DNA of 64,000 nucleotides from Deltaproteobacteria bacterium (GTDB lineage Bacteria; Myxococcota_A; UBA9042; DTJE01). The notes under the pieces were generated by a model. It worked only from the letters and a program-made list of their open reading frames with translations, did no database searches and was not told where the DNA came from. Positions 1 to 64,000 of this stretch are shown one piece after another. Every line of letters starts with the position of its first letter. The first letter of the stretch is position 1. The translations under genes were made by a program, and so were the position numbers. The stretch lies in contig JAKPOP010000001.1 in assembly GCA_029547805.1 (NCBI GenBank), positions 124,001 to 188,000 on the forward strand, in the 5' to 3' direction.

Positions 1-2
1 CC

Positions 3-80
3 GCGAAGGCCCTCCGGACCGTCGTGAACGCCGCGGCCACCAAGATGCGGAAACGGGCGGTCCTCGAGATCGTCGAGTGA
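3..80 (+). CDS. khpA: KH-domain RNA-binding protein KhpA, C-terminal end
   Basis: Only the last 25 codons are in the window; the gene starts upstream. The tail, with an AAATKMRKRAVLEIVE-type ending, matches the C-terminus of the single-KH RNA-binding protein KhpA (YlqC), a small RNA chaperone that usually sits next to rimM. The stop TGA overlaps the GTG start of rimM (GTGA), which implies translational coupling. The call rests on a short match plus the conserved gene order. Confidence 0.75.
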   Translation, partial: AKALRTVVNAAATKMRKRAVLEIVE

Positions 81-595
81 TCGGCGACGCCGTGCAACGC
101 CGGATCGAGATCGGTCGCCTGGGATCGCCCCACGGGCTCCGGGGCGAGGTGACCCTGCATCCCCATTTCCCCGGATCGGAACTCCCGGGAATTGGCATGG
201 TGGCCATCGTGTGCCTCCCCGGGGGCCGGGAGACCCGACTGGTCGTTCGGAGTCGCCGTCCCGTCGCGAAAGGGGTCCTGGTCGCCTTTGAAGGGGTCCC
301 GGATCGGTCCGCCGCCGAGGCCCTCCGAGGAGGCCTCGTGCTGGTGGCCCGGGACGACCTGCCGCCCCTCGACGAGGGGGAGTTCTATTACGACGACCTT
401 CCGGGCCTTCCGGTCCTGCTCCCAGACGGCTGCGAGGTGGGCCGGGTCCGGGGGGTCTTTCGGGGGGCCACCGACGTGCTGGAGGTGGACGTCCAGGGGG
501 CCGAGGTGCTGGTCCCCGTCGCCGTGGGGTTCGTCCGGGAGGTGGGCCGGGACCGGGTGGTACTGGAACCGGGGGCACTGGAGGACCTGCGGTGA
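77..595 (+). CDS. rimM: 16S rRNA processing protein RimM
   Basis: This 172-residue protein has the RimM architecture: an N-terminal beta-barrel with IGRLGSPHGLRGEV, then a PRC-barrel half with EFYYDDLPGLPV near residue 105. RimM binds ribosomal protein S19 and helps mature the head of the 30S subunit. The GTG start overlaps the preceding stop, and its own stop overlaps the GTG start of trmD, so the genes form one coupled transcript. Length and order (khpA-rimM-trmD-rplS) are typical. Confidence 0.95.
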   Translation: MIGDAVQRRIEIGRLGSPHGLRGEVTLHPHFPGSELPGIGMVAIVCLPGGRETRLVVRSRRPVAKGVLVAFEGVPDRSAAEALRGGLVLVARDDLPPLDEGEFYYDDLPGLPVLLPDGCEVGRVRGVFRGATDVLEVDVQGAEVLVPVAVGFVREVGRDRVVLEPGALEDLR

Positions 596-1380
596 CGACC
601 CCGTATCCCATCACCGTGGTGACCATCTTCCCCGAGATGATCCGCCAGGCGGTCGGCTGGTCCATCACTGGACGGGCCATCGCGGCGGGGCTGCTGGAGG
701 TCCGGACGATCCAGGTCCGGGACTTCGCCACGGATCGCCATCGGACCGTGGACGACGTTCCGTATGGCGGCGGGCCGGGGATGGTGATGAAGCCCGAGCC
801 CCTGGCCGCGGCCATCCGGACTGCCCGGGAGGCCCAGCCCGGAGGACGGGTGGTGCTGCTGTCGGCCTCCGGAACAACCTTCTGCCAGGAGAAGGCCCGG
901 CGCTACGCGGCAGACCCCGCAGGGGTCATCCTGGTCTGCGGGCACTACGAGGGGGTGGACGAGCGCATCGCCGAGCACTATGTGGACGAGGAGGTCAGCA
1001 TCGGGGACTACGTGCTGAGCGGGGGCGAGCCGGCGGCACTGGTGGTCCTGGATGCGGTGGCCCGTCTGGTGCCGGGGGTCCTGGGCAACGAGGGGTCCCT
1101 GGCCGAGGAGTCCCACGAGCACGGCCTGCTGGAGCATCCGCAGTACACCCGACCGCCGGACTTCGAGGGGCACCGGGTCCCGGAGGTGCTGCTGAGCGGC
1201 AACCACCAGGAGGTTGCCCGGTGGCGCCGGGAGGCGGCCCTCCAGAAGACCCGCCGGATGCGCCCCGACATTGCCTCCCGGGTGATCGAGGTCGTCGTCG
1301 ATCGACCCCGGAGGCCCTCGTCGACCCCGCTGCCCCTGGGTCGCCCCCGGCCCTCGCCGGATCGGGGGGAGGACCCGTGA
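592..1380 (+). CDS. trmD: tRNA (guanine-N1-)-methyltransferase TrmD
   Basis: This 262-residue SPOUT methyltransferase makes m1G37 in tRNAs to prevent +1 frameshifting. Diagnostic motifs are VTIFPEMI at the N-terminus, YGGGPGMVMKPEPL, the trefoil-knot AdoMet site GHYEGVDERI, and SIGDYVLSGGEPA. The C-terminal substrate domain has LLSGNHQEVARWR. The GTG start overlaps the rimM stop. The last 25 residues or so are a Pro/Arg-rich tail, slightly longer than in most TrmDs. Its stop overlaps the ATG of the next gene. Confidence 0.96.
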   Translation: MTTPYPITVVTIFPEMIRQAVGWSITGRAIAAGLLEVRTIQVRDFATDRHRTVDDVPYGGGPGMVMKPEPLAAAIRTAREAQPGGRVVLLSASGTTFCQEKARRYAADPAGVILVCGHYEGVDERIAEHYVDEEVSIGDYVLSGGEPAALVVLDAVARLVPGVLGNEGSLAEESHEHGLLEHPQYTRPPDFEGHRVPEVLLSGNHQEVARWRREAALQKTRRMRPDIASRVIEVVVDRPRRPSSTPLPLGRPRPSPDRGEDP

Positions 1381-1961
1381 TGGACCTCCGGCCCGGGACT
1401 CCATTGGCGGTGGCCCTGGTACACCATCCGGTGCTGGACCGGACCGGGGCGGTGGTGACCACGGCCTTCACCTCCCTGGACCTCCACGACATCGCCCGGA
1501 TCTGCCGGACCTACGACGTCGGCCCCTACTACCTGGTCACCCCGGTGACGGCCCAGCGGGAGATGATCGAGCGCATCCTGCAGCACTGGGTCACCGGCGA
1601 GGGCTACAAGGAACGCCACCCCCGGGTTCCGGCGATGGCCCGGGTCCGGACCGCCCCGTCCCTGGATGCCGCGGTGGAGGACTTCCAGGAGGTCTGGGAC
1701 CGCCCGGTCCTGCGGGTGGTCACCAGCGCCCGGGCCGAGGGCGACCTCACGACCTTCCCGGACCTCCGGCGCCGCATCGTCGAGGAGACGGAGCGGTCCT
1801 GGATGCTGGTCCTCGGGACCGGGTGGGGGCTTGCCCCGGAGGTGATGTCCCGGGCGGAGGTTCGCCTGGAGCCCATCCGGGGCCGAGCGGGCTTCCATCA
1901 CCTGCCGGTCCGGGCGGCCCTCGCGATCATGCTTGACCGATTGCTGGGGTCCCCCGTATAA
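1380..1961 (+). CDS. SPOUT-like RNA methyltransferase (RNA_Me_trans family)
   Basis: This 193-residue protein matches the predicted SAM-dependent RNA methyltransferase family (PF09936) often encoded right after trmD in Thermotogae, Aquificae and Deltaproteobacteria. Visible features are [30 protein letters not shown] at the start (a conserved family signature), [10 protein letters not shown], and a knot-like [14 protein letters not shown] near residue 145. The ATG overlaps the trmD stop (TGATG). The RNA target is unknown. The 3' end of the gene contains the promoter of rplS. Confidence 0.85.
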
Positions 1962-1962
1962 T
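1933..1962 (+). promoter_or_regulatory. sigma70-type promoter for rplS-rnhB
   Basis: TTGACC at 1933-1938 and a perfect TATAAT at 1957-1962 are separated by 18 bases. The element lies inside the last codons of the upstream methyltransferase gene. The predicted start near 1969 gives a leader of about 40 bases before the rplS ATG. Confidence 0.75.
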
Positions 1963-2010
1963 CAGCCGCCTTTTCGGCCGCCCCTGCCGGGGCCAACACA
2001 GAGGTGCCGC

Positions 2011-2418
2011 ATGCACAAGACGATTCAGAGGCTCGGGACGATTCACCTGCGCGCCGATCTGCCGGACTTTCATCCCGGGGACACCGTGAAGGTCCACTTC
2101 CGGGTCCGGGAGGGGGACAAGGAGCGCATCCAGGTCTACGAGGGCGTCGTGATCGGCCGGTCCGGCAGCGGGGCCCACGAGACCTTCACGGTCCGCAAGA
2201 TCAGCTACGGGGTCGGCGTCGAGCGCATCTTCCCGGTCCACAGCCCGATGATCGCGATGATGGAGGTGGTCCAGGAGGGGCGCGTGCGCCGGGCCAAGCT
2301 GAACTACCTCCGGGGTCTCCGGGGCAAGGCGGCCAAGATCCGGGAGAAGCGGCGCCACCTGCCGGTCCCCCCCGTGACTGGCACCGCCGAGTCGGTCGAG
2401 GACGAGCCCACCGCGTGA
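2011..2418 (+). CDS. rplS: 50S ribosomal protein L19
   Basis: This 135-residue protein lies at the 30S-50S interface in the ribosome. The L19 signature is clear: [29 protein letters not shown], then [21 protein letters not shown] and [18 protein letters not shown]-terminal extension of about 20 residues ends in ESVEDEPTA. The ATG at 2011 was chosen because L19 proteins begin just before the (I/T)xRL helix. The gene has its own near-consensus promoter upstream, and its stop overlaps the GTG of rnhB. Confidence 0.96.
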
Positions 2419-3101
2419 GCCGTGGTTCCTGCCGTCAGGCCTCCCTGGACCTCGGGGAGGTCCTTCCGACGACACGTGGCCTGGTGGAGGCCTGGGCGGC
2501 CTCCCAGGGGATTTCCCCCTTGATCGGCGTGGACGAGGCCGGTCGCGGCTGCCTGGCCGGGCCCGTGGTGGCCGCCGCTGCGGTGCTTCCAGAGGGCTTC
2601 GACCCCGCGGGGCTGCGGGACAGCAAGACCTTGTCGGCTCGGCAGCGGGAGGCTCTGGCGCAACGCCTGTTTCAGGAGGCCCGGATCGGGATCGGCCAGG
2701 TCGAGGCCGATCGGATCGACCAGGTGAACATCCTCCAGGCCACCTTCGAGGCCATGCGTCAGGCCCTGGAGGCCCTCTGTTGGGAGGGCCCCGTGGGGCT
2801 GGTGGTCGTGGATGGCAATCAGCCCGTGCCTCGCCTCCCTTGGCCCCAGCGGGCCTGGCCCCGGGGGGACGCCCTCTCCTGGACCGTCGCCGCGGCCTCC
2901 ATCGCGGCGAAGGTGACCCGGGACGCCTGGATGGTCGCGGCGGACCGGCGGTGGCCGGGCTACGGCTTTGCCCGGCACAAGGGCTATGGCACCACCGACC
3001 ACCTGGAGGCCCTGGAACGCCAGGGCCCCTGTCCCTGTCACCGGCGGACCTTCGCCCCGGTGGCCGAATGCCTCAGAAGGCATCCTCGACCAGATCGATG
3101 A
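2415..3101 (+). CDS. rnhB: Ribonuclease HII
   Basis: This 228-residue enzyme cleaves the RNA strand of RNA-DNA hybrids and removes misincorporated ribonucleotides. RNase HII motifs: [21 protein letters not shown] with the catalytic [20 protein letters not shown] with a catalytic Asp, [10 protein letters not shown], and [10 protein letters not shown]. The GTG at 2415 overlaps the rplS stop and is the only well-placed start. It carries about 35 residues before the catalytic core, longer than in the E. coli enzyme. The 3' end overlaps the opposing yraN gene by 29 bases. Confidence 0.93.
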
Positions 3102-3438
3102 CCGGGCCCGCGGGACCGAAGACCACCGAGGCGACGAAGAACCGGACCTCCCGGTAGTCCACTGGCCGCCCTGCGAGCCACAGTTCCATCGCCTGTCGCA
3201 CGTGGCTTCGCTTGCGCTGCTGGATGCTCTGGATCGCGTCGTCCGAGACCCCGTTGCGTCGGGACCGGACCTCCACCGCGACCACCTCGTCGTCCCGGCG
3301 GCAGACCAGGTCCAGTTCCCCCAGGCGAAAGCGGGCGTTTCGGGCCACGACCCGGTAGCCCCTCCGGTTCATCTCCCGGGCCACCGCCGCCTCGGCATCG
3401 GCGCCCACCTGCTGACGATCCAAGGTCCTCTCCAGCAA
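3073..3438 (-). CDS. YraN/UPF0102 endonuclease-fold protein
   Basis: This 121-residue protein has the UPF0102 pattern: AEAAVAREMNRRGYRVVARNARFRLGELDLVCRRDDEVVAVEVRSR. It has the ExxA, GE(L/I)DLV and (V)EV(K/R)xR residues of a restriction-endonuclease-like fold. Its biochemical role is not established. It usually follows rnhB on the same strand; here it faces rnhB and the two 3' ends overlap. Confidence 0.9.
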   Translation of the reverse strand: MLERTLDRQQVGADAEAAVAREMNRRGYRVVARNARFRLGELDLVCRRDDEVVAVEVRSRRNGVSDDAIQSIQQRKRSHVRQAMELWLAGRPVDYREVRFFVASVVFGPAGPVIDLVEDAF

Positions 3439-3472
3439 GGGTCGGGTTGTCTATCGAGCCGCAGGCGTCCTT

Positions 3473-3481
3473 TGTTACACT
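3473..3481 (+). promoter_or_regulatory. extended -10 promoter for glycosyltransferase gene
   Basis: TGTTACACT is an extended -10 element (TG, one base, TACACT) about 26 bases before the ATG pair at 3508. No good -35 is visible, as expected for extended -10 promoters. Confidence 0.4.
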
Positions 3482-3507
3482 GAGGCTCCCCAGCCGAGGA
3501 TCGGGGC

Positions 3508-5511
3508 ATGATGGGGTGGGTGCGATCCTGGGCTCGAGCGGCGTCGCCACGGCGAGTGGCCCTGGCCTGTCTGGCCCTCGCCCTGGCCCTCCCCGACGCA
3601 GGACCCCTCTCGGTGGCGCCTCCCTGGCTCTCGATCCCCCTGGCCGTGTCGTGCCTGGTGGCCCTGGTGGCCCGGGAGGTTCCGGGCATCCAGCGCCTGC
3701 TGGCGCGGGTTTCCTCGGTTCCCTGGGAGGGCCTGGCGGCGGGTTGGGCCGTGGTCGTCTTCGGGCTGCTGAAGGTCCCGGGCATCCATCCCTCCGGGAC
3801 CGACGACAACATCTACTTCTATCTGGCGGCGCGGTTCGCCCAGGGAGCGATTCCCTACCGGGACTTCTTCTTCAGCCATCCGCCGGTGCACCTGCTGGTG
3901 CCGGCCCTGGTCTTCCTGCCGGGGGGATTCCACCTGGCGCTGGGCAAGGCCATCCCCGTGACGGCCCAGGTCCTTGCGGCGCTGATCCTCTGGCGGGCGA
4001 TCCGGCCCGTCTCCCGTCCTCAGGCCGTGGCGGCCCTGGTGCTGCATCTCTTCGCCTACCAGGTGCTCATGGGCTCCACGGACATGAACGGCGAGAACCT
4101 GATGACCGTCTTCCTGGCCGGGTCCCTCTGGGCGGTCCTCAGGCGGAGGCCCCTGGCGGCTGGGGTCCTGTCCTCCCTGGCTCTCGGTTGCGGCCTCTAC
4201 GCCCTGGCCGGCGTGGTCACCCTGGGGATCGGGGCGGTCTGGGTCTGCGGCCGCCGGGGCATGTGGCGGTTCGTCGCGGGCCTGGGAGCGGTGACCGGGT
4301 TGTGGGTCGGGGTCTTCTGGGCACTGGGTGGCGCGGCCTTCTGGGAGGGGGTCGTCACCTATCACCTGGGAAAGGCGGTGTCGGACCCCGGGAAGGTCTC
4401 CCTGTTCCAGTCCGGGACGTCCCCCGTGGCCGCCTGGGTGCACAACCTGGGGGCCTCCCTGTTCTCCAAGGACTTCCTGAAGTTCGTCCACTACCACGCG
4501 CTGATCTACCTGGGTCTGGCCGGGACGGTTCTCTGGATCGGGTATCGGGCCTGGAAGCGTCTGTCGAGGGGCCCTTCCGGCACGCCGGTCCGCACCCGGA
4601 GGGACCGCCGCCGGGAGGCCCGCAAGGGCGCCGTGCCCCCTGCTCCGGATCGGGGGGATCCCCCGGGGGACCGTCCCTGGATGCTGCCGGTCCTGTCGGT
4701 GCTGGGGGTGGTGATCTTCGAGTGCCAGTGGGCCGCCCTGGCGGAGACCTACGACTTCTACCGGGTTCCGATGACCCCGTTCCTGGCTGTCGCCGCTGCC
4801 TGGGCCCTGGTCCGGGCCGGGGAGGCGGTGCTGCGGGAGGGGTGGTCGGGCTGGCTGGGGCTCCTGGCGGCGGGACTCCTGGCGGCCCATCCGGTCCTCT
4901 CGGGGCGGCTCGCATCCATGATCTGGCCCGAGGAGGACGCCGCCGCCGGGGAGCGGGTGGACTATGTCTGGAAGGACCCCTGGGTGCCGAGGCCCCTGGC
5001 AGAGGTGAGCCGCTGGGCCTTCTTCCGGGACCACCGCATCCGGGGCCGGGAGGAGCCCCCCTGGCGCCATGCCTTGTGGAACAAGCAGTTGACCTTCCTG
5101 ACGGTGACGGATCTGGCCCGGGAGGTCGCGGCCCGCAGTGACCCCCAGGAGACCCTGATCGGGGCCTCGACGCTGGCGCCGCTGGTGGCCCTCCAGGCGG
5201 GGCGCCGGGTCGCCGCCGACGAGGCCGACACGAACGCCAAGCGCTTCACCACCAACCAGTGGAGCGAGGCGGACCTGGCCCGACGGGCCTGCCGGGACCG
5301 GGTCCGGTGGCTCCTGGCGGCGCCTCGGAGTCGCTTCGAACCGACCCGCGTGGAACAGGACCCCCTCTGGTCAGGACTCTTCCAGAGGGACCGGGAGTTC
5401 CAGGACCAGGGGCTCCTGCACCGCCGGCCGTTCCCGATCGTGCTGTTCCGACTTCGGGACGATGCCCGGCTCCCCGACGGCACCCCCTGCCGCCAGGAGG
5501 CTCCACGATGA
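3508..5511 (+). CDS. Polytopic glycosyltransferase of the PMT/ArnT (GT39/GT83-like) type
   Basis: This 667-residue membrane protein has about ten hydrophobic segments in the first 430 residues. After the second helix comes GTDDNIYFYLAARFAQG, with acidic residues where GT-C enzymes have their catalytic Asp, then DFFFSHPPVH, the usual motif of dolichyl/undecaprenyl-phosphate-sugar transferases. A basic cytoplasmic loop rich in R, P and G lies near residues 350-395. The soluble C-terminal third (from about 480) is probably periplasmic. It likely moves a lipid-linked sugar to an envelope acceptor; donor and acceptor cannot be told. It begins with two Met codons and overlaps the next ATG (ATGA). 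Confidence 0.75.
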   Translation: MMGWVRSWARAASPRRVALACLALALALPDAGPLSVAPPWLSIPLAVSCLVALVAREVPGIQRLLARVSSVPWEGLAAGWAVVVFGLLKVPGIHPSGTDDNIYFYLAARFAQGAIPYRDFFFSHPPVHLLVPALVFLPGGFHLALGKAIPVTAQVLAALILWRAIRPVSRPQAVAALVLHLFAYQVLMGSTDMNGENLMTVFLAGSLWAVLRRRPLAAGVLSSLALGCGLYALAGVVTLGIGAVWVCGRRGMWRFVAGLGAVTGLWVGVFWALGGAAFWEGVVTYHLGKAVSDPGKVSLFQSGTSPVAAWVHNLGASLFSKDFLKFVHYHALIYLGLAGTVLWIGYRAWKRLSRGPSGTPVRTRRDRRREARKGAVPPAPDRGDPPGDRPWMLPVLSVLGVVIFECQWAALAETYDFYRVPMTPFLAVAAAWALVRAGEAVLREGWSGWLGLLAAGLLAAHPVLSGRLASMIWPEEDAAAGERVDYVWKDPWVPRPLAEVSRWAFFRDHRIRGREEPPWRHALWNKQLTFLTVTDLAREVAARSDPQETLIGASTLAPLVALQAGRRVAADEADTNAKRFTTNQWSEADLARRACRDRVRWLLAAPRSRFEPTRVEQDPLWSGLFQRDREFQDQGLLHRRPFPIVLFRLRDDARLPDGTPCRQEAPR

Positions 5512-6386
5512 CCCGGTCCTCCGGTGGAAGGACGCCCCGGGGGCACCTGGCGTCGGCCCAGGACCCGGCCCATTTTCTGCGCGCCGTGATGGGCCGCTTC
5601 GGCACCCCGGTCGAGGTGGACCGGGACCCCCTGCGGTTTCCCAGGGCCTTCGCAGGGGCGATGGACCGGGAGGCCGCCGGTCTGATTGCCTCGGCCTTCG
5701 CCTTCGGGCGGGTGGCCGCCTTCCTGCCGGTCCTGGAGGCGGTCTTTCGGCGCCTGGGGCCCGCCCCCGGGTCCATCCTGGCCGGCATCGACGAGGGGAA
5801 GGCCCGGGAACTGGCCGATGGGCTTGCCTATCGCTTCGTGCGGCCGGAGCACCTCGCAGCCCTGCTGCTGGGACTGGGACGGAGGCTGGCCGCCGAGGGG
5901 ACGATCCGGGGCCCCGTCGTGGGGGCCTGGCGCGAGGGGCGGGGGGTCTCGGCGGGGCTCCGGGATCTCGCCCGGGAGGTCCGGCAGGCCGCGGGTCCCC
6001 TGGACCCTGGATTCCTGTTGCCCCGGTCCGATCGGGACGGGGCGATGAAGCGCCTCCATCTCTTCCTGCGGTGGATGGTCCGGCGGGACTTCCCGGACCT
6101 GGGCCTCTGGCAGGAGATTCCCGCCTCGGACCTGGTGATGCCCCTGGACGTCCACGTGTACCGACTGGCGATGGCCCTGGGACTGCTGCCCCGGCGCCGG
6201 GGCGGTCCTCGCCTGCGGGAGGCCCTGGACCTGACGGACCGCCTCCGGGGGCTGGACCCGTCCGACCCCCTGCGGTTCGACTTCGCCTGGTCGCACCTGG
6301 GCATCTCCGGCGGCTGTTCGGGGCGCCGAGGTCCCCGGTGCCGCGGGTGCTCCCTGGAGGCTTCCTGCAGGCTGCATTCGGCGTAG
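5508..6386 (+). CDS. TIGR02757 (DUF2400) family protein
   Basis: This 292-residue soluble protein matches TIGR02757, a family found mostly in Bacteroidetes and Deltaproteobacteria. Visible landmarks are the DPLRFPRAF stretch, LIASAFAFGRV, RLHLFLRWMVRRDFPDLGLW and VMPLDVHVYRLA. The C-terminal CSGRRGPRCRGCSLEASC resembles the Cys cluster that closes HhH-GPD glycosylases, and the family is thought to be distantly related to these. Function is unknown. The ATG overlaps the stop of the glycosyltransferase gene. Confidence 0.85.
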   Translation: MTRSSGGRTPRGHLASAQDPAHFLRAVMGRFGTPVEVDRDPLRFPRAFAGAMDREAAGLIASAFAFGRVAAFLPVLEAVFRRLGPAPGSILAGIDEGKARELADGLAYRFVRPEHLAALLLGLGRRLAAEGTIRGPVVGAWREGRGVSAGLRDLAREVRQAAGPLDPGFLLPRSDRDGAMKRLHLFLRWMVRRDFPDLGLWQEIPASDLVMPLDVHVYRLAMALGLLPRRRGGPRLREALDLTDRLRGLDPSDPLRFDFAWSHLGISGGCSGRRGPRCRGCSLEASCRLHSA

Positions 6387-6424
6387 AATAGACCCCCGGC
6401 GGGTTTGAGGAACGGAGGTGCAAG

Positions 6425-8020
6425 ATGAGGACCCTGCGCGTCGTGGCGATCCTCGGGTTCCTGGGGCTGGCCTGCGACTCCTCACGGGACAATCCCCCGG
6501 ACGTCCCGGCGGCGGACCCGGGGCCGCCGGGCGACCTGGTCTTCCCCGACGCCTGCGAGTGCCGCGCACCGGGGGACTGCACCACCCTCGCAGCGGCCAT
6601 CGGAGTCTGCGAGGAGGTCCTCTGCGAGGCCTGCACCTGCAAGAAGGCCCCCAAGGAGAAGGGAGCGGCCTGCACCGACGGCAACGACCAGACCTTCGGA
6701 GATGCCTGTGACGGCCGGGGCGTCTGTCTGGGCCGGCCCGCCTCCTGCGGCAACGGGTCTTGCGAGGCTCCCCTGGAGGATTGCTTCAACTGCCCGAAGG
6801 ACTGCGGCTGCAAGGACGGAGAGTGGTGCCAGGAACAGAAGTGCCAGAAGAAGCCGGTGGTCGGCGATGCGACCTGCGATCCCTACGAGAACTGCCGGAA
6901 CAGCCCCCGAGACTGCGCCTGTGGCCCCGGGAAGGGATGCTCGGGGACCGAGTGCCTGGCCTGCGCGGACTACTGCCAGGCCGAGGGCCTCCAGTGCGGC
7001 ACCCCGCCCGGGCTCACGGACTGCGACTGCGGCCTCTGCCCCGAGGGGTGGCACTGCAGCGACCTGAACCAGTGCTTCGACCCGGCGACCTGCGGCAACA
7101 CGGTCTGCGAGCCCACCGAGAACTGCGGGTCCTGCGCCGTGGACTGCATCTGCCCCCAGGGCAAGATCTGCCTCAAGGGCGCCTGCTCGGACTGCGACAC
7201 CTTCTGCCGGGAGAACGGCAAGGAGTGCGGCTTCTACTTCGCCTGCGACTGCGGGAAGCCCACGGTCTGCCACAAGTGCCGGGACAACGTCCTGGTGCCC
7301 GACTGCGACTGCCTCTGCTACCCGACGGCCCAGAAGCAGTGCGGGTCCGTGGAGGGCTGCCCCTGCGGCCCCCTCAACGGCGAGTGCCCCGATGGCAAGG
7401 AGTGCGTCGGCTTCCGGTGCCTCGAGAACTGCGACACCCTCTGCGCGGGCAAGGAGTGCGGCTGGGGGGAGGACTGCATCTGCGACTGGTGCGCCGGCAG
7501 CGACGTCTGTCACGGCAACGCGTGTGGGCCCGGGACCGAGGATCTGGACCAGTACGAGTACAACGATGCCCCGGAGGAGGCCACGGACCTGGGATCGGCC
7601 ACCGACAACGACCAGGACTCGACCCGGAATCTGGACGCCAACATCGACTCGGGCTACGACATGGACTGGTTCCGGATCCACGTCAGCGACGTGGTGCTGG
7701 AAACCCTCCAGGGGACGATCACGCTGACGGGGCTTCCCGAGGACAAGGATGTGGACCTGGCCCTCTGCTACCAGTGCGATCAGGACCGGGAACTGGCCGG
7801 GGCCAAGGTGGACCCGGCAGACACGGTCCAGGAGATCGAGAGCCCGATCCCAGGGGCCCGCTGCTTCGTCTCCGTGAACCTCTGGGGCCAGGACGAGCGG
7901 ATCGACTTCAAGCCCACCTGCGCCGGGGGCAACGACGACAGCGGCACCGCCTGGGTCATCGTCTTCCCGGCCACGGACCTGGACTACGGCGGCACCTACC
8001 ACCTGTCCTTCCACTTCTGA
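6425..8020 (+). CDS. Cysteine-rich secreted lipoprotein with C-terminal PPC-like domain
   Basis: This 531-residue protein starts with a lipoprotein signal (ILGFLGLAC, Cys19 or so). The central part, about residues 40-370, holds dozens of cysteines in EGF-like or disulfide modules such as CGNGSCE, NCPKDCGCKDGEWC and CGNTVCEPTENCGSCAVDC. From about residue 378 to the end (YEYNDAPEEATDLG, then DMDWFRIHV) it resembles a bacterial pre-peptidase C-terminal (PPC) beta-sandwich. It is probably displayed on the cell surface. Such proteins are abundant in myxobacteria, and no enzymatic motif is seen. The SD GGAGG precedes the ATG; TAGAAT at 6384-6389 may be the -10. Confidence 0.8.
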   Translation: MRTLRVVAILGFLGLACDSSRDNPPDVPAADPGPPGDLVFPDACECRAPGDCTTLAAAIGVCEEVLCEACTCKKAPKEKGAACTDGNDQTFGDACDGRGVCLGRPASCGNGSCEAPLEDCFNCPKDCGCKDGEWCQEQKCQKKPVVGDATCDPYENCRNSPRDCACGPGKGCSGTECLACADYCQAEGLQCGTPPGLTDCDCGLCPEGWHCSDLNQCFDPATCGNTVCEPTENCGSCAVDCICPQGKICLKGACSDCDTFCRENGKECGFYFACDCGKPTVCHKCRDNVLVPDCDCLCYPTAQKQCGSVEGCPCGPLNGECPDGKECVGFRCLENCDTLCAGKECGWGEDCICDWCAGSDVCHGNACGPGTEDLDQYEYNDAPEEATDLGSATDNDQDSTRNLDANIDSGYDMDWFRIHVSDVVLETLQGTITLTGLPEDKDVDLALCYQCDQDRELAGAKVDPADTVQEIESPIPGARCFVSVNLWGQDERIDFKPTCAGGNDDSGTAWVIVFPATDLDYGGTYHLSFHF

Positions 8021-8063
8021 TGGTCCCAGCGGCCCGCGACGAGAAGGGAGACTGGCCGGAACG

Positions 8064-9431
8064 TCAACCGGGGCGTTTCGAGAGAGTCTCTCGAACCTGT
8101 ACCGCCAGGGCCCCGTCGGACAGCCAGACCTCCAGGTCCTCCCCGGGGGCGGTCTCCGAGGACCGGCGCACGATCGCGCCGTCGGGCCGCCGGACCAGGG
8201 CGTAGCCCCGCTCCAGTGGCCGCAGCGGCGAGAGGGGCTCCAGGCGGGCCAGCATCCGGTCCAGCTGGTGTCGTTCGGGGTCCAGCAACCGGGGCCCGAG
8301 GATCCGCAGGCGGTCCCCCAGGACGTCCAGGTGGCGGCGTTCCTGCTGCAGGTGGCGTACGGGATGGATCGCCTGGAGCCTGGCCTGGATCATCGCGAGC
8401 CCGTGGCGGTGCGGCTCCAGCAGGCGGGCCGGAAGGCGGTCCAGACGGTCTCCCAGGGCCTGAAGACCCATCCGGGGCCCCTGGAGGACCCGGTCGGGGA
8501 CCCGCGAGAGGCGGGCCTCCCACTCGTCCAGGCGCTGGGACGCCGTCTCCAGGCGTCTCTGGATCGCGCCGTCCATCCGCTCTCGGGCCTGGGCCAGACG
8601 CTCCCGGAGGTCCTCCATCGACGGGCAGGCGGCCGCCGCCGCCGCGGTGGGAGTCGGCGCCCGGAGGTCCGCCGCCTCGTCCGTCAGCACCCGGTCCACC
8701 TCATGGCCGACACCGGAGATCACGGGGACCCGGGAGGAGGCCACGGCCCGGACCAGGACCTCCTCGTTGAAGGCCCAGAGGTCCTCCAGGGACCCGCCTC
8801 CCCGGCCGACGAGGATCACGTCCACGTCGGGAACCAGATTCAGCAGTTCGATGCCCTTGGCCAGGGACTCGGCGGCCCCCTCGCCCTGGACCAGGGAGTC
8901 CACCAGCAGCACCCGGGCCGGGAACCGGGTCCGGATCGTCCGGACGATGTCCCGGACCGCGGCGCCCCGAAGCGAGGTCACGACGCCGATGCGCCGGGGC
9001 ATCGTGGGGATCGGGCGCTTCCGGGCCGGGTCGAAGAGGCCCTCGGCCGCCAGGCGCCGCCGGAGTTCCTCCAGGCGCCGCAGCATCTCCCCGATGCCCG
9101 ACTCGCTGATGGAATCGACGCTCATCTGGTAGCGGCTGGACCCACCCCAGGCGGTCAACCGCCCGGCGCAGATCACCCGCCGGCCGTTCTGGATCTCGGG
9201 GCCCGCCGCCGCCCGGGAGTGGCGATAGACCACGCAGTCCAGTTTGACGACACCCCCGTCCGAGTCCCGTTCCGAGAGGGAGAAATAGACGTGGCCCGAT
9301 GCGGCACGGTGGAGCCCCGTGACCTCTCCCTCCACCCGGACCCGGGAGAAGGAGGACTCCAGCAGGGTGCGCACCCGCCGGCTCACCTCGAGGACCGAAA
9401 GGACGTCATTTGGGATGGGGACGGTCTCCAT
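8064..9431 (-). CDS. xseA: Exodeoxyribonuclease VII large subunit
   Basis: From METVPIPND the protein is 455 residues. It has an N-terminal OB-fold (VSRRVRTLLESSFSRVRVEGEVTG, GHVYFSLSE), then the XseA catalytic core with PRRIGVVTSLRGAAVRDI, VGRGGGSLEDLWAFNEE and PVISGVGHEVD, then a long coiled-coil region and a LERGYALV C-terminal module. It degrades single-stranded DNA to oligonucleotides together with XseB. The open frame reaches 9527, but the first 32 codons have no family likeness, so the ATG at 9431 is preferred. No xseB lies nearby. Confidence 0.94.
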   Translation of the reverse strand: METVPIPNDVLSVLEVSRRVRTLLESSFSRVRVEGEVTGLHRAASGHVYFSLSERDSDGGVVKLDCVVYRHSRAAAGPEIQNGRRVICAGRLTAWGGSSRYQMSVDSISESGIGEMLRRLEELRRRLAAEGLFDPARKRPIPTMPRRIGVVTSLRGAAVRDIVRTIRTRFPARVLLVDSLVQGEGAAESLAKGIELLNLVPDVDVILVGRGGGSLEDLWAFNEEVLVRAVASSRVPVISGVGHEVDRVLTDEAADLRAPTPTAAAAAACPSMEDLRERLAQARERMDGAIQRRLETASQRLDEWEARLSRVPDRVLQGPRMGLQALGDRLDRLPARLLEPHRHGLAMIQARLQAIHPVRHLQQERRHLDVLGDRLRILGPRLLDPERHQLDRMLARLEPLSPLRPLERGYALVRRPDGAIVRRSSETAPGEDLEVWLSDGALAVQVRETLSKRPG

Positions 9432-9471
9432 GGGTCGAGTATCCTTCGGAGGACTGGGGGAGGTCAACGGG

Positions 9472-11847
9472 ATGGGGTCGTGGCACAACGTGCTGGAAGG
9501 GCTCTTTCGGGTCGGAAGGTCGGTCATCGAGCGGGTCGATCGGGGCCGGCTGCCGGTCCTGGACGGGGAGGTGCGTCTGTCGGGCCTGTCGGCGCCCGTG
9601 GAGGTGGTTCGGGACCCGTGGGGGGTGCCCCATCTCCGGGGGCAGACCGCCGAGGACCTCTTCCTGGCCCAGGGATACGTGCACTGCCAGGACCGACTGG
9701 GTCAGATGGAGATGGGGCGCCGGTTCGGACTGGGCCGCCTGTCGGAGTGGTTCGGATCGGCGGCGCTGCCGGCGGATCGGGCCTCCCGCGTCCTGGGGTT
9801 CCTCCGGACCGCCCGGGTCGACCTGACCGGGGCCTCCCCGGCCCTGCGATCGGTGCTGGAGGCCTATTGCCGGGGCGTCAACGCCTACCTCCAGGACCCC
9901 GGGATCCGGCCGCCGCTGGAACTGGTCCTGGCAGGCTGGAGGCCCGAGCCCTGGACGCCGCTGGACTGCCTCGCCTGGGGCCGGGTCATGTACTGGCAAC
10001 TGTGCCGCGGGTGGTCCCACGAGGTCGTCCGGGCGATGCTGATCCAGGCCGCGGGGCCCGAGGTGGCGGAGGAATGGGACCCCCAGCCCATCCCTGGGGA
10101 GATTCCCCACCTGCCCTCGGGGATCGAGATTCGGCCGGCGGACCTGGCGGGGATCGTGCCGGGCCAGGGGCCGGCCTCCCGCCGAGGCATGGGCAGCAAC
10201 GCCTTCGTGATCTCCCCTGCCGGGACCCGGACCGGTGGCGTGCTGCTCGGCAACGACATGCACATGCCCCTCATGCTGCCGTCCTTCTGGTACGAGAACC
10301 ACCTCAGCGGCGGCGGGATCGAGGTCACCGGGGTCAGTCTCCCGGGGCTCCCGATGGTGCTGGTGGGCCACAACGACCGCGTGGCCTGGGGGTGCACGCT
10401 GGCCCACACCGACGTCGAGGACACCTTCGTGGAACGGGCCGACCCCGAGGACCCGGACCGCTTCCAGGTGCCTGGAGGCGGCTACGAACCCGCCGAGGTC
10501 CTCTGGGAGGAAATCCGGGTCCGAGGTCGCCGTTGTCCTCACCGGGAGAAGGTCGTGATCACCCGCCACGGACCGATCATCTCGGGGGTCTTCGGCGGGG
10601 TGCCCCATCGACTCTCCCTGTGCAGCACGGCCCTGCAGCCCTCCCAGGCCGCCGAGGGCTTCCTGCGACTGAACCTCGCCCGGAACCACCAGGACTTCGA
10701 GGAGGCCCTGCGGTTCATCAGCACCCCGGCCCTGAACATCGTGTACGGGGACGTCGAGGGCAACATCGCCTACCGGACGTCGGGGCTGGTCCCGATTCGG
10801 GCCTCTGGAAAGGGGGACCTGCCCTCGGAGGGGTGGACAGGCGCCGGGGACTGGCAGGGCTTCATTCCCTTCGAGGAGATGCCTCACGCGAAGAACCCCT
10901 CGGAGGGGTATGTCGTCTCATGCAACCATGCCATCACCGGGCCCGACCATCCCCACTTCCTGGGTCGGTGCTTCATGCCCGGGACCCGCGCCCGGCGGCT
11001 GCACCAGTTGATTCGGGAACGATGGCCCCTCTCCCAGGAGGACTGCCGGGACCTCCAGGCCGACGAGGTCTCCCTGCGGGCACCGGATCTGCTGGCCCTG
11101 CTGGCGGACCTCCCGGCGGGGGACCCCGACGTCGCCCTGGGCATCTCGGTGCTGCGGGGCTTCCAGGGCGACCTCCGGTGGGACTCGTCGGCGGCGGCCC
11201 TCTATGCCGTCTTTCGCCATCGCCTGGCCCGGCGCCTCCTGCAGGGAGTGGTCCCGGCTCCTCTGGTGGACCGGGCCCTGGGCCAGGGCTTCGACCTGTT
11301 GACCAACATCACCAACGAGTTCTACGCCCATGACACGGGGACCCTGCTCCGGCTCCTGGGCCGGGACGACTCCCGGATGGTGCAGGCGGCCGGTGGCCGC
11401 AGGCGGCTGCTGACCGATGCCCTCCGGGACGCCGTGGGGGAGGTCCGGCAGCACCTGGGACCGGACCCCGCCCGGTGGCGGTGGGGGGACCTCCACGGGG
11501 CGATCTTTCAGCACTTCCTGGGGGATCGGCCCCCACTGGATCGCCTGTTGAACCTGGGTCCCTTCCCGGTGGGGGGCGACGCCGACACCCCGAATCAGCA
11601 CGCGATGCTGCCGGATCGGCCCTTCCATGTTCGGGCCTGGGCTCCGACCTTCCGTCAGGTCGTGGACCTGGCCGACCTCTCCCGGTCGGTGGTGATCCAT
11701 GCCCCGGGGCAGTCGGAGCACCCGGCCAGTCCCCATCACCGGGACCTCCTGGAGCCCTGGCTGCAGGTGCGGCACCACCCGATGCTCTGGACCCGGGACC
11801 AGATCGAGACCCATGCCCGCCACCGCCTCCAACTCCGGCCTGCCTGA
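9472..11847 (+). CDS. Penicillin acylase family (Ntn) hydrolase
   Basis: This 791-residue protein matches the penicillin/acyl-homoserine-lactone acylase family. The alpha-chain region has VEVVRDPWGVPHLRGQTAEDLFLAQGYVHCQDRLGQMEMGRR. The likely autocleavage point is before Ser242 in GMGSNAFVIS, which would be the N-terminal nucleophile of the beta-chain. NDMHMPLMLPSFWYENHL and LVGHNDRVAWGCT follow. No classic export signal is visible in the first 30 residues, although homologues are usually periplasmic. The substrate is unknown; amide or acyl-homoserine-lactone hydrolysis is possible. The ATG at 9472 follows GGGGAGG; one further upstream would overlap xseA. Confidence 0.88.
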   Translation: MGSWHNVLEGLFRVGRSVIERVDRGRLPVLDGEVRLSGLSAPVEVVRDPWGVPHLRGQTAEDLFLAQGYVHCQDRLGQMEMGRRFGLGRLSEWFGSAALPADRASRVLGFLRTARVDLTGASPALRSVLEAYCRGVNAYLQDPGIRPPLELVLAGWRPEPWTPLDCLAWGRVMYWQLCRGWSHEVVRAMLIQAAGPEVAEEWDPQPIPGEIPHLPSGIEIRPADLAGIVPGQGPASRRGMGSNAFVISPAGTRTGGVLLGNDMHMPLMLPSFWYENHLSGGGIEVTGVSLPGLPMVLVGHNDRVAWGCTLAHTDVEDTFVERADPEDPDRFQVPGGGYEPAEVLWEEIRVRGRRCPHREKVVITRHGPIISGVFGGVPHRLSLCSTALQPSQAAEGFLRLNLARNHQDFEEALRFISTPALNIVYGDVEGNIAYRTSGLVPIRASGKGDLPSEGWTGAGDWQGFIPFEEMPHAKNPSEGYVVSCNHAITGPDHPHFLGRCFMPGTRARRLHQLIRERWPLSQEDCRDLQADEVSLRAPDLLALLADLPAGDPDVALGISVLRGFQGDLRWDSSAAALYAVFRHRLARRLLQGVVPAPLVDRALGQGFDLLTNITNEFYAHDTGTLLRLLGRDDSRMVQAAGGRRRLLTDALRDAVGEVRQHLGPDPARWRWGDLHGAIFQHFLGDRPPLDRLLNLGPFPVGGDADTPNQHAMLPDRPFHVRAWAPTFRQVVDLADLSRSVVIHAPGQSEHPASPHHRDLLEPWLQVRHHPMLWTRDQIETHARHRLQLRPA

Positions 11848-11930
11848 GCCTGGAGCCGTCCGCCCTGCACCGATTGTTCCTTGGGAGATGATTCCGCCTA
11901 GACTTGGTGGGGGACGGAGACAGGCGGATC

Positions 11931-13175
11931 ATGGACTGGGAATGGCTCTCTTCCCGAGAACTGGACGAGGTGGGCTACCACTGGAGTCGCCTGGCGACCC
12001 CCGATGCCAATCCCCTGGGGGCACTCCTGGGCTCCTCGTCGAGATATCTCTACGGGGTGCTGGGGGCCGAGGGGGTCCCCTGCGACCTGCTGGCGCTGGA
12101 CGACGGGCGCCCCTGCCTGGTGGCCCGGCTGCCCGGGACGGAACCAGGGGATGCCCTGGTGCTGTCGGCCTCCACCGACTCCCGGGACCCGTCCTCTTCC
12201 CGGAAGGCCCTGGAGGGAATCAGCCTGGCCGTCGGGGCCTGGGTGGCGATGGCCCTGGCCCGGCGCCGCCGCTGGACATTCCGGAGGGACCTGGTGCTGG
12301 TGGCGGCCCCTGCGGCGACCTCCGGGGAGCCGTCCTCGATCCCCGGGGCCCAGATTCGGGATCGGTGGCCCCTCCGGCGCGGCCTGCTGCTGTCGGAGGG
12401 GATCGGGGGCCCGCGGAATCCGGGTCGGGCCATGGTGGTACCGGTCCAGGTGGGGGCCAAGGGGTGCCTGCGGGTCCGGGTGGCCGCCGAGGCCTCGACG
12501 GGTCGTCCCGACGAGGCGATCTTCCGGCTGCTGCGGGCCCTGTCGGCCCTGGAGAGCGGGGTGTTGGACCGACGGATGACCCGGGTGGGGGCACTGTTCC
12601 TGGAGGCGATGACCCGGGCCCTGCCTTCCCGGAAGGCCGCCCTGGTTCGGGGATGGTCCTGGGTGGGGACGGCGCCGCACGGGCACCTGGGGGACCCCGA
12701 GATCCAGGGGATGCTCCAGGGCATGCTCCAGGAGGAGGTCGTGGTCCTCTCCTTGCGGGCCGGCAGCGGCTCCGGGCTGCCGCCGGGGAGGGCCGAGGCG
12801 GAGGTCCTCGTGCAGGCGCTTCCCGGCCGCCCCCTGGAGGACCCCCTGTCCCGGGTCCAGGGGGACCTGGGCGACGAGGTCTCCTGTACGGTGGTCGAGG
12901 CGCTGCCGGCCCTGGAGATGGAGGAGGCGTCTCCCCTCTGGACCTCTCTGGTGGCGGTGATGGCGGAGCAGTGGCCCGGCGTGGTGCCGGCACCGGTGCT
13001 GGGAAAGGGGCCCTGGTCCCTGGGGGTGCCGGTCGAGGGCCTCTCGGGGATGGGATTCTCGCCGATGAGCCTCGTTCCCGACGAGGCCCTGGCCCGGGGG
13101 GTCTCCCGGGACGACCTGCTGCCGGGGTTGCGGACCTGGCTGGACCTGGTCTTCCGGGTGTGCCGTTCCGATTGA
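11931..13175 (+). CDS. M20-fold protein lacking catalytic metal ligands (pseudo-peptidase)
   Basis: This 414-residue protein has the layout of an M20 metallopeptidase: catalytic-type N-terminal part, a lid or dimerisation insert (about 185-295), and a C-terminal GMGFSPMSLVPDEALARGVSRDDLLPGL segment. The ligand motifs are missing. The HxD site reads LVLSASTD, the central GxxDxKG is SSRKALEGIS, the EE pair is replaced in APAATSGEP, and the C-terminal HG(V)DER reads LARGVSRDD. It was probably a metal-dependent peptidase and may now be a binding protein. The ATG follows GGAGAC. Its stop lies within the grpE promoter region. Confidence 0.6.
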   Translation: MDWEWLSSRELDEVGYHWSRLATPDANPLGALLGSSSRYLYGVLGAEGVPCDLLALDDGRPCLVARLPGTEPGDALVLSASTDSRDPSSSRKALEGISLAVGAWVAMALARRRRWTFRRDLVLVAAPAATSGEPSSIPGAQIRDRWPLRRGLLLSEGIGGPRNPGRAMVVPVQVGAKGCLRVRVAAEASTGRPDEAIFRLLRALSALESGVLDRRMTRVGALFLEAMTRALPSRKAALVRGWSWVGTAPHGHLGDPEIQGMLQGMLQEEVVVLSLRAGSGSGLPPGRAEAEVLVQALPGRPLEDPLSRVQGDLGDEVSCTVVEALPALEMEEASPLWTSLVAVMAEQWPGVVPAPVLGKGPWSLGVPVEGLSGMGFSPMSLVPDEALARGVSRDDLLPGLRTWLDLVFRVCRSD

Positions 13176-13200
13176 CAAACGGGGGTCGGTTCCTTATCTA
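13172..13200 (+). promoter_or_regulatory. sigma70 promoter for grpE
   Basis: A perfect TTGACA (13172-13177) and TATCTA (13195-13200) are separated by 17 bases. The -35 overlaps the stop codon of the upstream gene, and the leader is about 30 bases. No CIRCE-type inverted repeat was seen, so HrcA control is not supported. Confidence 0.75.
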
Positions 13201-13236
13201 GGAACCCGCGACGGCTGACCGCGACGGAGGGCCCGG

Positions 13237-13866
13237 ATGGTGACCGATCGGGACGAAGACCGCCTGCTGGAAGAGTTCTCGACGACCGGGATGGCGGAAG
13301 GACCCCGGGAGGAGGAGACCGGCGGGGATCCCCGGAATGGCGGGGAGAACGGGCAGTGCGAAGAGCGGGCCGCCCGCCTCGAGAAGGAGATGCAGGAACT
13401 CCGGGACTGGGCCGTCCGGGTTGCCGCGGACTTCGAAAACTACAAGAAGCGGGTGGAACGGGATCGACAGGAGCAGTGGCGCTTCGCGAACGAGCGACTG
13501 CTGCGGGAACTGCTCCCGGTGATGGACAACCTGCAGCGGGCGTTGAAGGCCTCCGAAGGCGTCCAGGACGTCGGCGTGCTGGTGTCGGGACTTCAACTCG
13601 TGCTGGGGGAGTTCCGGAAGGTGCTGTCCCGGGCCGGGGTCGAGGAGATTCCCGCCGAGGGGATGCCCTTCGACCCGACGGTCCATGAGGCCTTGCAACA
13701 GGCCGAGTCGGACTCGGTGGAGGCCGGGCGAATCCTGGAGGTCCACCAGCCCGGCTACACGCTCCACGGGCGCGTGATCCGTCCGTCCCTCGTCACGGTG
13801 GCCGTGAGGCCCGAGGTGACCTCCCCGGGGAGGCCTCTGGACGCCGAGGATCCGTTGTCGGAGTAG
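13237..13866 (+). CDS. grpE: Nucleotide exchange factor GrpE
   Basis: This 209-residue GrpE has an acidic N-terminal stretch, a long coiled coil ([36 protein letters not shown]), the four-helix-bundle region [16 protein letters not shown], and a C-terminal beta-domain with [10 protein letters not shown] and [17 protein letters not shown]. It releases ADP from DnaK during protein folding. No dnaK or dnaJ is adjacent, which is unusual but not unknown. The ATG at 13237 follows CGGAGGGCCCGG. Confidence 0.94.
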
Positions 13867-14112
13867 CCCGGGGAATTCCCTGAACGCGAGGAAGGGATCC
13901 ACCCCTTCCCCTGCGCGGTGAACGGGCCGAGGCGCCTCTCCTGCCCCGCGCTTCGCCCGCGGCCCCCGGGCCGCCACGCTCCAGCGGTCCGCCCATGCGG
14001 GCGTGCGACGATTTCGCCTGGGCAGCCGTTTCTCCTCCCGGGCGGCAACAACCGCCCTGGCGGAATCCGGCCCTCCGACCTGTCCAGCGTCCAGTGCCGT
14101 TCGACCGGGACG
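13867..14112. other. intergenic stretch, no gene seen
   Basis: These 246 bases separate the convergent grpE and ACT-domain genes. They hold two small inverted repeats, GGAAGGG/CCCTTCC at 13890-13909 and GGGCGG/CCGCCC at 14040-14057. Neither is followed by a T run, so intrinsic terminators are not supported. No coding pattern is visible. Confidence 0.4.
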
Positions 14113-14523
14113 TCACCTGGCGAGGTGGGTGAGGGCCTCCAGGGCCCCCTGGGTGTCGTTGACCTTCAGGAACAGGGTGCCGGTCCGGTCCCCGATCCGG
14201 GTCCCGCCGTAGGCGTACTCGATGTTGATCCCCGCATCGCTGAGGGCCTTCGAGAGGTTCATCAACTGGCCGGGCTCGTTGCCCAGGTCCACCGCCAGCA
14301 CGTCAGAGTCCAGCACCAGCAGCCCCGACTCCCCGAGGACGTGGACCGCCGTGGAGGGCTTGTCCACCACGAAGCGCAGCACCGCGTGGTCCATCGCGTC
14401 CGCGACGCTGATCCCCAGGATGTTGATGTCGTTCTGGGTCAGGGATCCGCAGATCTGCGCCAGGGTGCCAGGACGATTGGCCACGAAGACCGCCAGTTGC
14501 TTCTTCACTTCGATCATGCGCAT
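14113..14523 (-). CDS. Tandem ACT-domain regulatory protein
   Basis: This 136-residue protein holds two ACT domains. The first starts KKQLAVFVANRPGTLAQICGSLTQNDINILGISVAD. The second has LAVDLGNEPGQLMNLSKALSDAGINIEYAYGG. Stand-alone double-ACT proteins bind amino acids as small-molecule sensors, and this type is common in Deltaproteobacteria and Clostridia. It is not fused to an enzyme, so the ligand is unknown. Met codons at 14523 and 14517 are both possible starts. It is transcribed divergently from the DHH gene. Confidence 0.85.
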   Translation of the reverse strand: MRMIEVKKQLAVFVANRPGTLAQICGSLTQNDINILGISVADAMDHAVLRFVVDKPSTAVHVLGESGLLVLDSDVLAVDLGNEPGQLMNLSKALSDAGINIEYAYGGTRIGDRTGTLFLKVNDTQGALEALTHLAR

Positions 14524-14588
14524 CCACCATGCATGATAGACTCGAACTCGATGCTAGTCCCAGGAGGCCCCTGCGTCAAGGAGGACCA

Positions 14589-15668
14589 GTGGGAAACGAC
14601 TCGTCCCGGACCGAGGTGCTGTTGCGTGCCCTGGAGCGCTTCCGGGGACAGCGGGGATTTGTCGCCGTGCTGGGGAGCCCGGACCCGGACGGGCTGGCCT
14701 CCGCCTGGGCGCTCAAGGTCCTGGCCCGGCACGCGGGACTGGAGATGGACATCCTGACCTTCGAGGAGATCAGCCGTCCCGACAATCACCGGTTCGTCCA
14801 GTTGCTGGACGTCGAGTTCCACCGGGTCCAGGAGGCCTTCCCCCGGCGATCCTACAGGGCCTATGCCGTGGTGGACCGGCAGAACGCCAGCATGCCGGTG
14901 CCGCTCCCCCGGAGACTGCCCCTGGTGGCCCACATCGATCACCACTCGCCGACGCCGACTCCTGCCCTGTTTCGCCAGCAGGACGTCTCCGTCGGGAGCA
15001 CCTCCTCGCTCATGGCGGCCCATCTGCGGTGGCTCGCGGAACAGGCGCCCCAGGACCCCGCGGAGATGTGTCGCCTGTCCACGGCGCTGCTCTATGGGAT
15101 CCGGACCGACACGCTGGACTTCGTCACCGCCGGACCCGCCGACCTGCAGGCCGCTGCGTTCCTGTCCCAGCACGCCAGCCAGGAGTTGACCCGGGCCATC
15201 GTCGAGACGCCTCTGGCGCCCTCGTTCCTGGAGACGCTGGCCCATGCCATCGGGCACAGGCGCCTCCAGGACGGGTTGCTGGTGGCCTGGGCCGGACGCC
15301 TGGGGGTCCAGAACCGGGACGTCATCGGCCAGACGGCCGACTTCCTGGCCCGGATGGCCGGGGTACGGACCGTCGTGGTGGTGGGGCTGGTGTCCGGGAA
15401 CTATGTCGGGTCCCTCCGGTCCAAGGACCCGGACCTGGACCCGTATGCCTTCCTGGACGACGCCCTGGCCCCCAGGGTGGGTCGGCCCGTGGACTGCGGC
15501 GGGAGGACCTTCTCCGGGGGCTTCTCGGTGGCGCTGTCCCGGCTGGAAGGGGCCGGGCCCGAGGAGGGCTTCCGGATGCTCGAGGAGGCACTGCTCCAGG
15601 GCTGGTCGCGACGGGTCGTCCCCCGCCGCAGATCTCCCCGGGCTTCCCGGCGTCGGCCCATCCCCTGA
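14589..15668 (+). CDS. DHH-family phosphoesterase
   Basis: This 359-residue protein has the DHH/DHHA1 fold of nanoRNases, RecJ-like enzymes and cyclic-dinucleotide phosphodiesterases. Visible motifs are FVAVLGSPDPDGLASAWAL (metal-binding Asp residues), YAVVDRQN, VAHIDHHSP (the DHH triad), GSTSSLMAAHL and LLYGIRTDTLDF. The DHHA1 part near residues 320-340 has CGGRTFSGGFSVAL. It probably cleaves short RNA or a cyclic dinucleotide. The GTG at 14589 is preferred because AAGGAGG precedes it; the 20 codons upstream read as non-coding. Confidence 0.83.
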   Translation: MGNDSSRTEVLLRALERFRGQRGFVAVLGSPDPDGLASAWALKVLARHAGLEMDILTFEEISRPDNHRFVQLLDVEFHRVQEAFPRRSYRAYAVVDRQNASMPVPLPRRLPLVAHIDHHSPTPTPALFRQQDVSVGSTSSLMAAHLRWLAEQAPQDPAEMCRLSTALLYGIRTDTLDFVTAGPADLQAAAFLSQHASQELTRAIVETPLAPSFLETLAHAIGHRRLQDGLLVAWAGRLGVQNRDVIGQTADFLARMAGVRTVVVVGLVSGNYVGSLRSKDPDLDPYAFLDDALAPRVGRPVDCGGRTFSGGFSVALSRLEGAGPEEGFRMLEEALLQGWSRRVVPRRRSPRASRRRPIP

Positions 15669-15713
15669 GACGAAACCCACCCCGGACCGCCGATCCTGGA
15701 AACGAAAAATCGA

Positions 15714-15742
15714 TTGCCATTGGGACAAGGAACGGGTACAAT
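15714..15742 (+). promoter_or_regulatory. strong promoter for tRNA-Met
   Basis: TTGCCA (15714-15719), 17 bases, TACAAT (15737-15742), preceded by an A-rich GAAAAATCGA that could act as an UP element. The predicted start near 15749 lies about 15 bases before the tRNA. Confidence 0.8.
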
Positions 15743-15763
15743 CACGCCGCTTTTGCGCCAACA

Positions 15764-15836
15764 GGGCCCGTAGCTCAGTTGGTAGAGCCACCGGCTCATA
15801 ACCGGTCGGTCCCCGGTTCGAGCCCGGGTGGGCCCA
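15764..15836 (+). tRNA. tRNA with CAT anticodon (elongator Met, possibly Ile2)
   Basis: All four arms fold: a 7-bp acceptor stem (GGGCCCG with TGGGCCC, last pair G-U), D-arm GCTC/GAGC, anticodon stem ACCGG/CCGGT around CTCATAA, a 5-nt variable loop, and T-arm with TTCGAGC. The length is 73 nt. The 3' CCA is not encoded; CAG follows the discriminator A. The initiator is unlikely because G1-C72 is paired. A tRNA-Ile with lysidine at the wobble position cannot be excluded by eye. Confidence 0.95.
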
Positions 15837-15931
15837 CAGGACCCAAGGAGGACCATGCCAGCGGTTCTCGAACCCCCGGTTCCAGTCCCCGAGGTGACGG
15901 GAGTCCCTTCGGGGCTGGTGGTTCGAGGTGA
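15837..15931 (+). ncRNA. structured 3' tail co-transcribed with tRNA-Met
   Basis: Between tRNA-Met and its terminator lie about 95 bases that fold on themselves. An outer 8-bp stem pairs CTCGAACC (15867-15874) with GGTTCGAG (15920-15927). Inside it CCCCGAG (15887-15893) pairs with CTTCGGGG (15907-15914). It could be a processed small RNA, a leader for the next gene, or a decayed tRNA remnant, since GGTTCGAG resembles a T-arm. Confidence 0.35.
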
Positions 15932-16031
15932 CAGGCGCCCCCCACGGGGCGCCTTTTTTGTATCCGCGGGTCGGGACGGGATCCTTCCCCTCCCGTCCCT
16001 CCCCCCCCATTCCCAGGAGGACAAGTCTTGA
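15855..16031 (+). CDS. possible 58-codon leader ORF between tRNA and zinc-ribbon gene
   Basis: The ORF starts at an ATG only 3 bases after AAGGAGG and encodes a Pro- and Arg-rich peptide (MPAVLEPPVPVPEV at its start). It reads through the tRNA terminator and ends on a TGA that overlaps the TTG start of the next gene. The SD spacing is short and there is no homology that I recognise, so it may be chance. If translated, it could couple to the downstream gene. Confidence 0.2.
   Translation: MPAVLEPPVPVPEVTGVPSGLVVRGDRRPPRGAFFVSAGRDGILPLPSLPPHSQEDKS
15932..15959 (+). terminator. rho-independent terminator after tRNA-Met
   Basis: GGCGCCCC and GGGGCGCC form a strong stem with a short CCAC-type loop, followed at once by TTTTTT (15954-15959). 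It ends the tRNA transcript about 70 bases before the next gene. Confidence 0.85.
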
Positions 16032-16744
16032 AAAGCCTGATCAACGCCCTGCGTGCGCTCCAGAACGTGGATCGCCAGCGGATCGAGGTGGAGCGGGAAC
16101 GCCAGTCCATCACCGAGCGGGTGGATCACCTGGCTGCCATGGTGTCCGACCTGGAGCGGGAACTGGAGGACAAGCGGGAGAAGCTCAAGGAGGCGGAGCG
16201 CTGGTACAAGGAGCGGGAGCGGGAGGCCCGGGAGGACAACGAGAAGGTGAAGCGCCTCCAGTCGCGCCTCAACGCGGTGGCGAAGGCCAAGGAGTACGCC
16301 GCCATCCAGCGGGAGATCGAGATCATCCGCCGGGGCAACGCCCAGCGGGAGGAGGAGATCCAGAAACTTCGCGCCGTGATGGAGGAGTTCGGCAAGGCCG
16401 TCGAGGAGGAGGAGGCGAAACTCCGGGAGATGCGGGAGGAACTGGTCCGGGAGCGGGAGGCCACCGAGGCCCGGGTGCGTCGGCTGGACGAGCGAATCGG
16501 GGAACTGGCCGTCGAGCATCAGGCATTCGAGAAGGGAATCCCCACCGAGGTGCTGTCGCGCTACCGGCGGCTCCAGAAGGCCTTGATGGGCCTCGCGGTG
16601 GTGCCGGTGCGAAGCAACGAGTCCTGCGGGGGCTGCCACCGGAAACTGCCGCCCCAGCTCTACAACACCCTGCTCCGGGGGGACTCCCTCCAGGCCTGCC
16701 CATACTGCAGTCGCTTCCTCTATCTGGAAGAGGAAGGGGACTGA
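16028..16744 (+). CDS. Coiled-coil protein with C4 zinc ribbon (CT398-like)
   Basis: This 238-residue protein is a long antiparallel coiled coil (about residues 5-180, heavily charged E/R/K) ending in a C4 zinc ribbon: SCGGCHRKLPPQ, then CPYCSRFLY near residues 198-230. The layout fits the family of chlamydial CT398 and the zf-RING_7 proteins, which in Chlamydia bind sigma54 and secretion parts; a role here is not proven. The start is TTG with AGGAGG seven bases upstream. Confidence 0.82.
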   Translation: MKSLINALRALQNVDRQRIEVERERQSITERVDHLAAMVSDLERELEDKREKLKEAERWYKEREREAREDNEKVKRLQSRLNAVAKAKEYAAIQREIEIIRRGNAQREEEIQKLRAVMEEFGKAVEEEEAKLREMREELVREREATEARVRRLDERIGELAVEHQAFEKGIPTEVLSRYRRLQKALMGLAVVPVRSNESCGGCHRKLPPQLYNTLLRGDSLQACPYCSRFLYLEEEGD

Positions 16745-16752
16745 TCGGGGTC

Positions 16753-17667
16753 ATGGAACCCGCGACCCTTCACCACGAACCCCGGTATCACGCCCTGCAC
16801 CGGGACGGCCGCCTGGCCGCCCTGGCCCGTCGGCTGGAGGCTGCCCTGGCGGAGTGCCGCCTCTGTCCCCGGAGGTGTGGCGTGGATCGGCGGGCCGGGG
16901 GCCGGGGGCGCTGCAGCGAGGGGGCCGAGCCTCGGATCGCGGCCGCCTATCCACATTTCGGCGAGGAGCCCTGCCTGGTGGGGCGCGGTGGATCGGGGAC
17001 GGTCTTCTTCACCGGCTGCGGACTGGGGTGCCGGTTCTGCCAGAACGACGCGATTCGACGGGGAGACGAGGGGATCCCCCGGGAACCGGCGGCCCTCGCG
17101 GACGTCTTCCTGGCGCTCCAGGAGGCCGGCTGCGAGAACCTGAACCTGGTCACCCCGACCCACCACCTGCCGGGATGGGTGCGGGCCCTGGACCTGTCCG
17201 CCGCCCGGGGATTGCGGCTCCCGGTTGCCTACAACACCGGTGGGTACGAGGAGGAGTGGGTCGTCGATGCCCTCGAAGGGGTCGTCGATGTCTGGCTACC
17301 GGACTTCAAGACCCGGGACCCCGAACGGGCCCGGCGCTGGATGGACGCCCCGGACTATCCCCAGGTGGCGGAGGGAGCCATCCGCCGGATGGTCCTCCAG
17401 AGCGGCGTGCTCCGGGTGGACTCGGACGGCGTGGCCAGGCGGGGCGTGCTGGTGCGGCATCTGGTGATGCCAGGGGCCGCCGAGGACACCCTGGCCTGCC
17501 TGCGGGCCATCGCCTCGATGGCACCGGGGATGGCGGTGTCGCTGATGGACCAGTACCGGCCCGTCGTGGGGGACCCGGGGGATCCGGACCTGCTCCGGAG
17601 GCCAGGTCGCCAGGAGTGGGAGGCGGCTCTTCGGGAGGCCCGTCGTCTGGGACTGCGAGGTTGCTGA
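16753..17667 (+). CDS. Radical SAM protein, PflA-like
   Basis: This 304-residue protein carries the radical-SAM cluster motif CGLGCRFC near residue 95, preceded by CRLCPRRCGVDR and GRCSEG, an N-terminal Cys set typical of the putative pyruvate-formate-lyase-activating-enzyme branch (PflA/AmmeMemoRadiSam-like). ENLNLVTPTHHLP and YNTGGYEEE are conserved in that branch. The true substrate is not known, and most members activate no formate lyase. The ATG lies 8 bases after the stop of the zinc-ribbon gene, so the two are probably co-transcribed. Confidence 0.85.
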   Translation: MEPATLHHEPRYHALHRDGRLAALARRLEAALAECRLCPRRCGVDRRAGGRGRCSEGAEPRIAAAYPHFGEEPCLVGRGGSGTVFFTGCGLGCRFCQNDAIRRGDEGIPREPAALADVFLALQEAGCENLNLVTPTHHLPGWVRALDLSAARGLRLPVAYNTGGYEEEWVVDALEGVVDVWLPDFKTRDPERARRWMDAPDYPQVAEGAIRRMVLQSGVLRVDSDGVARRGVLVRHLVMPGAAEDTLACLRAIASMAPGMAVSLMDQYRPVVGDPGDPDLLRRPGRQEWEAALREARRLGLRGC

Positions 17668-17710
17668 AGTCTGGTAGGATCCCGATCGGGCATCGCTTCC
17701 GGGGGGCGTC

Positions 17711-18550
17711 ATGGTCTGTCCAGCCTGCGGTCATGAGCAGCCCGAGGGATTCGAGTGCATTCGCTGCGGGATCGTCTTCGCGAAGTGGGAGGAGCACCGC
17801 CGGCGGACCGCTGGGATGCCCAGGAATCGAGGATGGAGCCGTCCCCTGGGACGGACCGCTCGCTGGAGCCGGGCACTGGTGGCCCTGCTGGTCCTGGGGC
17901 TGGGCGTGCTCATGTACCTGGATGGGGTCGCGCTGAAGTCCTTCGGACCCTTCGTGGCCCTGGTGTTCTTCGTGGGCACTGCGGCCTACCTGCTGGTGAC
18001 CTTCCGGGAGCGGCTCTCCTTCGGGCGCATGGCCATCGAGACCGGAGTGCTCGCGCTGGCGGCCCTGGTCCTCTACGGGACGCTTCCCGAGGTCTTCTCC
18101 CTGCAGAAGCCCCTGTATCCCGAGGCGATCCGGGAGTTGCCCCCCGATGCGGCCCGGGAGTTCCTGGGCAAGGCCCTGGCCTACCGGGACGCGGCTCGGC
18201 GCTTCCTGGAGACCGAGGAGGTGGCCGATGCCCGGCAGGCGGCGGAGTTGCGCCTGGCCCTGGACCCTGCCGCGGATCTGGACCCGGCCTTCCGGGCGAT
18301 GCCTTCGGGGGACCAGGCGCTGATGCGCGGGGCCTGGATGCGCCTTCGAGCCCTCCATCCGCTCATCGAACAGGTGGGAGCCCGGATGGGCCCAGGCAGT
18401 CTCGACGGGCCGGCCCGCCTGCTCCCGGGAGCGGTGCTGAGCGAGGTGTCGGGGCAACTGGACCGGGCCACCGAGGAACTGGCCGTGGCCGAGGCGGAGA
18501 TCGCCCGGCGGGAACAGGTCTTTCGGGAGGCCGGGGCGGTGGATCGCTAG
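17711..18550 (+). CDS. Zinc-ribbon membrane protein of unknown function
   Basis: This 279-residue protein begins with a C4 zinc ribbon (CPACGHEQPEGFECIRCGIVF, residues 3-23), a module often found before membrane anchors in Deltaproteobacteria. Three hydrophobic segments follow at about 55-75, 78-97 and 105-125. The C-terminal half (about 135-279) is soluble, helical and rich in Ala, Glu and Arg, with a coiled-coil-like end. I recognise no function. It converges on the FG-GAP lipoprotein gene with a 4-base overlap. Confidence 0.7.
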   Translation: MVCPACGHEQPEGFECIRCGIVFAKWEEHRRRTAGMPRNRGWSRPLGRTARWSRALVALLVLGLGVLMYLDGVALKSFGPFVALVFFVGTAAYLLVTFRERLSFGRMAIETGVLALAALVLYGTLPEVFSLQKPLYPEAIRELPPDAAREFLGKALAYRDAARRFLETEEVADARQAAELRLALDPAADLDPAFRAMPSGDQALMRGAWMRLRALHPLIEQVGARMGPGSLDGPARLLPGAVLSEVSGQLDRATEELAVAEAEIARREQVFREAGAVDR

Positions 18551-21500
18551 CGACAGGTCAGCAGGTTTCGCAGGAAGGTGAGGGTCCGGCCCTCCCGGTC
18601 CAGCGTCACGACGTCGGGACAGCCGTTGTCATCCAGGTCCGTCACGACCATCTGGATGGGACCGGCGCCCACCGGGAACACGAAGGGGTCCGAGAAGGCC
18701 CGGGACCCCAGGTTCACGTGGACGCTCACGGTTCGGTCGCCGCCATCGAGCACCACGATGTCCTGGAAGCCGTCGTGGTTCATGTCGGCCAGGGCCAGGT
18801 CCACCGGGCCCGAACCCTGGTGGTGCAGGGGGACGGGCGGTTCGTAGGACAGCAGTTCGGGGCTCAGGCTCAGGTCCTTGAGGACCGTGTTGGTGTTGTA
18901 GAGGACCAGGACCTCCCGGTCCAGCATCACGACGATGTCCGGGAAGACCTGCACCGCCTCGTTGTCAGGCACCGATCCGTCGGTCGGGTGTCGGAGGTAT
19001 CCCGCCACCAGGGCCTTGGGATTGGAACCCACGGCAAAGGACTTCTGGCGCTCCGGGCTCGTGGCGAAGTAGAACCCGCCGCCCTGGGCCGGGAAGACGG
19101 TGAAATCCCCCGTGCCGCCGTTCACGGTGATCAGATCCGTGTAGTAGGGTTGCGACTTCACCGCATAGGAAAGGGGCCGTCGCAGGGGGAAGGCCACCAG
19201 TCGCTGGGGGTTTCTCCCGGCGCCCACCACGGGTCCGACGACCTGGATGCCCTGGAGGTTCTTTCGCAGGTACTCGCCGGTGCCGATGTGATGGAAGTAG
19301 GGCTGGACCCGCGTGACCTTCTCCGGCGGGGTCCCCTCCCAGAAGGACGTGACGAAGGCCAGGTCCAGCAGGGAGGCCCCGGTGGACGATGGGGACCAGT
19401 CCAGATCGCCCACGGCCACCAGGCTCGGGGAGTCCCCGAGGTCGAAACTCTTCTGGGTCGCTGCGACCGCGGTGTGGCTCTGGGCATCGGCCTGGAGGAA
19501 GAAGACCTCGCCGGTCGCAGGGCGTTCGCCTCCGGCCCCGCCCGCCCGGGAGGTGGGGATCACCAGGTCGGTCAGGGAGGTGTTGTCCGAGGTGGAGTCC
19601 AACTGGGCCGCCACCATGCCCGTAACACCGGTCACCGAGGTCAGCAGGGTCGGAAGGGCCGTGGCGACGGGCAGTCGGAGGGCCGCGTCGGCGGCGAAGA
19701 TGGCCACCTGGGGGAGTCCCGCGGGGTTCGGCCCGACCATCGCCAGGTCCTTGAGGTTCTGGTTCGGCGCCGCCAGGGCCTTCGTGAACCGACCGGCCTG
19801 GAACCCGATGACGTCCGTCATCGGGTTCAGCAGCATCTCGGCGCCGGACAGGCGCTTCCTGGCAGGGTCCATCGTGAGCAGGTAGACCCCGGTTCCCGAC
19901 TGGTCCAGCAGCACCGCGTCCAGCACCCCGTCCTCGGAGAAGTCCAGCAGGGCCAGGTCCTGGACCGGGCCCGCCAGCACCTGCTGCAGCGTCGTCGAGG
20001 GTCCGTCCGCGGAGCCTTTCAGGACGTGGAGCATCCGGCTCGTGGAGCACAGGGCGACCACCTCGGGGACGCCGTCTCCCGTCAGGTCCCCGATGGCGAA
20101 CCGTTCGGGCTTGACCCCCGTCTGCCAGGCGCTGGCGACGTTCAGGGTCGGCTGGCCTCCTCCCTGGGAGAGGACCTTCACGAGATAGATCCGGTCGGTA
20201 CCCGTATCCCCCAGGACCAGGGACTCGGGGCGGCCGGGATTGCCCTTGAAGGCGGCCGGGGTCGCTCCCTGGATCTGCTGGAGGGGCTTGTTCGCATACT
20301 GGAGGGAGTAGTTCGTGCCTGCCAGGACGCTGCCGTCCGCCGCGACGGGAAACACCGTGACGACCGGTGAGGACGACCGTCCCGTCCAGATCACGTTGCG
20401 ATTGCTTCCCGCCAGGTACTGGCCGATGGCCACCATCGTCGGCTGGATCGCCCCGGCGTAGGTCTGCACCGGGGACCAGCCCGAGGCCTCTTCCGGGTTT
20501 GACAGGATCAGACCCAGGTTCTCGGTCGGGACGTTGAGGACCATCACCAGGTCCTTCACCCCGTCGTCGTTCAGGTCCCCGATGGCCAGGGCCGTGACGT
20601 CCCCGGGGACCGGGAAGGAGAGGGGCTTCGCAAAGGAGTCGTTGCCCTGCTGCAAAAAGACCTGGACTGCCGCAGACTGGTCCCCGGAGGCCTTGCAGTA
20701 GGCCACCAGGTCCTCCAGGCCGTCTCCGTCCAGGTCGGCGGTCCCTGCCGATCCGCAGGGCGTCTGGATCAGGCTGGCGTGAGGGACGACCTCGGTCGTG
20801 TTCGGGTCGACCCGGAAGAGGGCCACACCGCTGTTCCCGGCCAGCACGAAGGCCCATCGCCCCTCCTCCGGGTTCCCGAGGCGGATCGAGGCGATCTGGG
20901 TCCCGGAGGTCCCCTCGGGGAACGGGCGGGAACGGCCGCTCTGGAATGACGGCTTCTGGACGAAGTGGAACCGGCGCTCCAGTCGGGTCAGGTGGTCCGG
21001 GACCCCGTCCCAGGCCTCGACGGTCAGGGTCTTGTCGCCAGCCTCCCATCCGTCGGTGGTCACCGGGAGTTCCCCCGTGTCCAGCCTTGTCCGGACCTGG
21101 GGCGAGGAGCCCGGCCACTCGTAGAGAAAATCCTCCAGGGCGACCCGGACCCGCGTGATTCCCGAGCCCTTGTCCTCCACCAGGACCCGGATCTTCAGTT
21201 CGCCCAGGAAGTCGCCATCGTCTTCTGGGGTGGGGGGCAGCAGGTCCACCTTGGGGCCCTGGTTGTCGATGGTCACGGAGAGGGTCGCGGTCGCGGTGCG
21301 TCCATCGTCGGTGGTCGCGGTGGCCCGGATCTTCCGCTTCTGGCCGTCGGCCACGTTGCGGGTGTCCACCGGGACCACGAAGGCACCTGGCTTCGGAAGA
21401 TCCTGTTGGATCGGGACGAAGGTCGCCACTCCGGGGAAGTCCACGACCACGGAGATCGGGAGCGGGGTGTCGTCCCGGACTCGAATGCCGACCTCGACGA

Positions 21501-21681
21501 CCCCCGTCAGGACCGGGTCCACGCCACCCTGGGTGGGCGTCGTGAACTCGATCTGGAGGCCCTCCAGCACCTCCGTCGGCTCCGAGACGTCGTCCTCGAA
21601 TCCGAAGTCGGGCCGACCGGGCCCGGACCCGCCGCAGGCGACCAGCGCCAGGGGCACCAGCAACCATCGCAAGGACGGCAT
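18547..21681 (-). CDS. FG-GAP/VCBS-repeat lipoprotein
   Basis: This 1044-residue protein starts MPSLRWLLVPLALVACGG, with the lipobox LVAC at about Cys15. The rest carries FG-GAP-type calcium-binding loops: LDGDGLEDLVAYC, DLNDDGVKDLVMV, DLTGDGVPEVVALC, DFSEDGVLDAVLL, DMNHDGFQDIVVL and DLDDNGCPDVVTL. These suggest an integrin-like beta-propeller on the cell surface. The N-terminal 250 residues look like Ig-like or cadherin-like sandwich domains. The ATG at 21681 has a GGGAGG site; the ATG at 21714 would sit in the -10 box of the predicted promoter and was rejected. Ligand and role are unknown. Confidence 0.85.
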   Translation of the reverse strand: MPSLRWLLVPLALVACGGSGPGRPDFGFEDDVSEPTEVLEGLQIEFTTPTQGGVDPVLTGVVEVGIRVRDDTPLPISVVVDFPGVATFVPIQQDLPKPGAFVVPVDTRNVADGQKRKIRATATTDDGRTATATLSVTIDNQGPKVDLLPPTPEDDGDFLGELKIRVLVEDKGSGITRVRVALEDFLYEWPGSSPQVRTRLDTGELPVTTDGWEAGDKTLTVEAWDGVPDHLTRLERRFHFVQKPSFQSGRSRPFPEGTSGTQIASIRLGNPEEGRWAFVLAGNSGVALFRVDPNTTEVVPHASLIQTPCGSAGTADLDGDGLEDLVAYCKASGDQSAAVQVFLQQGNDSFAKPLSFPVPGDVTALAIGDLNDDGVKDLVMVLNVPTENLGLILSNPEEASGWSPVQTYAGAIQPTMVAIGQYLAGSNRNVIWTGRSSSPVVTVFPVAADGSVLAGTNYSLQYANKPLQQIQGATPAAFKGNPGRPESLVLGDTGTDRIYLVKVLSQGGGQPTLNVASAWQTGVKPERFAIGDLTGDGVPEVVALCSTSRMLHVLKGSADGPSTTLQQVLAGPVQDLALLDFSEDGVLDAVLLDQSGTGVYLLTMDPARKRLSGAEMLLNPMTDVIGFQAGRFTKALAAPNQNLKDLAMVGPNPAGLPQVAIFAADAALRLPVATALPTLLTSVTGVTGMVAAQLDSTSDNTSLTDLVIPTSRAGGAGGERPATGEVFFLQADAQSHTAVAATQKSFDLGDSPSLVAVGDLDWSPSSTGASLLDLAFVTSFWEGTPPEKVTRVQPYFHHIGTGEYLRKNLQGIQVVGPVVGAGRNPQRLVAFPLRRPLSYAVKSQPYYTDLITVNGGTGDFTVFPAQGGGFYFATSPERQKSFAVGSNPKALVAGYLRHPTDGSVPDNEAVQVFPDIVVMLDREVLVLYNTNTVLKDLSLSPELLSYEPPVPLHHQGSGPVDLALADMNHDGFQDIVVLDGGDRTVSVHVNLGSRAFSDPFVFPVGAGPIQMVVTDLDDNGCPDVVTLDREGRTLTFLRNLLTCR

Positions 21682-21712
21682 TTCCAGAAGCCTCCCGTTC
21701 CCACGCGCTTCC

Positions 21713-21741
21713 ATTGTCCGGGAGCGGCCGTTGCGGGTCAA
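21713..21741 (-). promoter_or_regulatory. promoter for FG-GAP lipoprotein
   Basis: Reading the minus strand, TTGACC (21741-21736), 17 bases, GACAAT (21718-21713). The -35 overlaps the stop codon of the last EutN gene, which suggests the lipoprotein is transcribed independently of the EutN operon. Confidence 0.65.
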
Positions 21742-22034
21742 GAAAACCGTCCGCCCGGGGACGAGGTTCCGTCCAGGATCTGCACGATGGCCGCGTCGGC
21801 CAGCACGTCCCGGGATCGGGCCTCCAGGGCGTTCCGGGCCCCACTTCCAAAGGCGACGACCACCGGGTCTCCCGGTCCCGCGTCGAGGGCATCGGCGGCC
21901 ACGACGACCCGGCCGGTGAAGGCCTCGCCCTGGTCCGTCGCCCGGACCTCGGCCACCAGCAGCCATTTTCGGCCGGCCATCCGGGGATGCCTCCGGGTGG
22001 CCCAGACCTCCCCGATCACCCGCCCTCGGGTCAT
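21738..22034 (-). CDS. EutN/CcmL-type microcompartment vertex protein 3 (BMC-P)
   Basis: This 98-residue protein is the third of three tandem BMC-P paralogues. It opens TRGRVIGEVWATRRHPRMAGRKWLLV, the typical EutN/CcmL beta-strand start, and has VVAADALDAGPGDPVVVAFGSGARNAL, the pocket-side GSxAR motif. BMC-P proteins form pentamers that close icosahedral shell vertices. Its start overlaps the previous stop by 4 bases (TCAT on the plus strand), so it is translationally coupled. It is the shortest of the three. No BMC-H or BMC-T gene is in the window. Confidence 0.88.
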   Translation of the reverse strand: MTRGRVIGEVWATRRHPRMAGRKWLLVAEVRATDQGEAFTGRVVVAADALDAGPGDPVVVAFGSGARNALEARSRDVLADAAIVQILDGTSSPGGRFS

Positions 22035-22372
22035 GGGACCTCCTCGAGGCCTTCGGGCCTCCGGTCCTCGGGGAACCGGAAGAAGGGGCTGGCCGAGGCG
22101 GCCCGGGACAGGGAGACCCGATCGACGATGGCCGCCACCGAGGCCTCCACCGGGTGACGCGTGTCGCCCAGGGCCTGTCGGGCCGGGAGCCCCATGCAGA
22201 CCACCACGTCCTGGCCCACCTCGGCCCCCACGGGGTCCACGGCCACCAGATGGTCCGTCGGGTGGTCCGGGCCGTACCAGCACAGGGGGCGGACGATCAG
22301 CAGCTTCTGCCGCTCCAGGCGCCGGTGCTTCCGGGTGGCCCAGACCTGTCCGACCACTCGGCCCAGGATCAT
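22031..22372 (-). CDS. EutN/CcmL-type microcompartment vertex protein 2 (BMC-P)
   Basis: This 113-residue protein is the closest of the three to canonical CcmL/EutN: MILGRVVGQVWATRKHRRLERQKLLIVRPL, then LVAVDPVGAEVGQDVVVCMGLPARQALGD and VEASVAAIVD. A 25-residue tail after the core (SLSRAASASPFFRFPEDRR) is not part of the usual pentamer fold and could bind a partner. It overlaps its neighbours by 4 bases on both sides. A shell-pentamer role follows from the family, but without hexamer genes nearby the assembly is unclear. Confidence 0.92.
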   Translation of the reverse strand: MILGRVVGQVWATRKHRRLERQKLLIVRPLCWYGPDHPTDHLVAVDPVGAEVGQDVVVCMGLPARQALGDTRHPVEASVAAIVDRVSLSRAASASPFFRFPEDRRPEGLEEVP

Positions 22373-22701
22373 CTTGCGCCTCCCGTTCCCGAGGGGTCCA
22401 GGAAGGCCTCGTCGACGATGGCCACCACGACGTTCTTGGTCGGGACCTCGGGTCCCAGGGTCAGGTCCCGGACGCGGCTTCCGACGGCCACCAGCACGAG
22501 TTGTCCCGCATCGGACCCCAGGGCATCGACGGCCAGCAGCGTCGCCGGCTGGAGGTGATCGTCCCGGCAGTCGGCGCCGATCGCCTCCCCCTGGGTGGCG
22601 TGGCCCAGGCCCAGGCGCCGGACCTCCAGGACCCGACGGCCCCCGAGGGCAGGCGACTGCCGGGCGCCCCAGACCGGTCCGATCACCCGGGCCAGGATCA
22701 T
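22369..22701 (-). CDS. EutN/CcmL-type microcompartment vertex protein 1 (BMC-P)
   Basis: This 110-residue protein starts MILARVIGPVWGARQSPALGGRRVLEV and continues LLAVDALGSDAGQLVLVAVGSRVRDLTLG, then VVVAIVDEAFLD. It is the first of the three EutN paralogues in the operon. The three differ mainly in the loop after the first strand pair (residues 30-50), which faces the pentamer pore or edge, so they may form hetero-oligomers or have distinct partners. It overlaps the DUF2505 gene by 4 bases. Confidence 0.9.
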   Translation of the reverse strand: MILARVIGPVWGARQSPALGGRRVLEVRRLGLGHATQGEAIGADCRDDHLQPATLLAVDALGSDAGQLVLVAVGSRVRDLTLGPEVPTKNVVVAIVDEAFLDPSGTGGAR

Positions 22702-23216
22702 CGTTGCCCCCGGGCGAGATCGGCCAGATGACCCGAGAGGGCCCGGGCCTCCTCGTCCACGATCTCCTTGGCGTAGGCGAAGATGAGCCGCTCGGCCAGC
22801 GATCCCAGCAGGAAGACCTCGACCCGGAGTTCCCCGGACAGGATGCGTCGGGTCCGGCCCGGCCCCAGGGGCACGAACTCGATCGTGCCCTTGTTCTTCA
22901 GCAGGTCCGCGACCCGGGACGTCGAGGGCACGTTGACGTAATGCGCCGCGCCGGTGTCCAGGCGGACCTCCGACTCTTCGACCCACTCCATCCAGCGGGG
23001 TTCGACCTTCTTGGGACCCACGGAGGCGATCTTGGGGACGGGCAGGTAGCGAACCCGGCGCCGGACCACCCCGTTCTTCTCCTCCCAGGAGAGGGTCTCG
23101 GCTTCGAGGATCGTGGTCATCCGGGGCTTCAGGGTCTCGATGATCCCGTTGCGGAACATCTCCCGGAGCAGGGTCGGCTGGTCGCACGGGAACTCGTGCT
23201 CGAGGCGGTACTTCAT
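22698..23216 (-). CDS. DUF2505 / START-like domain protein
   Basis: This 172-residue protein resembles DUF2505, a relative of the polyketide-cyclase/START lipid-binding fold. It begins KYRLEHEFPCDQPTLLREMF, has a central RYLPVPKIASVGPKKVEPRWMEWVEESEVRLDTG, and ends in the long helix expected of the fold (ERLIFAYAKEIVDEEARAL). It heads the EutN operon, so it may bind a hydrophobic ligand for that system. This is inference. The ATG at 23216 is preferred: everything upstream lies within the leader and promoter. Confidence 0.75.
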   Translation of the reverse strand: MKYRLEHEFPCDQPTLLREMFRNGIIETLKPRMTTILEAETLSWEEKNGVVRRRVRYLPVPKIASVGPKKVEPRWMEWVEESEVRLDTGAAHYVNVPSTSRVADLLKNKGTIEFVPLGPGRTRRILSGELRVEVFLLGSLAERLIFAYAKEIVDEEARALSGHLADLARGQR

Positions 23217-23269
23217 GAAGGATCCCCCTTGCCAGGCTGCCGGCAGGCGGTTGCCCCGACGGCGGGGTG

Positions 23270-23299
23270 ATGATACCGTCGGCGGCGTTGTCGTGGCAA
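23270..23299 (-). promoter_or_regulatory. promoter for the DUF2505-EutN operon
   Basis: Minus strand: TTGCCA (23299-23294), 18 bases, TATCAT (23275-23270). The predicted start near 23263 leaves about 46 bases of leader before the DUF2505 ATG. Confidence 0.6.
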
Positions 23300-23328
23300 C
23301 GGTTTCCCGTGGGGTCGGAGGGTCCTGG

Positions 23329-24483
23329 ATGACGATGCGCCTGCAACGGTACCTGGCCGATGCCCTGGGGATGTCCCGGCGGCGGGCAGAAGAACTCGTC
23401 GCCCAGGGACGGGTGACGGTGAACGGTGTCCCGGCGGACCTCGGCCGCCAGGTGGACCCGGCGGTGGATCGGGTCCAGGTGGACGGGGAGCGTGTGAAGC
23501 GGCGCGAAGACCGCATCTATCTGGTGCTGCACAAGCCTCGGGAGACGATCTGTTCCGAGCGGGACCCCGAGGGGCGCCGGAGCGTCTTCGACCTGCTTCC
23601 TGCACTGCCCGTCCGGGTCCATGCCATCGGGAGGCTCGACTTTCTGAGCGAGGGGCTGCTGCTGTTCACCAATGACGGGCTGCTGACCCGGGAACTGACC
23701 CGGCGTTCCCGGGGGGTGGAGCGGGTCTACGAGGTGAAGGTGCAGGGAGGGATCCCCCAGTGGGCCCTGGAGCGCCTGGTCCGGGGGGTTCGCCTGGACG
23801 ACGGGATGGCTCGGGCCCGGGAGGCAATCCCCCTGGTCCGTCCCCGGGTCCGGAGCAACATCTGGGTCCGGATCGTGCTGGACGAGGGACGCTACCGGGA
23901 GGTCCGGCGGATGTTCCAGGCGATGGGGTTCAACGTCCTGAAACTGAAGCGGGTCCAGTTCGGGCCGATTCGCCTCGGGTCCCTGCCTCCAGGGGCCTTC
24001 CGATACCTCCGGGAGGCCGAGGTGGAGACCCTGGTCCGGGTCGTCGAGGACCCGGGGGCCATCGTCGAGGCCCGGGCCCCCGGAAGACGGGGAACGGCCC
24101 GGACGGCGGGCAGTCCCGGGACTCCGACGACCCTGCGGAAAGGACCGGGAACCGCCCGCGATCCCCGGACGGCCCCGGCGGCCCGGGAGTCCGGGAGGGG
24201 AGCGTCCCGGGGCCACCGGCAGGTCCCGGCAGGTCCCGGCAAGGGATCGATTGATGCTCCCGGAAAGGCCTTCGAGGCCCTGGTGGAACGGGCGGTTCGC
24301 CAGGCCGCCGCGGGCAGGCGACCCCGATCCGCCTCCGGGTCCCCTGGACCGCGTCGTCCAGCCCGTGGGACCCCCAGGGGCCCCCGTCGTCCCGATTCCT
24401 CGGCCTCCCGTTCCCCGGCCCGCCGAGGCGGCCAGAAGCGAGGTCCCACCGGGCGTCCTCGGAACTTCCGTCAGAAGGTGTAG
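23329..24483 (+). CDS. RsuA/RluB-family pseudouridine synthase with long basic tail
   Basis: This 384-residue protein has an N-terminal S4 RNA-binding domain (RLQRYLADALGMSRRRAEELVAQGRVTVNGVPA), then the RsuA-type catalytic domain with GRLDFLSEGLLLFTNDG holding the nucleophile Asp, and LKRVQFGPIRLGSL. It isomerises a uridine in 16S or 23S rRNA; which one cannot be told. From about residue 240 a 145-residue tail of R, P, G, A and S follows, including a 10-bp tandem repeat (24211-24240). That tail looks disordered and RNA-binding. The 3' end overlaps the TamA-like gene. Confidence 0.88.
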   Translation: MTMRLQRYLADALGMSRRRAEELVAQGRVTVNGVPADLGRQVDPAVDRVQVDGERVKRREDRIYLVLHKPRETICSERDPEGRRSVFDLLPALPVRVHAIGRLDFLSEGLLLFTNDGLLTRELTRRSRGVERVYEVKVQGGIPQWALERLVRGVRLDDGMARAREAIPLVRPRVRSNIWVRIVLDEGRYREVRRMFQAMGFNVLKLKRVQFGPIRLGSLPPGAFRYLREAEVETLVRVVEDPGAIVEARAPGRRGTARTAGSPGTPTTLRKGPGTARDPRTAPAARESGRGASRGHRQVPAGPGKGSIDAPGKAFEALVERAVRQAAAGRRPRSASGSPGPRRPARGTPRGPRRPDSSASRSPARRGGQKRGPTGRPRNFRQKV

Positions 24484-27400
24484 AGCACCCCGAAGTGGAT
24501 GTTCCCGATCTCCTCTCGCCGGGTGCAGGCGCCGGTGGTGAAGTCCACCTCCTTGCACCGCCGATCCAGGATGAAGCCGTAGTCCAGCCGGAGGGGGACC
24601 ACTCCACCGATGAGCCATCGGATGCCCAGACCGGCCCCGTGGCGGAAGGACTGGCCGTTGAGGTCCGGGAAGTCCTCGGCCAGGGCCCCGACGTCGTAGA
24701 AGACGGCCCCGTTCAGGTGCAGCGAGGCAATCAGGGGGAATCGCAGTTCCAGGCTTCCGGCCAGCATCGTGTCGCCTCCCTGGACCTTGCGGTAGCGGGC
24801 CGTGGTGACGGGTTGTCCGGTGACGGGGTCCACCACTGGGCTCCCATCGGGGTTTCGTTCCGTCACCTGCTCCACGGTGGTCCGGAGGCTGCCGTCGGGC
24901 AGGTACTGGGAGATTCCGTCGTTGGAGAAGCCCCGGACGCCCCGGTTCCCGCCCAGGGAATATCGCTCCTGGTCCGGCAGGTCCCGAGCCCCGCCGAAGG
25001 CCCGGGACCCCCCGAGCCGGGCCGACAGGGCGAGTGTCAGGAACCGCCGGATGGTCAGGAAGCCCTTGCCGAGGAACTCGTACTTCAGGAAGTTCCCCTG
25101 GCCCAGGGCATTCAGGTAGGTCACGGAGAACTGGATCAGGCCGCCGTTCTTGGGGTCCACCGGGTGGTCCAGGCGGTCCCAGGTGATCGTGGGGATCACC
25201 TTGTTCTCGTAACGCCAGGGCCCCCAGGAGGCCGCGACCGGGTCCTCGGGGTCCCGGATGCGCAGACCCGAGGTCTCCCAGAGCAGCGACCCGAACAGGT
25301 GGGGAACCAGTTCCCGGGCGACCTCGAACTCGCCGCCGATCCGGGCCTGGTCCAGGCGGGTGGTGGCCCGGTCGTACTCGGCGAAGGGGGTGACCCGGAA
25401 GACGAGGTTTCGGACGAAGAAGTGGGGGTCGAGCCAGGTGGGTGCGAAGGACGCGAAGCGATCCCATGCGGTGAAGGAGAGCCCGTACTTGACCGGCAGG
25501 TAGAGTCGTTTCGCCCGTCCCAGGAAGTTCTGGTCCGTGTAGCGGGCCTCCAGGGTCAGCAGGATGTCTGGCAGGCCGAGTTGCAACGACCTGCCGTAGC
25601 CTCCCACCTGGCGATCCGACGTCGACACGCTGTTGGAGATGCCCTGCCCGATGCCCGGGACCAGGGTCGCGGCCCGGGAGTCGTTGAGGGTCTCGAAGCC
25701 GACGGCGAAGTCCAGGAACCGGTTCGGGGCCTCCCGGGTCTCCACCACCAGGGCCACCCGCTCCCGGGGAGGGGTCTCCTCGGCCCCGACGGTCGACACC
25801 TGGACGCTGCTGAAGATCCCAAGGTTGTTGAGGAACCGGACCCCGTCGGCAACCTGTTCCTGGTTGTTTCGGTCCCCGGGCTTCGGAAACTGGTCCTGTA
25901 CCACCCGGGGGACCGTCCGGCGCAGGCCGAAGGGCAGCACCGCGCCGACCGTCGAGGGGGAGCCTTCCTCGACCCGGATCCTCAGATCCGCCGTGGTGCC
26001 CTCCAGGGTCTCCAGGTTGCAGGGCTGATCCGGAGTTCCCGCGTCGCAGGAGACCTGGATTCGCGTCCGGAGAAACCCGTTGGCCGCATACCATCGCCGC
26101 AGGCGGTCCACGGCGTCTCGAACCCGGGCCGGGGACAGGGGACTGCCCGGGCGGAGGTCCAGCATCCGTTCCGCCTCGGCGGTCGGAAGGGCCTGGACCC
26201 CCTCGAGGAGCATGGACCCGATCGTCCGACGGGGGCCCTCCTGGACGACAATGCGGACCTCGATGCCCTCGGTGTCCCCCGGCGGCACCCGGACCTCGAA
26301 CGATCGGTCCTCCTGGACGAAGGTGTGGACCGTCCAGTCCCCTTCCCGGGTCGTGATGCGCCGGGCCCCGGTCCCGGGCCTTCCGGGGAACCGGACCTGC
26401 CAGAACCCCTCCTCCTGGTAGAGGCGGGCGATCCGATCCAGGTCTGCGAAGAGTTGATCCGGGAACAGGAATCCGCTGTCCCCGAAGAAGTCGTAGGCCC
26501 GCGTCGCCATCACCTCCCGGAGGCGCCTCTCCGGGAGGGAGTGGACACCGTCGAAGAGGATCCGGCGGATCTCCGCCCGACGGTTTCGGGTGAGGTAGTA
26601 GTCGATCCGTCCTGCCACCGGTCCCTGGATCCCGGCGGCGTCCCGGGCGGTCCGGTACTCCAGGACGACCTCGCCGAAGGGATACCCCTGGGATTCGAGC
26701 CACTGGCGGATCGTCTCCTGGCCCAGTCGGGCCTCGGCGAGGTCGAAGGTCCCCGAGTCCCCGAAGGGGAGGGCCAGGATCAGGTCGTCGTCCCCGAAGG
26801 ATCGATATCCTCGTTGGCCGGGGTCCGACCGGTCCCGGATGTGGAAACGGATCTGCCAGCACGAGTCATAGATCGCCTCCAGGCGCAGACCCTGGCTCGA
26901 CTGTTCCAGGGAGGCCTTCACCTGGACCCGGGTGAACCCGAGGCTCCGGAGGGCCCTCACAAGTCGGCGGCTTGCCTCGGGGATGGTCCGTTCCGTCAGG
27001 GAGTCCCCGATCGACAGCCCGCTGAGCCGCCGCAGGTCCCGGTCCCGGACCTGGGGGCATCCTTCCGCGGGGGACCGGGGAGAGGTCTCCGAGGCCGGTC
27101 GCAGCACGATGGACAGTTCCCGGATCTTGACCCGCCGACCTTCCTGGATCCGGATCTCGAGGTCCAGCAGGTTCTTGTCGACCTCCCGGGATCGGATCTC
27201 GACGGTGGTCCCCTGGTAGCCGTCCTCCTGGTAGGACTTCAGCACTGCCTCCCGAATCCGTTCGAGGGCCTCCCGGGACCGGGGATCCCTCGGATCCAGA
27301 GGATCTCCGGGCATCAGGCCCGCCCGCCCGAGGACCTCGCTGTCGCGGAAGTGGGAGTTCCCTCGGACGTCGATCCGGCGGATGCGCCGCTTCCAGTCCA

Positions 27401-27860
27401 CCTCCAGCACCGCGGCGACTCCTCCCACCACCGGTTGGCAGGCGATGGAGGCCGACAGGAAGGCTCCGGTCCCGATCACCCGCTGGATCCCCGAGGTCCG
27501 GCGCTCCCGGGTCAGGACCTGACCCGTCGAGAGGTCCGCCAGGTCCAACAGGGCCTCCCGGAAGTCCGGTCGGTCGCACAGGGGTCCGTCGCATCCCCGG
27601 AGGTCCCGGTCCACCACGGGGCCTTCCAGGCAGGGGTCCGGGCCCTCCGCGACGTCGTCCTGCTCGGGCGAGGGTGCCGGCGACGGGGAAGCGGGGGAAT
27701 CCTCCGGGGCCTCGGCCGGGGGATCGGATCCTCGGGGATCCCCGGCGGGAACGGTCGGGACGAATCCCTCGTCGTCCCAGGCCGGGAGGTCCTGTGCCCA
27801 GGACCGGCCGGGCATCCAGGCGAGGGCGACGGCGATCATCCCGGGCATCCACGACCGCAT
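24471..27860 (-). CDS. Omp85-family outer-membrane assembly factor (BamA/TamA-like)
   Basis: This 1129-residue protein begins with a signal peptide (GMIAVALAWMPGRSWA) and an acidic Pro-rich linker to about residue 85. Several POTRA-like repeats follow to about residue 690, e.g. IRRIDVRGNSHFRDSEVL, IRRILFDGVHSLPERRL and GSMLLEGVQALPTAEAERML. The last 430 residues form an Omp85 barrel, with GGNRGVRGFSNDGIS (the lid-loop region), GAVFYDVGALAEDF and an aromatic C-terminus GNIHFGVLYTF. It lies just downstream of a TamB-like gene, which favours a TamA role, though the number of POTRAs resembles BamA. Confidence 0.85.
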   Translation of the reverse strand: MRSWMPGMIAVALAWMPGRSWAQDLPAWDDEGFVPTVPAGDPRGSDPPAEAPEDSPASPSPAPSPEQDDVAEGPDPCLEGPVVDRDLRGCDGPLCDRPDFREALLDLADLSTGQVLTRERRTSGIQRVIGTGAFLSASIACQPVVGGVAAVLEVDWKRRIRRIDVRGNSHFRDSEVLGRAGLMPGDPLDPRDPRSREALERIREAVLKSYQEDGYQGTTVEIRSREVDKNLLDLEIRIQEGRRVKIRELSIVLRPASETSPRSPAEGCPQVRDRDLRRLSGLSIGDSLTERTIPEASRRLVRALRSLGFTRVQVKASLEQSSQGLRLEAIYDSCWQIRFHIRDRSDPGQRGYRSFGDDDLILALPFGDSGTFDLAEARLGQETIRQWLESQGYPFGEVVLEYRTARDAAGIQGPVAGRIDYYLTRNRRAEIRRILFDGVHSLPERRLREVMATRAYDFFGDSGFLFPDQLFADLDRIARLYQEEGFWQVRFPGRPGTGARRITTREGDWTVHTFVQEDRSFEVRVPPGDTEGIEVRIVVQEGPRRTIGSMLLEGVQALPTAEAERMLDLRPGSPLSPARVRDAVDRLRRWYAANGFLRTRIQVSCDAGTPDQPCNLETLEGTTADLRIRVEEGSPSTVGAVLPFGLRRTVPRVVQDQFPKPGDRNNQEQVADGVRFLNNLGIFSSVQVSTVGAEETPPRERVALVVETREAPNRFLDFAVGFETLNDSRAATLVPGIGQGISNSVSTSDRQVGGYGRSLQLGLPDILLTLEARYTDQNFLGRAKRLYLPVKYGLSFTAWDRFASFAPTWLDPHFFVRNLVFRVTPFAEYDRATTRLDQARIGGEFEVARELVPHLFGSLLWETSGLRIRDPEDPVAASWGPWRYENKVIPTITWDRLDHPVDPKNGGLIQFSVTYLNALGQGNFLKYEFLGKGFLTIRRFLTLALSARLGGSRAFGGARDLPDQERYSLGGNRGVRGFSNDGISQYLPDGSLRTTVEQVTERNPDGSPVVDPVTGQPVTTARYRKVQGGDTMLAGSLELRFPLIASLHLNGAVFYDVGALAEDFPDLNGQSFRHGAGLGIRWLIGGVVPLRLDYGFILDRRCKEVDFTTGACTRREEIGNIHFGVLYTF

Positions 27861-27867
27861 CGTCCTG

Positions 27868-30800
27868 TCACTCCAGTGGGATCCTCAGACGCAACTTCGT
27901 TTCGTAGCGGTTGCCGATCCGGGATGGGTCGGGGTCCCGCTCGATGGCCCGGACCCGCCCGATCAGCGAGAACCAGTCCGACAGGCTGACCTGGAAACCG
28001 GCCTGGTAGCGGCTGCTGGTGCTTCCTTGGAGCACCTGCGTCTCGAACCGCAATCGGGACCCGAGATGGGCCATCAGGTCCAGGTTCACGCCCCCCTCGG
28101 GGCTGACGCCCAGGTTGATCGTGTCCAACAGGGATCCCAGCAGCACCTTCGCGGCCAGTCCCGTGACGTCCTGGGTCAGCAGTCCCAGCGAGATGACCTG
28201 GTTTCCTCCGGAGGTCGCCTGCCCCCCCTGGGGGAGCGTCCCGGTCAGGATCAGGGACTGGAGGTCGCTCTGGCTCAGGCCACGGGAATTCGAGGCGAGG
28301 GAGATGTCCATGTCGGGGAAGCGTCCCGAGACCTGGATCGTCACCAGCAGGCCCTCGTCGAGCCCTGTCGTGCGCGTCGCGTCGGGACCGAAGCGGGAGG
28401 AGAACGAGGGGGTGTCGCCGCCGCTTCCCGGGACATCGATCAGGGTCCTGGCCAGGAGGTCCACCCGGGGCCTGGTCGCCGGTCCGTCGAAGTCCAGCGT
28501 GCCCCGGACCACCTCGAATTCCCGTCGGACCACGTTGTAGATCAACTTGCCGCCCGGGAGGACCACCACCCGGTTCCAGACCTCGGGGTCGGCCAGACGA
28601 CCCCGCAGGCGCAGGTCGGGGCTGACCTCCAGGTCCGTGGCCCCGACGGGCAGGCGCGTGCGGACCTCCAGGGGCCCTCCGGTCACGGCGAGGTCCAGTT
28701 CGGCCTCGGCGAGCCACGGGACCGTCTCCTCCAAGGAGCGACCCTCTCGCTGGACCTGACGGGCTCCGGTCATCTGGGAGAAGGCCCTGGAGATGATGTC
28801 GAAGTTCCGGTGGTAGGACCCCTCCGGGACCTGGATCCGCCCCTGGATCCGCATCCGCACGTCTCCGCTCTCCGCCGTCTCGAAACGGGCCTCCAGGCTC
28901 GGGTCGAGCACCAGTCGGTATTCCCCGGGCCGGCTCACCTCGATGCCCGATCCCTCGAGCAGCAGGCGGCCCTGCTCGGGAACCAGACCGTCCAGCAGGG
29001 CCTCTCCGAAGAGGGAGGCCCTGCCCGTGCCTCGAAATCCCCGGATCGGGGCCTCGGGGGGGATTTCCACCAGCAGGCGGCGCTGCCTGGGAGACAGCAC
29101 GACCCGGCCGCCGGCCGGAAGGCGAATCGACTCTCCCAGACCCCGGATGCCAATCTCCAGGTCGCCCAGGGTCACGGTTCCTCCCACCTGGGGCCGCGAC
29201 CAGGAGCCCAGGACCCGGAAGGGGCGGGGGATTGCCCCGGTCCCGCATCCCTCGGGAGCAGGGGTGGCGAGGCCGCCCGGGGATGCCCCGATCCCGAGGG
29301 CCCCCTCGGCGGTCGCCACATCCCCGAGAAAGAGCCGGACCCAGTGCACGGGGAGGTCTCCCGCCGCCCGAAGGTCCACGTCCCCGTTGGATCCCAGAAC
29401 GACGCCGCAGACCTGGAGGGCCCAGGATCCGTCCTGGAGAGTGACCGGGTCCAGGACCACCGATCCGCCGGGGGTCAGCCGCAGCCGCCAGGGGTCCCGG
29501 TTGGTCAGGTCGACCTCGCCGCCGAGCCAGCGCAGGTCGATTCCCCGGGCAGGGGACGTCCACTCGCCGGCCAGGGATCCGCCGGCACCCAGGCCATACC
29601 GGAGCAGCAGGTTCCCCTGAACGGTTCCGGAGACCCGTTCGGGGGGAATCGGGGGCCACAGGTCCTGGGGCGAGACCCCGTCCAGGGACAGGGAGAGCAC
29701 CCCTTCCTCGAACCGTCCCTCTCTCCAGGTCAGGCCGGTACCCGGGAGCACCCGCACGCGGGGCAGGAATCGCGGGGCCTCGACCTGGAGGTCCCCGGAG
29801 GGGGCCCTTCGGGCGATCAGTTCGATGTCCGGGTAGGCCTGCCGGAGGATCCTCAGGTCCCGGAACGCCGCACGGGCTCCCAGTTCCGGGTCGGTCCAGG
29901 ACCCGGTCGCCCGGACCTCCAGGTCCCCCGCTCCCGAGGTGGTGTCCCGGCCCAGTCCCAGCAGCCAGTCAAGCGGCAGGTCCCTGGCGTTCAACGAGGC
30001 CTGAATCTGCCGGCCGGGCAGCGCCAGCGTTCCCTGCGCCCGGATCGTCCCGGTCTCGGGAGAACGGGCCTCCAGGTGTTCCAGGGTCCACTGCTGGCGG
30101 GAGAAGGTCCATTGCATCTCCACGTCCCGGAAGGGGCGTTTCCACAGGACCCAGGAGGTGGCGGCGATCCGGGTGTCTCCCTCCAGGACGACCCCGGCAG
30201 GGGCCCAGGAGAGGGTCAGCCGCGGGACCTCGACCGACGTCCTTCCCCGGACGTCCACGCCTCTCACCAGCGGAAGCCGCGACGGCTCCAGGGAGGATGC
30301 GATCCCTTCCCGAACGACCAGGCGGGTGGGCAACCCGTCTCCTCCAGGATGCAGCAGCACCTCGGAGGCCCGGACCTCTCCCGCAGGGAGACTCGCCCGG
30401 GGTTCCATCGCCCGGAGTCGGGAACCATCCCAGGAGAGGGCGGCCTCGGCCCAGTTCACGACCCAGTCGTCCCAGGCCAGATGCTCCACCCTTGTGGAGG
30501 CCCCGATGAGAGGGAAATCGAGGGTCCCGGTGACCCGGAGACCCGAGAGGACCAGCGTGCCCGCACCCGACAGGCCGGCCAGTCGGAAGAGGGGTTTCAG
30601 GTCCTTCGTCGCGCTCCCTCGGAGGTCCAGGACCCCATCGGGCAGGGAAAGGCCCCCCTGGACCGAGATCCGGTCCGGACCCGCCTGCAACCGCGCCTCC
30701 CGGACCTCCAGAGAGGGGCGGTCCAGGGCGCCCCGGCTGTGCACTTCCAGGGACAGGGAGGCCTGGTCGCTTCCCAGGAGCGAGCCGGGGGGCAGGCTGG

Positions 30801-32163
30801 CCTGGGCCTCCCCCGACAGGGAGAGGAGGCCGTCCAGGTGGGACCAGTCCTGGACCTCCCATCGAGCCGCAAGTCGCCCCGAGAGGCTTCGGGGGACCGG
30901 AACCGGCGGCAGGGGCACCGGGCGCCCCAGGACCCGGAACCAGGACGCCGGGTCCAGGCGGTCGAAGGCCACCGAGAGGGACGCCTCGCCCGCCGGCCCT
31001 CCAGGCGCCCGGAAGGGGGTGAAGGTCCCGCCGGCCAGGGACAGGACCCCCAGGGGACCCGCGGAGGATCCCTCGATGCCCGAAAAGAGGTAGACCCCCC
31101 GTTCGTCCCGCCCCCCTTCCATCTGGAAGTCCACGGACCCCAGCGGGAGCGGCCCCACCATCAGGTCCGGGCTGTGGAGGCTCAGCGAGAAGCGTGGGTC
31201 GTCGTAGTCTCCCCGGGCCCGGACTTCCAGCGACAGGGGGCCCCGGACCCGGCCTCCGGTGCCCAGTGCCAGGAGGGGGCTGTCGGGGTCGAACCGGAGC
31301 ACGGCGATGCCCTCGTGGCGGAGGTTCTGGGACCAGGCCAGGGCCCCGTCCTGGGCCTCGACCGTCAGGCCGGGCAGGGAGAAGGAGGCCCGGTTGAAGG
31401 CGATGCGGTCCCAGTCATAGACGAAGCCGCCCACGTCCCCCGGTCCCAGGGTCACGATCCGGGGGATGACCGGGACCCCGGGAGCGGCCCGAATGTGCCC
31501 GATGCCGTGGGTGAAGGTCACCGAGGAGGCATCGACCCGGACATGGGTCGTGGGGGCGGTGACCACCGACAGGCGGGTCTCCAGGGCGACTCCCTCGACC
31601 CGGATGTCCCATTCCGGGAACAGGACGCGGCAGGCCCCCCGGCGACCGGTGATGCGATCGAAGGTCAGGCGGACCGGGGTGCCGGGCGATGCCTTCCCGG
31701 AGGTCGGCGGCTTCGATTCCGTGGAGGGTCGGGAGAAGGCGTCGACCAGGTGCAGGTGTCCGTGGTCATCGAAGTCCACCAGGGCCTCGTAGTCCTCCAG
31801 GTCCACCCGTCGGAAGTGGAGGTGCAGTTCCGGGGTGGCACCCGAGAGGAACCGCAGCAGGGGCCCCAGGTCCAGCCGGGTCCGGACCCGCCCTGCGGTG
31901 ATCACCGCCTCGCCGTCCGGGGCCCGGATATGGACGTCCTGGACGTCCACCTGCCAGGGAATGGGGGCCACCTGGATCCGGCCGAACTCCAGGCGGCCCG
32001 GCAGGACTCCCTGGAGCAGTCGGGTGAGGTGATCCGGAAAGGGACTGGCGTTGATCAGGAAATGGACGCCCGGGAAGAGGAGCAGCAGGGTCAGCAGCGA
32101 ACGGGTCACGAGGAGATAGGTCCCGATGGCCAGCGTCCGGACGAGTCTTCGCAACCGGTTCAT
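27868..32163 (-). CDS. TamB-like (DUF490) AsmA-family translocation protein
   Basis: This 1431-residue protein starts with one membrane anchor (TLAIGTYLLVTRSLLTLLLLFPGVHFLI) followed by a very long beta-rich taco-fold region of AsmA/TamB type. The last 350 residues match the DUF490/TamB domain (FDGPATRPRVDLLARTLI, SLASNSRGLSQSDLQSLILTG and GVNLDLMAHLGSRLRFETQVLQG). It bridges inner and outer membranes and works with TamA or in lipid transport. The TamA/BamA-like gene starts 7 bases after its stop, so they form an operon. The ATG at 32163 avoids a weak in-frame upstream ATG. Confidence 0.88.
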   Translation of the reverse strand: MNRLRRLVRTLAIGTYLLVTRSLLTLLLLFPGVHFLINASPFPDHLTRLLQGVLPGRLEFGRIQVAPIPWQVDVQDVHIRAPDGEAVITAGRVRTRLDLGPLLRFLSGATPELHLHFRRVDLEDYEALVDFDDHGHLHLVDAFSRPSTESKPPTSGKASPGTPVRLTFDRITGRRGACRVLFPEWDIRVEGVALETRLSVVTAPTTHVRVDASSVTFTHGIGHIRAAPGVPVIPRIVTLGPGDVGGFVYDWDRIAFNRASFSLPGLTVEAQDGALAWSQNLRHEGIAVLRFDPDSPLLALGTGGRVRGPLSLEVRARGDYDDPRFSLSLHSPDLMVGPLPLGSVDFQMEGGRDERGVYLFSGIEGSSAGPLGVLSLAGGTFTPFRAPGGPAGEASLSVAFDRLDPASWFRVLGRPVPLPPVPVPRSLSGRLAARWEVQDWSHLDGLLSLSGEAQASLPPGSLLGSDQASLSLEVHSRGALDRPSLEVREARLQAGPDRISVQGGLSLPDGVLDLRGSATKDLKPLFRLAGLSGAGTLVLSGLRVTGTLDFPLIGASTRVEHLAWDDWVVNWAEAALSWDGSRLRAMEPRASLPAGEVRASEVLLHPGGDGLPTRLVVREGIASSLEPSRLPLVRGVDVRGRTSVEVPRLTLSWAPAGVVLEGDTRIAATSWVLWKRPFRDVEMQWTFSRQQWTLEHLEARSPETGTIRAQGTLALPGRQIQASLNARDLPLDWLLGLGRDTTSGAGDLEVRATGSWTDPELGARAAFRDLRILRQAYPDIELIARRAPSGDLQVEAPRFLPRVRVLPGTGLTWREGRFEEGVLSLSLDGVSPQDLWPPIPPERVSGTVQGNLLLRYGLGAGGSLAGEWTSPARGIDLRWLGGEVDLTNRDPWRLRLTPGGSVVLDPVTLQDGSWALQVCGVVLGSNGDVDLRAAGDLPVHWVRLFLGDVATAEGALGIGASPGGLATPAPEGCGTGAIPRPFRVLGSWSRPQVGGTVTLGDLEIGIRGLGESIRLPAGGRVVLSPRQRRLLVEIPPEAPIRGFRGTGRASLFGEALLDGLVPEQGRLLLEGSGIEVSRPGEYRLVLDPSLEARFETAESGDVRMRIQGRIQVPEGSYHRNFDIISRAFSQMTGARQVQREGRSLEETVPWLAEAELDLAVTGGPLEVRTRLPVGATDLEVSPDLRLRGRLADPEVWNRVVVLPGGKLIYNVVRREFEVVRGTLDFDGPATRPRVDLLARTLIDVPGSGGDTPSFSSRFGPDATRTTGLDEGLLVTIQVSGRFPDMDISLASNSRGLSQSDLQSLILTGTLPQGGQATSGGNQVISLGLLTQDVTGLAAKVLLGSLLDTINLGVSPEGGVNLDLMAHLGSRLRFETQVLQGSTSSRYQAGFQVSLSDWFSLIGRVRAIERDPDPSRIGNRYETKLRLRIPLE

Positions 32164-32223
32164 GGAACCCGCGCCCACCGGATGAGGCCAAGCATAGCAG
32201 AGGACTCCCCCTTGCCGGACCCG

Positions 32224-32252
32224 GTGACAGAAACGTCCCGAGTCGCTATGCT
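32224..32252 (+). promoter_or_regulatory. promoter for the Ser/Thr kinase, likely leaderless
   Basis: GTGACA (32224-32229), 17 bases, TATGCT (32247-32252). The predicted start falls at 32259-32260, on the kinase ATG itself, so the mRNA may have no leader. This agrees with the absence of a Shine-Dalgarno site there. Confidence 0.55.
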
Positions 32253-32259
32253 ACGCCTC

Positions 32260-33768
32260 ATGAGTGTCTGCCCGGAATGCGGCGCCACCACCCAGGCCTC
32301 GACGTGCTCCCGAGACGGGTGTCCAACCCTGGACCCGGCGGTGCTGGAGGCCCCGGATCGCGGGGACATCGGCAGCCTGATCGGGGAGAAATACCGCGTT
32401 CTCAACATCGTGGGCCGGGGGGGCATGGGGGTGGTCTACCGGGCCTGGCAGCGGGACATGCGCCGCCTGGTGGCCCTCAAGGTGGCCAACGCCCAGTCGA
32501 TGGATGAGGCCGGGACCCGGCGGTTCCTCCGGGAGGTCCGGGTGGTCGCGGGCCTGGCCCACCCCAACACCGTGCGCGTCTTCGACTACGGCCAGCTCCC
32601 CGACGGCCGACTGTTCTTCACGATGGAGTTCCTGGAGGGACAGTCGCTCTCCCGCCTGCTGCGTCGCAGGGAACCCTTCGATGACCGCCGGATCCTCCGC
32701 GTGGGGACCCAGGTGCTGAAGTCCCTGGGGGAGGCCCACGCGGCGGGCATCGTGCATCGGGACCTGTCGCCGGACAACATCTTCCTGTGCCGCTTGTTCG
32801 GCGAGGCGGACTTCGTGAAGGTGCTGGACTTCGGCGTGGCGAAGGGCATGGCCTTCGAGGCCGGGGAGGAGAAACTGACCGTCGCCGGGGTCTTCGTCGG
32901 AAAGCCGGCCTACGCCTCCCCGGAACAGGTCGAGGGGAGCGTCGAACTGGACGGCCGTTCGGACCTCTACTCCCTGGGGATCGTGCTCTACCAGATGTGC
33001 GCCGGCCAGGTCCCCTTCCAGAGCACCACGCCCATGAAGGTGCTGATCGCCCATCTCCGGGAACCGCCCCGGGATGTCCAGGAGGTGGCCACCCGCCCGA
33101 TCCATCCGGACCTGGCCAGCCTGGTGATGCGGCTGCTGGCCAAGAAACGGGAGGACCGGCCCCAGAACGCCGCCGAGGCCCTGGAGGAGATGCTCCGGAT
33201 CGAGGAGCAGTTCGTCCGGACGCCCTCGCCGGACACCGCGGGCATCCGGGTTCCTGTCGTCACGACAGGCACCTCCCTGGTTCGCCGCAAGCGCCGGAGA
33301 ATGCGGAACTGGGCCATCGGGATCGGGGTGGCGCTGCTGCTGGGAGGGGTCGGCGCCGCCGCCCTGGTCTCGGTGGCGTCCCGGCAGGACCTGTCCCCCA
33401 GGCAGGACCTTTCCTCGGGGGGTCAGGTCGCCGAACCGGCACGTCCGCCTCAGGCCAACGAGGCGGAGGCCGAGGTGCGGAAGACCGATGGTCCCGGAAC
33501 GTCCCCTGAAGGCGCATCTCCGGGGGTGCAGGCGAAGCAGGCCGACTCCCCCGCCGGGTCCCCGGATCCCGGGGAGGCCTCCCGGCCGAAGGCCCCGGCA
33601 GCCGGCACTGCCACCGCCTCCCCGCCGCCGGCCGACGGCCCATCCCGGGTCCGGGAACCGGCTTCCGGCTCCCGGAAGACCGGGCCATCGAAGCGGGCCC
33701 CGGAAAAGGGGCAGGCTCCCACCAGGGCCAAGGACGCCCCGAAGGGGCCCGGGGGCTGGACCTTCTGA
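32260..33768 (+). CDS. Membrane-anchored Ser/Thr protein kinase with N-terminal zinc ribbon
   Basis: This 502-residue protein opens with a short Cys4 motif (CPECGATTQASTC, then C). A Hanks-type kinase follows at about 45-325: GRGGMGVVY, VALK, HRDLSPDN, DFGVAKG and GKPAYASPEQ. The catalytic loop has Ser where most kinases have Lys (HRDLKPEN), a variant common in myxobacterial kinases. A single TM helix (WAIGIGVALLLGGVGAAALV) near 350 is followed by about 140 low-complexity P/A/S/K residues, likely outside the membrane. No PASTA domain is seen. It converges on the MopE-type gene. Its target is unknown. Confidence 0.92.
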   Translation: MSVCPECGATTQASTCSRDGCPTLDPAVLEAPDRGDIGSLIGEKYRVLNIVGRGGMGVVYRAWQRDMRRLVALKVANAQSMDEAGTRRFLREVRVVAGLAHPNTVRVFDYGQLPDGRLFFTMEFLEGQSLSRLLRRREPFDDRRILRVGTQVLKSLGEAHAAGIVHRDLSPDNIFLCRLFGEADFVKVLDFGVAKGMAFEAGEEKLTVAGVFVGKPAYASPEQVEGSVELDGRSDLYSLGIVLYQMCAGQVPFQSTTPMKVLIAHLREPPRDVQEVATRPIHPDLASLVMRLLAKKREDRPQNAAEALEEMLRIEEQFVRTPSPDTAGIRVPVVTTGTSLVRRKRRRMRNWAIGIGVALLLGGVGAAALVSVASRQDLSPRQDLSSGGQVAEPARPPQANEAEAEVRKTDGPGTSPEGASPGVQAKQADSPAGSPDPGEASRPKAPAAGTATASPPPADGPSRVREPASGSRKTGPSKRAPEKGQAPTRAKDAPKGPGGWTF

Positions 33769-33796
33769 GGGACCTGGACATCTCGCCGGGATCCTC

Positions 33797-36700
33797 TCAC
33801 AGGGGGACGCATCCCACGTCTTCGCAGGACCAGCCCGGATTGCACTGGGGGCCGGTTCCGCAGCGGCAGGAGTTTCCGTCGCACCAGTCGGACCGGACCG
33901 GGTCGCAGACGACCCCGTGGCAGGTGCAGCGACTGTTCGCGGCGTCGCACTGGGGGTTCGGCGAGGCGGGATCGCAGGCGGCAATGCTCCCGCAGCGACA
34001 GGACCCGTCCAGGCAACTGCTGGTGGCGACGGGATTGCAGATCACCGCCGACGCGCCGGACCCGCACTTGCAGGCCCCGTCGGCGGGGTCGCAGGTCGGG
34101 TTGATCGCAGGACAGGTGCGGGGCGTGCCCGAGACGCACCGGCCGTCGGCGCACTGGTCTCCCACCGTGCAGGCGTTCCCGTCGGAACAGGTGAGGCTGT
34201 TGGCCTGGTGCACGCATCCCGTCAGGGAGTTGCACGAATCGTTCGTGCAGACGTTCCCGTCATCGCAGTTGGTGGGTCCGGCCGGTTGGCAGACCCCCTG
34301 GGTGCAGATGTCCCCGTCGGTGCAGGCGTCGCCGTCGCTGCAGGGGGTGTCTTCAGGGCGGGGACTCCAGGCCGTCTTGCTGGTGGTCGGCTGGCAGGAC
34401 TGGCAGGGGAAGCCCGGTCGGATATCTCCGGTGTTGTAGCAGACGCCTGAAATGAAGCAGCGGTTCGCCTGGATCTGGTCCAGGCAGCCCCCGCGGCCGT
34501 CGCAGGTGGAGGTCACGCAGGCCGCGGGCGGGGTGCAGGTGTAAGGGGTCCCCGTGCAGGTCCCGTCCTGGCAGACGTCCGGGTAGGTGCAGGAGTTCCC
34601 GTCGTCGCAGGAGGTCCCGGACAGGGGGCGATGGCTGCACGCCTGGGCCGGGGAGGGGGCTCCGGGACTGCAGGTATCCTCGGTGCAGGCGTTGCCGTCG
34701 TTGCAGTCCAGGGTTCCGGTGGGCTGACAGGTGCCCCCGGCGCAGCGATCCCCCGTCGTGCAGGCGTTTCCATCGGAGCAGTCGCTGCCCGGCGGCAGGC
34801 TCGTCCACGCATTCTGCAGGGAACCGGCGTTGCAGACCTGGCAGGAGTTCGCCGGGTTCAGGGTGCCGTCGGGCCAGCAGGCCCCGTCGATGGCGCACCA
34901 GCCGGATCGGATCGCATGGGTGCAGCCCCCGTTGCCGTCGCAGGTATCCGCCGTGCAATCCAGACCGTCGTCGCAGGAGAAGGAGACCCCGACACAGGAC
35001 CCCGCGGCGCACCGGTCGTTCCGGGTGCAGGGGTCTCCGTCGTTGCAGGCCCCTCCGTTGTTGGTGGGGACCGCAGTGCAGCGGTAGGTCGATACCCCGG
35101 TGCTCTCGCAGACTCCCCGGGTGCACGACGAATCCAGGGAGGTGCAGTCGGCAGCGGGGCCCGCAAGGCACCGCGCCATCTCGTCGCAGGTGTCCCCGAC
35201 GGTGCACCCGTCGCTGTCGGCGTTGCAGAGGCCGCCGGGGGGGGTCGGGCTCCAGGCGCTGGTGGAGTGGGTCGTGCTGCACCACTGGCACGGGATCGAG
35301 GGATGGAACGCCCCGTCCACCCAGCATTGCCTGTCGATCAGACAGTAGCCGGCCGCCAGGGTGTTCTGGCACTGCCCCTGCTTGCAGGCATCCGTCGTGC
35401 AGGGCAGGCCGTCGTTGCACAGCACGGATCCCTGTTCGTCGGTCTGGCCGTCGCAGTCGTCATCCTGGGAGTTGCAGGACTCGGGGATCGACAGGCTGAG
35501 GGTCGAGCAGGTCAACCCGGTCTGGTCGTCCCGGCAGACCGTGAGGCCCCCAGCGCAACGGCCTGTCCCGCATGGGTCTCCCTTCCGTCGAACCTGTCCG
35601 TTCCAGTCCGAGAAGGTGAAGTCCTCGTCGGTCTGGCCGTCGCAGTCGTTGTCCAGGGTGTCGCAGGACAACTCGCGGCCCGCCTCATAGACGGGGATGG
35701 CCGAGTAGTCGCAGACCCACTCGCCATTGGTGCAGGATGCCTTGACGAGGGCCGGGGCACAGACCCCGACCCGCCGGCAGTCCGAGTCGGTCAGGCCCAG
35801 GTTCTCGTCGGTCTGGCCGTCACAGTCGTCGTCCCGGCCGTTGCAGGTCTCGGGGGTATCGAGGGGCGTGGACCCGCCGGGGTTGGTCGAGCAGCCGGCA
35901 CGGTCCGGCCCCTGGCACTCGACGTTTCCCGTCACGAATCCGCACTCGCCGATGCCGATGCAGGCACTGGGGCCCTGGGAGGGATCGCCCGGGTCCCGGA
36001 GCACCGTTGCGCCCTCCCAGGCGAAGTCCTCGTCGGTGAGCCCGTCACAGTCGTTGTCCGTCCCGTCGCACTGCTCCGGAGCGGCGTTCCGGTCCGAGGA
36101 GCAGATGGCGGTGTGGCGGTCCCCGGCGCACTGGACCAGGCCGCCGGTGCAGGCCCCCATCCCGCAGGACTCCCCCACTGCCGGGGGCGATCCGGGCCAC
36201 CGGGCGGGTGGAAGCCAGTGGAAGTCCTCGTCGGTCCGGCCGTTGCAGTTCTCGTCCACCCCGTCGCAGGTGGTCTCAGATCCTGGGGCGTAGCCCGTCA
36301 GGTCGTCGAAGACGCACCGCAGCACGCCATCGTCGCACCGGGCCCAGAGGCGCTCCCGGTGCGTGGCGCAGAGACCCGTGTCCGGGCAGACTCCGTCCGG
36401 CGGGGCGTGGATGTCCTCGTCGGTGAGCCCATCACAGTCATCGTCCGCGAGATTGCAGGACTCGGGGAGGGAGAGGTCCTCACTGCCGCCCGGATTCACG
36501 CTGCACCCGGCCCGTTCCAGGTCCAGGCACTCGATCACCCCTTCCTGGGCTGCGCATCGTCCCATGCCGCGACAGGTGTTGCGACCCTCGAAGGGGGAGG
36601 AAGGGTCCCGGTAGATGGTCTGGTCTTCCCACCGGAAGACCTCGTCCACCTGCCCGTTGCAGTCGTCGTCCCGGTCATTGCAGGACTCGGGGAGGGCCCA

Positions 36701-38005
36701 GGCCAGGGAGTCGCAGAGGGCCGACCGGCCGTCGGGGGCGCAGATCACCTTGCCCCCCTCGCAGCGCCCCGTGCCGCAGGGGGCCCCGATCGCCAGGCGG
36801 TCACCCAGGACGGGGTCCGTCCAGAGGAAGGGTTCGTCGGTGAGCCCGTTGCAGTCATTGTCCTTTCCGTCGCAGGAGACCTCCGTCTCCTCGTAGCCCT
36901 CCACCTCCCGGTAGTCGCAGGTCCAGTGACCCTGCTGGCAGCGGCTCCGGACCGGGGTTCCGTCGCAGACTCCCTGGGAGAGGCAGTGTCCCGGCTGGTC
37001 CGCGAGGCCCTCGTCGGTGAGCCCGTCGCAGTCGTTGTCCTTCTCGTCGCAGGAGACCTCCGTCTCCTCGTAGCCCTCCACGAGGTGGTCATCGCAGACC
37101 CAGTTTCCGCCCTCGCAGGCGGCCCTCACGGTGGGAGCCTCGCAGACTCCCAGGCGGCTGCAGGGGCTCTGGGCAAGCCCGAGTCCTTCATCGGTCTGGC
37201 CGTTGCAGTCGTCGTCCTTCCGGTTGCAGCGCTCCGGGGCCCCCGGGAAGACCTGGTCGTCCTGGTCGTCGCAGTCGCCGGCCTGCCGGGCCTGGAACGG
37301 CGCCAGGGGCCCGCAGAGGCACCGGGAGTCCTCCTCCCGACCGGAGAGGTCCCCGTCGTCGTCCCGGAAGTAGTCGATGCAGCCGTCGAGGTCGATCCGA
37401 CCCCGCCGGGCGGCCTCGGGGGAGCAGGGGCACTTGAGACTGTCCGGGAAGCACCGGGGAGGGTCCTGGTCCAGGCGGCAGGACATGCCCTGGGGGCAGA
37501 CCTCCTCGGGCCCGCACTCCGGAAGGCAGAAGGCGAGGGACCGGTCGTCCAGGCGCACGCAGGCCGACGGCGTGGTCGAGAGGGCGTCGGCACAGTCCCG
37601 GTCCGTCTCGCAGGGCAGGCAGGCCGCCGGGAAGCGGTCCAGGCAGACCGCGTGGGAGAGGCCAAAGACCTGACCGCAGACCTGATCCGGGGCGAGGCAG
37701 TCCCGACTCGAGCGGCATGCCGCGGCGCAGCGGCCACTCCGGGCCAGGCAGACGCTGCTGTCGCAGTCGGAGGCCTGCTCGCAGGGGCACCCGGCGGCTC
37801 CGGGGGCCTCCTGGCAGTCCACCAGAATCCCTTCCCCGGAGAGGTCGAGGGCGATTTCCCGTCCGGGGTCCATGGTCCCCCCCGGGTCCGGCAGACCGCC
37901 GCGATCGGGCTTTTCCGGGGCTCCCTCGCATCCTCCGGCCAGCACCAGCAGCGCTCCCCAGACGGGCCACGCCCTGGTCCCCATGCTTGCCGTGCCTTGC
38001 CGCAT
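33797..38005 (-). CDS. Giant cysteine-rich MopE-repeat lipoprotein
   Basis: This 1402-residue protein has a lipobox (GALLVLAGGC). After a Cys-rich section come ten MopE-type repeats of the form CdgxDNDCdGxTDE (e.g. CDEKDNDCDGLTDEGL, CDGKDNDCNGLTDEPF, CNSQDDDCDGQTDEQG), spanning about residues 255-860. MopE repeats bind copper or other metals in Methylococcus and are widespread in myxobacteria. The C-terminal 540 residues are EGF-like disulfide modules (CNDGNACTEDTC and DGNACT). It is probably surface-exposed. The ATG at 38005 has AAGGAGG upstream. It is the last gene of a three-gene operon. Confidence 0.87.
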   Translation of the reverse strand: MRQGTASMGTRAWPVWGALLVLAGGCEGAPEKPDRGGLPDPGGTMDPGREIALDLSGEGILVDCQEAPGAAGCPCEQASDCDSSVCLARSGRCAAACRSSRDCLAPDQVCGQVFGLSHAVCLDRFPAACLPCETDRDCADALSTTPSACVRLDDRSLAFCLPECGPEEVCPQGMSCRLDQDPPRCFPDSLKCPCSPEAARRGRIDLDGCIDYFRDDDGDLSGREEDSRCLCGPLAPFQARQAGDCDDQDDQVFPGAPERCNRKDDDCNGQTDEGLGLAQSPCSRLGVCEAPTVRAACEGGNWVCDDHLVEGYEETEVSCDEKDNDCDGLTDEGLADQPGHCLSQGVCDGTPVRSRCQQGHWTCDYREVEGYEETEVSCDGKDNDCNGLTDEPFLWTDPVLGDRLAIGAPCGTGRCEGGKVICAPDGRSALCDSLAWALPESCNDRDDDCNGQVDEVFRWEDQTIYRDPSSPFEGRNTCRGMGRCAAQEGVIECLDLERAGCSVNPGGSEDLSLPESCNLADDDCDGLTDEDIHAPPDGVCPDTGLCATHRERLWARCDDGVLRCVFDDLTGYAPGSETTCDGVDENCNGRTDEDFHWLPPARWPGSPPAVGESCGMGACTGGLVQCAGDRHTAICSSDRNAAPEQCDGTDNDCDGLTDEDFAWEGATVLRDPGDPSQGPSACIGIGECGFVTGNVECQGPDRAGCSTNPGGSTPLDTPETCNGRDDDCDGQTDENLGLTDSDCRRVGVCAPALVKASCTNGEWVCDYSAIPVYEAGRELSCDTLDNDCDGQTDEDFTFSDWNGQVRRKGDPCGTGRCAGGLTVCRDDQTGLTCSTLSLSIPESCNSQDDDCDGQTDEQGSVLCNDGLPCTTDACKQGQCQNTLAAGYCLIDRQCWVDGAFHPSIPCQWCSTTHSTSAWSPTPPGGLCNADSDGCTVGDTCDEMARCLAGPAADCTSLDSSCTRGVCESTGVSTYRCTAVPTNNGGACNDGDPCTRNDRCAAGSCVGVSFSCDDGLDCTADTCDGNGGCTHAIRSGWCAIDGACWPDGTLNPANSCQVCNAGSLQNAWTSLPPGSDCSDGNACTTGDRCAGGTCQPTGTLDCNDGNACTEDTCSPGAPSPAQACSHRPLSGTSCDDGNSCTYPDVCQDGTCTGTPYTCTPPAACVTSTCDGRGGCLDQIQANRCFISGVCYNTGDIRPGFPCQSCQPTTSKTAWSPRPEDTPCSDGDACTDGDICTQGVCQPAGPTNCDDGNVCTNDSCNSLTGCVHQANSLTCSDGNACTVGDQCADGRCVSGTPRTCPAINPTCDPADGACKCGSGASAVICNPVATSSCLDGSCRCGSIAACDPASPNPQCDAANSRCTCHGVVCDPVRSDWCDGNSCRCGTGPQCNPGWSCEDVGCVPL
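36868..36904. repeat. 37-bp direct repeat, copy 1
   Basis: Exact 37-bp copy of 37045-37081, inside the MopE-repeat gene, encoding part of the GYEETEVSCD module. The identity at DNA level indicates a recent module duplication or gene conversion. Confidence 0.8.
37045..37081. repeat. 37-bp direct repeat, copy 2
   Basis: The second exact copy of the 37-bp repeat, one MopE module (177 bases) away from the first and in the same frame. Confidence 0.8.
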
Positions 38006-38049
38006 GCCACCCTCCTTCCGCCGCCCGCGGGGTGGATGGACCGAACGCC

Positions 38050-38529
38050 TCATGGCTGGACGCCGGGTCCCGTGCAGACCCCGTCCTGGCACTCCCCGGA
38101 GGCGCAGAGGCCACAGGTGCCGCCACAGCCGTTGTCCCCGCACTGCCGGTCCCGGCAGGCGGTGAAGAGACAGTGTCCCTCTTCGCAGGTCTCGCCGCAG
38201 CCCGAGCAGGTACCACAGGTCCCGCCGCAGCCGTCGTCCCCGCATTCGATGCCGTCGCACCGTGGACGGCAGCAGGTCTCCTGGAAGCAGACTTCTCCGG
38301 GGCTGCAGCAGGAGGACCCGCACCACCCGCTCGCTCCGTCGGGGCCTGATCCGTGACAGAGGCACTGGAGGCCCGAGACCTCGCACTGGTCTCCCAGGCA
38401 GCCCAGGCACTGGCAGGGCTGGAACTGGGGGCTCTCCCGGTCGCAGGGGTGGTCGAAGACCAGGTCGGGGCCGCATCCCACTGCCCCTGCCAGACAGACC
38501 ACGGCGAACCCGATGACAATCCGATTCAT
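38050..38529 (-). CDS. Small cysteine-rich lipoprotein
   Basis: This 159-residue protein starts MNRIVIGFAVVCLAGAVGC, with the lipobox AVGC. The mature part contains more than 25 cysteines, with repeated CGDDGCGGTCGTC-like units and CCSPGEVC, typical of secreted disulfide-rich modules in Deltaproteobacteria. It is the second gene of the operon: it starts across a 2-base gap from the TPR gene and is followed 44 bases later by the MopE-type gene. The role is unknown, but the neighbouring lipoprotein suggests a shared surface structure. The ATG at 38529 is preferred over longer in-frame starts without a signal peptide. Confidence 0.78.
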   Translation of the reverse strand: MNRIVIGFAVVCLAGAVGCGPDLVFDHPCDRESPQFQPCQCLGCLGDQCEVSGLQCLCHGSGPDGASGWCGSSCCSPGEVCFQETCCRPRCDGIECGDDGCGGTCGTCSGCGETCEEGHCLFTACRDRQCGDNGCGGTCGLCASGECQDGVCTGPGVQP

Positions 38530-38531
38530 CT

Positions 38532-40406
38532 TCAGAATGTCCCCGCCACGATGGCTCCCAGGGATCCGGCAGATCCCATTGGAACGACACCAACGCGAAT
38601 CGGCGCCTCCAGGTCCTTGGCCTGCCAGAGGGTCACGATGGCCCCGGCGGCGCATCCGACGGCCACGGCAGCCGAGACGCCACCCAGGATGGCCTGGAGG
38701 CGCTGGGAGGACCGGGCAGCCTCCACGGCGCTTCGGGCCTTCTCGGCCTCGTCCTGGCTCGTGGCCCGGTCATATTCCCGCATCCGGTCCAGGGATCGGG
38801 ACCGGGCATCGGCCCAGGCCCAGGCGAAGTAGCCTCCGGCTCCCGCCGCGGCGGCCGTGACGCCCCAGAGGGCGTAGGAGGCGGTCCGGAGCGTCCGGGC
38901 CCGCTGCATCCGCTGCCGGCGGGTCTCCTCCAGGGCCTGCCGTTGCCTCTCCTGCTGGTTCTCCTGGGCGATCCGGGCGCACTGGTCCAGTTGCTCCCGG
39001 ACCCAGTCCTCCCCCAGGGTGAGGCCCTGTGCCGCCTGTCCGATGCGGACCCGGACCTCCTCGCAGTCTCCTCGTCGCACGGCCAGCCCCGCCAGTTCCC
39101 GGGCCACCAGCGGGTTCGCCTGGATCGACCGCAACACGACCTCGGCCTCGTCCCAACGTCCCGCTCCAAGGAGTTCCCGGGCCCGCTTCCACTCCCCGTG
39201 GACCTTCCGCTTGTCAGATTCCGGGTTGCCGTCCCGCTCGGCGAACCGCGCGACCTCCAGCAGGTCCGCCACCTCCTGCTCCCGGTCCGGGGGCAGGCTT
39301 CCAGTCACGCTCCCCAGCAGGCGCGGGATGTCCGCCCATCGTCCCTGGTCGGCCCGACGTCGGGCCAGGAAGAGCCGCACCCGGGGCTGATCATAGACCT
39401 GGAGGGTGGCCTCCAGGGTCTCCAGGCCCTCCTCCCCCTGTTCCAGGGCCTCCCGGTATCGCGCCTGCAGCGACCGGCGCTGTTCCGGGGTCAAGGGGGC
39501 CTCCGGAGGCACCGCGAAGGTGTCGCACCAGGCCTGGAGCTCCGCGATCTCCGCCTCGATGCCCGGAAGGGACTCCCGCCGGGCGACCTCCGCGTGGGCC
39601 AGGCCCTCCTTGCAGGCCCCCGAGGAGACCCGGGCCCGGGCCGCGAGCACCCGAACGTGGGGATGGTCGTAGAGTTTCAGGGCCTTCTCGAAGCGAACCG
39701 CCGCCTCGGCCTCCCGTCCCTGGGCCCTCCGGGACAGTCCCTCGCGGACCAGCACCGCGGCGGCCTTCTGGGCGGCGGTCTGCGGATCGAATCCCACCAC
39801 CTCCACCTGGCACTTCGCGAGCCACTGGGCCCGTTTCTCCGCAACGTCCGGGGCCAGGTCCCCGGCCGGGATGGCCTCCAGTTCCGGGAGCACCTCCTCG
39901 CAGCGCCCCTTCTGGGCCTTCGCGGCCGCCCGATCGACCTCGCATCGGCCCCGCAGGTCCGCCCGCATGGCCTCCAGGTCCTCGGGGAGGGACTCGGGGA
40001 GGGCCTGCAGCCGCCGGGCCGACTCCTCGCAGTCCCCTTTCCGGGAGGCCTCTCGGGCCTGCTGCAGCCGGCATCGGCTCAAGGCATCCCGTCGCGAGGT
40101 CTCCTGGTCCCCCCGGAGTTGTCCCGCCATCTCCTCGAGGTGGGGAATCGCGTCCGTGCATCGCCCGAGGCCCGTGTAGGTCAGGGCCAGATAGAACCGG
40201 ATGAAGAGATTGGGGGCCAGTCCCCAGGCCTTCTCGAGGTCCTTGAGGGCCTCTTCCAGTTCCCCGGCCTTGTACCGGTCTCGTCCCGACTGGTAGAGGA
40301 TCAGCGCGGCGTCCTCATCGGCCCGCTGCGCCCATACCGGCGTCGAGGACACGAGGATCCCCAGCACCGGCACCAGGATCGCCGCTCGACCGGATGCCTT
40401 TCCCAT
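38532..40406 (-). CDS. Exported TPR-rich protein with C-terminal membrane helices
   Basis: This 624-residue protein has a signal sequence ending near PVWA (residue 28) and TPR-like helical repeats from about 30 to 500, such as LYQSGRDRYKAGELEEALKDLEKAWGLAPN. Many paired cysteines (GDCEESARR, GACKEGLA) suggest periplasmic disulfides. Two hydrophobic helices (GVTAAAAGAGGYFAWAW and ILGGVSAAVAVGCAAGAIV) near 540-600 anchor it. TPR proteins of this kind scaffold complexes; its operon partners are two Cys-rich lipoproteins. The ATG at 40406 fits the signal peptide; a longer frame start was rejected. Confidence 0.75.
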   Translation of the reverse strand: MGKASGRAAILVPVLGILVSSTPVWAQRADEDAALILYQSGRDRYKAGELEEALKDLEKAWGLAPNLFIRFYLALTYTGLGRCTDAIPHLEEMAGQLRGDQETSRRDALSRCRLQQAREASRKGDCEESARRLQALPESLPEDLEAMRADLRGRCEVDRAAAKAQKGRCEEVLPELEAIPAGDLAPDVAEKRAQWLAKCQVEVVGFDPQTAAQKAAAVLVREGLSRRAQGREAEAAVRFEKALKLYDHPHVRVLAARARVSSGACKEGLAHAEVARRESLPGIEAEIAELQAWCDTFAVPPEAPLTPEQRRSLQARYREALEQGEEGLETLEATLQVYDQPRVRLFLARRRADQGRWADIPRLLGSVTGSLPPDREQEVADLLEVARFAERDGNPESDKRKVHGEWKRARELLGAGRWDEAEVVLRSIQANPLVARELAGLAVRRGDCEEVRVRIGQAAQGLTLGEDWVREQLDQCARIAQENQQERQRQALEETRRQRMQRARTLRTASYALWGVTAAAAGAGGYFAWAWADARSRSLDRMREYDRATSQDEAEKARSAVEAARSSQRLQAILGGVSAAVAVGCAAGAIVTLWQAKDLEAPIRVGVVPMGSAGSLGAIVAGTF

Positions 40407-40436
40407 GCGCCCCCGCTGCAGGACCAGGCCCGCCCA

Positions 40437-40465
40437 ATTCTGCCGCGGGAGCCGCCATTCGTCAA
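40437..40465 (-). promoter_or_regulatory. promoter for the TPR-lipoprotein-MopE operon
   Basis: Minus strand: TTGACG (40465-40460), 17 bases, CAGAAT (40442-40437). The predicted start is about 25 bases before the TPR ATG. Confidence 0.55.
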
Positions 40466-40551
40466 AGGCTCGTTGGCTTTCCGGACTTGCGGAAGCACCC
40501 CGGAGGCCCCAGCATGGGGCACGGGATTGGGGGGCGCCAGGAGGAAGGACC

Positions 40552-41460
40552 ATGCAGACTCGATGGGAAGCCACGAAGATTCCCGAACAGCGGGGCCGCG
40601 TCGCCCTGGTGACCGGGGCGAACAGCGGGATCGGGTTTCACACCGCGCTGGAACTGGCCCGGAAGGGTGCCCGGGTGATCCTCGCCTGCCGGGATCCGGA
40701 CCGGGGCAAGGAGGCGGCTCAGGCCATCGCCCAGGAGGTCCCCGGCGCGGAGGTGTGGCCTCGGACCCTGGACCTGGCCCGGCTGGAGTCCGTCCGGGAA
40801 CTGGCCGAGGCAGTGTCGGCGGAGACGGATCGCCTGGACCTCCTGGTCCTCAACGCGGGGGTGATGGTGCCTCCCTACGGGAAGACCGCCGACGGGTTCG
40901 AACTGCAGGTCGGCGTGAACCACCTGGGGCACTTCGCCCTGGCCGCCCGGCTCTGGCCCCTGATCCGGCGGACGGCCGGGGCGCGGGTCGTCACCGTGTC
41001 CTCGATGGCCCACCGGGCCGGCCGCATTGATCTGGACGACCTCCACTGGGAACGGCGCCGCTACGTGGCCTTCCAGGCCTACGGGCAGAGCAAGCTGGCG
41101 AACCTGCTCTTCATGAAGGAACTGGACCGGCGCATCCGGGAGGCAGGGTTGCCGGTGGCCTCGGTGGCGGCCCATCCAGGCTGGACCCGCACGAACCTGG
41201 CCCGACACTCCGGATTCATGGCCTTCTTCAGCCGGTGGTGGGCGATGGAGGCCGCCCAGGGGGCCTTGCCGACGCTGCGGGCGGCCACGGACCCGGCGGT
41301 CCAGGGGGGGGACTACCTGGGTCCCGACGGGCCCTTCGAGATCCGGGGCTGGCCCCGGGTGGTGGGCTGCAGTGCCCGGGCCCGGGACCCGGAGATGGCC
41401 CGGAGGCTCTGGGAGGCGTCGGAGCGGGCCACAGGCGTGTCGTTCCCGGTCCTGGGCTAG
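40552..41460 (+). CDS. Short-chain dehydrogenase/reductase, retinol-dehydrogenase-like
   Basis: This 302-residue NAD(P)-binding protein has the SDR pattern TGANSGIGFHTA (residues 21-32), NAGVM near 104, and the catalytic Ser and YxxxK (SSMAH, then YGQSKLAN). It belongs to the branch with RDH/protochlorophyllide-reductase-like HPGWTRTNL. Its substrate is unknown. The ATG follows AGGAGGAAGGACC. It ends 4 bases before the convergent bacterioferritin stop. Confidence 0.88.
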   Translation: MQTRWEATKIPEQRGRVALVTGANSGIGFHTALELARKGARVILACRDPDRGKEAAQAIAQEVPGAEVWPRTLDLARLESVRELAEAVSAETDRLDLLVLNAGVMVPPYGKTADGFELQVGVNHLGHFALAARLWPLIRRTAGARVVTVSSMAHRAGRIDLDDLHWERRRYVAFQAYGQSKLANLLFMKELDRRIREAGLPVASVAAHPGWTRTNLARHSGFMAFFSRWWAMEAAQGALPTLRAATDPAVQGGDYLGPDGPFEIRGWPRVVGCSARARDPEMARRLWEASERATGVSFPVLG

Positions 41461-41464
41461 GGGG

Positions 41465-41935
41465 CTATTCCCGGACCTGCTCGGCGAGCCAGGGGCCCAG
41501 GCCCATCTGGGAGACCTGGTCCAGCTGGGCCTCGAGCCAGTCCAGGTGGGCCTCCTCATCCTCCAGGATGTCCTCCAGCAGTTCCCGGGTCCCGTGGTCG
41601 CCCTGCTCGCTGGCCAGTCGGATGGCCGCGTTGTATTCCTGAATGGCCTCCACTTCCGCCTGGCAGTCGTTGCGCAGCTGCTTCTCGACCGACTCGCCGA
41701 TGTGAATGGCCCCGTACTGGCTGACCACCGGGATCCCCTCCAGGAAGAGGATCCGGCCGATCAGCCGCTCGGCGTGGCGCATCTCGTCGATGGCCCGCTT
41801 CTCGTGGACCTTGTGCAGGCGGGCATAGCCCCAGTTGTCGCACATCTCCGAGTGGACGATGTACTGGTTGATCGCCGTCAGTTCCTCTGATAGCAGTCGG
41901 TTCAGCATCGCCAGGACCTGGTCGTTCCCTTTCAT
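41465..41935 (-). CDS. bfr: Bacterioferritin
   Basis: This 156-residue protein is a full-length bacterioferritin. Ferroxidase ligands are in place: Glu18 (SEELTA), Glu51 and His54 (DEMRHAE), Glu94 (AEVEAI), Glu127 and His130 (EDEEAHLD). Met52 in DEMRHAE is the haem-binding residue. It stores iron as a 24-mer shell and limits oxidative damage. Confidence 0.95.
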   Translation of the reverse strand: MKGNDQVLAMLNRLLSEELTAINQYIVHSEMCDNWGYARLHKVHEKRAIDEMRHAERLIGRILFLEGIPVVSQYGAIHIGESVEKQLRNDCQAEVEAIQEYNAAIRLASEQGDHGTRELLEDILEDEEAHLDWLEAQLDQVSQMGLGPWLAEQVRE

Positions 41936-41960
41936 CGATCATCTCCGCAGGGGACGGCCG

Positions 41961-41990
41961 ATTGTCTCACAGGTGCCGCGGGAGTCACCA
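41961..41990 (-). promoter_or_regulatory. possible promoter for bacterioferritin
   Basis: Minus strand: TGGTGA (41990-41985), 18 bases, GACAAT (41966-41961). The -35 lies over the stop codon of the upstream gene. No Fur box was recognised. Confidence 0.4.
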
Positions 41991-44624
41991 GAGGGGCTTT
42001 CGGCGCCTGGCGGCCCCGAACCCACAGAGGACCGCCAGCGCCACCCACACGACCGTCTGGTGGCCGCGACCCGAGGCGGTGCAGCCCCCGCCGCCGCCCT
42101 CGGCCGGGGGGGACGTGTCGGCTCCTTCATCGGGGCCCGCTGGCTGGTCGATCCCCGGGACGTCAGCCGGGACATCCCGGGGGACATCCGGGCCAGCCAG
42201 GTCATCGGTCGGTCCGGTCTCCGGGGGCTCCTCTGGGCCCAGGTCCGGTCCGGCGCAGGGGGGCAGGGAGGCCCAGTCGGGCAGGGTCAGGGATGCCTCC
42301 GTCTCGAGTCCCGCGCAGTTGCGTCCCTGCAAGTGCAGGACCTGGCCCGACGGGGGCGCGTCGGTCGTCAGGCCGAAGGAGACCTGCCAGGTCCCGGGTG
42401 CCTCGAGGACCCAGGAGTCTTCCGACAGGGGCGTCCAGTCGTCCTCCTCCAGGCGATAGGCGACCTCGGCCAGGGTCGAGTGGGGTTCGATGACCTTCCA
42501 GGAGATGGTCCAGGACCGGGGGATGGGGGCCTCGCCCCGGCAGGTCACCGCCGGCTGGAGGGTCGGAGTGTGGCCCTGGGGCGCCGATGTGTCCAGTGTG
42601 AACTGCCGGGAGGTTCCCTCGATGCCCTCGGTGCCGTCCCGATAGCGGGGCGTCGCCAGGAGGCGAACCGGGGTGCCGTCGGGCTGATCCGAGGGAAGGC
42701 AGGCGGTGGCGGCCTGGCCGGGCGAGACCTCCACCGGATCCCCGACCGCCGGGGGCGACCCCGGGCCCTCGGCCGTCACCTGGAAGGTCGACACCTGCCC
42801 CTGGAAGGGATCCGGGGCCATCGAGAAGGGGATGCATCGGTGGTCCGGGATGCACGACCCCGTCGGCGCCGCGAAGACCGGCAGGGCATGCAGGAAGACC
42901 TCGGCCCAGACCGACTCCAGGTTTCTGGGCGTCACCTGGACCGGGTCGGCGGGTCCGAACCCGGGGGCCGTGGCGGCCACGGTGACCGGCTCCAGGCCGG
43001 TCCGGGGGAACACCGCGATGCCGTTCCAGCCCGTCACCACCTCCCGGGTTGCCTCCCCGTCGGTCAGGGTCACCTGGGCCCCGTCCACGCCGCCTCCCCG
43101 GGGCGCCACCCGGACCTTCACGAAGACCCAGGGGTCCTCGACGTCGGTCCCCACGACGGGCAGGGAGGGGGGCCACCGGCCATAGGTCCCGAAGGAGTCC
43201 CACGTGGCCGGCTGCTCGAAGTCGAAGGCCCCGGTCCGCCAGACCCGGTCCCAGTTGGTGCTGAAACAGGGCAGCGGGGAGTCCTGGAAATAGAACTCCG
43301 CGTAGAGGCCCCGGACGCCCTCCAGGTCCGCCTGGAAGGGAACGGTCACCTCGAACCGGGGTTCCCGGACCAGGTTCAGGGGGTTCATGACCAGCGGAAG
43401 GACCTCCTCCGCCAGCACCGGGTCATCGGTGGTGTCGTCCCCAGGTCGGTCTCCCTTCACGACGACCCGGAGGTCCCCGGCGATGCGCCGGGCACTGTAG
43501 AGGCGCACCCAGAGGGTCAAACTCCGGCCCTGGTCCGTCGGGGCCAGGGACCGGACGGGGGCGCCCTGGTCGTCCCACCACTCCAGGCCATCGAAGATCA
43601 GTCCTGGGACCACGGCGAATTCCCCGGGCAGGGTCGCCATGGCCCCCTCGATGTTGCCGGTGAACAGAGGCTTGTCGATCCATGAGGGGAAGCCGTCGTT
43701 GCGAAGCACCAACCGGTCCACCGCGAACGAGGGCCCCAACTGGTCGAGGCCGCCCTCGTACTGGGCCCAGAATGCATCCTCCGCAAAGGGGCTCCGGAAG
43801 AATCGCTCCTTCTCTCGCTCGAAGTTGGCCGAGGGCACGAACCGGTCCCCCAGGAACTGCTGCAGGAACCCCGACAGGAAGAGGTCCATCAGGCCCGGGA
43901 GGGGCTGGTCGATCAGGGAGTGGGCGAAGTCCTTCATCTCCTCGAGGGACATGCCCCCCAGGAGGCCCTCGGCCTGTCCCAGCAGGTCTGTGAAGTGGGC
44001 CCAGGCGCCGTCGCAGTCCGTCGCACGCCCGAGGAAGGTGGAGGCCTCGCGGCAGTACCAGCCGAAGACCTCCCGTCCCCGGTCCTTCGCCTCGTTCCCG
44101 GCGAACCAGAAGGCCCAGACGGTCTCCACCAGGGTGTCCCAGTCACCCAGGACCAGGTCCCCGAGGCTCTCGAAGAGCATCTCGGCCTCCCCCTTCGGGC
44201 CGTCGTCGGAGCCGTTGAGATCCACCACGCCGATCCCGGCCGCCGCCATCATCGTGGGCGCATGGAACTGCTCACAGGCGGGGTCCGAGGCAGTGACGTG
44301 GGACAGGAAGCCCAATCCGAACAGGCGGTATTCCGGCCCCGCCTCGTCTCCCCGGTCCAGCAGCTGGTAGGCCAGCGAGAACTCGTGGCCGAAGGAGAAC
44401 TGGGGAATCGCCCATTGGAAGTCCGGGGCGATGGACCCGAGGGCCAGATAGGCCTCGGCATTGGGGATGGCCGCGGTCTGGGCCCAGAGGGGGTCCCCGG
44501 CCGCCAGCCTCTGCAGCAGGGCCCGGGCCTCCCGGACATGGACGCCCGGTCCGCAGGGAAGGGCCACCCGGGGAACGGCCGCCAGCATGAACGCCACGAT
44601 GGACACTGGAAGGAAGCGGGACAT
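41985..44624 (-). CDS. Secreted protein with zinc-phospholipase-C-like domain and MYXO-CTERM-type tail
   Basis: This 879-residue protein has a signal peptide (VSIVAFMLAAVPRVALP). Residues 25-130 carry the Zn-dependent phospholipase C (PF00882) layout: a conserved His after CGPGVHVREA, LALGSIAPDFQW, FGHEFSLA, GFLSHVTASDPACEQFHAP. The rest looks like Ig-like and other beta-sandwich domains. The end is a MYXO-CTERM-type sorting signal: GGGGGC, a hydrophobic helix (VVWVALAVLCGFGAA), then RRRK. The mature protein is probably surface-anchored. The ATG at 44624 has GGAGG upstream. The substrate is unknown, and catalysis depends on intact zinc ligands. Confidence 0.7.
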   Translation of the reverse strand: MSRFLPVSIVAFMLAAVPRVALPCGPGVHVREARALLQRLAAGDPLWAQTAAIPNAEAYLALGSIAPDFQWAIPQFSFGHEFSLAYQLLDRGDEAGPEYRLFGLGFLSHVTASDPACEQFHAPTMMAAAGIGVVDLNGSDDGPKGEAEMLFESLGDLVLGDWDTLVETVWAFWFAGNEAKDRGREVFGWYCREASTFLGRATDCDGAWAHFTDLLGQAEGLLGGMSLEEMKDFAHSLIDQPLPGLMDLFLSGFLQQFLGDRFVPSANFEREKERFFRSPFAEDAFWAQYEGGLDQLGPSFAVDRLVLRNDGFPSWIDKPLFTGNIEGAMATLPGEFAVVPGLIFDGLEWWDDQGAPVRSLAPTDQGRSLTLWVRLYSARRIAGDLRVVVKGDRPGDDTTDDPVLAEEVLPLVMNPLNLVREPRFEVTVPFQADLEGVRGLYAEFYFQDSPLPCFSTNWDRVWRTGAFDFEQPATWDSFGTYGRWPPSLPVVGTDVEDPWVFVKVRVAPRGGGVDGAQVTLTDGEATREVVTGWNGIAVFPRTGLEPVTVAATAPGFGPADPVQVTPRNLESVWAEVFLHALPVFAAPTGSCIPDHRCIPFSMAPDPFQGQVSTFQVTAEGPGSPPAVGDPVEVSPGQAATACLPSDQPDGTPVRLLATPRYRDGTEGIEGTSRQFTLDTSAPQGHTPTLQPAVTCRGEAPIPRSWTISWKVIEPHSTLAEVAYRLEEDDWTPLSEDSWVLEAPGTWQVSFGLTTDAPPSGQVLHLQGRNCAGLETEASLTLPDWASLPPCAGPDLGPEEPPETGPTDDLAGPDVPRDVPADVPGIDQPAGPDEGADTSPPAEGGGGGCTASGRGHQTVVWVALAVLCGFGAARRRKPLW

Positions 44625-44645
44625 GGGGACCTCCATGACTTCCGG

Positions 44646-46076
44646 TCAGCACCGGGGTGTCGGGATGTTCAACTTCTGCCCGTAGCGCTCGGGGGGATAG
44701 ATGTAGTCCCGGTTGAAGCAGGCGTAACAGAACTGCCCCGGCTCCCGGAGGATGTGGCGGAAGTCCTCCACCTCGAGGTAGCGCAGGGAATCGGCGTTCA
44801 GGTAGTCCCGGATCTGGTCCACCGAGAGGCGGTTGGCGACCAGTTCCTCTTCCGTGGGGGTGTCGATCCCGTAGTAGCATGGGCCGATGACCGGAGGGGA
44901 CCCGATCCGGACGTGGACCTCCGCGGCGCCGGCGGCCCGGACCATCCGGACCAGTTTTCGCAGGCTCGTTCCCCGGACGATGGAGTCGTCCAGCAGCACC
45001 ACCCGCCGCCCGGGGAAGAAGTCCGGCAGGGGGTTGAACTTCTGCCGGACCCCCTCGTCGCGGGCCTGCTGGCTGGGCTTGATGAAGGTGCGCCCGACGT
45101 AGTGGTTTCGCAACAGGCCCATCTCGTAGGGAATGCCCGCCCTCCGGGAGTAGCCCAGGGCGACGAAGTTCGACGAGTCGGGGACGGGGATGGCGACGAG
45201 GTCCTTCCTGTCCAGGCTCCCCTCGTCCTTCTCTGCCAGCCGGGCCCCGATCCGCTGGCGCACCTCGTGGACCCGCTCGTCGTAGGCGATGGAGTCGGGA
45301 CGGGAGAAGTAGATCAGCTCGAAGACGCAGTGGCGAGGGGATTCCCCCAGATCGAGGACCGACGAGACGGGCTGGCCCCGCTCCAGGCAGATCACCTCTC
45401 CCGGGGCCACCTCCCGGATCCGCCGCGCCCCGATGATCCCGAAGGCGCAGTCCTCGGAGGCCAGCACGGTCCCCTCGGACGGGATGGGGCCGTCTCCGCT
45501 GTGGGTCAGGTGGCCCAGGATCAGGGGGCGGATCCCGTGGGGGTCCCGAAAGACCCACATCTGGTCCCGGAGGATCATCAGGGCCGCGTAGGCTCCCCGC
45601 AGTTCGCTGATGGTCTTCCGGAGGGCCTCGACCGCGGGCTCGTGGTGGACGACGTGGTGCAGCGCAAAGAGGCGACCCGTGACCTCGCCGTCGTTGTCGC
45701 TCTGGAAGGTGAACCCCTCCTGTTCCAGCCGCTGTCGCAGTTCGGTGTAGTTGACCAGGTCGCCGTTGGCGCAGAAGGCCAGGTGGGGTCCCTCCGCAAG
45801 GTCGATGGCATGGGGCTGGGCATTGACGAGGTTGCTGGCCCCGGCGGTGGGATACCGGACGTGCCCGATCCCGATGTCCCCGTCATGGTCCTGGAGCACC
45901 TCGGAGGTCAGCACGTTCTTGACCAGTCCCATGCCCCGGAAGGTCCGGATGTTGCCCCGGGGTCCCCGGATCGCGATGCCGCAACTCTCCTGTCCGCGGT
46001 GCTGCACGGCGAACAACATCTCCGACACGACGACCGATGCATGAGGGACTCCGAAGGCCCCGGCGACGCCACACAC
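44646..46076 (-). CDS. purF: Amidophosphoribosyltransferase PurF
   Basis: This 476-residue enzyme makes phosphoribosylamine, the first step of purine synthesis. The GTG start is followed at once by Cys2 (CGVAGAFG), the Ntn glutaminase nucleophile after fMet removal, and HRGQESCG. The PRPP-binding loop is VVLLDDSIVRGTS near residue 360. Cys in RHCVFE, GPCYYG and FCYACF match the four ligands of the [4Fe-4S] form of the enzyme. No other pur genes are adjacent. GGAGGAGG precedes the GTG. Confidence 0.96.
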   Translation of the reverse strand: MCGVAGAFGVPHASVVVSEMLFAVQHRGQESCGIAIRGPRGNIRTFRGMGLVKNVLTSEVLQDHDGDIGIGHVRYPTAGASNLVNAQPHAIDLAEGPHLAFCANGDLVNYTELRQRLEQEGFTFQSDNDGEVTGRLFALHHVVHHEPAVEALRKTISELRGAYAALMILRDQMWVFRDPHGIRPLILGHLTHSGDGPIPSEGTVLASEDCAFGIIGARRIREVAPGEVICLERGQPVSSVLDLGESPRHCVFELIYFSRPDSIAYDERVHEVRQRIGARLAEKDEGSLDRKDLVAIPVPDSSNFVALGYSRRAGIPYEMGLLRNHYVGRTFIKPSQQARDEGVRQKFNPLPDFFPGRRVVLLDDSIVRGTSLRKLVRMVRAAGAAEVHVRIGSPPVIGPCYYGIDTPTEEELVANRLSVDQIRDYLNADSLRYLEVEDFRHILREPGQFCYACFNRDYIYPPERYGQKLNIPTPRC

Positions 46077-46113
46077 GGAAGACCTCCTCCCGGAAGACCG
46101 GCAGATGGGCGAC

Positions 46114-46141
46114 ACTTTACGGAACCTGGGGCTCCTGTCAA
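46114..46141 (-). promoter_or_regulatory. promoter for purF
   Basis: Minus strand: a perfect TTGACA (46141-46136), 16 bases, TAAAGT (46119-46114). The leader is about 30 bases. No guanine riboswitch or PurR box was recognised. Confidence 0.65.
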
Positions 46142-46198
46142 TCGAGGAGGAGGCGTCGGCTGCCGCCCGCCGTCCCTCCTGGTCGAGGTCGCAAGGCC

Positions 46199-46228
46199 TT
46201 GAGAGGCGGAGACCGGATGGGGTAGGCT
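46199..46228 (+). promoter_or_regulatory. promoter for LysE-type exporter
   Basis: TTGAGA (46199-46204), 18 bases, TAGGCT (46223-46228), about 18 bases before the ATG at 46247. It is back-to-back with the purF promoter. Confidence 0.5.
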
Positions 46229-46246
46229 GCTCCGTCGGAGGCTGCA

Positions 46247-46882
46247 ATGCTGGGAGCGTTGCTGAAGGGGGTGGTGACCGGGGTCCTGGCCGGGGTCCCC
46301 TTGGGGCCTGCCAGCGCGGCGGTGGTCGATGCGTCCCTGCATCGTTCCGGGCGCGTGGGCCTGGCGATTGGCCTGGGGGCCGCGTTGGTGGACCTGCTGG
46401 AATGCCTGATTGCCACGATGGGGTTCGGTGCGCTGCTGGCGGATCACCCGGACTTCGTGGTGGTGCTGCGGGTCCTGGGAGGCCTGGTGCTGCTCGCGAT
46501 GGGCATCCTGATGGCCCGAAGGCCTCCGGTGGACCTGGAGCATGCCCCCGTGAAGAGGCCCGTGGCGGCGGCGACGCTGGTGTCTGCCGTTGGCCTGGGG
46601 TTTGCCATCAGCCTCTTCAATCCCGCGTTGCTGACCACCTGGGTGATGCTGGCCGGAACGGTCTTTGCCGGTCTGGCCTTGGAACAGGCCCTGGCGGCCT
46701 CGGCGGGGGTCTTCCTGGGGACCGCCGGCTGGTTTCTGGCCCTGGTGCTGGCAGCCCGCCGAGGACGGCTCCACCTGGGGCGGCGTGCCATCTGGGTGAC
46801 CCGCATTGCCGGGGGCGGGCTGGTCCTCTACGGGGCCTTCCTCTGGGCGGAGGTCCTCTGGCAGCGACTGGGGCCTGGCTGA
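46247..46882 (+). CDS. LysE-family amino-acid exporter
   Basis: This 211-residue membrane protein has six hydrophobic segments and the LysE-family N-terminal GVLAGVPLGPASAAVVDASL, with the conserved GP near the first helix and FNPALLTTWV in the fourth. Members export amino acids or related small molecules. The substrate cannot be told. The ATG follows CGGAGGCTGCA. Confidence 0.88.
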   Translation: MLGALLKGVVTGVLAGVPLGPASAAVVDASLHRSGRVGLAIGLGAALVDLLECLIATMGFGALLADHPDFVVVLRVLGGLVLLAMGILMARRPPVDLEHAPVKRPVAAATLVSAVGLGFAISLFNPALLTTWVMLAGTVFAGLALEQALAASAGVFLGTAGWFLALVLAARRGRLHLGRRAIWVTRIAGGGLVLYGAFLWAEVLWQRLGPG

Positions 46883-46893
46883 CGCGGTTCCGC

Positions 46894-49149
46894 TCAGGTC
46901 GGCTCCCTGAAGCCGGGGGGGGGCGGGGTCCGCTCCTCGTGGTAGCCGTAGCCCTCGTAGGCCTTGTAACGATAGGCATACCCGTAGCGGTACCCGTAGT
47001 AGCCCTGCCGCCGGATGTCGAGGTCATTGAGCACGGTGCCCAGCAGCGGGGCCCCCACGGCGGCCAGTTCCCGGCGAACCTGGGACAGGGCGTCGCTGGT
47101 GGTGTGCTCCAGCTTGACCACCAGCACCACCCCGTCCACCTGGCCGGCCAGAATCCGGGGGTCCGAGATGGGGATCACCGGCGGGCTGTCCAGCAGCACG
47201 GCGTCGTATTCCCGGGCCCACTCCTCGAAGAGGGGCCGCAGCACCTCCACCCGAAGCAGTTCCGAGGGATTCTCGGGCACCGGTCCGCAGGGCAGCAGGT
47301 CCAGGCCCGGGACCCCCGTGTCCTGCACCGCGTCCTGCCAGCGATCCTGTCCGGCCAGTACCGAGGCGAATCCCCGTTCCCCGGCGACTCCGAAGGCCCG
47401 GTGCAATCGGGGCCGGCGGATGTCGCCATCCACGAGCAGCGTCCTCAGGCCATTCCTGGCCATCGTGATCCCGAGGGCCAGCGCCACCGTGCTCTTGCCC
47501 TCCCAGGGGCTTCCCGAGGTGATCAGCAGGGTCTTCGGCCGCGAGTCGGGCCGCAGGAACATCAGGTTCGTTCGGATCGTGTTGAGGGCCTCGCTGACAG
47601 CCGACTTCGGGTGCTGCAGCACGTAGAAGTCCCGCTCTCGGAGGGTCTCGTCCTTCCGGCGGCTCCGGCGGCGCCGTCCCCCGGGGATCGTGGGAACGAT
47701 TCCCAGGCAGGGAACCCCGGTACGGCGCTCCACCTCCTCCCGGTCCTTCACGGTGGTGTCCATCTGCTCCACCAGGAAGGCCAGTCCCAGTCCCAGCAGC
47801 AGTCCCAGCAGCGCGCCCACCAGCAGGTTCAGGCGCAGGTCCGGGCGAATGGGCCGGGCCGGGACCGTCGCCAGTTCGTGGATCCGGACGTTGTTCGTTT
47901 CCACCTGGGCGGCCAGGTTGATTTCAGTAAAGCGGCCTCGGACCTGGTCATAGACGCTGTCGGCGTCCTTCTTCCGCTCCGCCAGGGCGTTGTACTCCAC
48001 CTGGAGCGCCGCCAGGTCCGCCAGTTCCCGGTTCGCCTGGTCCAGCAGTGCCGAGACCTGATCCAGCGCCGCCGCGGTCTCCTCGGAATCCCCGAGGATC
48101 GACCGGAGCCAGGCGTCCACTTCGGCCCGGAGGCTCTTCTGCAGTTCCTCCAGCTGGGCATCCACGGCCTGGATGGCGGGGTGCTTTTCTCCGTATTGCA
48201 CCGCCAGCCGCGATCGCTCGTCCCGCAACTCGGCGTAGCGGGTCTTGAGTCCCGAGACCAGGGGGCTCGAGAGGATCGTGTCGAGGGGGGCCCGGAAGAG
48301 GTCCTCCTGGGTCGCCATCCTGCGGACCCGGGCGACCCGGGCCTGGAGGTCCGCCCGCTTCACCAGCAGTTGCCCCTGGCGCTCGTTGAGCAACTTGATC
48401 CGGTCCTCCAGGGCCTGGCGGCGGCTAGCGAAGGACCCCACCCCGTGCTGGCGCTCGAAGGCCAGCAGTTGCTGGTCGGCCGCCTCCTTCGCCTCGCGGT
48501 ACCGTTCCACCATCTGCCGGAGGTCCGCGTTGGCCTCCTGGGTCACGGCTCGCCGGTAGTCGATGTTCTGGGAACGGTAGGCCTCGACCACCTCGTTGGC
48601 CATGGCGGCGGCTCGGGCCGGGTCCCGGTCTTCGACGTGGACGAAGACCATCATGCTGTCCCGGACCGGCTCCACCGTGATTCGGGACTGGAGCACCCGG
48701 GCCGGGACCTTGTTCTCCAGGCGATTCTGGCGCGTGGCGTCGTCGATCTCCTCTCCGGGCCGAAGTCCCAGGAACTCCGGGTCCTCGTCCAGGCGGAGGC
48801 GCGCCACGACCCGGTCGCAGACCTCCAGGCCACGGATGACCTTGTACTGGGTCTGGAAGTAGTCCCGCATGGCCCAGTAGGTGCTTCCGGAACCCAGTTC
48901 GACCACGTCCTTGACCCCCGAGAGGACCCGGGGGGGCGTGGCCTCGATGATCAGGGCTGCCGTGGCCCGGTAGATCCGGGGCTGGCGCTCGGTGATCAGC
49001 ACGGTGGCCGCCAGCACCGCCAGCAGGGTTCCGAAGGCCCAGATCCTGCGTTTCTGCAGCACGAACCGGATGCGATGGATCTGGCGGCCCAGTTCCCCCG
49101 AGGCCTCGGGAGCCTCGGGTTCGGCTGCGCGGTAGGCGGACGATTCCAG
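46894..49149 (-). CDS. Wzc-like bacterial tyrosine kinase, probably CTG start
   Basis: This 751-residue protein has a Wzz domain between two membrane helices (AFGTLLAVLAATVLI and LVGALLGLLLGLGLAFLV) with periplasmic coiled coils, and a C-terminal BY-kinase with Walker A GSPWEGKST, Walker A' VDGDIRRP and Walker B VLLDSPPV. The end is a Tyr cluster of ten tyrosines in about 21 residues (YYGYRYGYAYRYK), the autophosphorylation site. It controls polysaccharide chain length and export. No ATG, GTG or TTG lies in frame between the promoter and the first helix; CTG at 49149 with GGGAGG is the likely start. An ATG at 49293 is upstream of the promoter. Confidence 0.88.
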   Translation of the reverse strand: MESSAYRAAEPEAPEASGELGRQIHRIRFVLQKRRIWAFGTLLAVLAATVLITERQPRIYRATAALIIEATPPRVLSGVKDVVELGSGSTYWAMRDYFQTQYKVIRGLEVCDRVVARLRLDEDPEFLGLRPGEEIDDATRQNRLENKVPARVLQSRITVEPVRDSMMVFVHVEDRDPARAAAMANEVVEAYRSQNIDYRRAVTQEANADLRQMVERYREAKEAADQQLLAFERQHGVGSFASRRQALEDRIKLLNERQGQLLVKRADLQARVARVRRMATQEDLFRAPLDTILSSPLVSGLKTRYAELRDERSRLAVQYGEKHPAIQAVDAQLEELQKSLRAEVDAWLRSILGDSEETAAALDQVSALLDQANRELADLAALQVEYNALAERKKDADSVYDQVRGRFTEINLAAQVETNNVRIHELATVPARPIRPDLRLNLLVGALLGLLLGLGLAFLVEQMDTTVKDREEVERRTGVPCLGIVPTIPGGRRRRSRRKDETLRERDFYVLQHPKSAVSEALNTIRTNLMFLRPDSRPKTLLITSGSPWEGKSTVALALGITMARNGLRTLLVDGDIRRPRLHRAFGVAGERGFASVLAGQDRWQDAVQDTGVPGLDLLPCGPVPENPSELLRVEVLRPLFEEWAREYDAVLLDSPPVIPISDPRILAGQVDGVVLVVKLEHTTSDALSQVRRELAAVGAPLLGTVLNDLDIRRQGYYGYRYGYAYRYKAYEGYGYHEERTPPPPGFREPT

Positions 49150-49180
49150 GGGTCCTCCCGGCGACCACGATCTGGAGGGG

Positions 49181-49209
49181 ATGCTACTGCCTGGGTTCCG
49201 TCCGCGCAA
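49181..49209 (-). promoter_or_regulatory. promoter for the tyrosine kinase
   Basis: Minus strand: TTGCGC (49209-49204), 17 bases, TAGCAT (49186-49181). The predicted start near 49174 is downstream of the ATG at 49293, which supports the shorter CTG-started protein. Confidence 0.5.
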
Positions 49210-49359
49210 GGCGCAGGGGCCTTTGGACGTCCCGCTCCTGGCCGCGAGCGAAGCGCGGGAACGGGGACGCGCCGCGATCTGGGGGCGGCGCACCGGGAGG
49301 GGCGGAGGCCTTCCCCTCGTCCAGGGCGTCCGGTCTGGCGGCGGATGGGGGGACCCGGG

Positions 49360-51678
49360 TCAGGGGACCAGCAGGGAGGCCAGGGCCTGTCCGAGGGCGA
49401 GCCCCCCGTCTCCCATGGGCACCTGGGCAGGGACCAGGACCCGGAGACCCGCGGTCGCCAGGCCCTCAGAAAGATGGCGCAACAGGAATCGGTTCTGCAT
49501 CGCGCCGCCGCAGAGCGCCACCTCCCGGATCCCGGTCTGCCAGGCGGCCTCCCGGACCAGCGCCCCAAGGGCCGCGATCACGGCCTCCTGGAAGATTGCA
49601 CAGGCCTCCTCGGGGGTCCTCTGGCCCCGTTGGATCCGGACCGCCAGGCGCCCCAGGACCCCGGCGAGGTCCGCCTCGGGGAGGCCTTCCCGGTCCCGGC
49701 CCAGCGCGACATCCACCTGTTCCGGCGCCGTGACGCCCTGGGCCGCCTCCTCCACCGCCACGGCCGCCTCTCCCTCCTCGCAGTCCTGCAGACGCAGGCC
49801 GGCGATGGCCGCCATCGCATCGTAGAGGCGCCCCAGGGCCGAGGTCCTGGGAACGTCCCGGCCCGAGGTCGCCAGGATCGCCTGGGCCCGCACCCGGTCC
49901 TCGGGGATCGTCGGAAGGACCTCGGGGATCGGAATCGGCAGGTCCGTCGCGGCCAGGAATGCCGCGGCGCATCTCCAGGGGTCCCGGGCCGCCCGGTCCC
50001 CGCCGGGCAAGGCCAGGGAACGCAGGTGCCCGAGGCGGCGGAACCGGGCCCCCTCCACGCCCAGCACCTCTCCGCCCCAGATCGTGCCGTCGGGTCCCAG
50101 GCCGGTGCCGTCCACCGTGAGGGCCAGGGCCGGCCCGATCCGGCCATGCTCCGCCAGGCAGGCCAGGGCATGGGCATGATGGTGCTGCACCGGGACCAGC
50201 GGGGCCTCCGGGGCCAGGCGATCCCGGAGGATCCGGGCCAGGCGCGTGGCGTGGTAGTCGGGATGCAGGTCGTGGGCGACGGCCCGGGGCCGGACCGCCA
50301 GCAGGCGGCACAGGTGGTCCGCCGCCTCCAGCATCCATGCGGCGGTGGCCTCCTTCTCCAGGTCCCCGACGTGGGGCCCGAAGAAGGCCAGGTCATCCCG
50401 GGTGACCACGAAGGCGTTCTTGAGGTCCCCTCCGACCGCCAGCACCGGGTCCCCCGATACGGGCAACCGCAGGGGCAATGGCACGAGCCCCCGGGACCGC
50501 CGTGTGACCCGCACCTGACCCCCGTCCACGAACGCCACCGAGTCGTCGCAGCGGGTCACGATGGGGCGGTCATGCCCCAGGAAGCCGTCGGCGATGCCTC
50601 GGAGGCGTTCCAGGGCCTCTTCCTCGTCCCGGCAGATGGGCTCGTCGTGTGGGTTGGCCGAGGTCATGACCAGGGCCTCGAGGCCCGACTCCAGGAAGAT
50701 CAGGTGATGGACCGGGGTATAGGGCAGAAAGAGTCCGATCCGGCGGGTGCCCGGGGCCGCCGAGGCCGCCAGACCCGACCCGGGGGCCCGTTCCAGGATC
50801 ACGATGGGCCGCTCGCGGGACCGCAGCAGGGCCTCCTCCTCGGGGCCGATCCAGGCCAGGCGCCGTGCGGCCTGGAGGTCGGGCACCATCACGGCGAAGG
50901 GGCGCCGGTCCCGCTGTTTCCGGCGCCGGAGGAGCCCGACGGCGGACTCGTTTCGGGCGTCGCAGGCCAGATGCCAGCCGCCAATGCCCCGGATGGCCAC
51001 GATGGCCCCCTCCCGGAGCCGGCGGCAGGCCTCCCCCAGGGGGTCCTCGAAGGACGGGGCCTCCTCTGCGCCATCGCGCCACCAGAGTCGCGGGCCGCAC
51101 CGGGGGCACGCCACCACCTCCGCGTGGAACCTTCGGGAGGTCGGGTCCTGGTATTCCGTTGCGCACTCCGGGCACATGGGAAACGACGCCATGGCGGTCC
51201 GGGGCCGGTCGTAGGGCATCTCCCGGATCAGCGTGTAGCGGGGGCCGCAGTCGGTGCAGTTGATGAACGGGTGCCGATACCGGCGGTCCTGGGGGTCGGC
51301 CATCTCCCGGAGGCAGGCCTCGCAGGTGGCCACGTCGGCAGGGACCAGGGCCACGGGTTGCCCGGAGACCCCGCTCTCCTCGATGCGGAGGTCCAGGAGG
51401 CCCGAGGCCCCTGTCCAGCGGACCTCCATGGACTCGATCCGGGAGAGGGGAGGCGCCTCCAGAGGCAGGCGTTCCAGGAAGTCCCGCAGGGCCGTCGGGG
51501 GGCCCTCCAGTCGCGCCAGGACTCCCTCTCCGTCGTTGCGCAGGGTGCCCGCGAGGCCCAGGTCCGAGGCGAGCCGGTAGAGGAAGGGACGAAATCCCAC
51601 GCCCTGGACGATGCCCCGGATGCGGACCTCGCATCCCTCCCGGGGCGGGTCCCGGTCCAGCGGGGGCGAGTCCTGCAT
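49360..51678 (-). CDS. hypF: Carbamoyltransferase HypF
   Basis: This 772-residue protein has all HypF parts: an acylphosphatase domain (IRGIVQGVGFRPFLYR), two C4 zinc fingers (CEACLREM, CTDCG, CPECA, CPRCG), a YrdC-like adenylation domain (AIVAIRGIGGWHLACDA), and a Kae1/TobZ-like carbamoyltransferase domain (VQHHHAHALACLAEHG). It makes the cyanide ligands of the NiFe centre from carbamoyl phosphate. It is the last gene of the hyp operon. The ATG at 51678 lies just before the acylphosphatase domain; the much longer open frame upstream is a shadow. Confidence 0.97.
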   Translation of the reverse strand: MQDSPPLDRDPPREGCEVRIRGIVQGVGFRPFLYRLASDLGLAGTLRNDGEGVLARLEGPPTALRDFLERLPLEAPPLSRIESMEVRWTGASGLLDLRIEESGVSGQPVALVPADVATCEACLREMADPQDRRYRHPFINCTDCGPRYTLIREMPYDRPRTAMASFPMCPECATEYQDPTSRRFHAEVVACPRCGPRLWWRDGAEEAPSFEDPLGEACRRLREGAIVAIRGIGGWHLACDARNESAVGLLRRRKQRDRRPFAVMVPDLQAARRLAWIGPEEEALLRSRERPIVILERAPGSGLAASAAPGTRRIGLFLPYTPVHHLIFLESGLEALVMTSANPHDEPICRDEEEALERLRGIADGFLGHDRPIVTRCDDSVAFVDGGQVRVTRRSRGLVPLPLRLPVSGDPVLAVGGDLKNAFVVTRDDLAFFGPHVGDLEKEATAAWMLEAADHLCRLLAVRPRAVAHDLHPDYHATRLARILRDRLAPEAPLVPVQHHHAHALACLAEHGRIGPALALTVDGTGLGPDGTIWGGEVLGVEGARFRRLGHLRSLALPGGDRAARDPWRCAAAFLAATDLPIPIPEVLPTIPEDRVRAQAILATSGRDVPRTSALGRLYDAMAAIAGLRLQDCEEGEAAVAVEEAAQGVTAPEQVDVALGRDREGLPEADLAGVLGRLAVRIQRGQRTPEEACAIFQEAVIAALGALVREAAWQTGIREVALCGGAMQNRFLLRHLSEGLATAGLRVLVPAQVPMGDGGLALGQALASLLVP

Positions 51679-51686
51679 CGAAGCCC

Positions 51687-52694
51687 TCAGCAGATGCGGG
51701 GAAGGGGCTCGGCGGCCGGTACGTCGCAGAGGCGGCGGCCTCCGTAGGGGGTCACCCGGACGATGGGGGCCGGGGCCCGTTGCACCACCCGGCCGATGCG
51801 CGTGGCCTCCTGGCCCGAGGGCAGGCGCCTCCAGGCCCGGAGCGCCTCTTCGGCCTGTTCCGAGGGCATCACGGCAACGACCCGACCCTCGCAGGCCAGG
51901 AAGATCGGGTCCAGGCCCAGCAGGTCGCAGAGTCCCGCGACCTCGGGACGCACCGGCAGGGCATCGTCCCGGACCTCCACCGAGAGTCCCGAGGCCTCGG
52001 CCATCTCCCCGAGGACGGTCCCGAGGCCCCCTCGGGTGGGGTCCCGGAGGAACCGGGGCGTCGCGCCGGCGGCCAGCAGGGCCTCGACCAGGTCCCAGAC
52101 CGGCCCGCAGTCGCTTCGGAGCGTCCCGGGGTCCAGGGCGTTCCGCAGGGCCGCGATCACCGCCCCGTGGTCCCCGACGGGGCCACTGACCAGCACCTCG
52201 TCTCCTTCCCGGATGGCCTCTGGCCCCGGTGGCGCTCCGGCCTGGACCGCCCCGAGGCCCGTGGTCACCACGTAGGCCCGGTCCCCCTGGCCTCGGGGCA
52301 CCACCTTGGTATCCCCGGTGACCACCTCGACGGAGCACCGCCGGGCGGCCAGGGCCATCGACGCGACCCACCGCTCCAGGTCGTCCCGGGCCAGCCCCTC
52401 TTCCAGGATGAAGGCCGCGGAGATGGCCACCGGGCGCGCCCCCGAGACCGCCAGGTCGTTCACGGTCCCGAAGATCGCCAGGGCTCCGATGTCCCCTCCG
52501 GGGAAGTCCTGGGGACTCACCACGAAGGCATCGGTGGTCATTGCCAGGCGACCCGGGACGGGGTCCAGGCGCGCCGCGTCGCCCAGGGCCTCCAGGCGAG
52601 GGTTGGCCAGGGCCGGGAGGAAGACCTCCCGGATCAGGTCCGAGGTCATCCGTCCGCCGCCTCCATGACCCAGGGCAATCGGTTCCCGCTCCAT
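51687..52694 (-). CDS. hypE: Carbamoyl dehydratase HypE
   Basis: This 335-residue PurM-like protein has LGHGGGGRMTSDLI, the ATP-binding TTDAFVVSPQDFPGGDIG, GDTKVVPRGQGD, FLRDPTRGGLGTVLGE, and the required C-terminal PRIC with the thiocarboxamide Cys. It dehydrates the carbamoyl group delivered by HypF to a thiocyanate. It has no ambiguity and sits between hypD and hypF. Confidence 0.97.
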   Translation of the reverse strand: MEREPIALGHGGGGRMTSDLIREVFLPALANPRLEALGDAARLDPVPGRLAMTTDAFVVSPQDFPGGDIGALAIFGTVNDLAVSGARPVAISAAFILEEGLARDDLERWVASMALAARRCSVEVVTGDTKVVPRGQGDRAYVVTTGLGAVQAGAPPGPEAIREGDEVLVSGPVGDHGAVIAALRNALDPGTLRSDCGPVWDLVEALLAAGATPRFLRDPTRGGLGTVLGEMAEASGLSVEVRDDALPVRPEVAGLCDLLGLDPIFLACEGRVVAVMPSEQAEEALRAWRRLPSGQEATRIGRVVQRAPAPIVRVTPYGGRRLCDVPAAEPLPRIC

Positions 52695-52709
52695 CGTCTC
52701 GCCCTCCCC

Positions 52710-53795
52710 TCAGGCCCGCCGATGGCGGTAGCGGGCGGCACAGGTCCCCTCCTGGGCCACCATGCAGGGCCCCATGGGGTCGTCGGGGACGCAGGGGTTC
52801 CCGAAGAAGGGGCACTCCTCCGGTTCCTGACGTCCCAGCAGCACCTCGCCGCAGCGGCAGCCCGTGGGCGCGTCCTGCACCGCCGGGTCCGGAGCCAGTC
52901 CAAAGACCTCCCCGGCGTCCCGATGCCGGAAGGCCGGCCGGAGCCGCAGTCCCGATCCGGGGATCGTCCCGATGCCCCGCCAGGGGGCGTCCGCGGCCTC
53001 GAAGACCTCGGCAATGGCCTCCCGAGCCGCCCGGTTGCCCTGTTCCCGGACCGCCCGGGGGTAGGCATTGACCACCTCGGCGCGGCCCCGTCGCACCTGT
53101 TCCAGGATCGCCCGGATCGCCTGGAGGATGTCCAGGGGCTCGAATCCCGCGACGGCCATCGGGATCGGGCGTCGAGACAGCAGGTCCTCGTAGGCCTTCG
53201 TCCCGGTCACCGTGAGGACGTGGCCCGGCAGCAGGAAGCCGTCGGGGGTCTCCCCGGGGAGGTCCAGCAGGGCCTGCAGGGCCGGTGGCACCAGCCGGTG
53301 GCTGGAAAGGACCTGGAAATTGTCCGGCGGGGAGGCTCGCAGGGCCGCGGCGGTGGTGCAGGCCGTTGTCTCGAAGCCCACGGCGAAGAAGACCACCGTC
53401 CGATCGGGCAGGGACCGGGCCAGTGCCACCGCGTCGGCCACCCCGTAGACCACCCGGACGTCGGCCCCCCGGGTGCGGGCCTGGGCCAGGGAGATGCGGG
53501 CCGGTACCCGCACCAGGTCTCCGAACGTCGCCAGGGTGACCCCGGGGAGAGCGGCGATTCGCACTGCCAGGTCGATCTCCGAGGCCGGGCAGACGCAGAC
53601 CGGGCATCCCGGCCCGGCCACCAGGGTGAGCCACTCCGGAAGCAGGTCCCGGATCCCCGCCGCGCAGAGGGCATGTTCGTGGGTGCCGCAGACATGCATC
53701 AGCCGGATCGGCCGACCGGGGTCCAGGGCGGCCATCTCCGCCGCCAGCCCCCGCACCCGGCCCGGGTCCCGGAGGCCCGAGGTCCACTCCTTCAT
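52710..53795 (-). CDS. hypD: Hydrogenase maturation scaffold HypD
   Basis: This 361-residue HypD carries the conserved HVCGTHEHALC, GPGCPVCVCP, FFAVGFETTACTTAA, and a C-terminal set with CRCGEVLLG, CPFFGNPC and CMVAQEGTC that binds the [4Fe-4S] cluster. It holds the iron while CN and CO ligands are attached, together with HypC. The start overlaps the hypC stop by 4 bases. Confidence 0.97.
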   Translation of the reverse strand: MKEWTSGLRDPGRVRGLAAEMAALDPGRPIRLMHVCGTHEHALCAAGIRDLLPEWLTLVAGPGCPVCVCPASEIDLAVRIAALPGVTLATFGDLVRVPARISLAQARTRGADVRVVYGVADAVALARSLPDRTVVFFAVGFETTACTTAAALRASPPDNFQVLSSHRLVPPALQALLDLPGETPDGFLLPGHVLTVTGTKAYEDLLSRRPIPMAVAGFEPLDILQAIRAILEQVRRGRAEVVNAYPRAVREQGNRAAREAIAEVFEAADAPWRGIGTIPGSGLRLRPAFRHRDAGEVFGLAPDPAVQDAPTGCRCGEVLLGRQEPEECPFFGNPCVPDDPMGPCMVAQEGTCAARYRHRRA

Positions 53796-54031
53796 GGCCC
53801 TCCTCCCACGGTTCCCGGGTCTTCCGAGGCCCGGAGGGCCATTTCCAGCGACTCCCGGGCCTCCTCCTCGTCCAGCACCTCGATGGCGTAGCCCGCATGG
53901 ACGATCAGCCACTCCCCGGGGCGCACCTCGGGCACCAGGTCCAGCCGGACCTCCCGGGAGATGCCCTGGACCTCGGCCCACCCCACGGGACCGTCGCGTC
54001 GCACCAGCCGCATCGGCACCGCCAGGCACAT
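53792..54031 (-). CDS. hypC: HypC/HybG-family maturation chaperone
   Basis: This 79-residue protein begins MCLAVPMRL; the Cys2 essential for HypC binding to HypD iron is present. The rest has VQGISREVRLDLVPEV and GEWLIVHAGYAIEVLDEEEA. It carries the Fe(CN)2CO unit to the hydrogenase large subunit. It lies 3 bases after hypB and overlaps hypD. Confidence 0.96.
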   Translation of the reverse strand: MCLAVPMRLVRRDGPVGWAEVQGISREVRLDLVPEVRPGEWLIVHAGYAIEVLDEEEARESLEMALRASEDPGTVGGGP

Positions 54032-54034
54032 CCC

Positions 54035-54700
54035 TCACCTCCCCCGGGCCTTGTCCCGCAACCCCAACAGCCAGTCGATCCATGGGTCCAGGCCTTCGCC
54101 GGTCCTGGCCGAGAGGGCAATCACCTGGAGGTCCGGATTCAGGGCCCGGGCATCCGCGATGGCCGCCTCCATCGAAAAGTCCACGTGGGGAAGCAGGTCC
54201 ACCTTGCTCACGAGCATGAGGCGGGAGACGTGAAACATCAGCGGGTACTTCGCCGGCTTGTCGGCCCCCTCGGTGACTGACAGCATGACCACCTTCGCGT
54301 CCTCTCCGATCTCGAACTCCGCCGGGCAGACCAGGTTTCCGACGTTCTCCACGATCAGCAGGTCCAGTCCCAGGGGAAGCAGGTGGTCCGCCGCGGGGGT
54401 CACCATCCGGGCGTCCAGGTGGCAGGCGTCGCCGGTGTTGATCTGCACCACCGGGACTCCATGGCGGGCGATGCGATCGGCGTCCCGGGAGGTCTGGATG
54501 TCCCCGACGGCGACCCCCAGCCGGAGCCGGCCCTGGAGGGCCTCGGCGGTTCGTTCCAGCAACGTGGTCTTGCCGGCGCCGGGACCACTCATCAGGTTCA
54601 CGACGCAGGTCCCGGACTCCCGGAAGCGCAGCCGGAGGTCCTCTGCCGCTCGATCGTTGTCCGCCAGCACTCCTTCCTGGATCCGGATCACCTCGGTCAT
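54035..54700 (-). CDS. hypB: Nickel-inserting GTPase HypB
   Basis: This 221-residue GTPase has the P-loop SGPGAGKTTLLERT, DIQTSRDADRI, QINTGDACHLDA (the internal metal site with Cys and His), and VENVGNLVCP. It lacks an N-terminal His-rich nickel store or CXXCGC motif, so it is the short form. It inserts nickel into the hydrogenase large subunit with HypA. It overlaps hypA by 4 bases. Confidence 0.97.
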   Translation of the reverse strand: MTEVIRIQEGVLADNDRAAEDLRLRFRESGTCVVNLMSGPGAGKTTLLERTAEALQGRLRLGVAVGDIQTSRDADRIARHGVPVVQINTGDACHLDARMVTPAADHLLPLGLDLLIVENVGNLVCPAEFEIGEDAKVVMLSVTEGADKPAKYPLMFHVSRLMLVSKVDLLPHVDFSMEAAIADARALNPDLQVIALSARTGEGLDPWIDWLLGLRDKARGR

Positions 54701-55050
54701 GGTCCGTGCTCCTCGACGTCCAGCGTCGTCAGTTGCAGTTCCCGTCCGGCGACCACCTCGCCCCGGCGATCGCCGCACCGTTCGCAGGGCGCCATGGGGT
54801 CCCCTCGTTCCTCCTCGGCCCCGCAGGCTGTGCACCGGACCCGCAAGGGCACCCGTTCGACCTCCAGGCGACATCCCTCGGCGGCGGTGCCCCGACAGGC
54901 CACCTCGAAGGCGAAGGACAGGGTCTCGGGGTCCACGCAGGTCAACTGCCCCAGGACCAGTCTGGCCACTCGGACCCGGACCGGGGGGCGTCCTTCCAGG
55001 GTCCGCCGGATCACCTCCAGCATCTGCTGCGCAACGGCGACCTCGTGCAT
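54697..55050 (-). CDS. hypA: Nickel metallochaperone HypA
   Basis: This 117-residue protein begins MHEVAVAQQML; His2 is the conserved nickel ligand. The zinc site is two CxxC pairs (CTACGAEEE, then CERCGD). The ATG at 55050 is preferred because His2 must follow the start. It is the first gene of the hypABCDEF operon. Confidence 0.96.
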   Translation of the reverse strand: MHEVAVAQQMLEVIRRTLEGRPPVRVRVARLVLGQLTCVDPETLSFAFEVACRGTAAEGCRLEVERVPLRVRCTACGAEEERGDPMAPCERCGDRRGEVVAGRELQLTTLDVEEHGP

Positions 55051-55078
55051 CGGACCCGTCCAGGAAGGGCCGCAAGGA

Positions 55079-55107
55079 ATGCTGCTATGGGGATCCGGTG
55101 ATGTCAA
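55079..55107 (-). promoter_or_regulatory. possible promoter for hyp operon
   Basis: Minus strand: a perfect TTGACA (55107-55102), 17 bases, CAGCAT (55084-55079). The -10 is weak. No FNR box was recognised nearby. Confidence 0.4.
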
Positions 55108-55250
55108 CGGCCTGCGGATGCGGCAACACTCGGCAGGACTCGCCGGTTTGGTGCGAAGACCCGGTCGTCCTGGGGGGCGTGCTGGAATCGAAAAAACTTC
55201 TGCGATTCTGTTTGGTTATCGGTGGGAATTCGGGGACTGTCCCCGGTGGA
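55108..55250. other. intergenic stretch, no gene seen
   Basis: These 143 bases between the hypA promoter and the cytochrome gene hold no gene. GGGGACTGTCCCC (55232-55244), just past the cytochrome stop, is a perfect inverted repeat but has no T run. Confidence 0.4.
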
Positions 55251-55601
55251 CTACTTGTGGCACTCGGCGCACTTGGTGGGGCCCTTCCCTTCCTTCTTGT
55301 GGCAGTCCTTGCACTGCTTGTGGAAGGCGTCCTGGGCCGAGGGAGTCGTGCCGGCGGCCTCCTTCTGGTGGCAGGCGTAGCACGAGACCTCCTTCTTGCC
55401 GTCCTTCGGCTTGTGATGGCAGGTCTCGCACTTGACGCCTCGGTCCACGTGCCCCTTGTGGTCGAAGGTCACCGCAGACTTCTTCTCCTTCACCTTCGAG
55501 AGTTCGACCTTGTCCGGCGCCCCGGCCATCGCGAGGCTGGCCACCAGGAACAGGGCACCCGTCACGACGCCGACCAGGATCCTCAGGCTCTTCGCGCTCA
55601 T
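55251..55601 (-). CDS. Periplasmic tetraheme class III cytochrome c (c3/c7-like)
   Basis: This 116-residue protein has a signal peptide (GVVTGALFLVASLAMA) and four CXXCH haem sites: CETCH, CYACH, CKDCH and CAECH. Extra His residues (VTFDHKGH, DAFHKQ) supply bis-His ligands as in cytochromes c3 and c7. Such proteins take electrons from periplasmic hydrogenases or pass them to membrane complexes. It lies next to the hyp operon, in the same direction but with its own promoter. The exact partner is unknown. Confidence 0.88.
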   Translation of the reverse strand: MSAKSLRILVGVVTGALFLVASLAMAGAPDKVELSKVKEKKSAVTFDHKGHVDRGVKCETCHHKPKDGKKEVSCYACHQKEAAGTTPSAQDAFHKQCKDCHKKEGKGPTKCAECHK

Positions 55602-55640
55602 CTGCGACTCCCTCCGTTTTCAGACTCCCGGGACCCGACA

Positions 55641-55669
55641 AGTCTCGATGGATCGGGCGTCCCTGTCAA
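55641..55669 (-). promoter_or_regulatory. promoter for the cytochrome gene
   Basis: Minus strand: a perfect TTGACA (55669-55664), 17 bases, GAGACT (55646-55641). The -10 is a weak match. Confidence 0.45.
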
Positions 55670-55757
55670 CAGGAAACCGGGCCCGGGTCCCGTTCCGCGA
55701 TCCAGGGCGTCCGCCGGTCGAAACCGGAATCGACCCTTCGACGGGGACCGGCCCGGA

Positions 55758-58700
55758 CTATTCTGCGGGGGTCCGCGCCTCCCGGCTGCAGAGCCACTCG
55801 AAGAGCACCGGGATCACGTAGAGGGTCAGCAGGGTCGAGAGCAGGAGCCCGGCGATCATGGCCCAGGCCATCCCCTCCCAGAGCACGCCGCCGAAGAGGC
55901 CCAGGGGCAGGAGCCCCAGCACGGTGGTGGCCGTCGTCAGCAGGATGGGCCGAAAACGCCAGATGCCGGCCTGGACCACCGCGTCCCGGAGCGACAGCCC
56001 CGCGTCCCGTTCCCGGTCCACGAACTCCACCCAGACCACCGCGTTCTTGATCACCATCCCGGCCAGGGACACCACCCCCAGGAAGGCCATGAAACTGAAG
56101 GTGTTGCCCGAGAACCACAGGCCCAGTACCGCCCCGGTGATCGCCAGGGGCACGGAGGCCAGGACCACCGAGGCCCGCTTGAGGCTCTGGAACTGCATCG
56201 TCAGCATCGCCAGCAACAGTCCGACGATCACGAAGAAGACCGTGGTCAACTGGCCAAAGGCCTTGGTCCGCTCCTTCTCCTCGCCCTCGACGGAGAGGGA
56301 GTAGCCCGGGGGCAGGTCCAGGGCCCGGATCCGGGGCAGGGCCTCCCGGAGCACGTCGGCGGCCAGGCGGTTCTGGACCTCGGCCATCACGGTGACGCTG
56401 CGCTGGTTGTTGGTCCGGTGGATCACGCCGGTGGTCCAGTGGGGCCGCAGGGTCGCGATGGCGTTGAGGGGGACCTTGGCCCCGGTCACCGAAGAGGGGA
56501 CCCGGAGGTCCTGGATCGTGCGCCCCGAGAGGCGATCCTCCGCCGCCGCCCGGAGCCGGATCGGGATGGTGACGTCCTGGTGGTGGACCTCGGTGGCCGG
56601 GAGCCCCTCGTGGGCCGTCAGCAATGCCACCGCGGTCTCGGTGGCGGTGACCCCCACCATCAGGGCCGCCTCGGAGTCCAGGTCCACCTGGATGCTCGGG
56701 ACCTCCTGGCCGAGGTCGTCCCGGACCATGTCGGTGCCGGGAGTCTCCCGGAGGACCTGCTGGATCTGCTGGGAGATGCGCCCCATCACCTGGAGGTCCG
56801 GCCCGGTCACCCGCAGGGCGATGGGGGCCTCGACCGGGATTCCCATGAGGATCGCCTTCGGGGTGATCTGGGCCCCGATGATCCGGTCCCGGAAGACCTC
56901 CTTGAGGCGCTTCGCCAGGGGCCGCGTCTCCTGGGGGTGCCGGGTGTTCACGAGCAGGCGGGCGTAATTGAGGGAGTTGAACTGGGGCATCACGGTGATG
57001 TGGAACCGGGGGCCTCCCTCCCCGACGAAGGAGGCCCAGGACTGCACCTCGGGCTCCTGTCGCAGGACCTCCTCCACCTCCCGGACCTTCTCGGTGGTCC
57101 GGGCGATGCCGGACCCCTCGGGCAGCCAGAGGTCGATCGTGAACTGGTCCCGGTCCACCTCGGGGAAGAAACTGAAGCCGACCCGGGGCAACAGGGCGGC
57201 CGCCCCCAGGAAGGCCCCCAGTGCCAGCAGCAGCACCAGCGGCTTGTGGCGCAATCCCGCTCGGAGCGCCGCCGCGTAGGCCCGGGAGACGCGCCCCTTC
57301 GGGACTCCGGTATCGAGGGCCTGGGCCGTGGACCGGCGCATCAGCCGGGCCGCCAGCAGCGGGGTCACGGTGACGGCCCCCACCAGGGAGGCCAGCATCG
57401 AGGCCGAGACGACCAGCGGCAGGCTCCGGACATAGGCTCCCACCTCGTCCTTGAGCAGCAGCAGAGGTCCGAAGGCGAAGACCGTGCCCAGCGTGCCCAC
57501 CACGATGGGCCGCAGCAACTCGTCGGTGCCACGGGTCGCGGCGGTGATCGGGTCCTCCCCCCGGGACAGGTGACGGTCGATGTTGTCCACCACGATGATG
57601 GCGTTGTCCACCAGCATTCCCAGGGCCACGATGAAGGCGGCGATGGAGACCTGCTCCAGGTCCACCTTCATCGACGGCATCACGGCCAGCGTGGTCACGA
57701 TGGAGAGGGGGAGGGCCACGGCGACGATGGCCGTGGCCCGGAGGCCCATCAGGGGCAGCATGACCAGGATGACCAGGATCAGTCCCTCCCAGAGGTTCTG
57801 GAGGAAGGACCCGACGAACTCGTCCACCTCCCGGGGCTGGTCGTGCACCAGATCCAGATGGATGTGGGGCGGCAACTGGGCCCGGAAAGCCTCGACGACC
57901 TCCTTGACCTCCTGGCCCATGGCCACGATGTTGTGCCCCGGGGCCATCCGGATGTCCAGGCCCACCGCGGGCTCGGACGAGGACTCGAGGAACGAGATCG
58001 GCGGGTCCTCGTAGGACTGACGTACCGAAAAGACGTCCTTCACCTTGAGGGGCGCGCCGCTCTGGGAGGCGACGTCCAGCACCGCCTCCCGGATCTGGTC
58101 CGCCCAGGTGACGGTTCCCGGGGTGTCCAGGCGCAGGTTCGCGTCGGGGGTCCGGAGGTAGCCCGACGGCAGGTTGACGTTCTGGGCCTCCAGGATCCGG
58201 GCGGCAACCAGCGGCGAGAAGCCGTAGGTCGTGAAGGAGTCCAGGGGTCCCTCGATGTAGATCACCTCCTGCTGCTCCCCCAGGAGGTTGACCTTGCCCA
58301 CCGACGGCAGGGCCCGGATCCGGGCCTTCAACTGGTCCGCCCAGTACTTCAGTTCCCGGGGCTCGGCGGTGGCGGACCGGAGGGCGTAGATCATCGCCGT
58401 GACATCCCCGAAGTCGTCCATCACCCGGGGCCCGATCACCCCGGGAGGCAGGTGCTTCTGGGCCTCCTCCAGGCGGTTCCGGAGGCGCTGCCACTCGATG
58501 GCCGTATCGGCGTTGAAGTCGATGTCCACCAGGATCAGGGAAAGATTCTCCCGGGTGATGGACTTCATCTGCTCCAGGGAGGAGAGCTTCTCGATCTCCT
58601 CTTCCAGTTTCCGGGTGACCAGACGCTCGACGTCCTCGGCGCTCTTGCCAGGCCAGATGGTGATCACCAGGGCCAGGCTGATCTTGATCTCCGGGTCCTC

Positions 58701-58805
58701 CCGGCGGCTGATGTCCAGGTAGTTCAGGACGCCCCAGGCCACGACCGCCAGCACCGTCATCGCGATCAGGGTGCGATTGCGGACGCTGAAGGCGGCGAGC
58801 CTCAT
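55758..58805 (-). CDS. RND-family efflux pump, inner-membrane transporter (AcrB-like)
   Basis: This 1015-residue protein has the RND plan: TM1 (TLIAMTVLAVVAWGVL), a porter domain, a bundle of five helices with GMLVDNAIIVVDNIDRH and TLGTVFAFGPLLLL, and a second half with GMVIKNAVVWVEFVDRE and TTVLGLLPLGLFGG. An Asp in the motif GMLVDNAI fits proton-coupled transport. The RRExPEIxI pattern near residue 35 is of the CusA/HAE1-like type; no metal-site Met cluster was checked. The substrate is unknown. It overlaps the adaptor gene by 4 bases. No outer-membrane factor is nearby. Confidence 0.92.
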   Translation of the reverse strand: MRLAAFSVRNRTLIAMTVLAVVAWGVLNYLDISRREDPEIKISLALVITIWPGKSAEDVERLVTRKLEEEIEKLSSLEQMKSITRENLSLILVDIDFNADTAIEWQRLRNRLEEAQKHLPPGVIGPRVMDDFGDVTAMIYALRSATAEPRELKYWADQLKARIRALPSVGKVNLLGEQQEVIYIEGPLDSFTTYGFSPLVAARILEAQNVNLPSGYLRTPDANLRLDTPGTVTWADQIREAVLDVASQSGAPLKVKDVFSVRQSYEDPPISFLESSSEPAVGLDIRMAPGHNIVAMGQEVKEVVEAFRAQLPPHIHLDLVHDQPREVDEFVGSFLQNLWEGLILVILVMLPLMGLRATAIVAVALPLSIVTTLAVMPSMKVDLEQVSIAAFIVALGMLVDNAIIVVDNIDRHLSRGEDPITAATRGTDELLRPIVVGTLGTVFAFGPLLLLKDEVGAYVRSLPLVVSASMLASLVGAVTVTPLLAARLMRRSTAQALDTGVPKGRVSRAYAAALRAGLRHKPLVLLLALGAFLGAAALLPRVGFSFFPEVDRDQFTIDLWLPEGSGIARTTEKVREVEEVLRQEPEVQSWASFVGEGGPRFHITVMPQFNSLNYARLLVNTRHPQETRPLAKRLKEVFRDRIIGAQITPKAILMGIPVEAPIALRVTGPDLQVMGRISQQIQQVLRETPGTDMVRDDLGQEVPSIQVDLDSEAALMVGVTATETAVALLTAHEGLPATEVHHQDVTIPIRLRAAAEDRLSGRTIQDLRVPSSVTGAKVPLNAIATLRPHWTTGVIHRTNNQRSVTVMAEVQNRLAADVLREALPRIRALDLPPGYSLSVEGEEKERTKAFGQLTTVFFVIVGLLLAMLTMQFQSLKRASVVLASVPLAITGAVLGLWFSGNTFSFMAFLGVVSLAGMVIKNAVVWVEFVDRERDAGLSLRDAVVQAGIWRFRPILLTTATTVLGLLPLGLFGGVLWEGMAWAMIAGLLLSTLLTLYVIPVLFEWLCSREARTPAE

Positions 58806-59815
58806 GGGGTCTGCACCTCGTCCCCGGGATTCACGAAGCCCTGGCCCTCGACGATCAGGAGGTCCCCCTCGCTGAGTCCCGACAGGACCTGGACCCTGGT
58901 TCCGAAGAGGTCTCCCAGGGTCACGGGCCGGGGGAGGACCTTCTTCGTGGCAGGGTCCACCACGAGGACCAGGGGCTGCCGGTCGAGGTCATGGCGCACG
59001 GTGTCCAGCGGGATGAAGAGGCCTCGGACCTCCCGCTGTCGACGGGAGACCCGGGCCAGGAGTCCCGGGCGCAGGACCCCGTCGGGGTTGTCCACCGACA
59101 CCTCGACCTCCCAGGTGCGGGTCTTCGTGTCCGGGAGCAGCGACACGGTCCGAACCCGGCCCGGGCGGTCCTGGGCCACCCCGGGGAAGTCCACGGTGAC
59201 CTCGGTCCCGACGTCGAAGAGGGAGAGATCGGACTGGGTGACCGCCAGTTTCACGAGGACCTTCGAAAGGTCCAGGATCACCACTGCGGGCATGCCGGCA
59301 CCGATCACCTGACCCACGGCGGTCCGTCGTTCGAGCACCACGCCGTCGATGGGAGACACGAGCCTCGTGTGGCCCACGAGCCGGTCCGCCTGCTCCCGCT
59401 GGGTCAGGGCGGCCCGCCAGCGCCCCTGGACCTCGTCCCGGGTGGCCTGGGGGAGGGCCTTCTCCTCCACGAGGCGGTCGACCCGGGCGACGTTGGGCGC
59501 CAGGGCCTCGACCTGGATGTCGGCGAGGCGCTTCTGGAGCGCGTAGTCTTCCGGGGCCAGGGTGGCGAGCAACTGGCCCTTCCGGACCCGATCCCCCGCA
59601 TCCACGAGCAGGGACGTCACCCGCCCGGCCACCAGGAAGCCCGGCCCGTGGGCCTCCTGGGGAAAGGTGTAGCCGGTCAGGCGCCGCTCCAGGACCTGGG
59701 TTTCGGTGGTCACGGGGGCGGTGCGCACGCGGGTCCGGGGAGGGGGGGCCGCCGGGGGAGGGGACGCCTGGCAGGCGGCCAGCAGGGTCAGCGTCGCCAG
59801 GGGAAGCCATCGCAT
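58802..59815 (-). CDS. RND efflux membrane-fusion (adaptor) lipoprotein
   Basis: This 337-residue protein starts with a lipoprotein signal (LPLATLTLLAAC). It has the adaptor layout: a lipoyl/biotinyl half (GRVTSLLVDAGDRVRKGQLLATL), a helical hairpin, the second half (LVSPIDGVVLERRTAVGQVIGAG), a beta-barrel and a membrane-proximal domain. It links the RND pump to an outer-membrane channel. The ATG at 59815 follows GGAGG and sits right before the signal sequence; the longer frame upstream lacks it. It is coupled to the transporter gene. Confidence 0.9.
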   Translation of the reverse strand: MRWLPLATLTLLAACQASPPPAAPPPRTRVRTAPVTTETQVLERRLTGYTFPQEAHGPGFLVAGRVTSLLVDAGDRVRKGQLLATLAPEDYALQKRLADIQVEALAPNVARVDRLVEEKALPQATRDEVQGRWRAALTQREQADRLVGHTRLVSPIDGVVLERRTAVGQVIGAGMPAVVILDLSKVLVKLAVTQSDLSLFDVGTEVTVDFPGVAQDRPGRVRTVSLLPDTKTRTWEVEVSVDNPDGVLRPGLLARVSRRQREVRGLFIPLDTVRHDLDRQPLVLVVDPATKKVLPRPVTLGDLFGTRVQVLSGLSEGDLLIVEGQGFVNPGDEVQTP

Positions 59816-59836
59816 CGTCGTGCCTCCGTCCTGGCA

Positions 59837-59866
59837 ATGGTGCGGCGCCTTGTCGCATCGTGTCAA
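59837..59866 (-). promoter_or_regulatory. possible promoter for the RND operon
   Basis: Minus strand: TTGACA (59866-59861), 18 bases, CACCAT (59842-59837). The -35 is perfect; the -10 is weak. Confidence 0.35.
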
Positions 59867-59969
59867 TGCCGGAACCACGTCGGGGTCTGGAGCCCCGGGC
59901 GCGAGGCCCTCCGAGATCCACGACCCGGGCCGGACCCTGGACCCCATGGCGCCTTGAGTCCATCGCACC

Positions 59970-59999
59970 TTGAATCGATTCCGGGTTCGGGACTAGATT
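59970..59999 (+). promoter_or_regulatory. promoter for the beta-lactamase-like lipoprotein
   Basis: TTGAAT (59970-59975), 18 bases, TAGATT (59994-59999), about 28 bases before the ATG at 60028. Confidence 0.55.
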
Positions 60000-60027
60000 T
60001 TCGAAAGAACCATCGTCGGGGGGACCC

Positions 60028-62133
60028 ATGAAGGGGAGCCGGACGGTTCCGGGGTGGGCCTGGGTGCTCCTGGCCGTGGCGGGGTGTGGGGGAGGCCCGG
60101 GGGCATCGCCGGGCCTGGACCTGTGGGACGTTGCCCGGACGGTCGACACCCCGGACCCGGGGGCCCGGGACGAGGACCTGGGAGAGGGGGCCGCGGACCT
60201 CTGGGACCTGACCGACACGGAAGTGGGCGACGAGGAGGGGATCGGGGAGGTCCTGGACCTGCCGGGAGACCCCGGTGAGGACGGGTGGGACGAACCGACC
60301 GTGTCCCCGCTGCTGGCGAGGCATCTCCAGGCCCTGCTGGACGAGTACCTGCTCTTCTCGGGGGAGTACAACATCGCCCTGGCCCTGCAGGTTCCGGACC
60401 GGGCCCGGTGGCGCGGCGGGGCGGGGGTGATGGACCTTGCCGCCGGGGCGCCCCTGCCCAGGGAGCCGGCCTTCCGGATCGGCAGCGGCACCAAGCCGGT
60501 GGTCTCGACGCTGGTGCTGCGCCTGGTCGAGGAGGGGCTGCTGGGGCTCGACGACCCCCTGGACCGATGGCTGCCCGAGTATCCGAACTGGAAGGACATC
60601 ACGATCCGGCAGCTGCTGGGGATGCGAAGCGGCATTCCGGACTACCTGATGGACACCACGCTGTGGATCGGCATCGTGGCCAACCCGGAGGAACCCATTT
60701 CGCCGGACCGACTGCTCCAGTACGTCTCGGGCCTGCCGCTCCAGTTCGAGCCCGGGAGCCGGTGCCTCTACAGCAATACGAACTACCTGCTGGCCGGCCT
60801 GGTGGCCGAACGGGCCGCGGGACGACCCGCCGCGGACCTGCTGGAGGACTACGTGATCCGGCCCCTGTCGCTGTCCCACACCTACCTGGACATGGGCGGC
60901 GCCGAGGACCCGGCACTGGTCCACGGCTACATGGACCCCCGGCCGGCCTTCGCGGACCTCGGGATCCCCCCGGGACTGGTGGACCTGATCCCGCAGGAAC
61001 TCTTCGTGGACGACCACCTGCTGGACTGCGCCTACCTGTTCCATCCCTCGGTGGCCTTCACCGCTGGTGCCCTCGTGAGCACCCCTTCGGACATGGCGGT
61101 CTTCATGCGGGCCCTGGTCCGGGGGGAGATCCTGCAACCAGGGACGATGGAGGCGATGCTCTCCTTCCCCCCCTGCCGGATCCTGGGGGAGGCCACCGAG
61201 TATGGCCTGGGGATCACCCGGGGATCGAGTCCCCTGGGGGTCGCCTACGGGCACGGGGGCCTGATCTATGGCTATTCGGCGAACACGGTTCACATCCCGG
61301 ACGGGGACGTGACGCTCAGTTACATGGGGGGAGCGTTTCCGGCGCAGTTCGCCGGGATTCAGGGCGAGGTGTTGCGGCTGGTGATGGACCCCCCACGGGC
61401 GGAGCCGACCCCCTGCGGGGTCCCCGAGGGCTTCTTCCAGGAGGGCGCGTCCGGGGAGCGCCTGGAGTGGCGCGTCCGGGGAGGCCTGAATCGGCCCGAT
61501 GCCCCGGAACCGCTCGGAGCCATTGCCAATCTGACGGCCTGGATGGGGGGGACCCGGTATCCCCTGTATGGCACCTGGGCCTCGGCAGCCCTCTCGTCGG
61601 AGGTCTTCGGGGACCGGGTCACGGTGACCTCCTTCGGTCCGCCCCGGGGAGAGGGCTGGATCTTCGGGGAGGCCCTGCTGAACCTGGACGCGACGCTGGT
61701 CCAGGAACTCCAGGACGGGGTGGTCCGGGACCTGGACGCTCGGGACTGGGCCCGGGTGGTGGCCGTGACGATGGATCTGGCCGGCGACGCGGCGACCCAG
61801 GCCGCCAACCGGGTCTGCATCTCGGCGGTGCCCGACTGGAGTCGGGCGGGGCGACTGGCGGGATGCCGGGAAACCGAGGAACCGCTCCAGACCGGGGAAC
61901 TCCTCCGGGTCTTCGGGTCCCTGGGAATGACCTCGGACCCGGGGGCGATCGAGACCTACCTGGGGCGCCTGAACCTTCCTCGGTGCTCCTGCCTGCAGCC
62001 CGACGGAACGACCTGGGCCCCCTGTGCCCCCGTCGATGCGGTGCGGCGGCCCGGGATCCCCGGGAGGCACCCCCTCGACCTCGCGCCTCGGACTGCGCCT
62101 CCGGCCACCTGGCGCCCCTGGCCGGGGTCCTGA
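60028..62133 (+). CDS. Class C beta-lactamase-like serine hydrolase lipoprotein
   Basis: This 701-residue protein has a lipobox (LLAVAGC) and an acidic Asp/Glu/Pro-rich linker (about 20-90). Then comes the serine beta-lactamase/D-Ala-D-Ala-carboxypeptidase fold: SGTK with the nucleophile Ser (near residue 155), YSNTNYLLAGLV as the YxN motif, and YGHGGLIYGY as the HxG motif. Catalytic residues are therefore intact. Members include esterases and peptidases, not only beta-lactamases. The C-terminal 230 residues are an extra domain with Cys pairs. The cell surface is the likely site of action. Confidence 0.85.
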   Translation: MKGSRTVPGWAWVLLAVAGCGGGPGASPGLDLWDVARTVDTPDPGARDEDLGEGAADLWDLTDTEVGDEEGIGEVLDLPGDPGEDGWDEPTVSPLLARHLQALLDEYLLFSGEYNIALALQVPDRARWRGGAGVMDLAAGAPLPREPAFRIGSGTKPVVSTLVLRLVEEGLLGLDDPLDRWLPEYPNWKDITIRQLLGMRSGIPDYLMDTTLWIGIVANPEEPISPDRLLQYVSGLPLQFEPGSRCLYSNTNYLLAGLVAERAAGRPAADLLEDYVIRPLSLSHTYLDMGGAEDPALVHGYMDPRPAFADLGIPPGLVDLIPQELFVDDHLLDCAYLFHPSVAFTAGALVSTPSDMAVFMRALVRGEILQPGTMEAMLSFPPCRILGEATEYGLGITRGSSPLGVAYGHGGLIYGYSANTVHIPDGDVTLSYMGGAFPAQFAGIQGEVLRLVMDPPRAEPTPCGVPEGFFQEGASGERLEWRVRGGLNRPDAPEPLGAIANLTAWMGGTRYPLYGTWASAALSSEVFGDRVTVTSFGPPRGEGWIFGEALLNLDATLVQELQDGVVRDLDARDWARVVAVTMDLAGDAATQAANRVCISAVPDWSRAGRLAGCRETEEPLQTGELLRVFGSLGMTSDPGAIETYLGRLNLPRCSCLQPDGTTWAPCAPVDAVRRPGIPGRHPLDLAPRTAPPATWRPWPGS

Positions 62134-62176
62134 GACCTCCGTTCCCATGGTCGGCCAGGGGGCGCGAAGCGGGGCG

Positions 62177-63286
62177 TCACTGGCCCAGGGTGTCCAGGGC
62201 CAGGGTGCGCCCCGCATCGGTCAGCAGGAGGCGCCCGTCGAGACGCCGGACCAGGCCCCGGGTCAAGGCACTGCGGACGACCTCCCGGGCGAAGGGGGAA
62301 TCCCAGGCCACGTGCTGCAGCAAGTGGTCCTCCCGGCACTCCATGTCGGCCTCCGGGGAGTCCTGGTGCTGCAGCAGGTGCACGCAGAGGGTCCGCAGGG
62401 CGAAGTGGCGGCGCCGGGCCCGCCGGGCCACCAGGCGAGAGAGCAGGCCTTCCCGGGGGGCCAGCACCCAGGAGAGCAGGAACAGCCCCCCGACCGCGAC
62501 GGCCATGGACCCCGCCAGGGAGGAATCGGACCACCAGGCCAGGGCGAATCCCAGGGCTGATCCCCCGGTGGCCAGCGCCACGGCCAGGATCAGCATCCGG
62601 GGGAAGGACCGGGACCAGAGGCGGGCGGTGGCTCCCGGGGCGATCATGAGGGCCACCACGAGCACGGACCCCACGGCATCGAAGGCCGTGACGACCGTGA
62701 GGGCCGTCAGGGTCATGAGGCCCAGGTGGACGACCTGGGGGTGGAGCCCCAGGGTCTTCGCAAACTCGGCATCGAAGGACGAGGCCTGGACCTCGTGGAA
62801 GAAGGTCGCGATCAGGACGACCTGGAGCGCCAGCACCCCGGCCATCACGAAGAAGGCCCGGGGGCCGAGGTCCTGGCCGGCGACCTGGAGGCGGTCCAGG
62901 GCCGAGAAGGCCAGTTCCCCCAACAGCACGGCGTCGGTGTCCAGGTGCACGTGCCCCGCCTGGAGGGCCACCAGGAGCACGCCCAGGGCGAAAAAGGCCG
63001 GGAAGACCAGGCCCGTCGCCGCATCCTGTCGCAGTCGGCCCGAGCGCTGGAGGGCCTCGATGAGCCACACCGCCAGCAGGCCGAAGACGGTGGCCCCGGC
63101 GACCAGCAGTGGGGAGGCCAGGTCCTTCACCACGAGGTAGGCCAGCACGATCCCCGGCAGCACCGAGTGACTGACGGCGTCGGCGATCAAGGCGTTGCGA
63201 CGCAGCACCAGCAGGGTTCCCGGCAGCGCGCACGCGGCGGCGGTGACCGTCGCCACCGCCAGGACCTCCCACCGGTACCAGGTCAT
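62177..63286 (-). CDS. Metal ABC permease fused to a winged-helix domain
   Basis: This 369-residue protein has about eight TM helices of the ZnuB/MntB/TroC type (ALPGTLLVLRRNALIADAVSHSVLPGIVLAYLV is the family signature). From about residue 285 a soluble tail follows, RHFALRTLCVHLLQHQD to the end, with REVVRSALTRGLVRRLDGRLLLTDAGRTLAL, which looks like a winged helix of the DtxR/MarR type. A fusion of this kind (YtgCR) is known in Chlamydia. It probably imports Mn, Fe or Zn. It overlaps the upstream permease by 4 bases. Confidence 0.8.
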   Translation of the reverse strand: MTWYRWEVLAVATVTAAACALPGTLLVLRRNALIADAVSHSVLPGIVLAYLVVKDLASPLLVAGATVFGLLAVWLIEALQRSGRLRQDAATGLVFPAFFALGVLLVALQAGHVHLDTDAVLLGELAFSALDRLQVAGQDLGPRAFFVMAGVLALQVVLIATFFHEVQASSFDAEFAKTLGLHPQVVHLGLMTLTALTVVTAFDAVGSVLVVALMIAPGATARLWSRSFPRMLILAVALATGGSALGFALAWWSDSSLAGSMAVAVGGLFLLSWVLAPREGLLSRLVARRARRRHFALRTLCVHLLQHQDSPEADMECREDHLLQHVAWDSPFAREVVRSALTRGLVRRLDGRLLLTDAGRTLALDTLGQ

Positions 63287-64000
63287 GACGGCTCCTCCTC
63301 CTCCGCCGCCTGCCGGAGTCCCTCCTCGGTGAGGGCCAGGCGGCCCTCGGAGTCCCGCCGGACCCAGCCCCGGTTCTCCAGCGTGCGGAGGGCGTCCTCC
63401 AGCCGCGCCTCCCCCGGGGCCATCAGGCGGAAGACCTCCCGGGGGTGCCAGGCGGGCCGGTCCCCGTGGGCCCGAGCCAGGGCCAGGAAGTCCTGGAGCA
63501 GGGCCTCGGGGGACGCCGGGCCCCGGATGCCGACCCGGCCTCGCCACCAGGCGGGCAGGATCCCGTGGCGGGGGGCCAGGAGCAGGGAGGCTGCGGCAAT
63601 GCAGGTGACCCCGATTACCGAGGCAGGCCCCGTGGGGACGTGCTCCACCGCGGCGCTCACGAGGGTTCCCGCCAGGCTCCCCAGGACCCCGAACATCGCC
63701 GCCAGGACCATCATCCCCCCGAACCGATCGGTCCACTGACGGGCCCCGGCCGCCGGGGCGACCAGCATCGCGCTCATCAGCACCACCCCGACCGACTGGA
63801 TCCCCAGCACCACCACCCCCACCGCCATCCCGTTCAGCAGCAGGTCCAGCAGGCGCACCGGGACCCCCTGGGTCGTCGCGTATTCCCGGTCGAAGAGGAC
63901 CTGCTTCCACTCCTTCCAGAAGAGGCCCAGGAGGGCCCCGACGGACAGGAGTCCCCCGGCCATCCAGGCCAGGTCCCCAGGACGCATTCCGGCGGCCTGG
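63283..64000 (-). CDS. Metal ABC permease fused to a winged-helix domain, N-terminus cut
   Basis: The gene continues past the window edge; the Met at 63987 is internal because the reading frame stays open and too few helices follow for a full permease. The visible part has about four TM helices (GMAVGVVVLGIQSVGVVLMSAMLVAP is the late-helix signature of ZnuB/TroD permeases). From about 150 residues before the stop it turns into a soluble tail that ends in a winged helix (AWHPREVFRLMAPGEARLEDALRTLENRGWVRRDSEGRLALTEEG). It is coupled to the second permease. Confidence 0.75.
   Translation of the reverse strand, partial: QAAGMRPGDLAWMAGGLLSVGALLGLFWKEWKQVLFDREYATTQGVPVRLLDLLLNGMAVGVVVLGIQSVGVVLMSAMLVAPAAGARQWTDRFGGMMVLAAMFGVLGSLAGTLVSAAVEHVPTGPASVIGVTCIAAASLLLAPRHGILPAWWRGRVGIRGPASPEALLQDFLALARAHGDRPAWHPREVFRLMAPGEARLEDALRTLENRGWVRRDSEGRLALTEEGLRQAAEEEEPS

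What the first reader, a model, noticed from the sequence alone, without database searches (positions are those of the whole stretch)
21738..23299. DUF2505 gene with three tandem EutN/CcmL pentamer genes and no visible hexamer shell genes
Four genes overlap by 4 bases each (ATGA type), so they are translated as a unit. Three are BMC-P paralogues and the first is a START-like DUF2505 protein. BMC-P proteins normally cap the vertices of microcompartments built from BMC-H and BMC-T proteins, none of which are here, and no signature enzyme is either. The set could be a satellite shell locus, or a shell-free pentamer system in which three different BMC-P chains form hetero-pentamers around the lipid-binding-like protein.
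Basis: partly seen in the sequence, partly recalled or inferred. Interest (0 to 1): 0.75.

Follow-up and report, generated by a model that had tools for sequence, protein, structure and literature searches.

The report
Second vertex-protein set of a microcompartment
The four genes are real, but the missing shell genes are elsewhere in the same genome: three of the four belong to an extra, conserved set of four vertex-type proteins that certain myxobacteria carry beside the usual three, linked to two proteins of unknown role that look like microcompartment cargo.

Summary
Confirmed: a START-like gene (weak DUF2505) and three PF03319 (BMC-P) genes overlap by ATGA at 23216..21738, minus strand. 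Not supported: the shell-free reading. The genome (G000) holds BMC-H, several BMC-T, an acylating aldehyde dehydrogenase, EutB/EutL, a class II aldolase and four more BMC-P: a scattered, Haliangium ochraceum (HO)-type microcompartment.

It is not an ordinary split locus either. The canonical BMC-P triplet is complete elsewhere. The window's P1-P2-P3 plus a P4 on another contig form a separate clade (support 99/95) marked by Trp11 (92 of 95 sequences; 0 of 58 canonical). In other Myxococcota families they lie as P1-P2-P3-P4 in fixed order, often followed by an ACT-domain protein and DUF711; one relative has START-P1-P2-P3-P4-ACT-DUF711 in a row, and the window's family has split it. Myxococcota genomes mostly carry 3 or 7 BMC-P, and 24 of 26 DUF711 genomes have the larger number. 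The ACT protein has an N-terminal domain resembling those of EutQ, PduM and TIGR02536, and a helix like an encapsulation peptide. The START gene also occurs without microcompartments, so it is peripheral.

Best reading: an accessory vertex-plus-cargo satellite of an HO-type compartment. Pentamers, cargo role and chemistry are inferred.

The parts
22698..23216 (-). START/DUF2505-like helix-grip protein, 172 aa; first gene of the operon, peripheral to the module
   Evidence: orthologues in genomes without microcompartments
22369..22701 (-). BMC-P paralogue P1 (Trp11 clade), 110 aa
   Evidence: PF03319 55.0 bits; clade P1, 100/99 support; invariant GSRxRD motif
22031..22372 (-). BMC-P paralogue P2 (Trp11 clade), 113 aa
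   Evidence: PF03319 84.3 bits; nearest solved chain 5v74, a shell BMC-P; clade P2, 97/94
21738..22034 (-). BMC-P paralogue P3 (Trp11 clade), 98 aa
   Evidence: PF03319 74.0 bits; clade P3, 100/95

Best explanation
The four genes are one half of a split satellite locus of an HO-type bacterial microcompartment. P1, P2 and P3 are three members of a second, four-member BMC-P set (P1-P4) that exists beside the canonical three BMC-P of the same organelle. The fourth member, an ACT-domain protein and DUF711 (UPF0210) lie together on another contig. The likely working is that P1-P4 form alternative or additional vertex caps for the BMC-H/BMC-T shell encoded elsewhere, and that the ACT protein, through its N-terminal domain and amphipathic helix, is carried to the shell or lumen together with DUF711. 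The START-like protein was joined upstream in this order and is probably only co-expressed. Shown: gene content, overlaps, clades, fixed gene order, co-occurrence. Inferred: pentamer formation, incorporation in the shell, cargo role of ACT/DUF711. Unknown: the reaction.
For: Shell and enzymes in the same genome: BMC-H and BMC-T; acylating AldDh, PduT-like and CcmP-like BMC-T, EutB, EutL, RnfC/PduS-like protein and class II aldolase. Seven BMC-P in the genome. P1-P4 are one side of a 99/95 branch, away from the canonical triplet and six solved BMC-P; each of the four is its own clade. Trp at position 11 in 92 of 95 P1-P4 (two gaps, one Gly), 0 of 58 canonical and 0 of 6 solved. P1-P2-P3-P4 in fixed order in 14 loci outside the window's family; START-P1-P2-P3-P4-ACT-DUF711 contiguous in G013. 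Myxococcota genomes mostly carry 3 or 7 BMC-P. DUF711 in 26 of 379 genomes, 24 of them with the larger BMC-P number. The N-terminus of the ACT protein matches TIGR02536 (to 3.7e-6), PduM and EutQ families and nothing else in NCBIfam; a helix at residues 67-90 sits between low-confidence linkers. One 91%-complete genome (G364, apparently the same as G385) has BMC-H, BMC-T and AldDh in a main locus with no BMC-P, and its only BMC-P found are P1-P4.
Against: No direct evidence of assembly. Four extra paralogues exceed what 12 vertices need. Two genomes have DUF711 without the set (G129, G332) and one has the set without detected DUF711 (G364), so the link is not obligate. DUF711 also occurs in organisms outside Myxococcota, such as Lactococcus lactis and Methanocaldococcus (controls), so it has a life apart from this compartment. 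The helix's similarity to an encapsulation peptide is by pattern, and its hydrophobic moment (0.43-0.73) is in the range of the AldDh and EutC N-termini but is not specific.
Confidence: 0.7

Rival explanations
1. Shell-free system: three BMC-P chains form hetero-pentamers around the START-like lipid binder.
For: No BMC-H next to the operon; ATGA overlaps suggest co-translation.
Against: BMC-H/T in the same genome and BMC-H in 24 of the 27 genomes examined that hold the set; the other three (G009, G267, G379) still have BMC-T or EutL and are fragmentary, contaminated or small assemblies. In the f7 family the START gene is elsewhere, and genomes G209, G290 and G296 have START but no microcompartment gene.
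Confidence: 0.05
2. Ordinary split locus: the three genes are the canonical BMC-P triplet of an HO-type compartment moved away from the main locus.
For: HO type I compartments are known to keep two BMC-P in a satellite (PMC8217296).
Against: The canonical triplet is intact elsewhere (main-locus BMC-P at L015 10418-10708 and the pair at L016 9649-10235) and falls in other clades; P1-P4 are a separate clade.
Confidence: 0.04
3. P1-P4 keep the BMC-P fold but no longer sit at vertices: they form a pentameric adaptor or scaffold, possibly of mixed chains, that docks ACT/DUF711 onto the shell or controls assembly.
For: Always one of each and in fixed order; a clade-wide Trp11 absent from vertex proteins with solved structures; linkage to ACT-DUF711; Sutter et al. 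note that BMC-P multiplicity hints at an additional function (PMC8217296).
Against: P1, P2 and P4 keep the Gly-x-x-x-Arg and Ile-Val-Asp motifs of BMC-P and P3 close variants; in G364 they are the only BMC-P found beside a BMC-H main locus.
Confidence: 0.2

Closest known systems
HO-type microcompartment of Haliangium ochraceum and relatives (Sutter et al. 2021, PMC8217296)
   Same: AldDh, BMC-H, several BMC-T, BMC-P triplet split between a main locus and a satellite of two BMC-P plus aldolase, and a EUT-like module.
   Different: An extra four-member BMC-P set, with ACT and DUF711; the main text of the catalogue describes triplets only and does not mention DUF711 or ACT. Its supplements could not be read.
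BMC-P / EutN_CcmL family (PF03319)
   Same: Above the family cut-off; Gly-x-x-x-Arg and Ile-Val-Asp motifs kept.
   Different: Trp11 and a separate clade from the canonical members tested; P1 and P4 have longer insertions.
DUF2505 (PF10698), START/Bet v 1 superfamily
   Same: Helix-grip fold; nearest solved structures are TTHA0849, ZhuI aromatase/cyclase and the Ups1 lipid carrier.
   Different: The window copy is below the Pfam cut-off; I know of no microcompartment role for the family.
ACT-domain protein PRK00194 and UPF0210/DUF711 (solved structure 2ha9)
   Same: ACT domain hit to NF001220; DUF711 hit 1.7e-171 and 2e-148 to 2ha9.
   Different: The ACT protein here carries about 116 residues in front, including an EutQ/PduM/TIGR02536-like domain.

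Membership tests
BMC-P (PF03319) | Pfam model above curated cut-off | tested here: met
   55.0, 84.3 and 74.0 bits vs 25
BMC-P (PF03319) | Forms pentamers that cap shell vertices | not testable with these tools
   No multimer modelling or biochemistry available
HO-type microcompartment | BMC-H, BMC-T and acylating AldDh in a main locus | tested here: met
   L015: PF00936 and PF00171 hits, NF011927 633.9 bits
HO-type microcompartment | BMC-P triplet, two members with an aldolase in a satellite (type I) | tested here: met
   Main BMC-P in L015; two BMC-P and PF00596 aldolase in L016
HO-type microcompartment | EUT module (EutA/B/C and EutL) | tested here: inconclusive
   EutB and EutL found; EutC named by sequence only; EutA not found in the stretch read
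HO-type microcompartment | Main BMC-P groups with the H. ochraceum shell BMC-P (5v74) | tested here: met
   5v74 lies inside the main-locus BMC-P clade, 100/98; that 5v74 is the H. ochraceum shell protein is from my own knowledge
Canonical BMC-P triplet | P1-P3 fall in the clades of the triplet members | tested here: not met
   Separate 99/95 branch; Trp11 instead of Val
DUF2505 (PF10698) | Pfam model above curated cut-off | tested here: inconclusive
   23.8 vs 26.9 bits for the window copy; two orthologues at 32.0 and 29.7 pass
FRAG-type microcompartment | Shell genes scattered and remote from enzymes, no defined main locus | tested here: not met
   The main locus has its AldDh next to BMC-H, BMC-P and BMC-T genes

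The most novel reading that the evidence does not exclude
A previously undescribed class of BMC-P proteins, always four paralogues in fixed order, builds a mixed-chain or specialised vertex that recruits an ACT-DUF711 cargo, giving a subset of Myxococcota compartments a second kind of vertex and placing the uncharacterised UPF0210 family inside an organelle.
Probability: 0.3. Interest if true: 0.75.

Novelty: new variant of a known kind. Interest (0 to 1): 0.58.

Why it matters
Why many microcompartments encode several BMC-P when only 12 vertices exist is an open question stated in the 2021 catalogue (PMC8217296). Here is a clean natural contrast: related genomes with 3 or with 7 BMC-P, the extra four forming one clade and travelling with candidate cargo. 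It also gives a functional lead, association with an HO-type compartment, for DUF711/UPF0210, a widespread family with a solved structure and no known activity that I could find.

Tried and rejected
Shell-free reading: rejected. START as the core partner: rejected, since orthologues lie elsewhere in f7 genomes and occur without any microcompartment gene. Moved canonical triplet: rejected by the trees. PDB search with the START protein by sequence: no hit. NCBIfam on START: no hit. Papers on microcompartments with DUF711, BMC-P hetero-pentamers, or Myxococcota BMC-P: none in the library. The first quick tree did not resolve P1-P4 as one group; the mixture-model tree with added quartets did (vs 61). 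Upstream genes cl7 and cl10 found beside other quartets have no Pfam name.

Full report
Observation. The operon is as described: four minus-strand genes, START-like (23216-22698), P1 (22701-22369), P2 (22372-22031) and P3 (22034-21738), with ATGA at every junction. P1-P3 pass the PF03319 cut-off; the first protein is a weak DUF2505 match with a confident helix-grip model. The first gene starts at 23216, not 23299.

The genome has the shell. PF00936 matches in the same assembly lie on three other contigs. The main locus (L015) carries a PduT-like BMC-T, an acylating aldehyde dehydrogenase, a BMC-P, a BMC-H and a CcmP-like BMC-T. L016 has two BMC-P and a class II aldolase. L017 has an RnfC/PduS-like protein and a BMC-T. 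L018 has EutB and an EutL-EutT fusion. This matches the HO type in the published catalogue, including the split of two BMC-P plus aldolase into a satellite (PMC8217296).

But the window's genes are not the HO triplet. The genome has seven BMC-P. In a mixture-model tree of 94 sequences, the canonical triplet and six solved BMC-P fall on one side of a 99/95 branch; P1, P2, P3 and a fourth protein, P4 (L019 9975-10331, contig C9), fall on the other, each in its own clade. The alignment is short (91 columns), so relations among P1-P4 are unsure, and no sequences of carboxysomal CsoS4 or of most other catalogue types were in the tree. The branch is backed by one residue: position 11 is Trp in 92 of 95 P1-P4 and in none of 58 canonical or 6 solved sequences.

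The set is old and ordered. The START gene and BMC-P genes occur in all 14 genomes of the order, each with shell genes of its own. In G013, of another family, the row is START-P1-P2-P3-P4-ACT-DUF711. In family f7 it is P1-P2-P3-P4-ACT-DUF711 with START elsewhere.

Co-occurrence. In 379 Myxococcota genomes, most BMC-P-bearing ones have three, and a minority have about seven. DUF711 occurs in 26 genomes, 24 of which have the larger number. Exceptions: G007 (contig ends inside the ACT gene), G364, G129 and G332. The set was read directly in most of these genomes but not in G264, G323 and G336, where only the count of seven is known. Genomes are related, so the counts are not independent; the set is seen in at least seven families.

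Candidate cargo. The ACT protein is about 116 residues longer than the NCBI family model PRK00194. Its first 45 residues match only microcompartment families in NCBIfam: TIGR02536 (3.7e-6 at best), PduM and EutQ, all well below those models' own cut-offs. Next comes a predicted helix (67-90) between low-confidence linkers, of the pattern of an encapsulation peptide. This makes ACT, and by linkage DUF711, likely compartment components; that is inference.

A natural deletion. In G385, apparently the same genome as G364 (same size, same four BMC-P, same best E-value; 91% complete), the main locus has CcmP-like BMC-T, BMC-H, AldDh and BMC-T but no BMC-P, and the only BMC-P found are P1-P4. If not an assembly gap, P1-P4 would be that shell's only vertex candidates.

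Mechanism. Most likely P1-P4 are an accessory vertex set of the HO-type compartment, co-inherited with an ACT-DUF711 cargo pair. Whether they form four homo-pentamers or mixed rings, when they are used, and what DUF711 does are open. The START-like protein is likely a passenger in this order: its orthologues occur beside other genes in f7 and in genomes without any microcompartment gene.

Noticed in passing
L018:9006-10319 (own genome, contig C3): EutL-type BMC-T fused to an EutT-type cobalamin adenosyltransferase domain in one 437-aa protein; reading frames of 428-479 aa for the EutL hit in many relatives, and sequences read in four of them, suggest the fusion is conserved.
   Followed up: partly
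L217:7875-9175, L215:1844-3302, L220, L222, L223, L224: Two conserved genes of no Pfam family (cl10, about 310-360 aa; cl7, about 116-162 aa) lie upstream of the P1-P4 set in other Myxococcota families.
   Followed up: partly
L286 (G385:C49): HO-type main locus with BMC-H, AldDh and two BMC-T but no BMC-P gene.
   Followed up: yes
L189-L191 (family f7): The START-like gene lies beside a gene that looks like lon, followed by one like clpX in two of the three, and not beside the BMC-P set (names by sequence reading).
   Followed up: no
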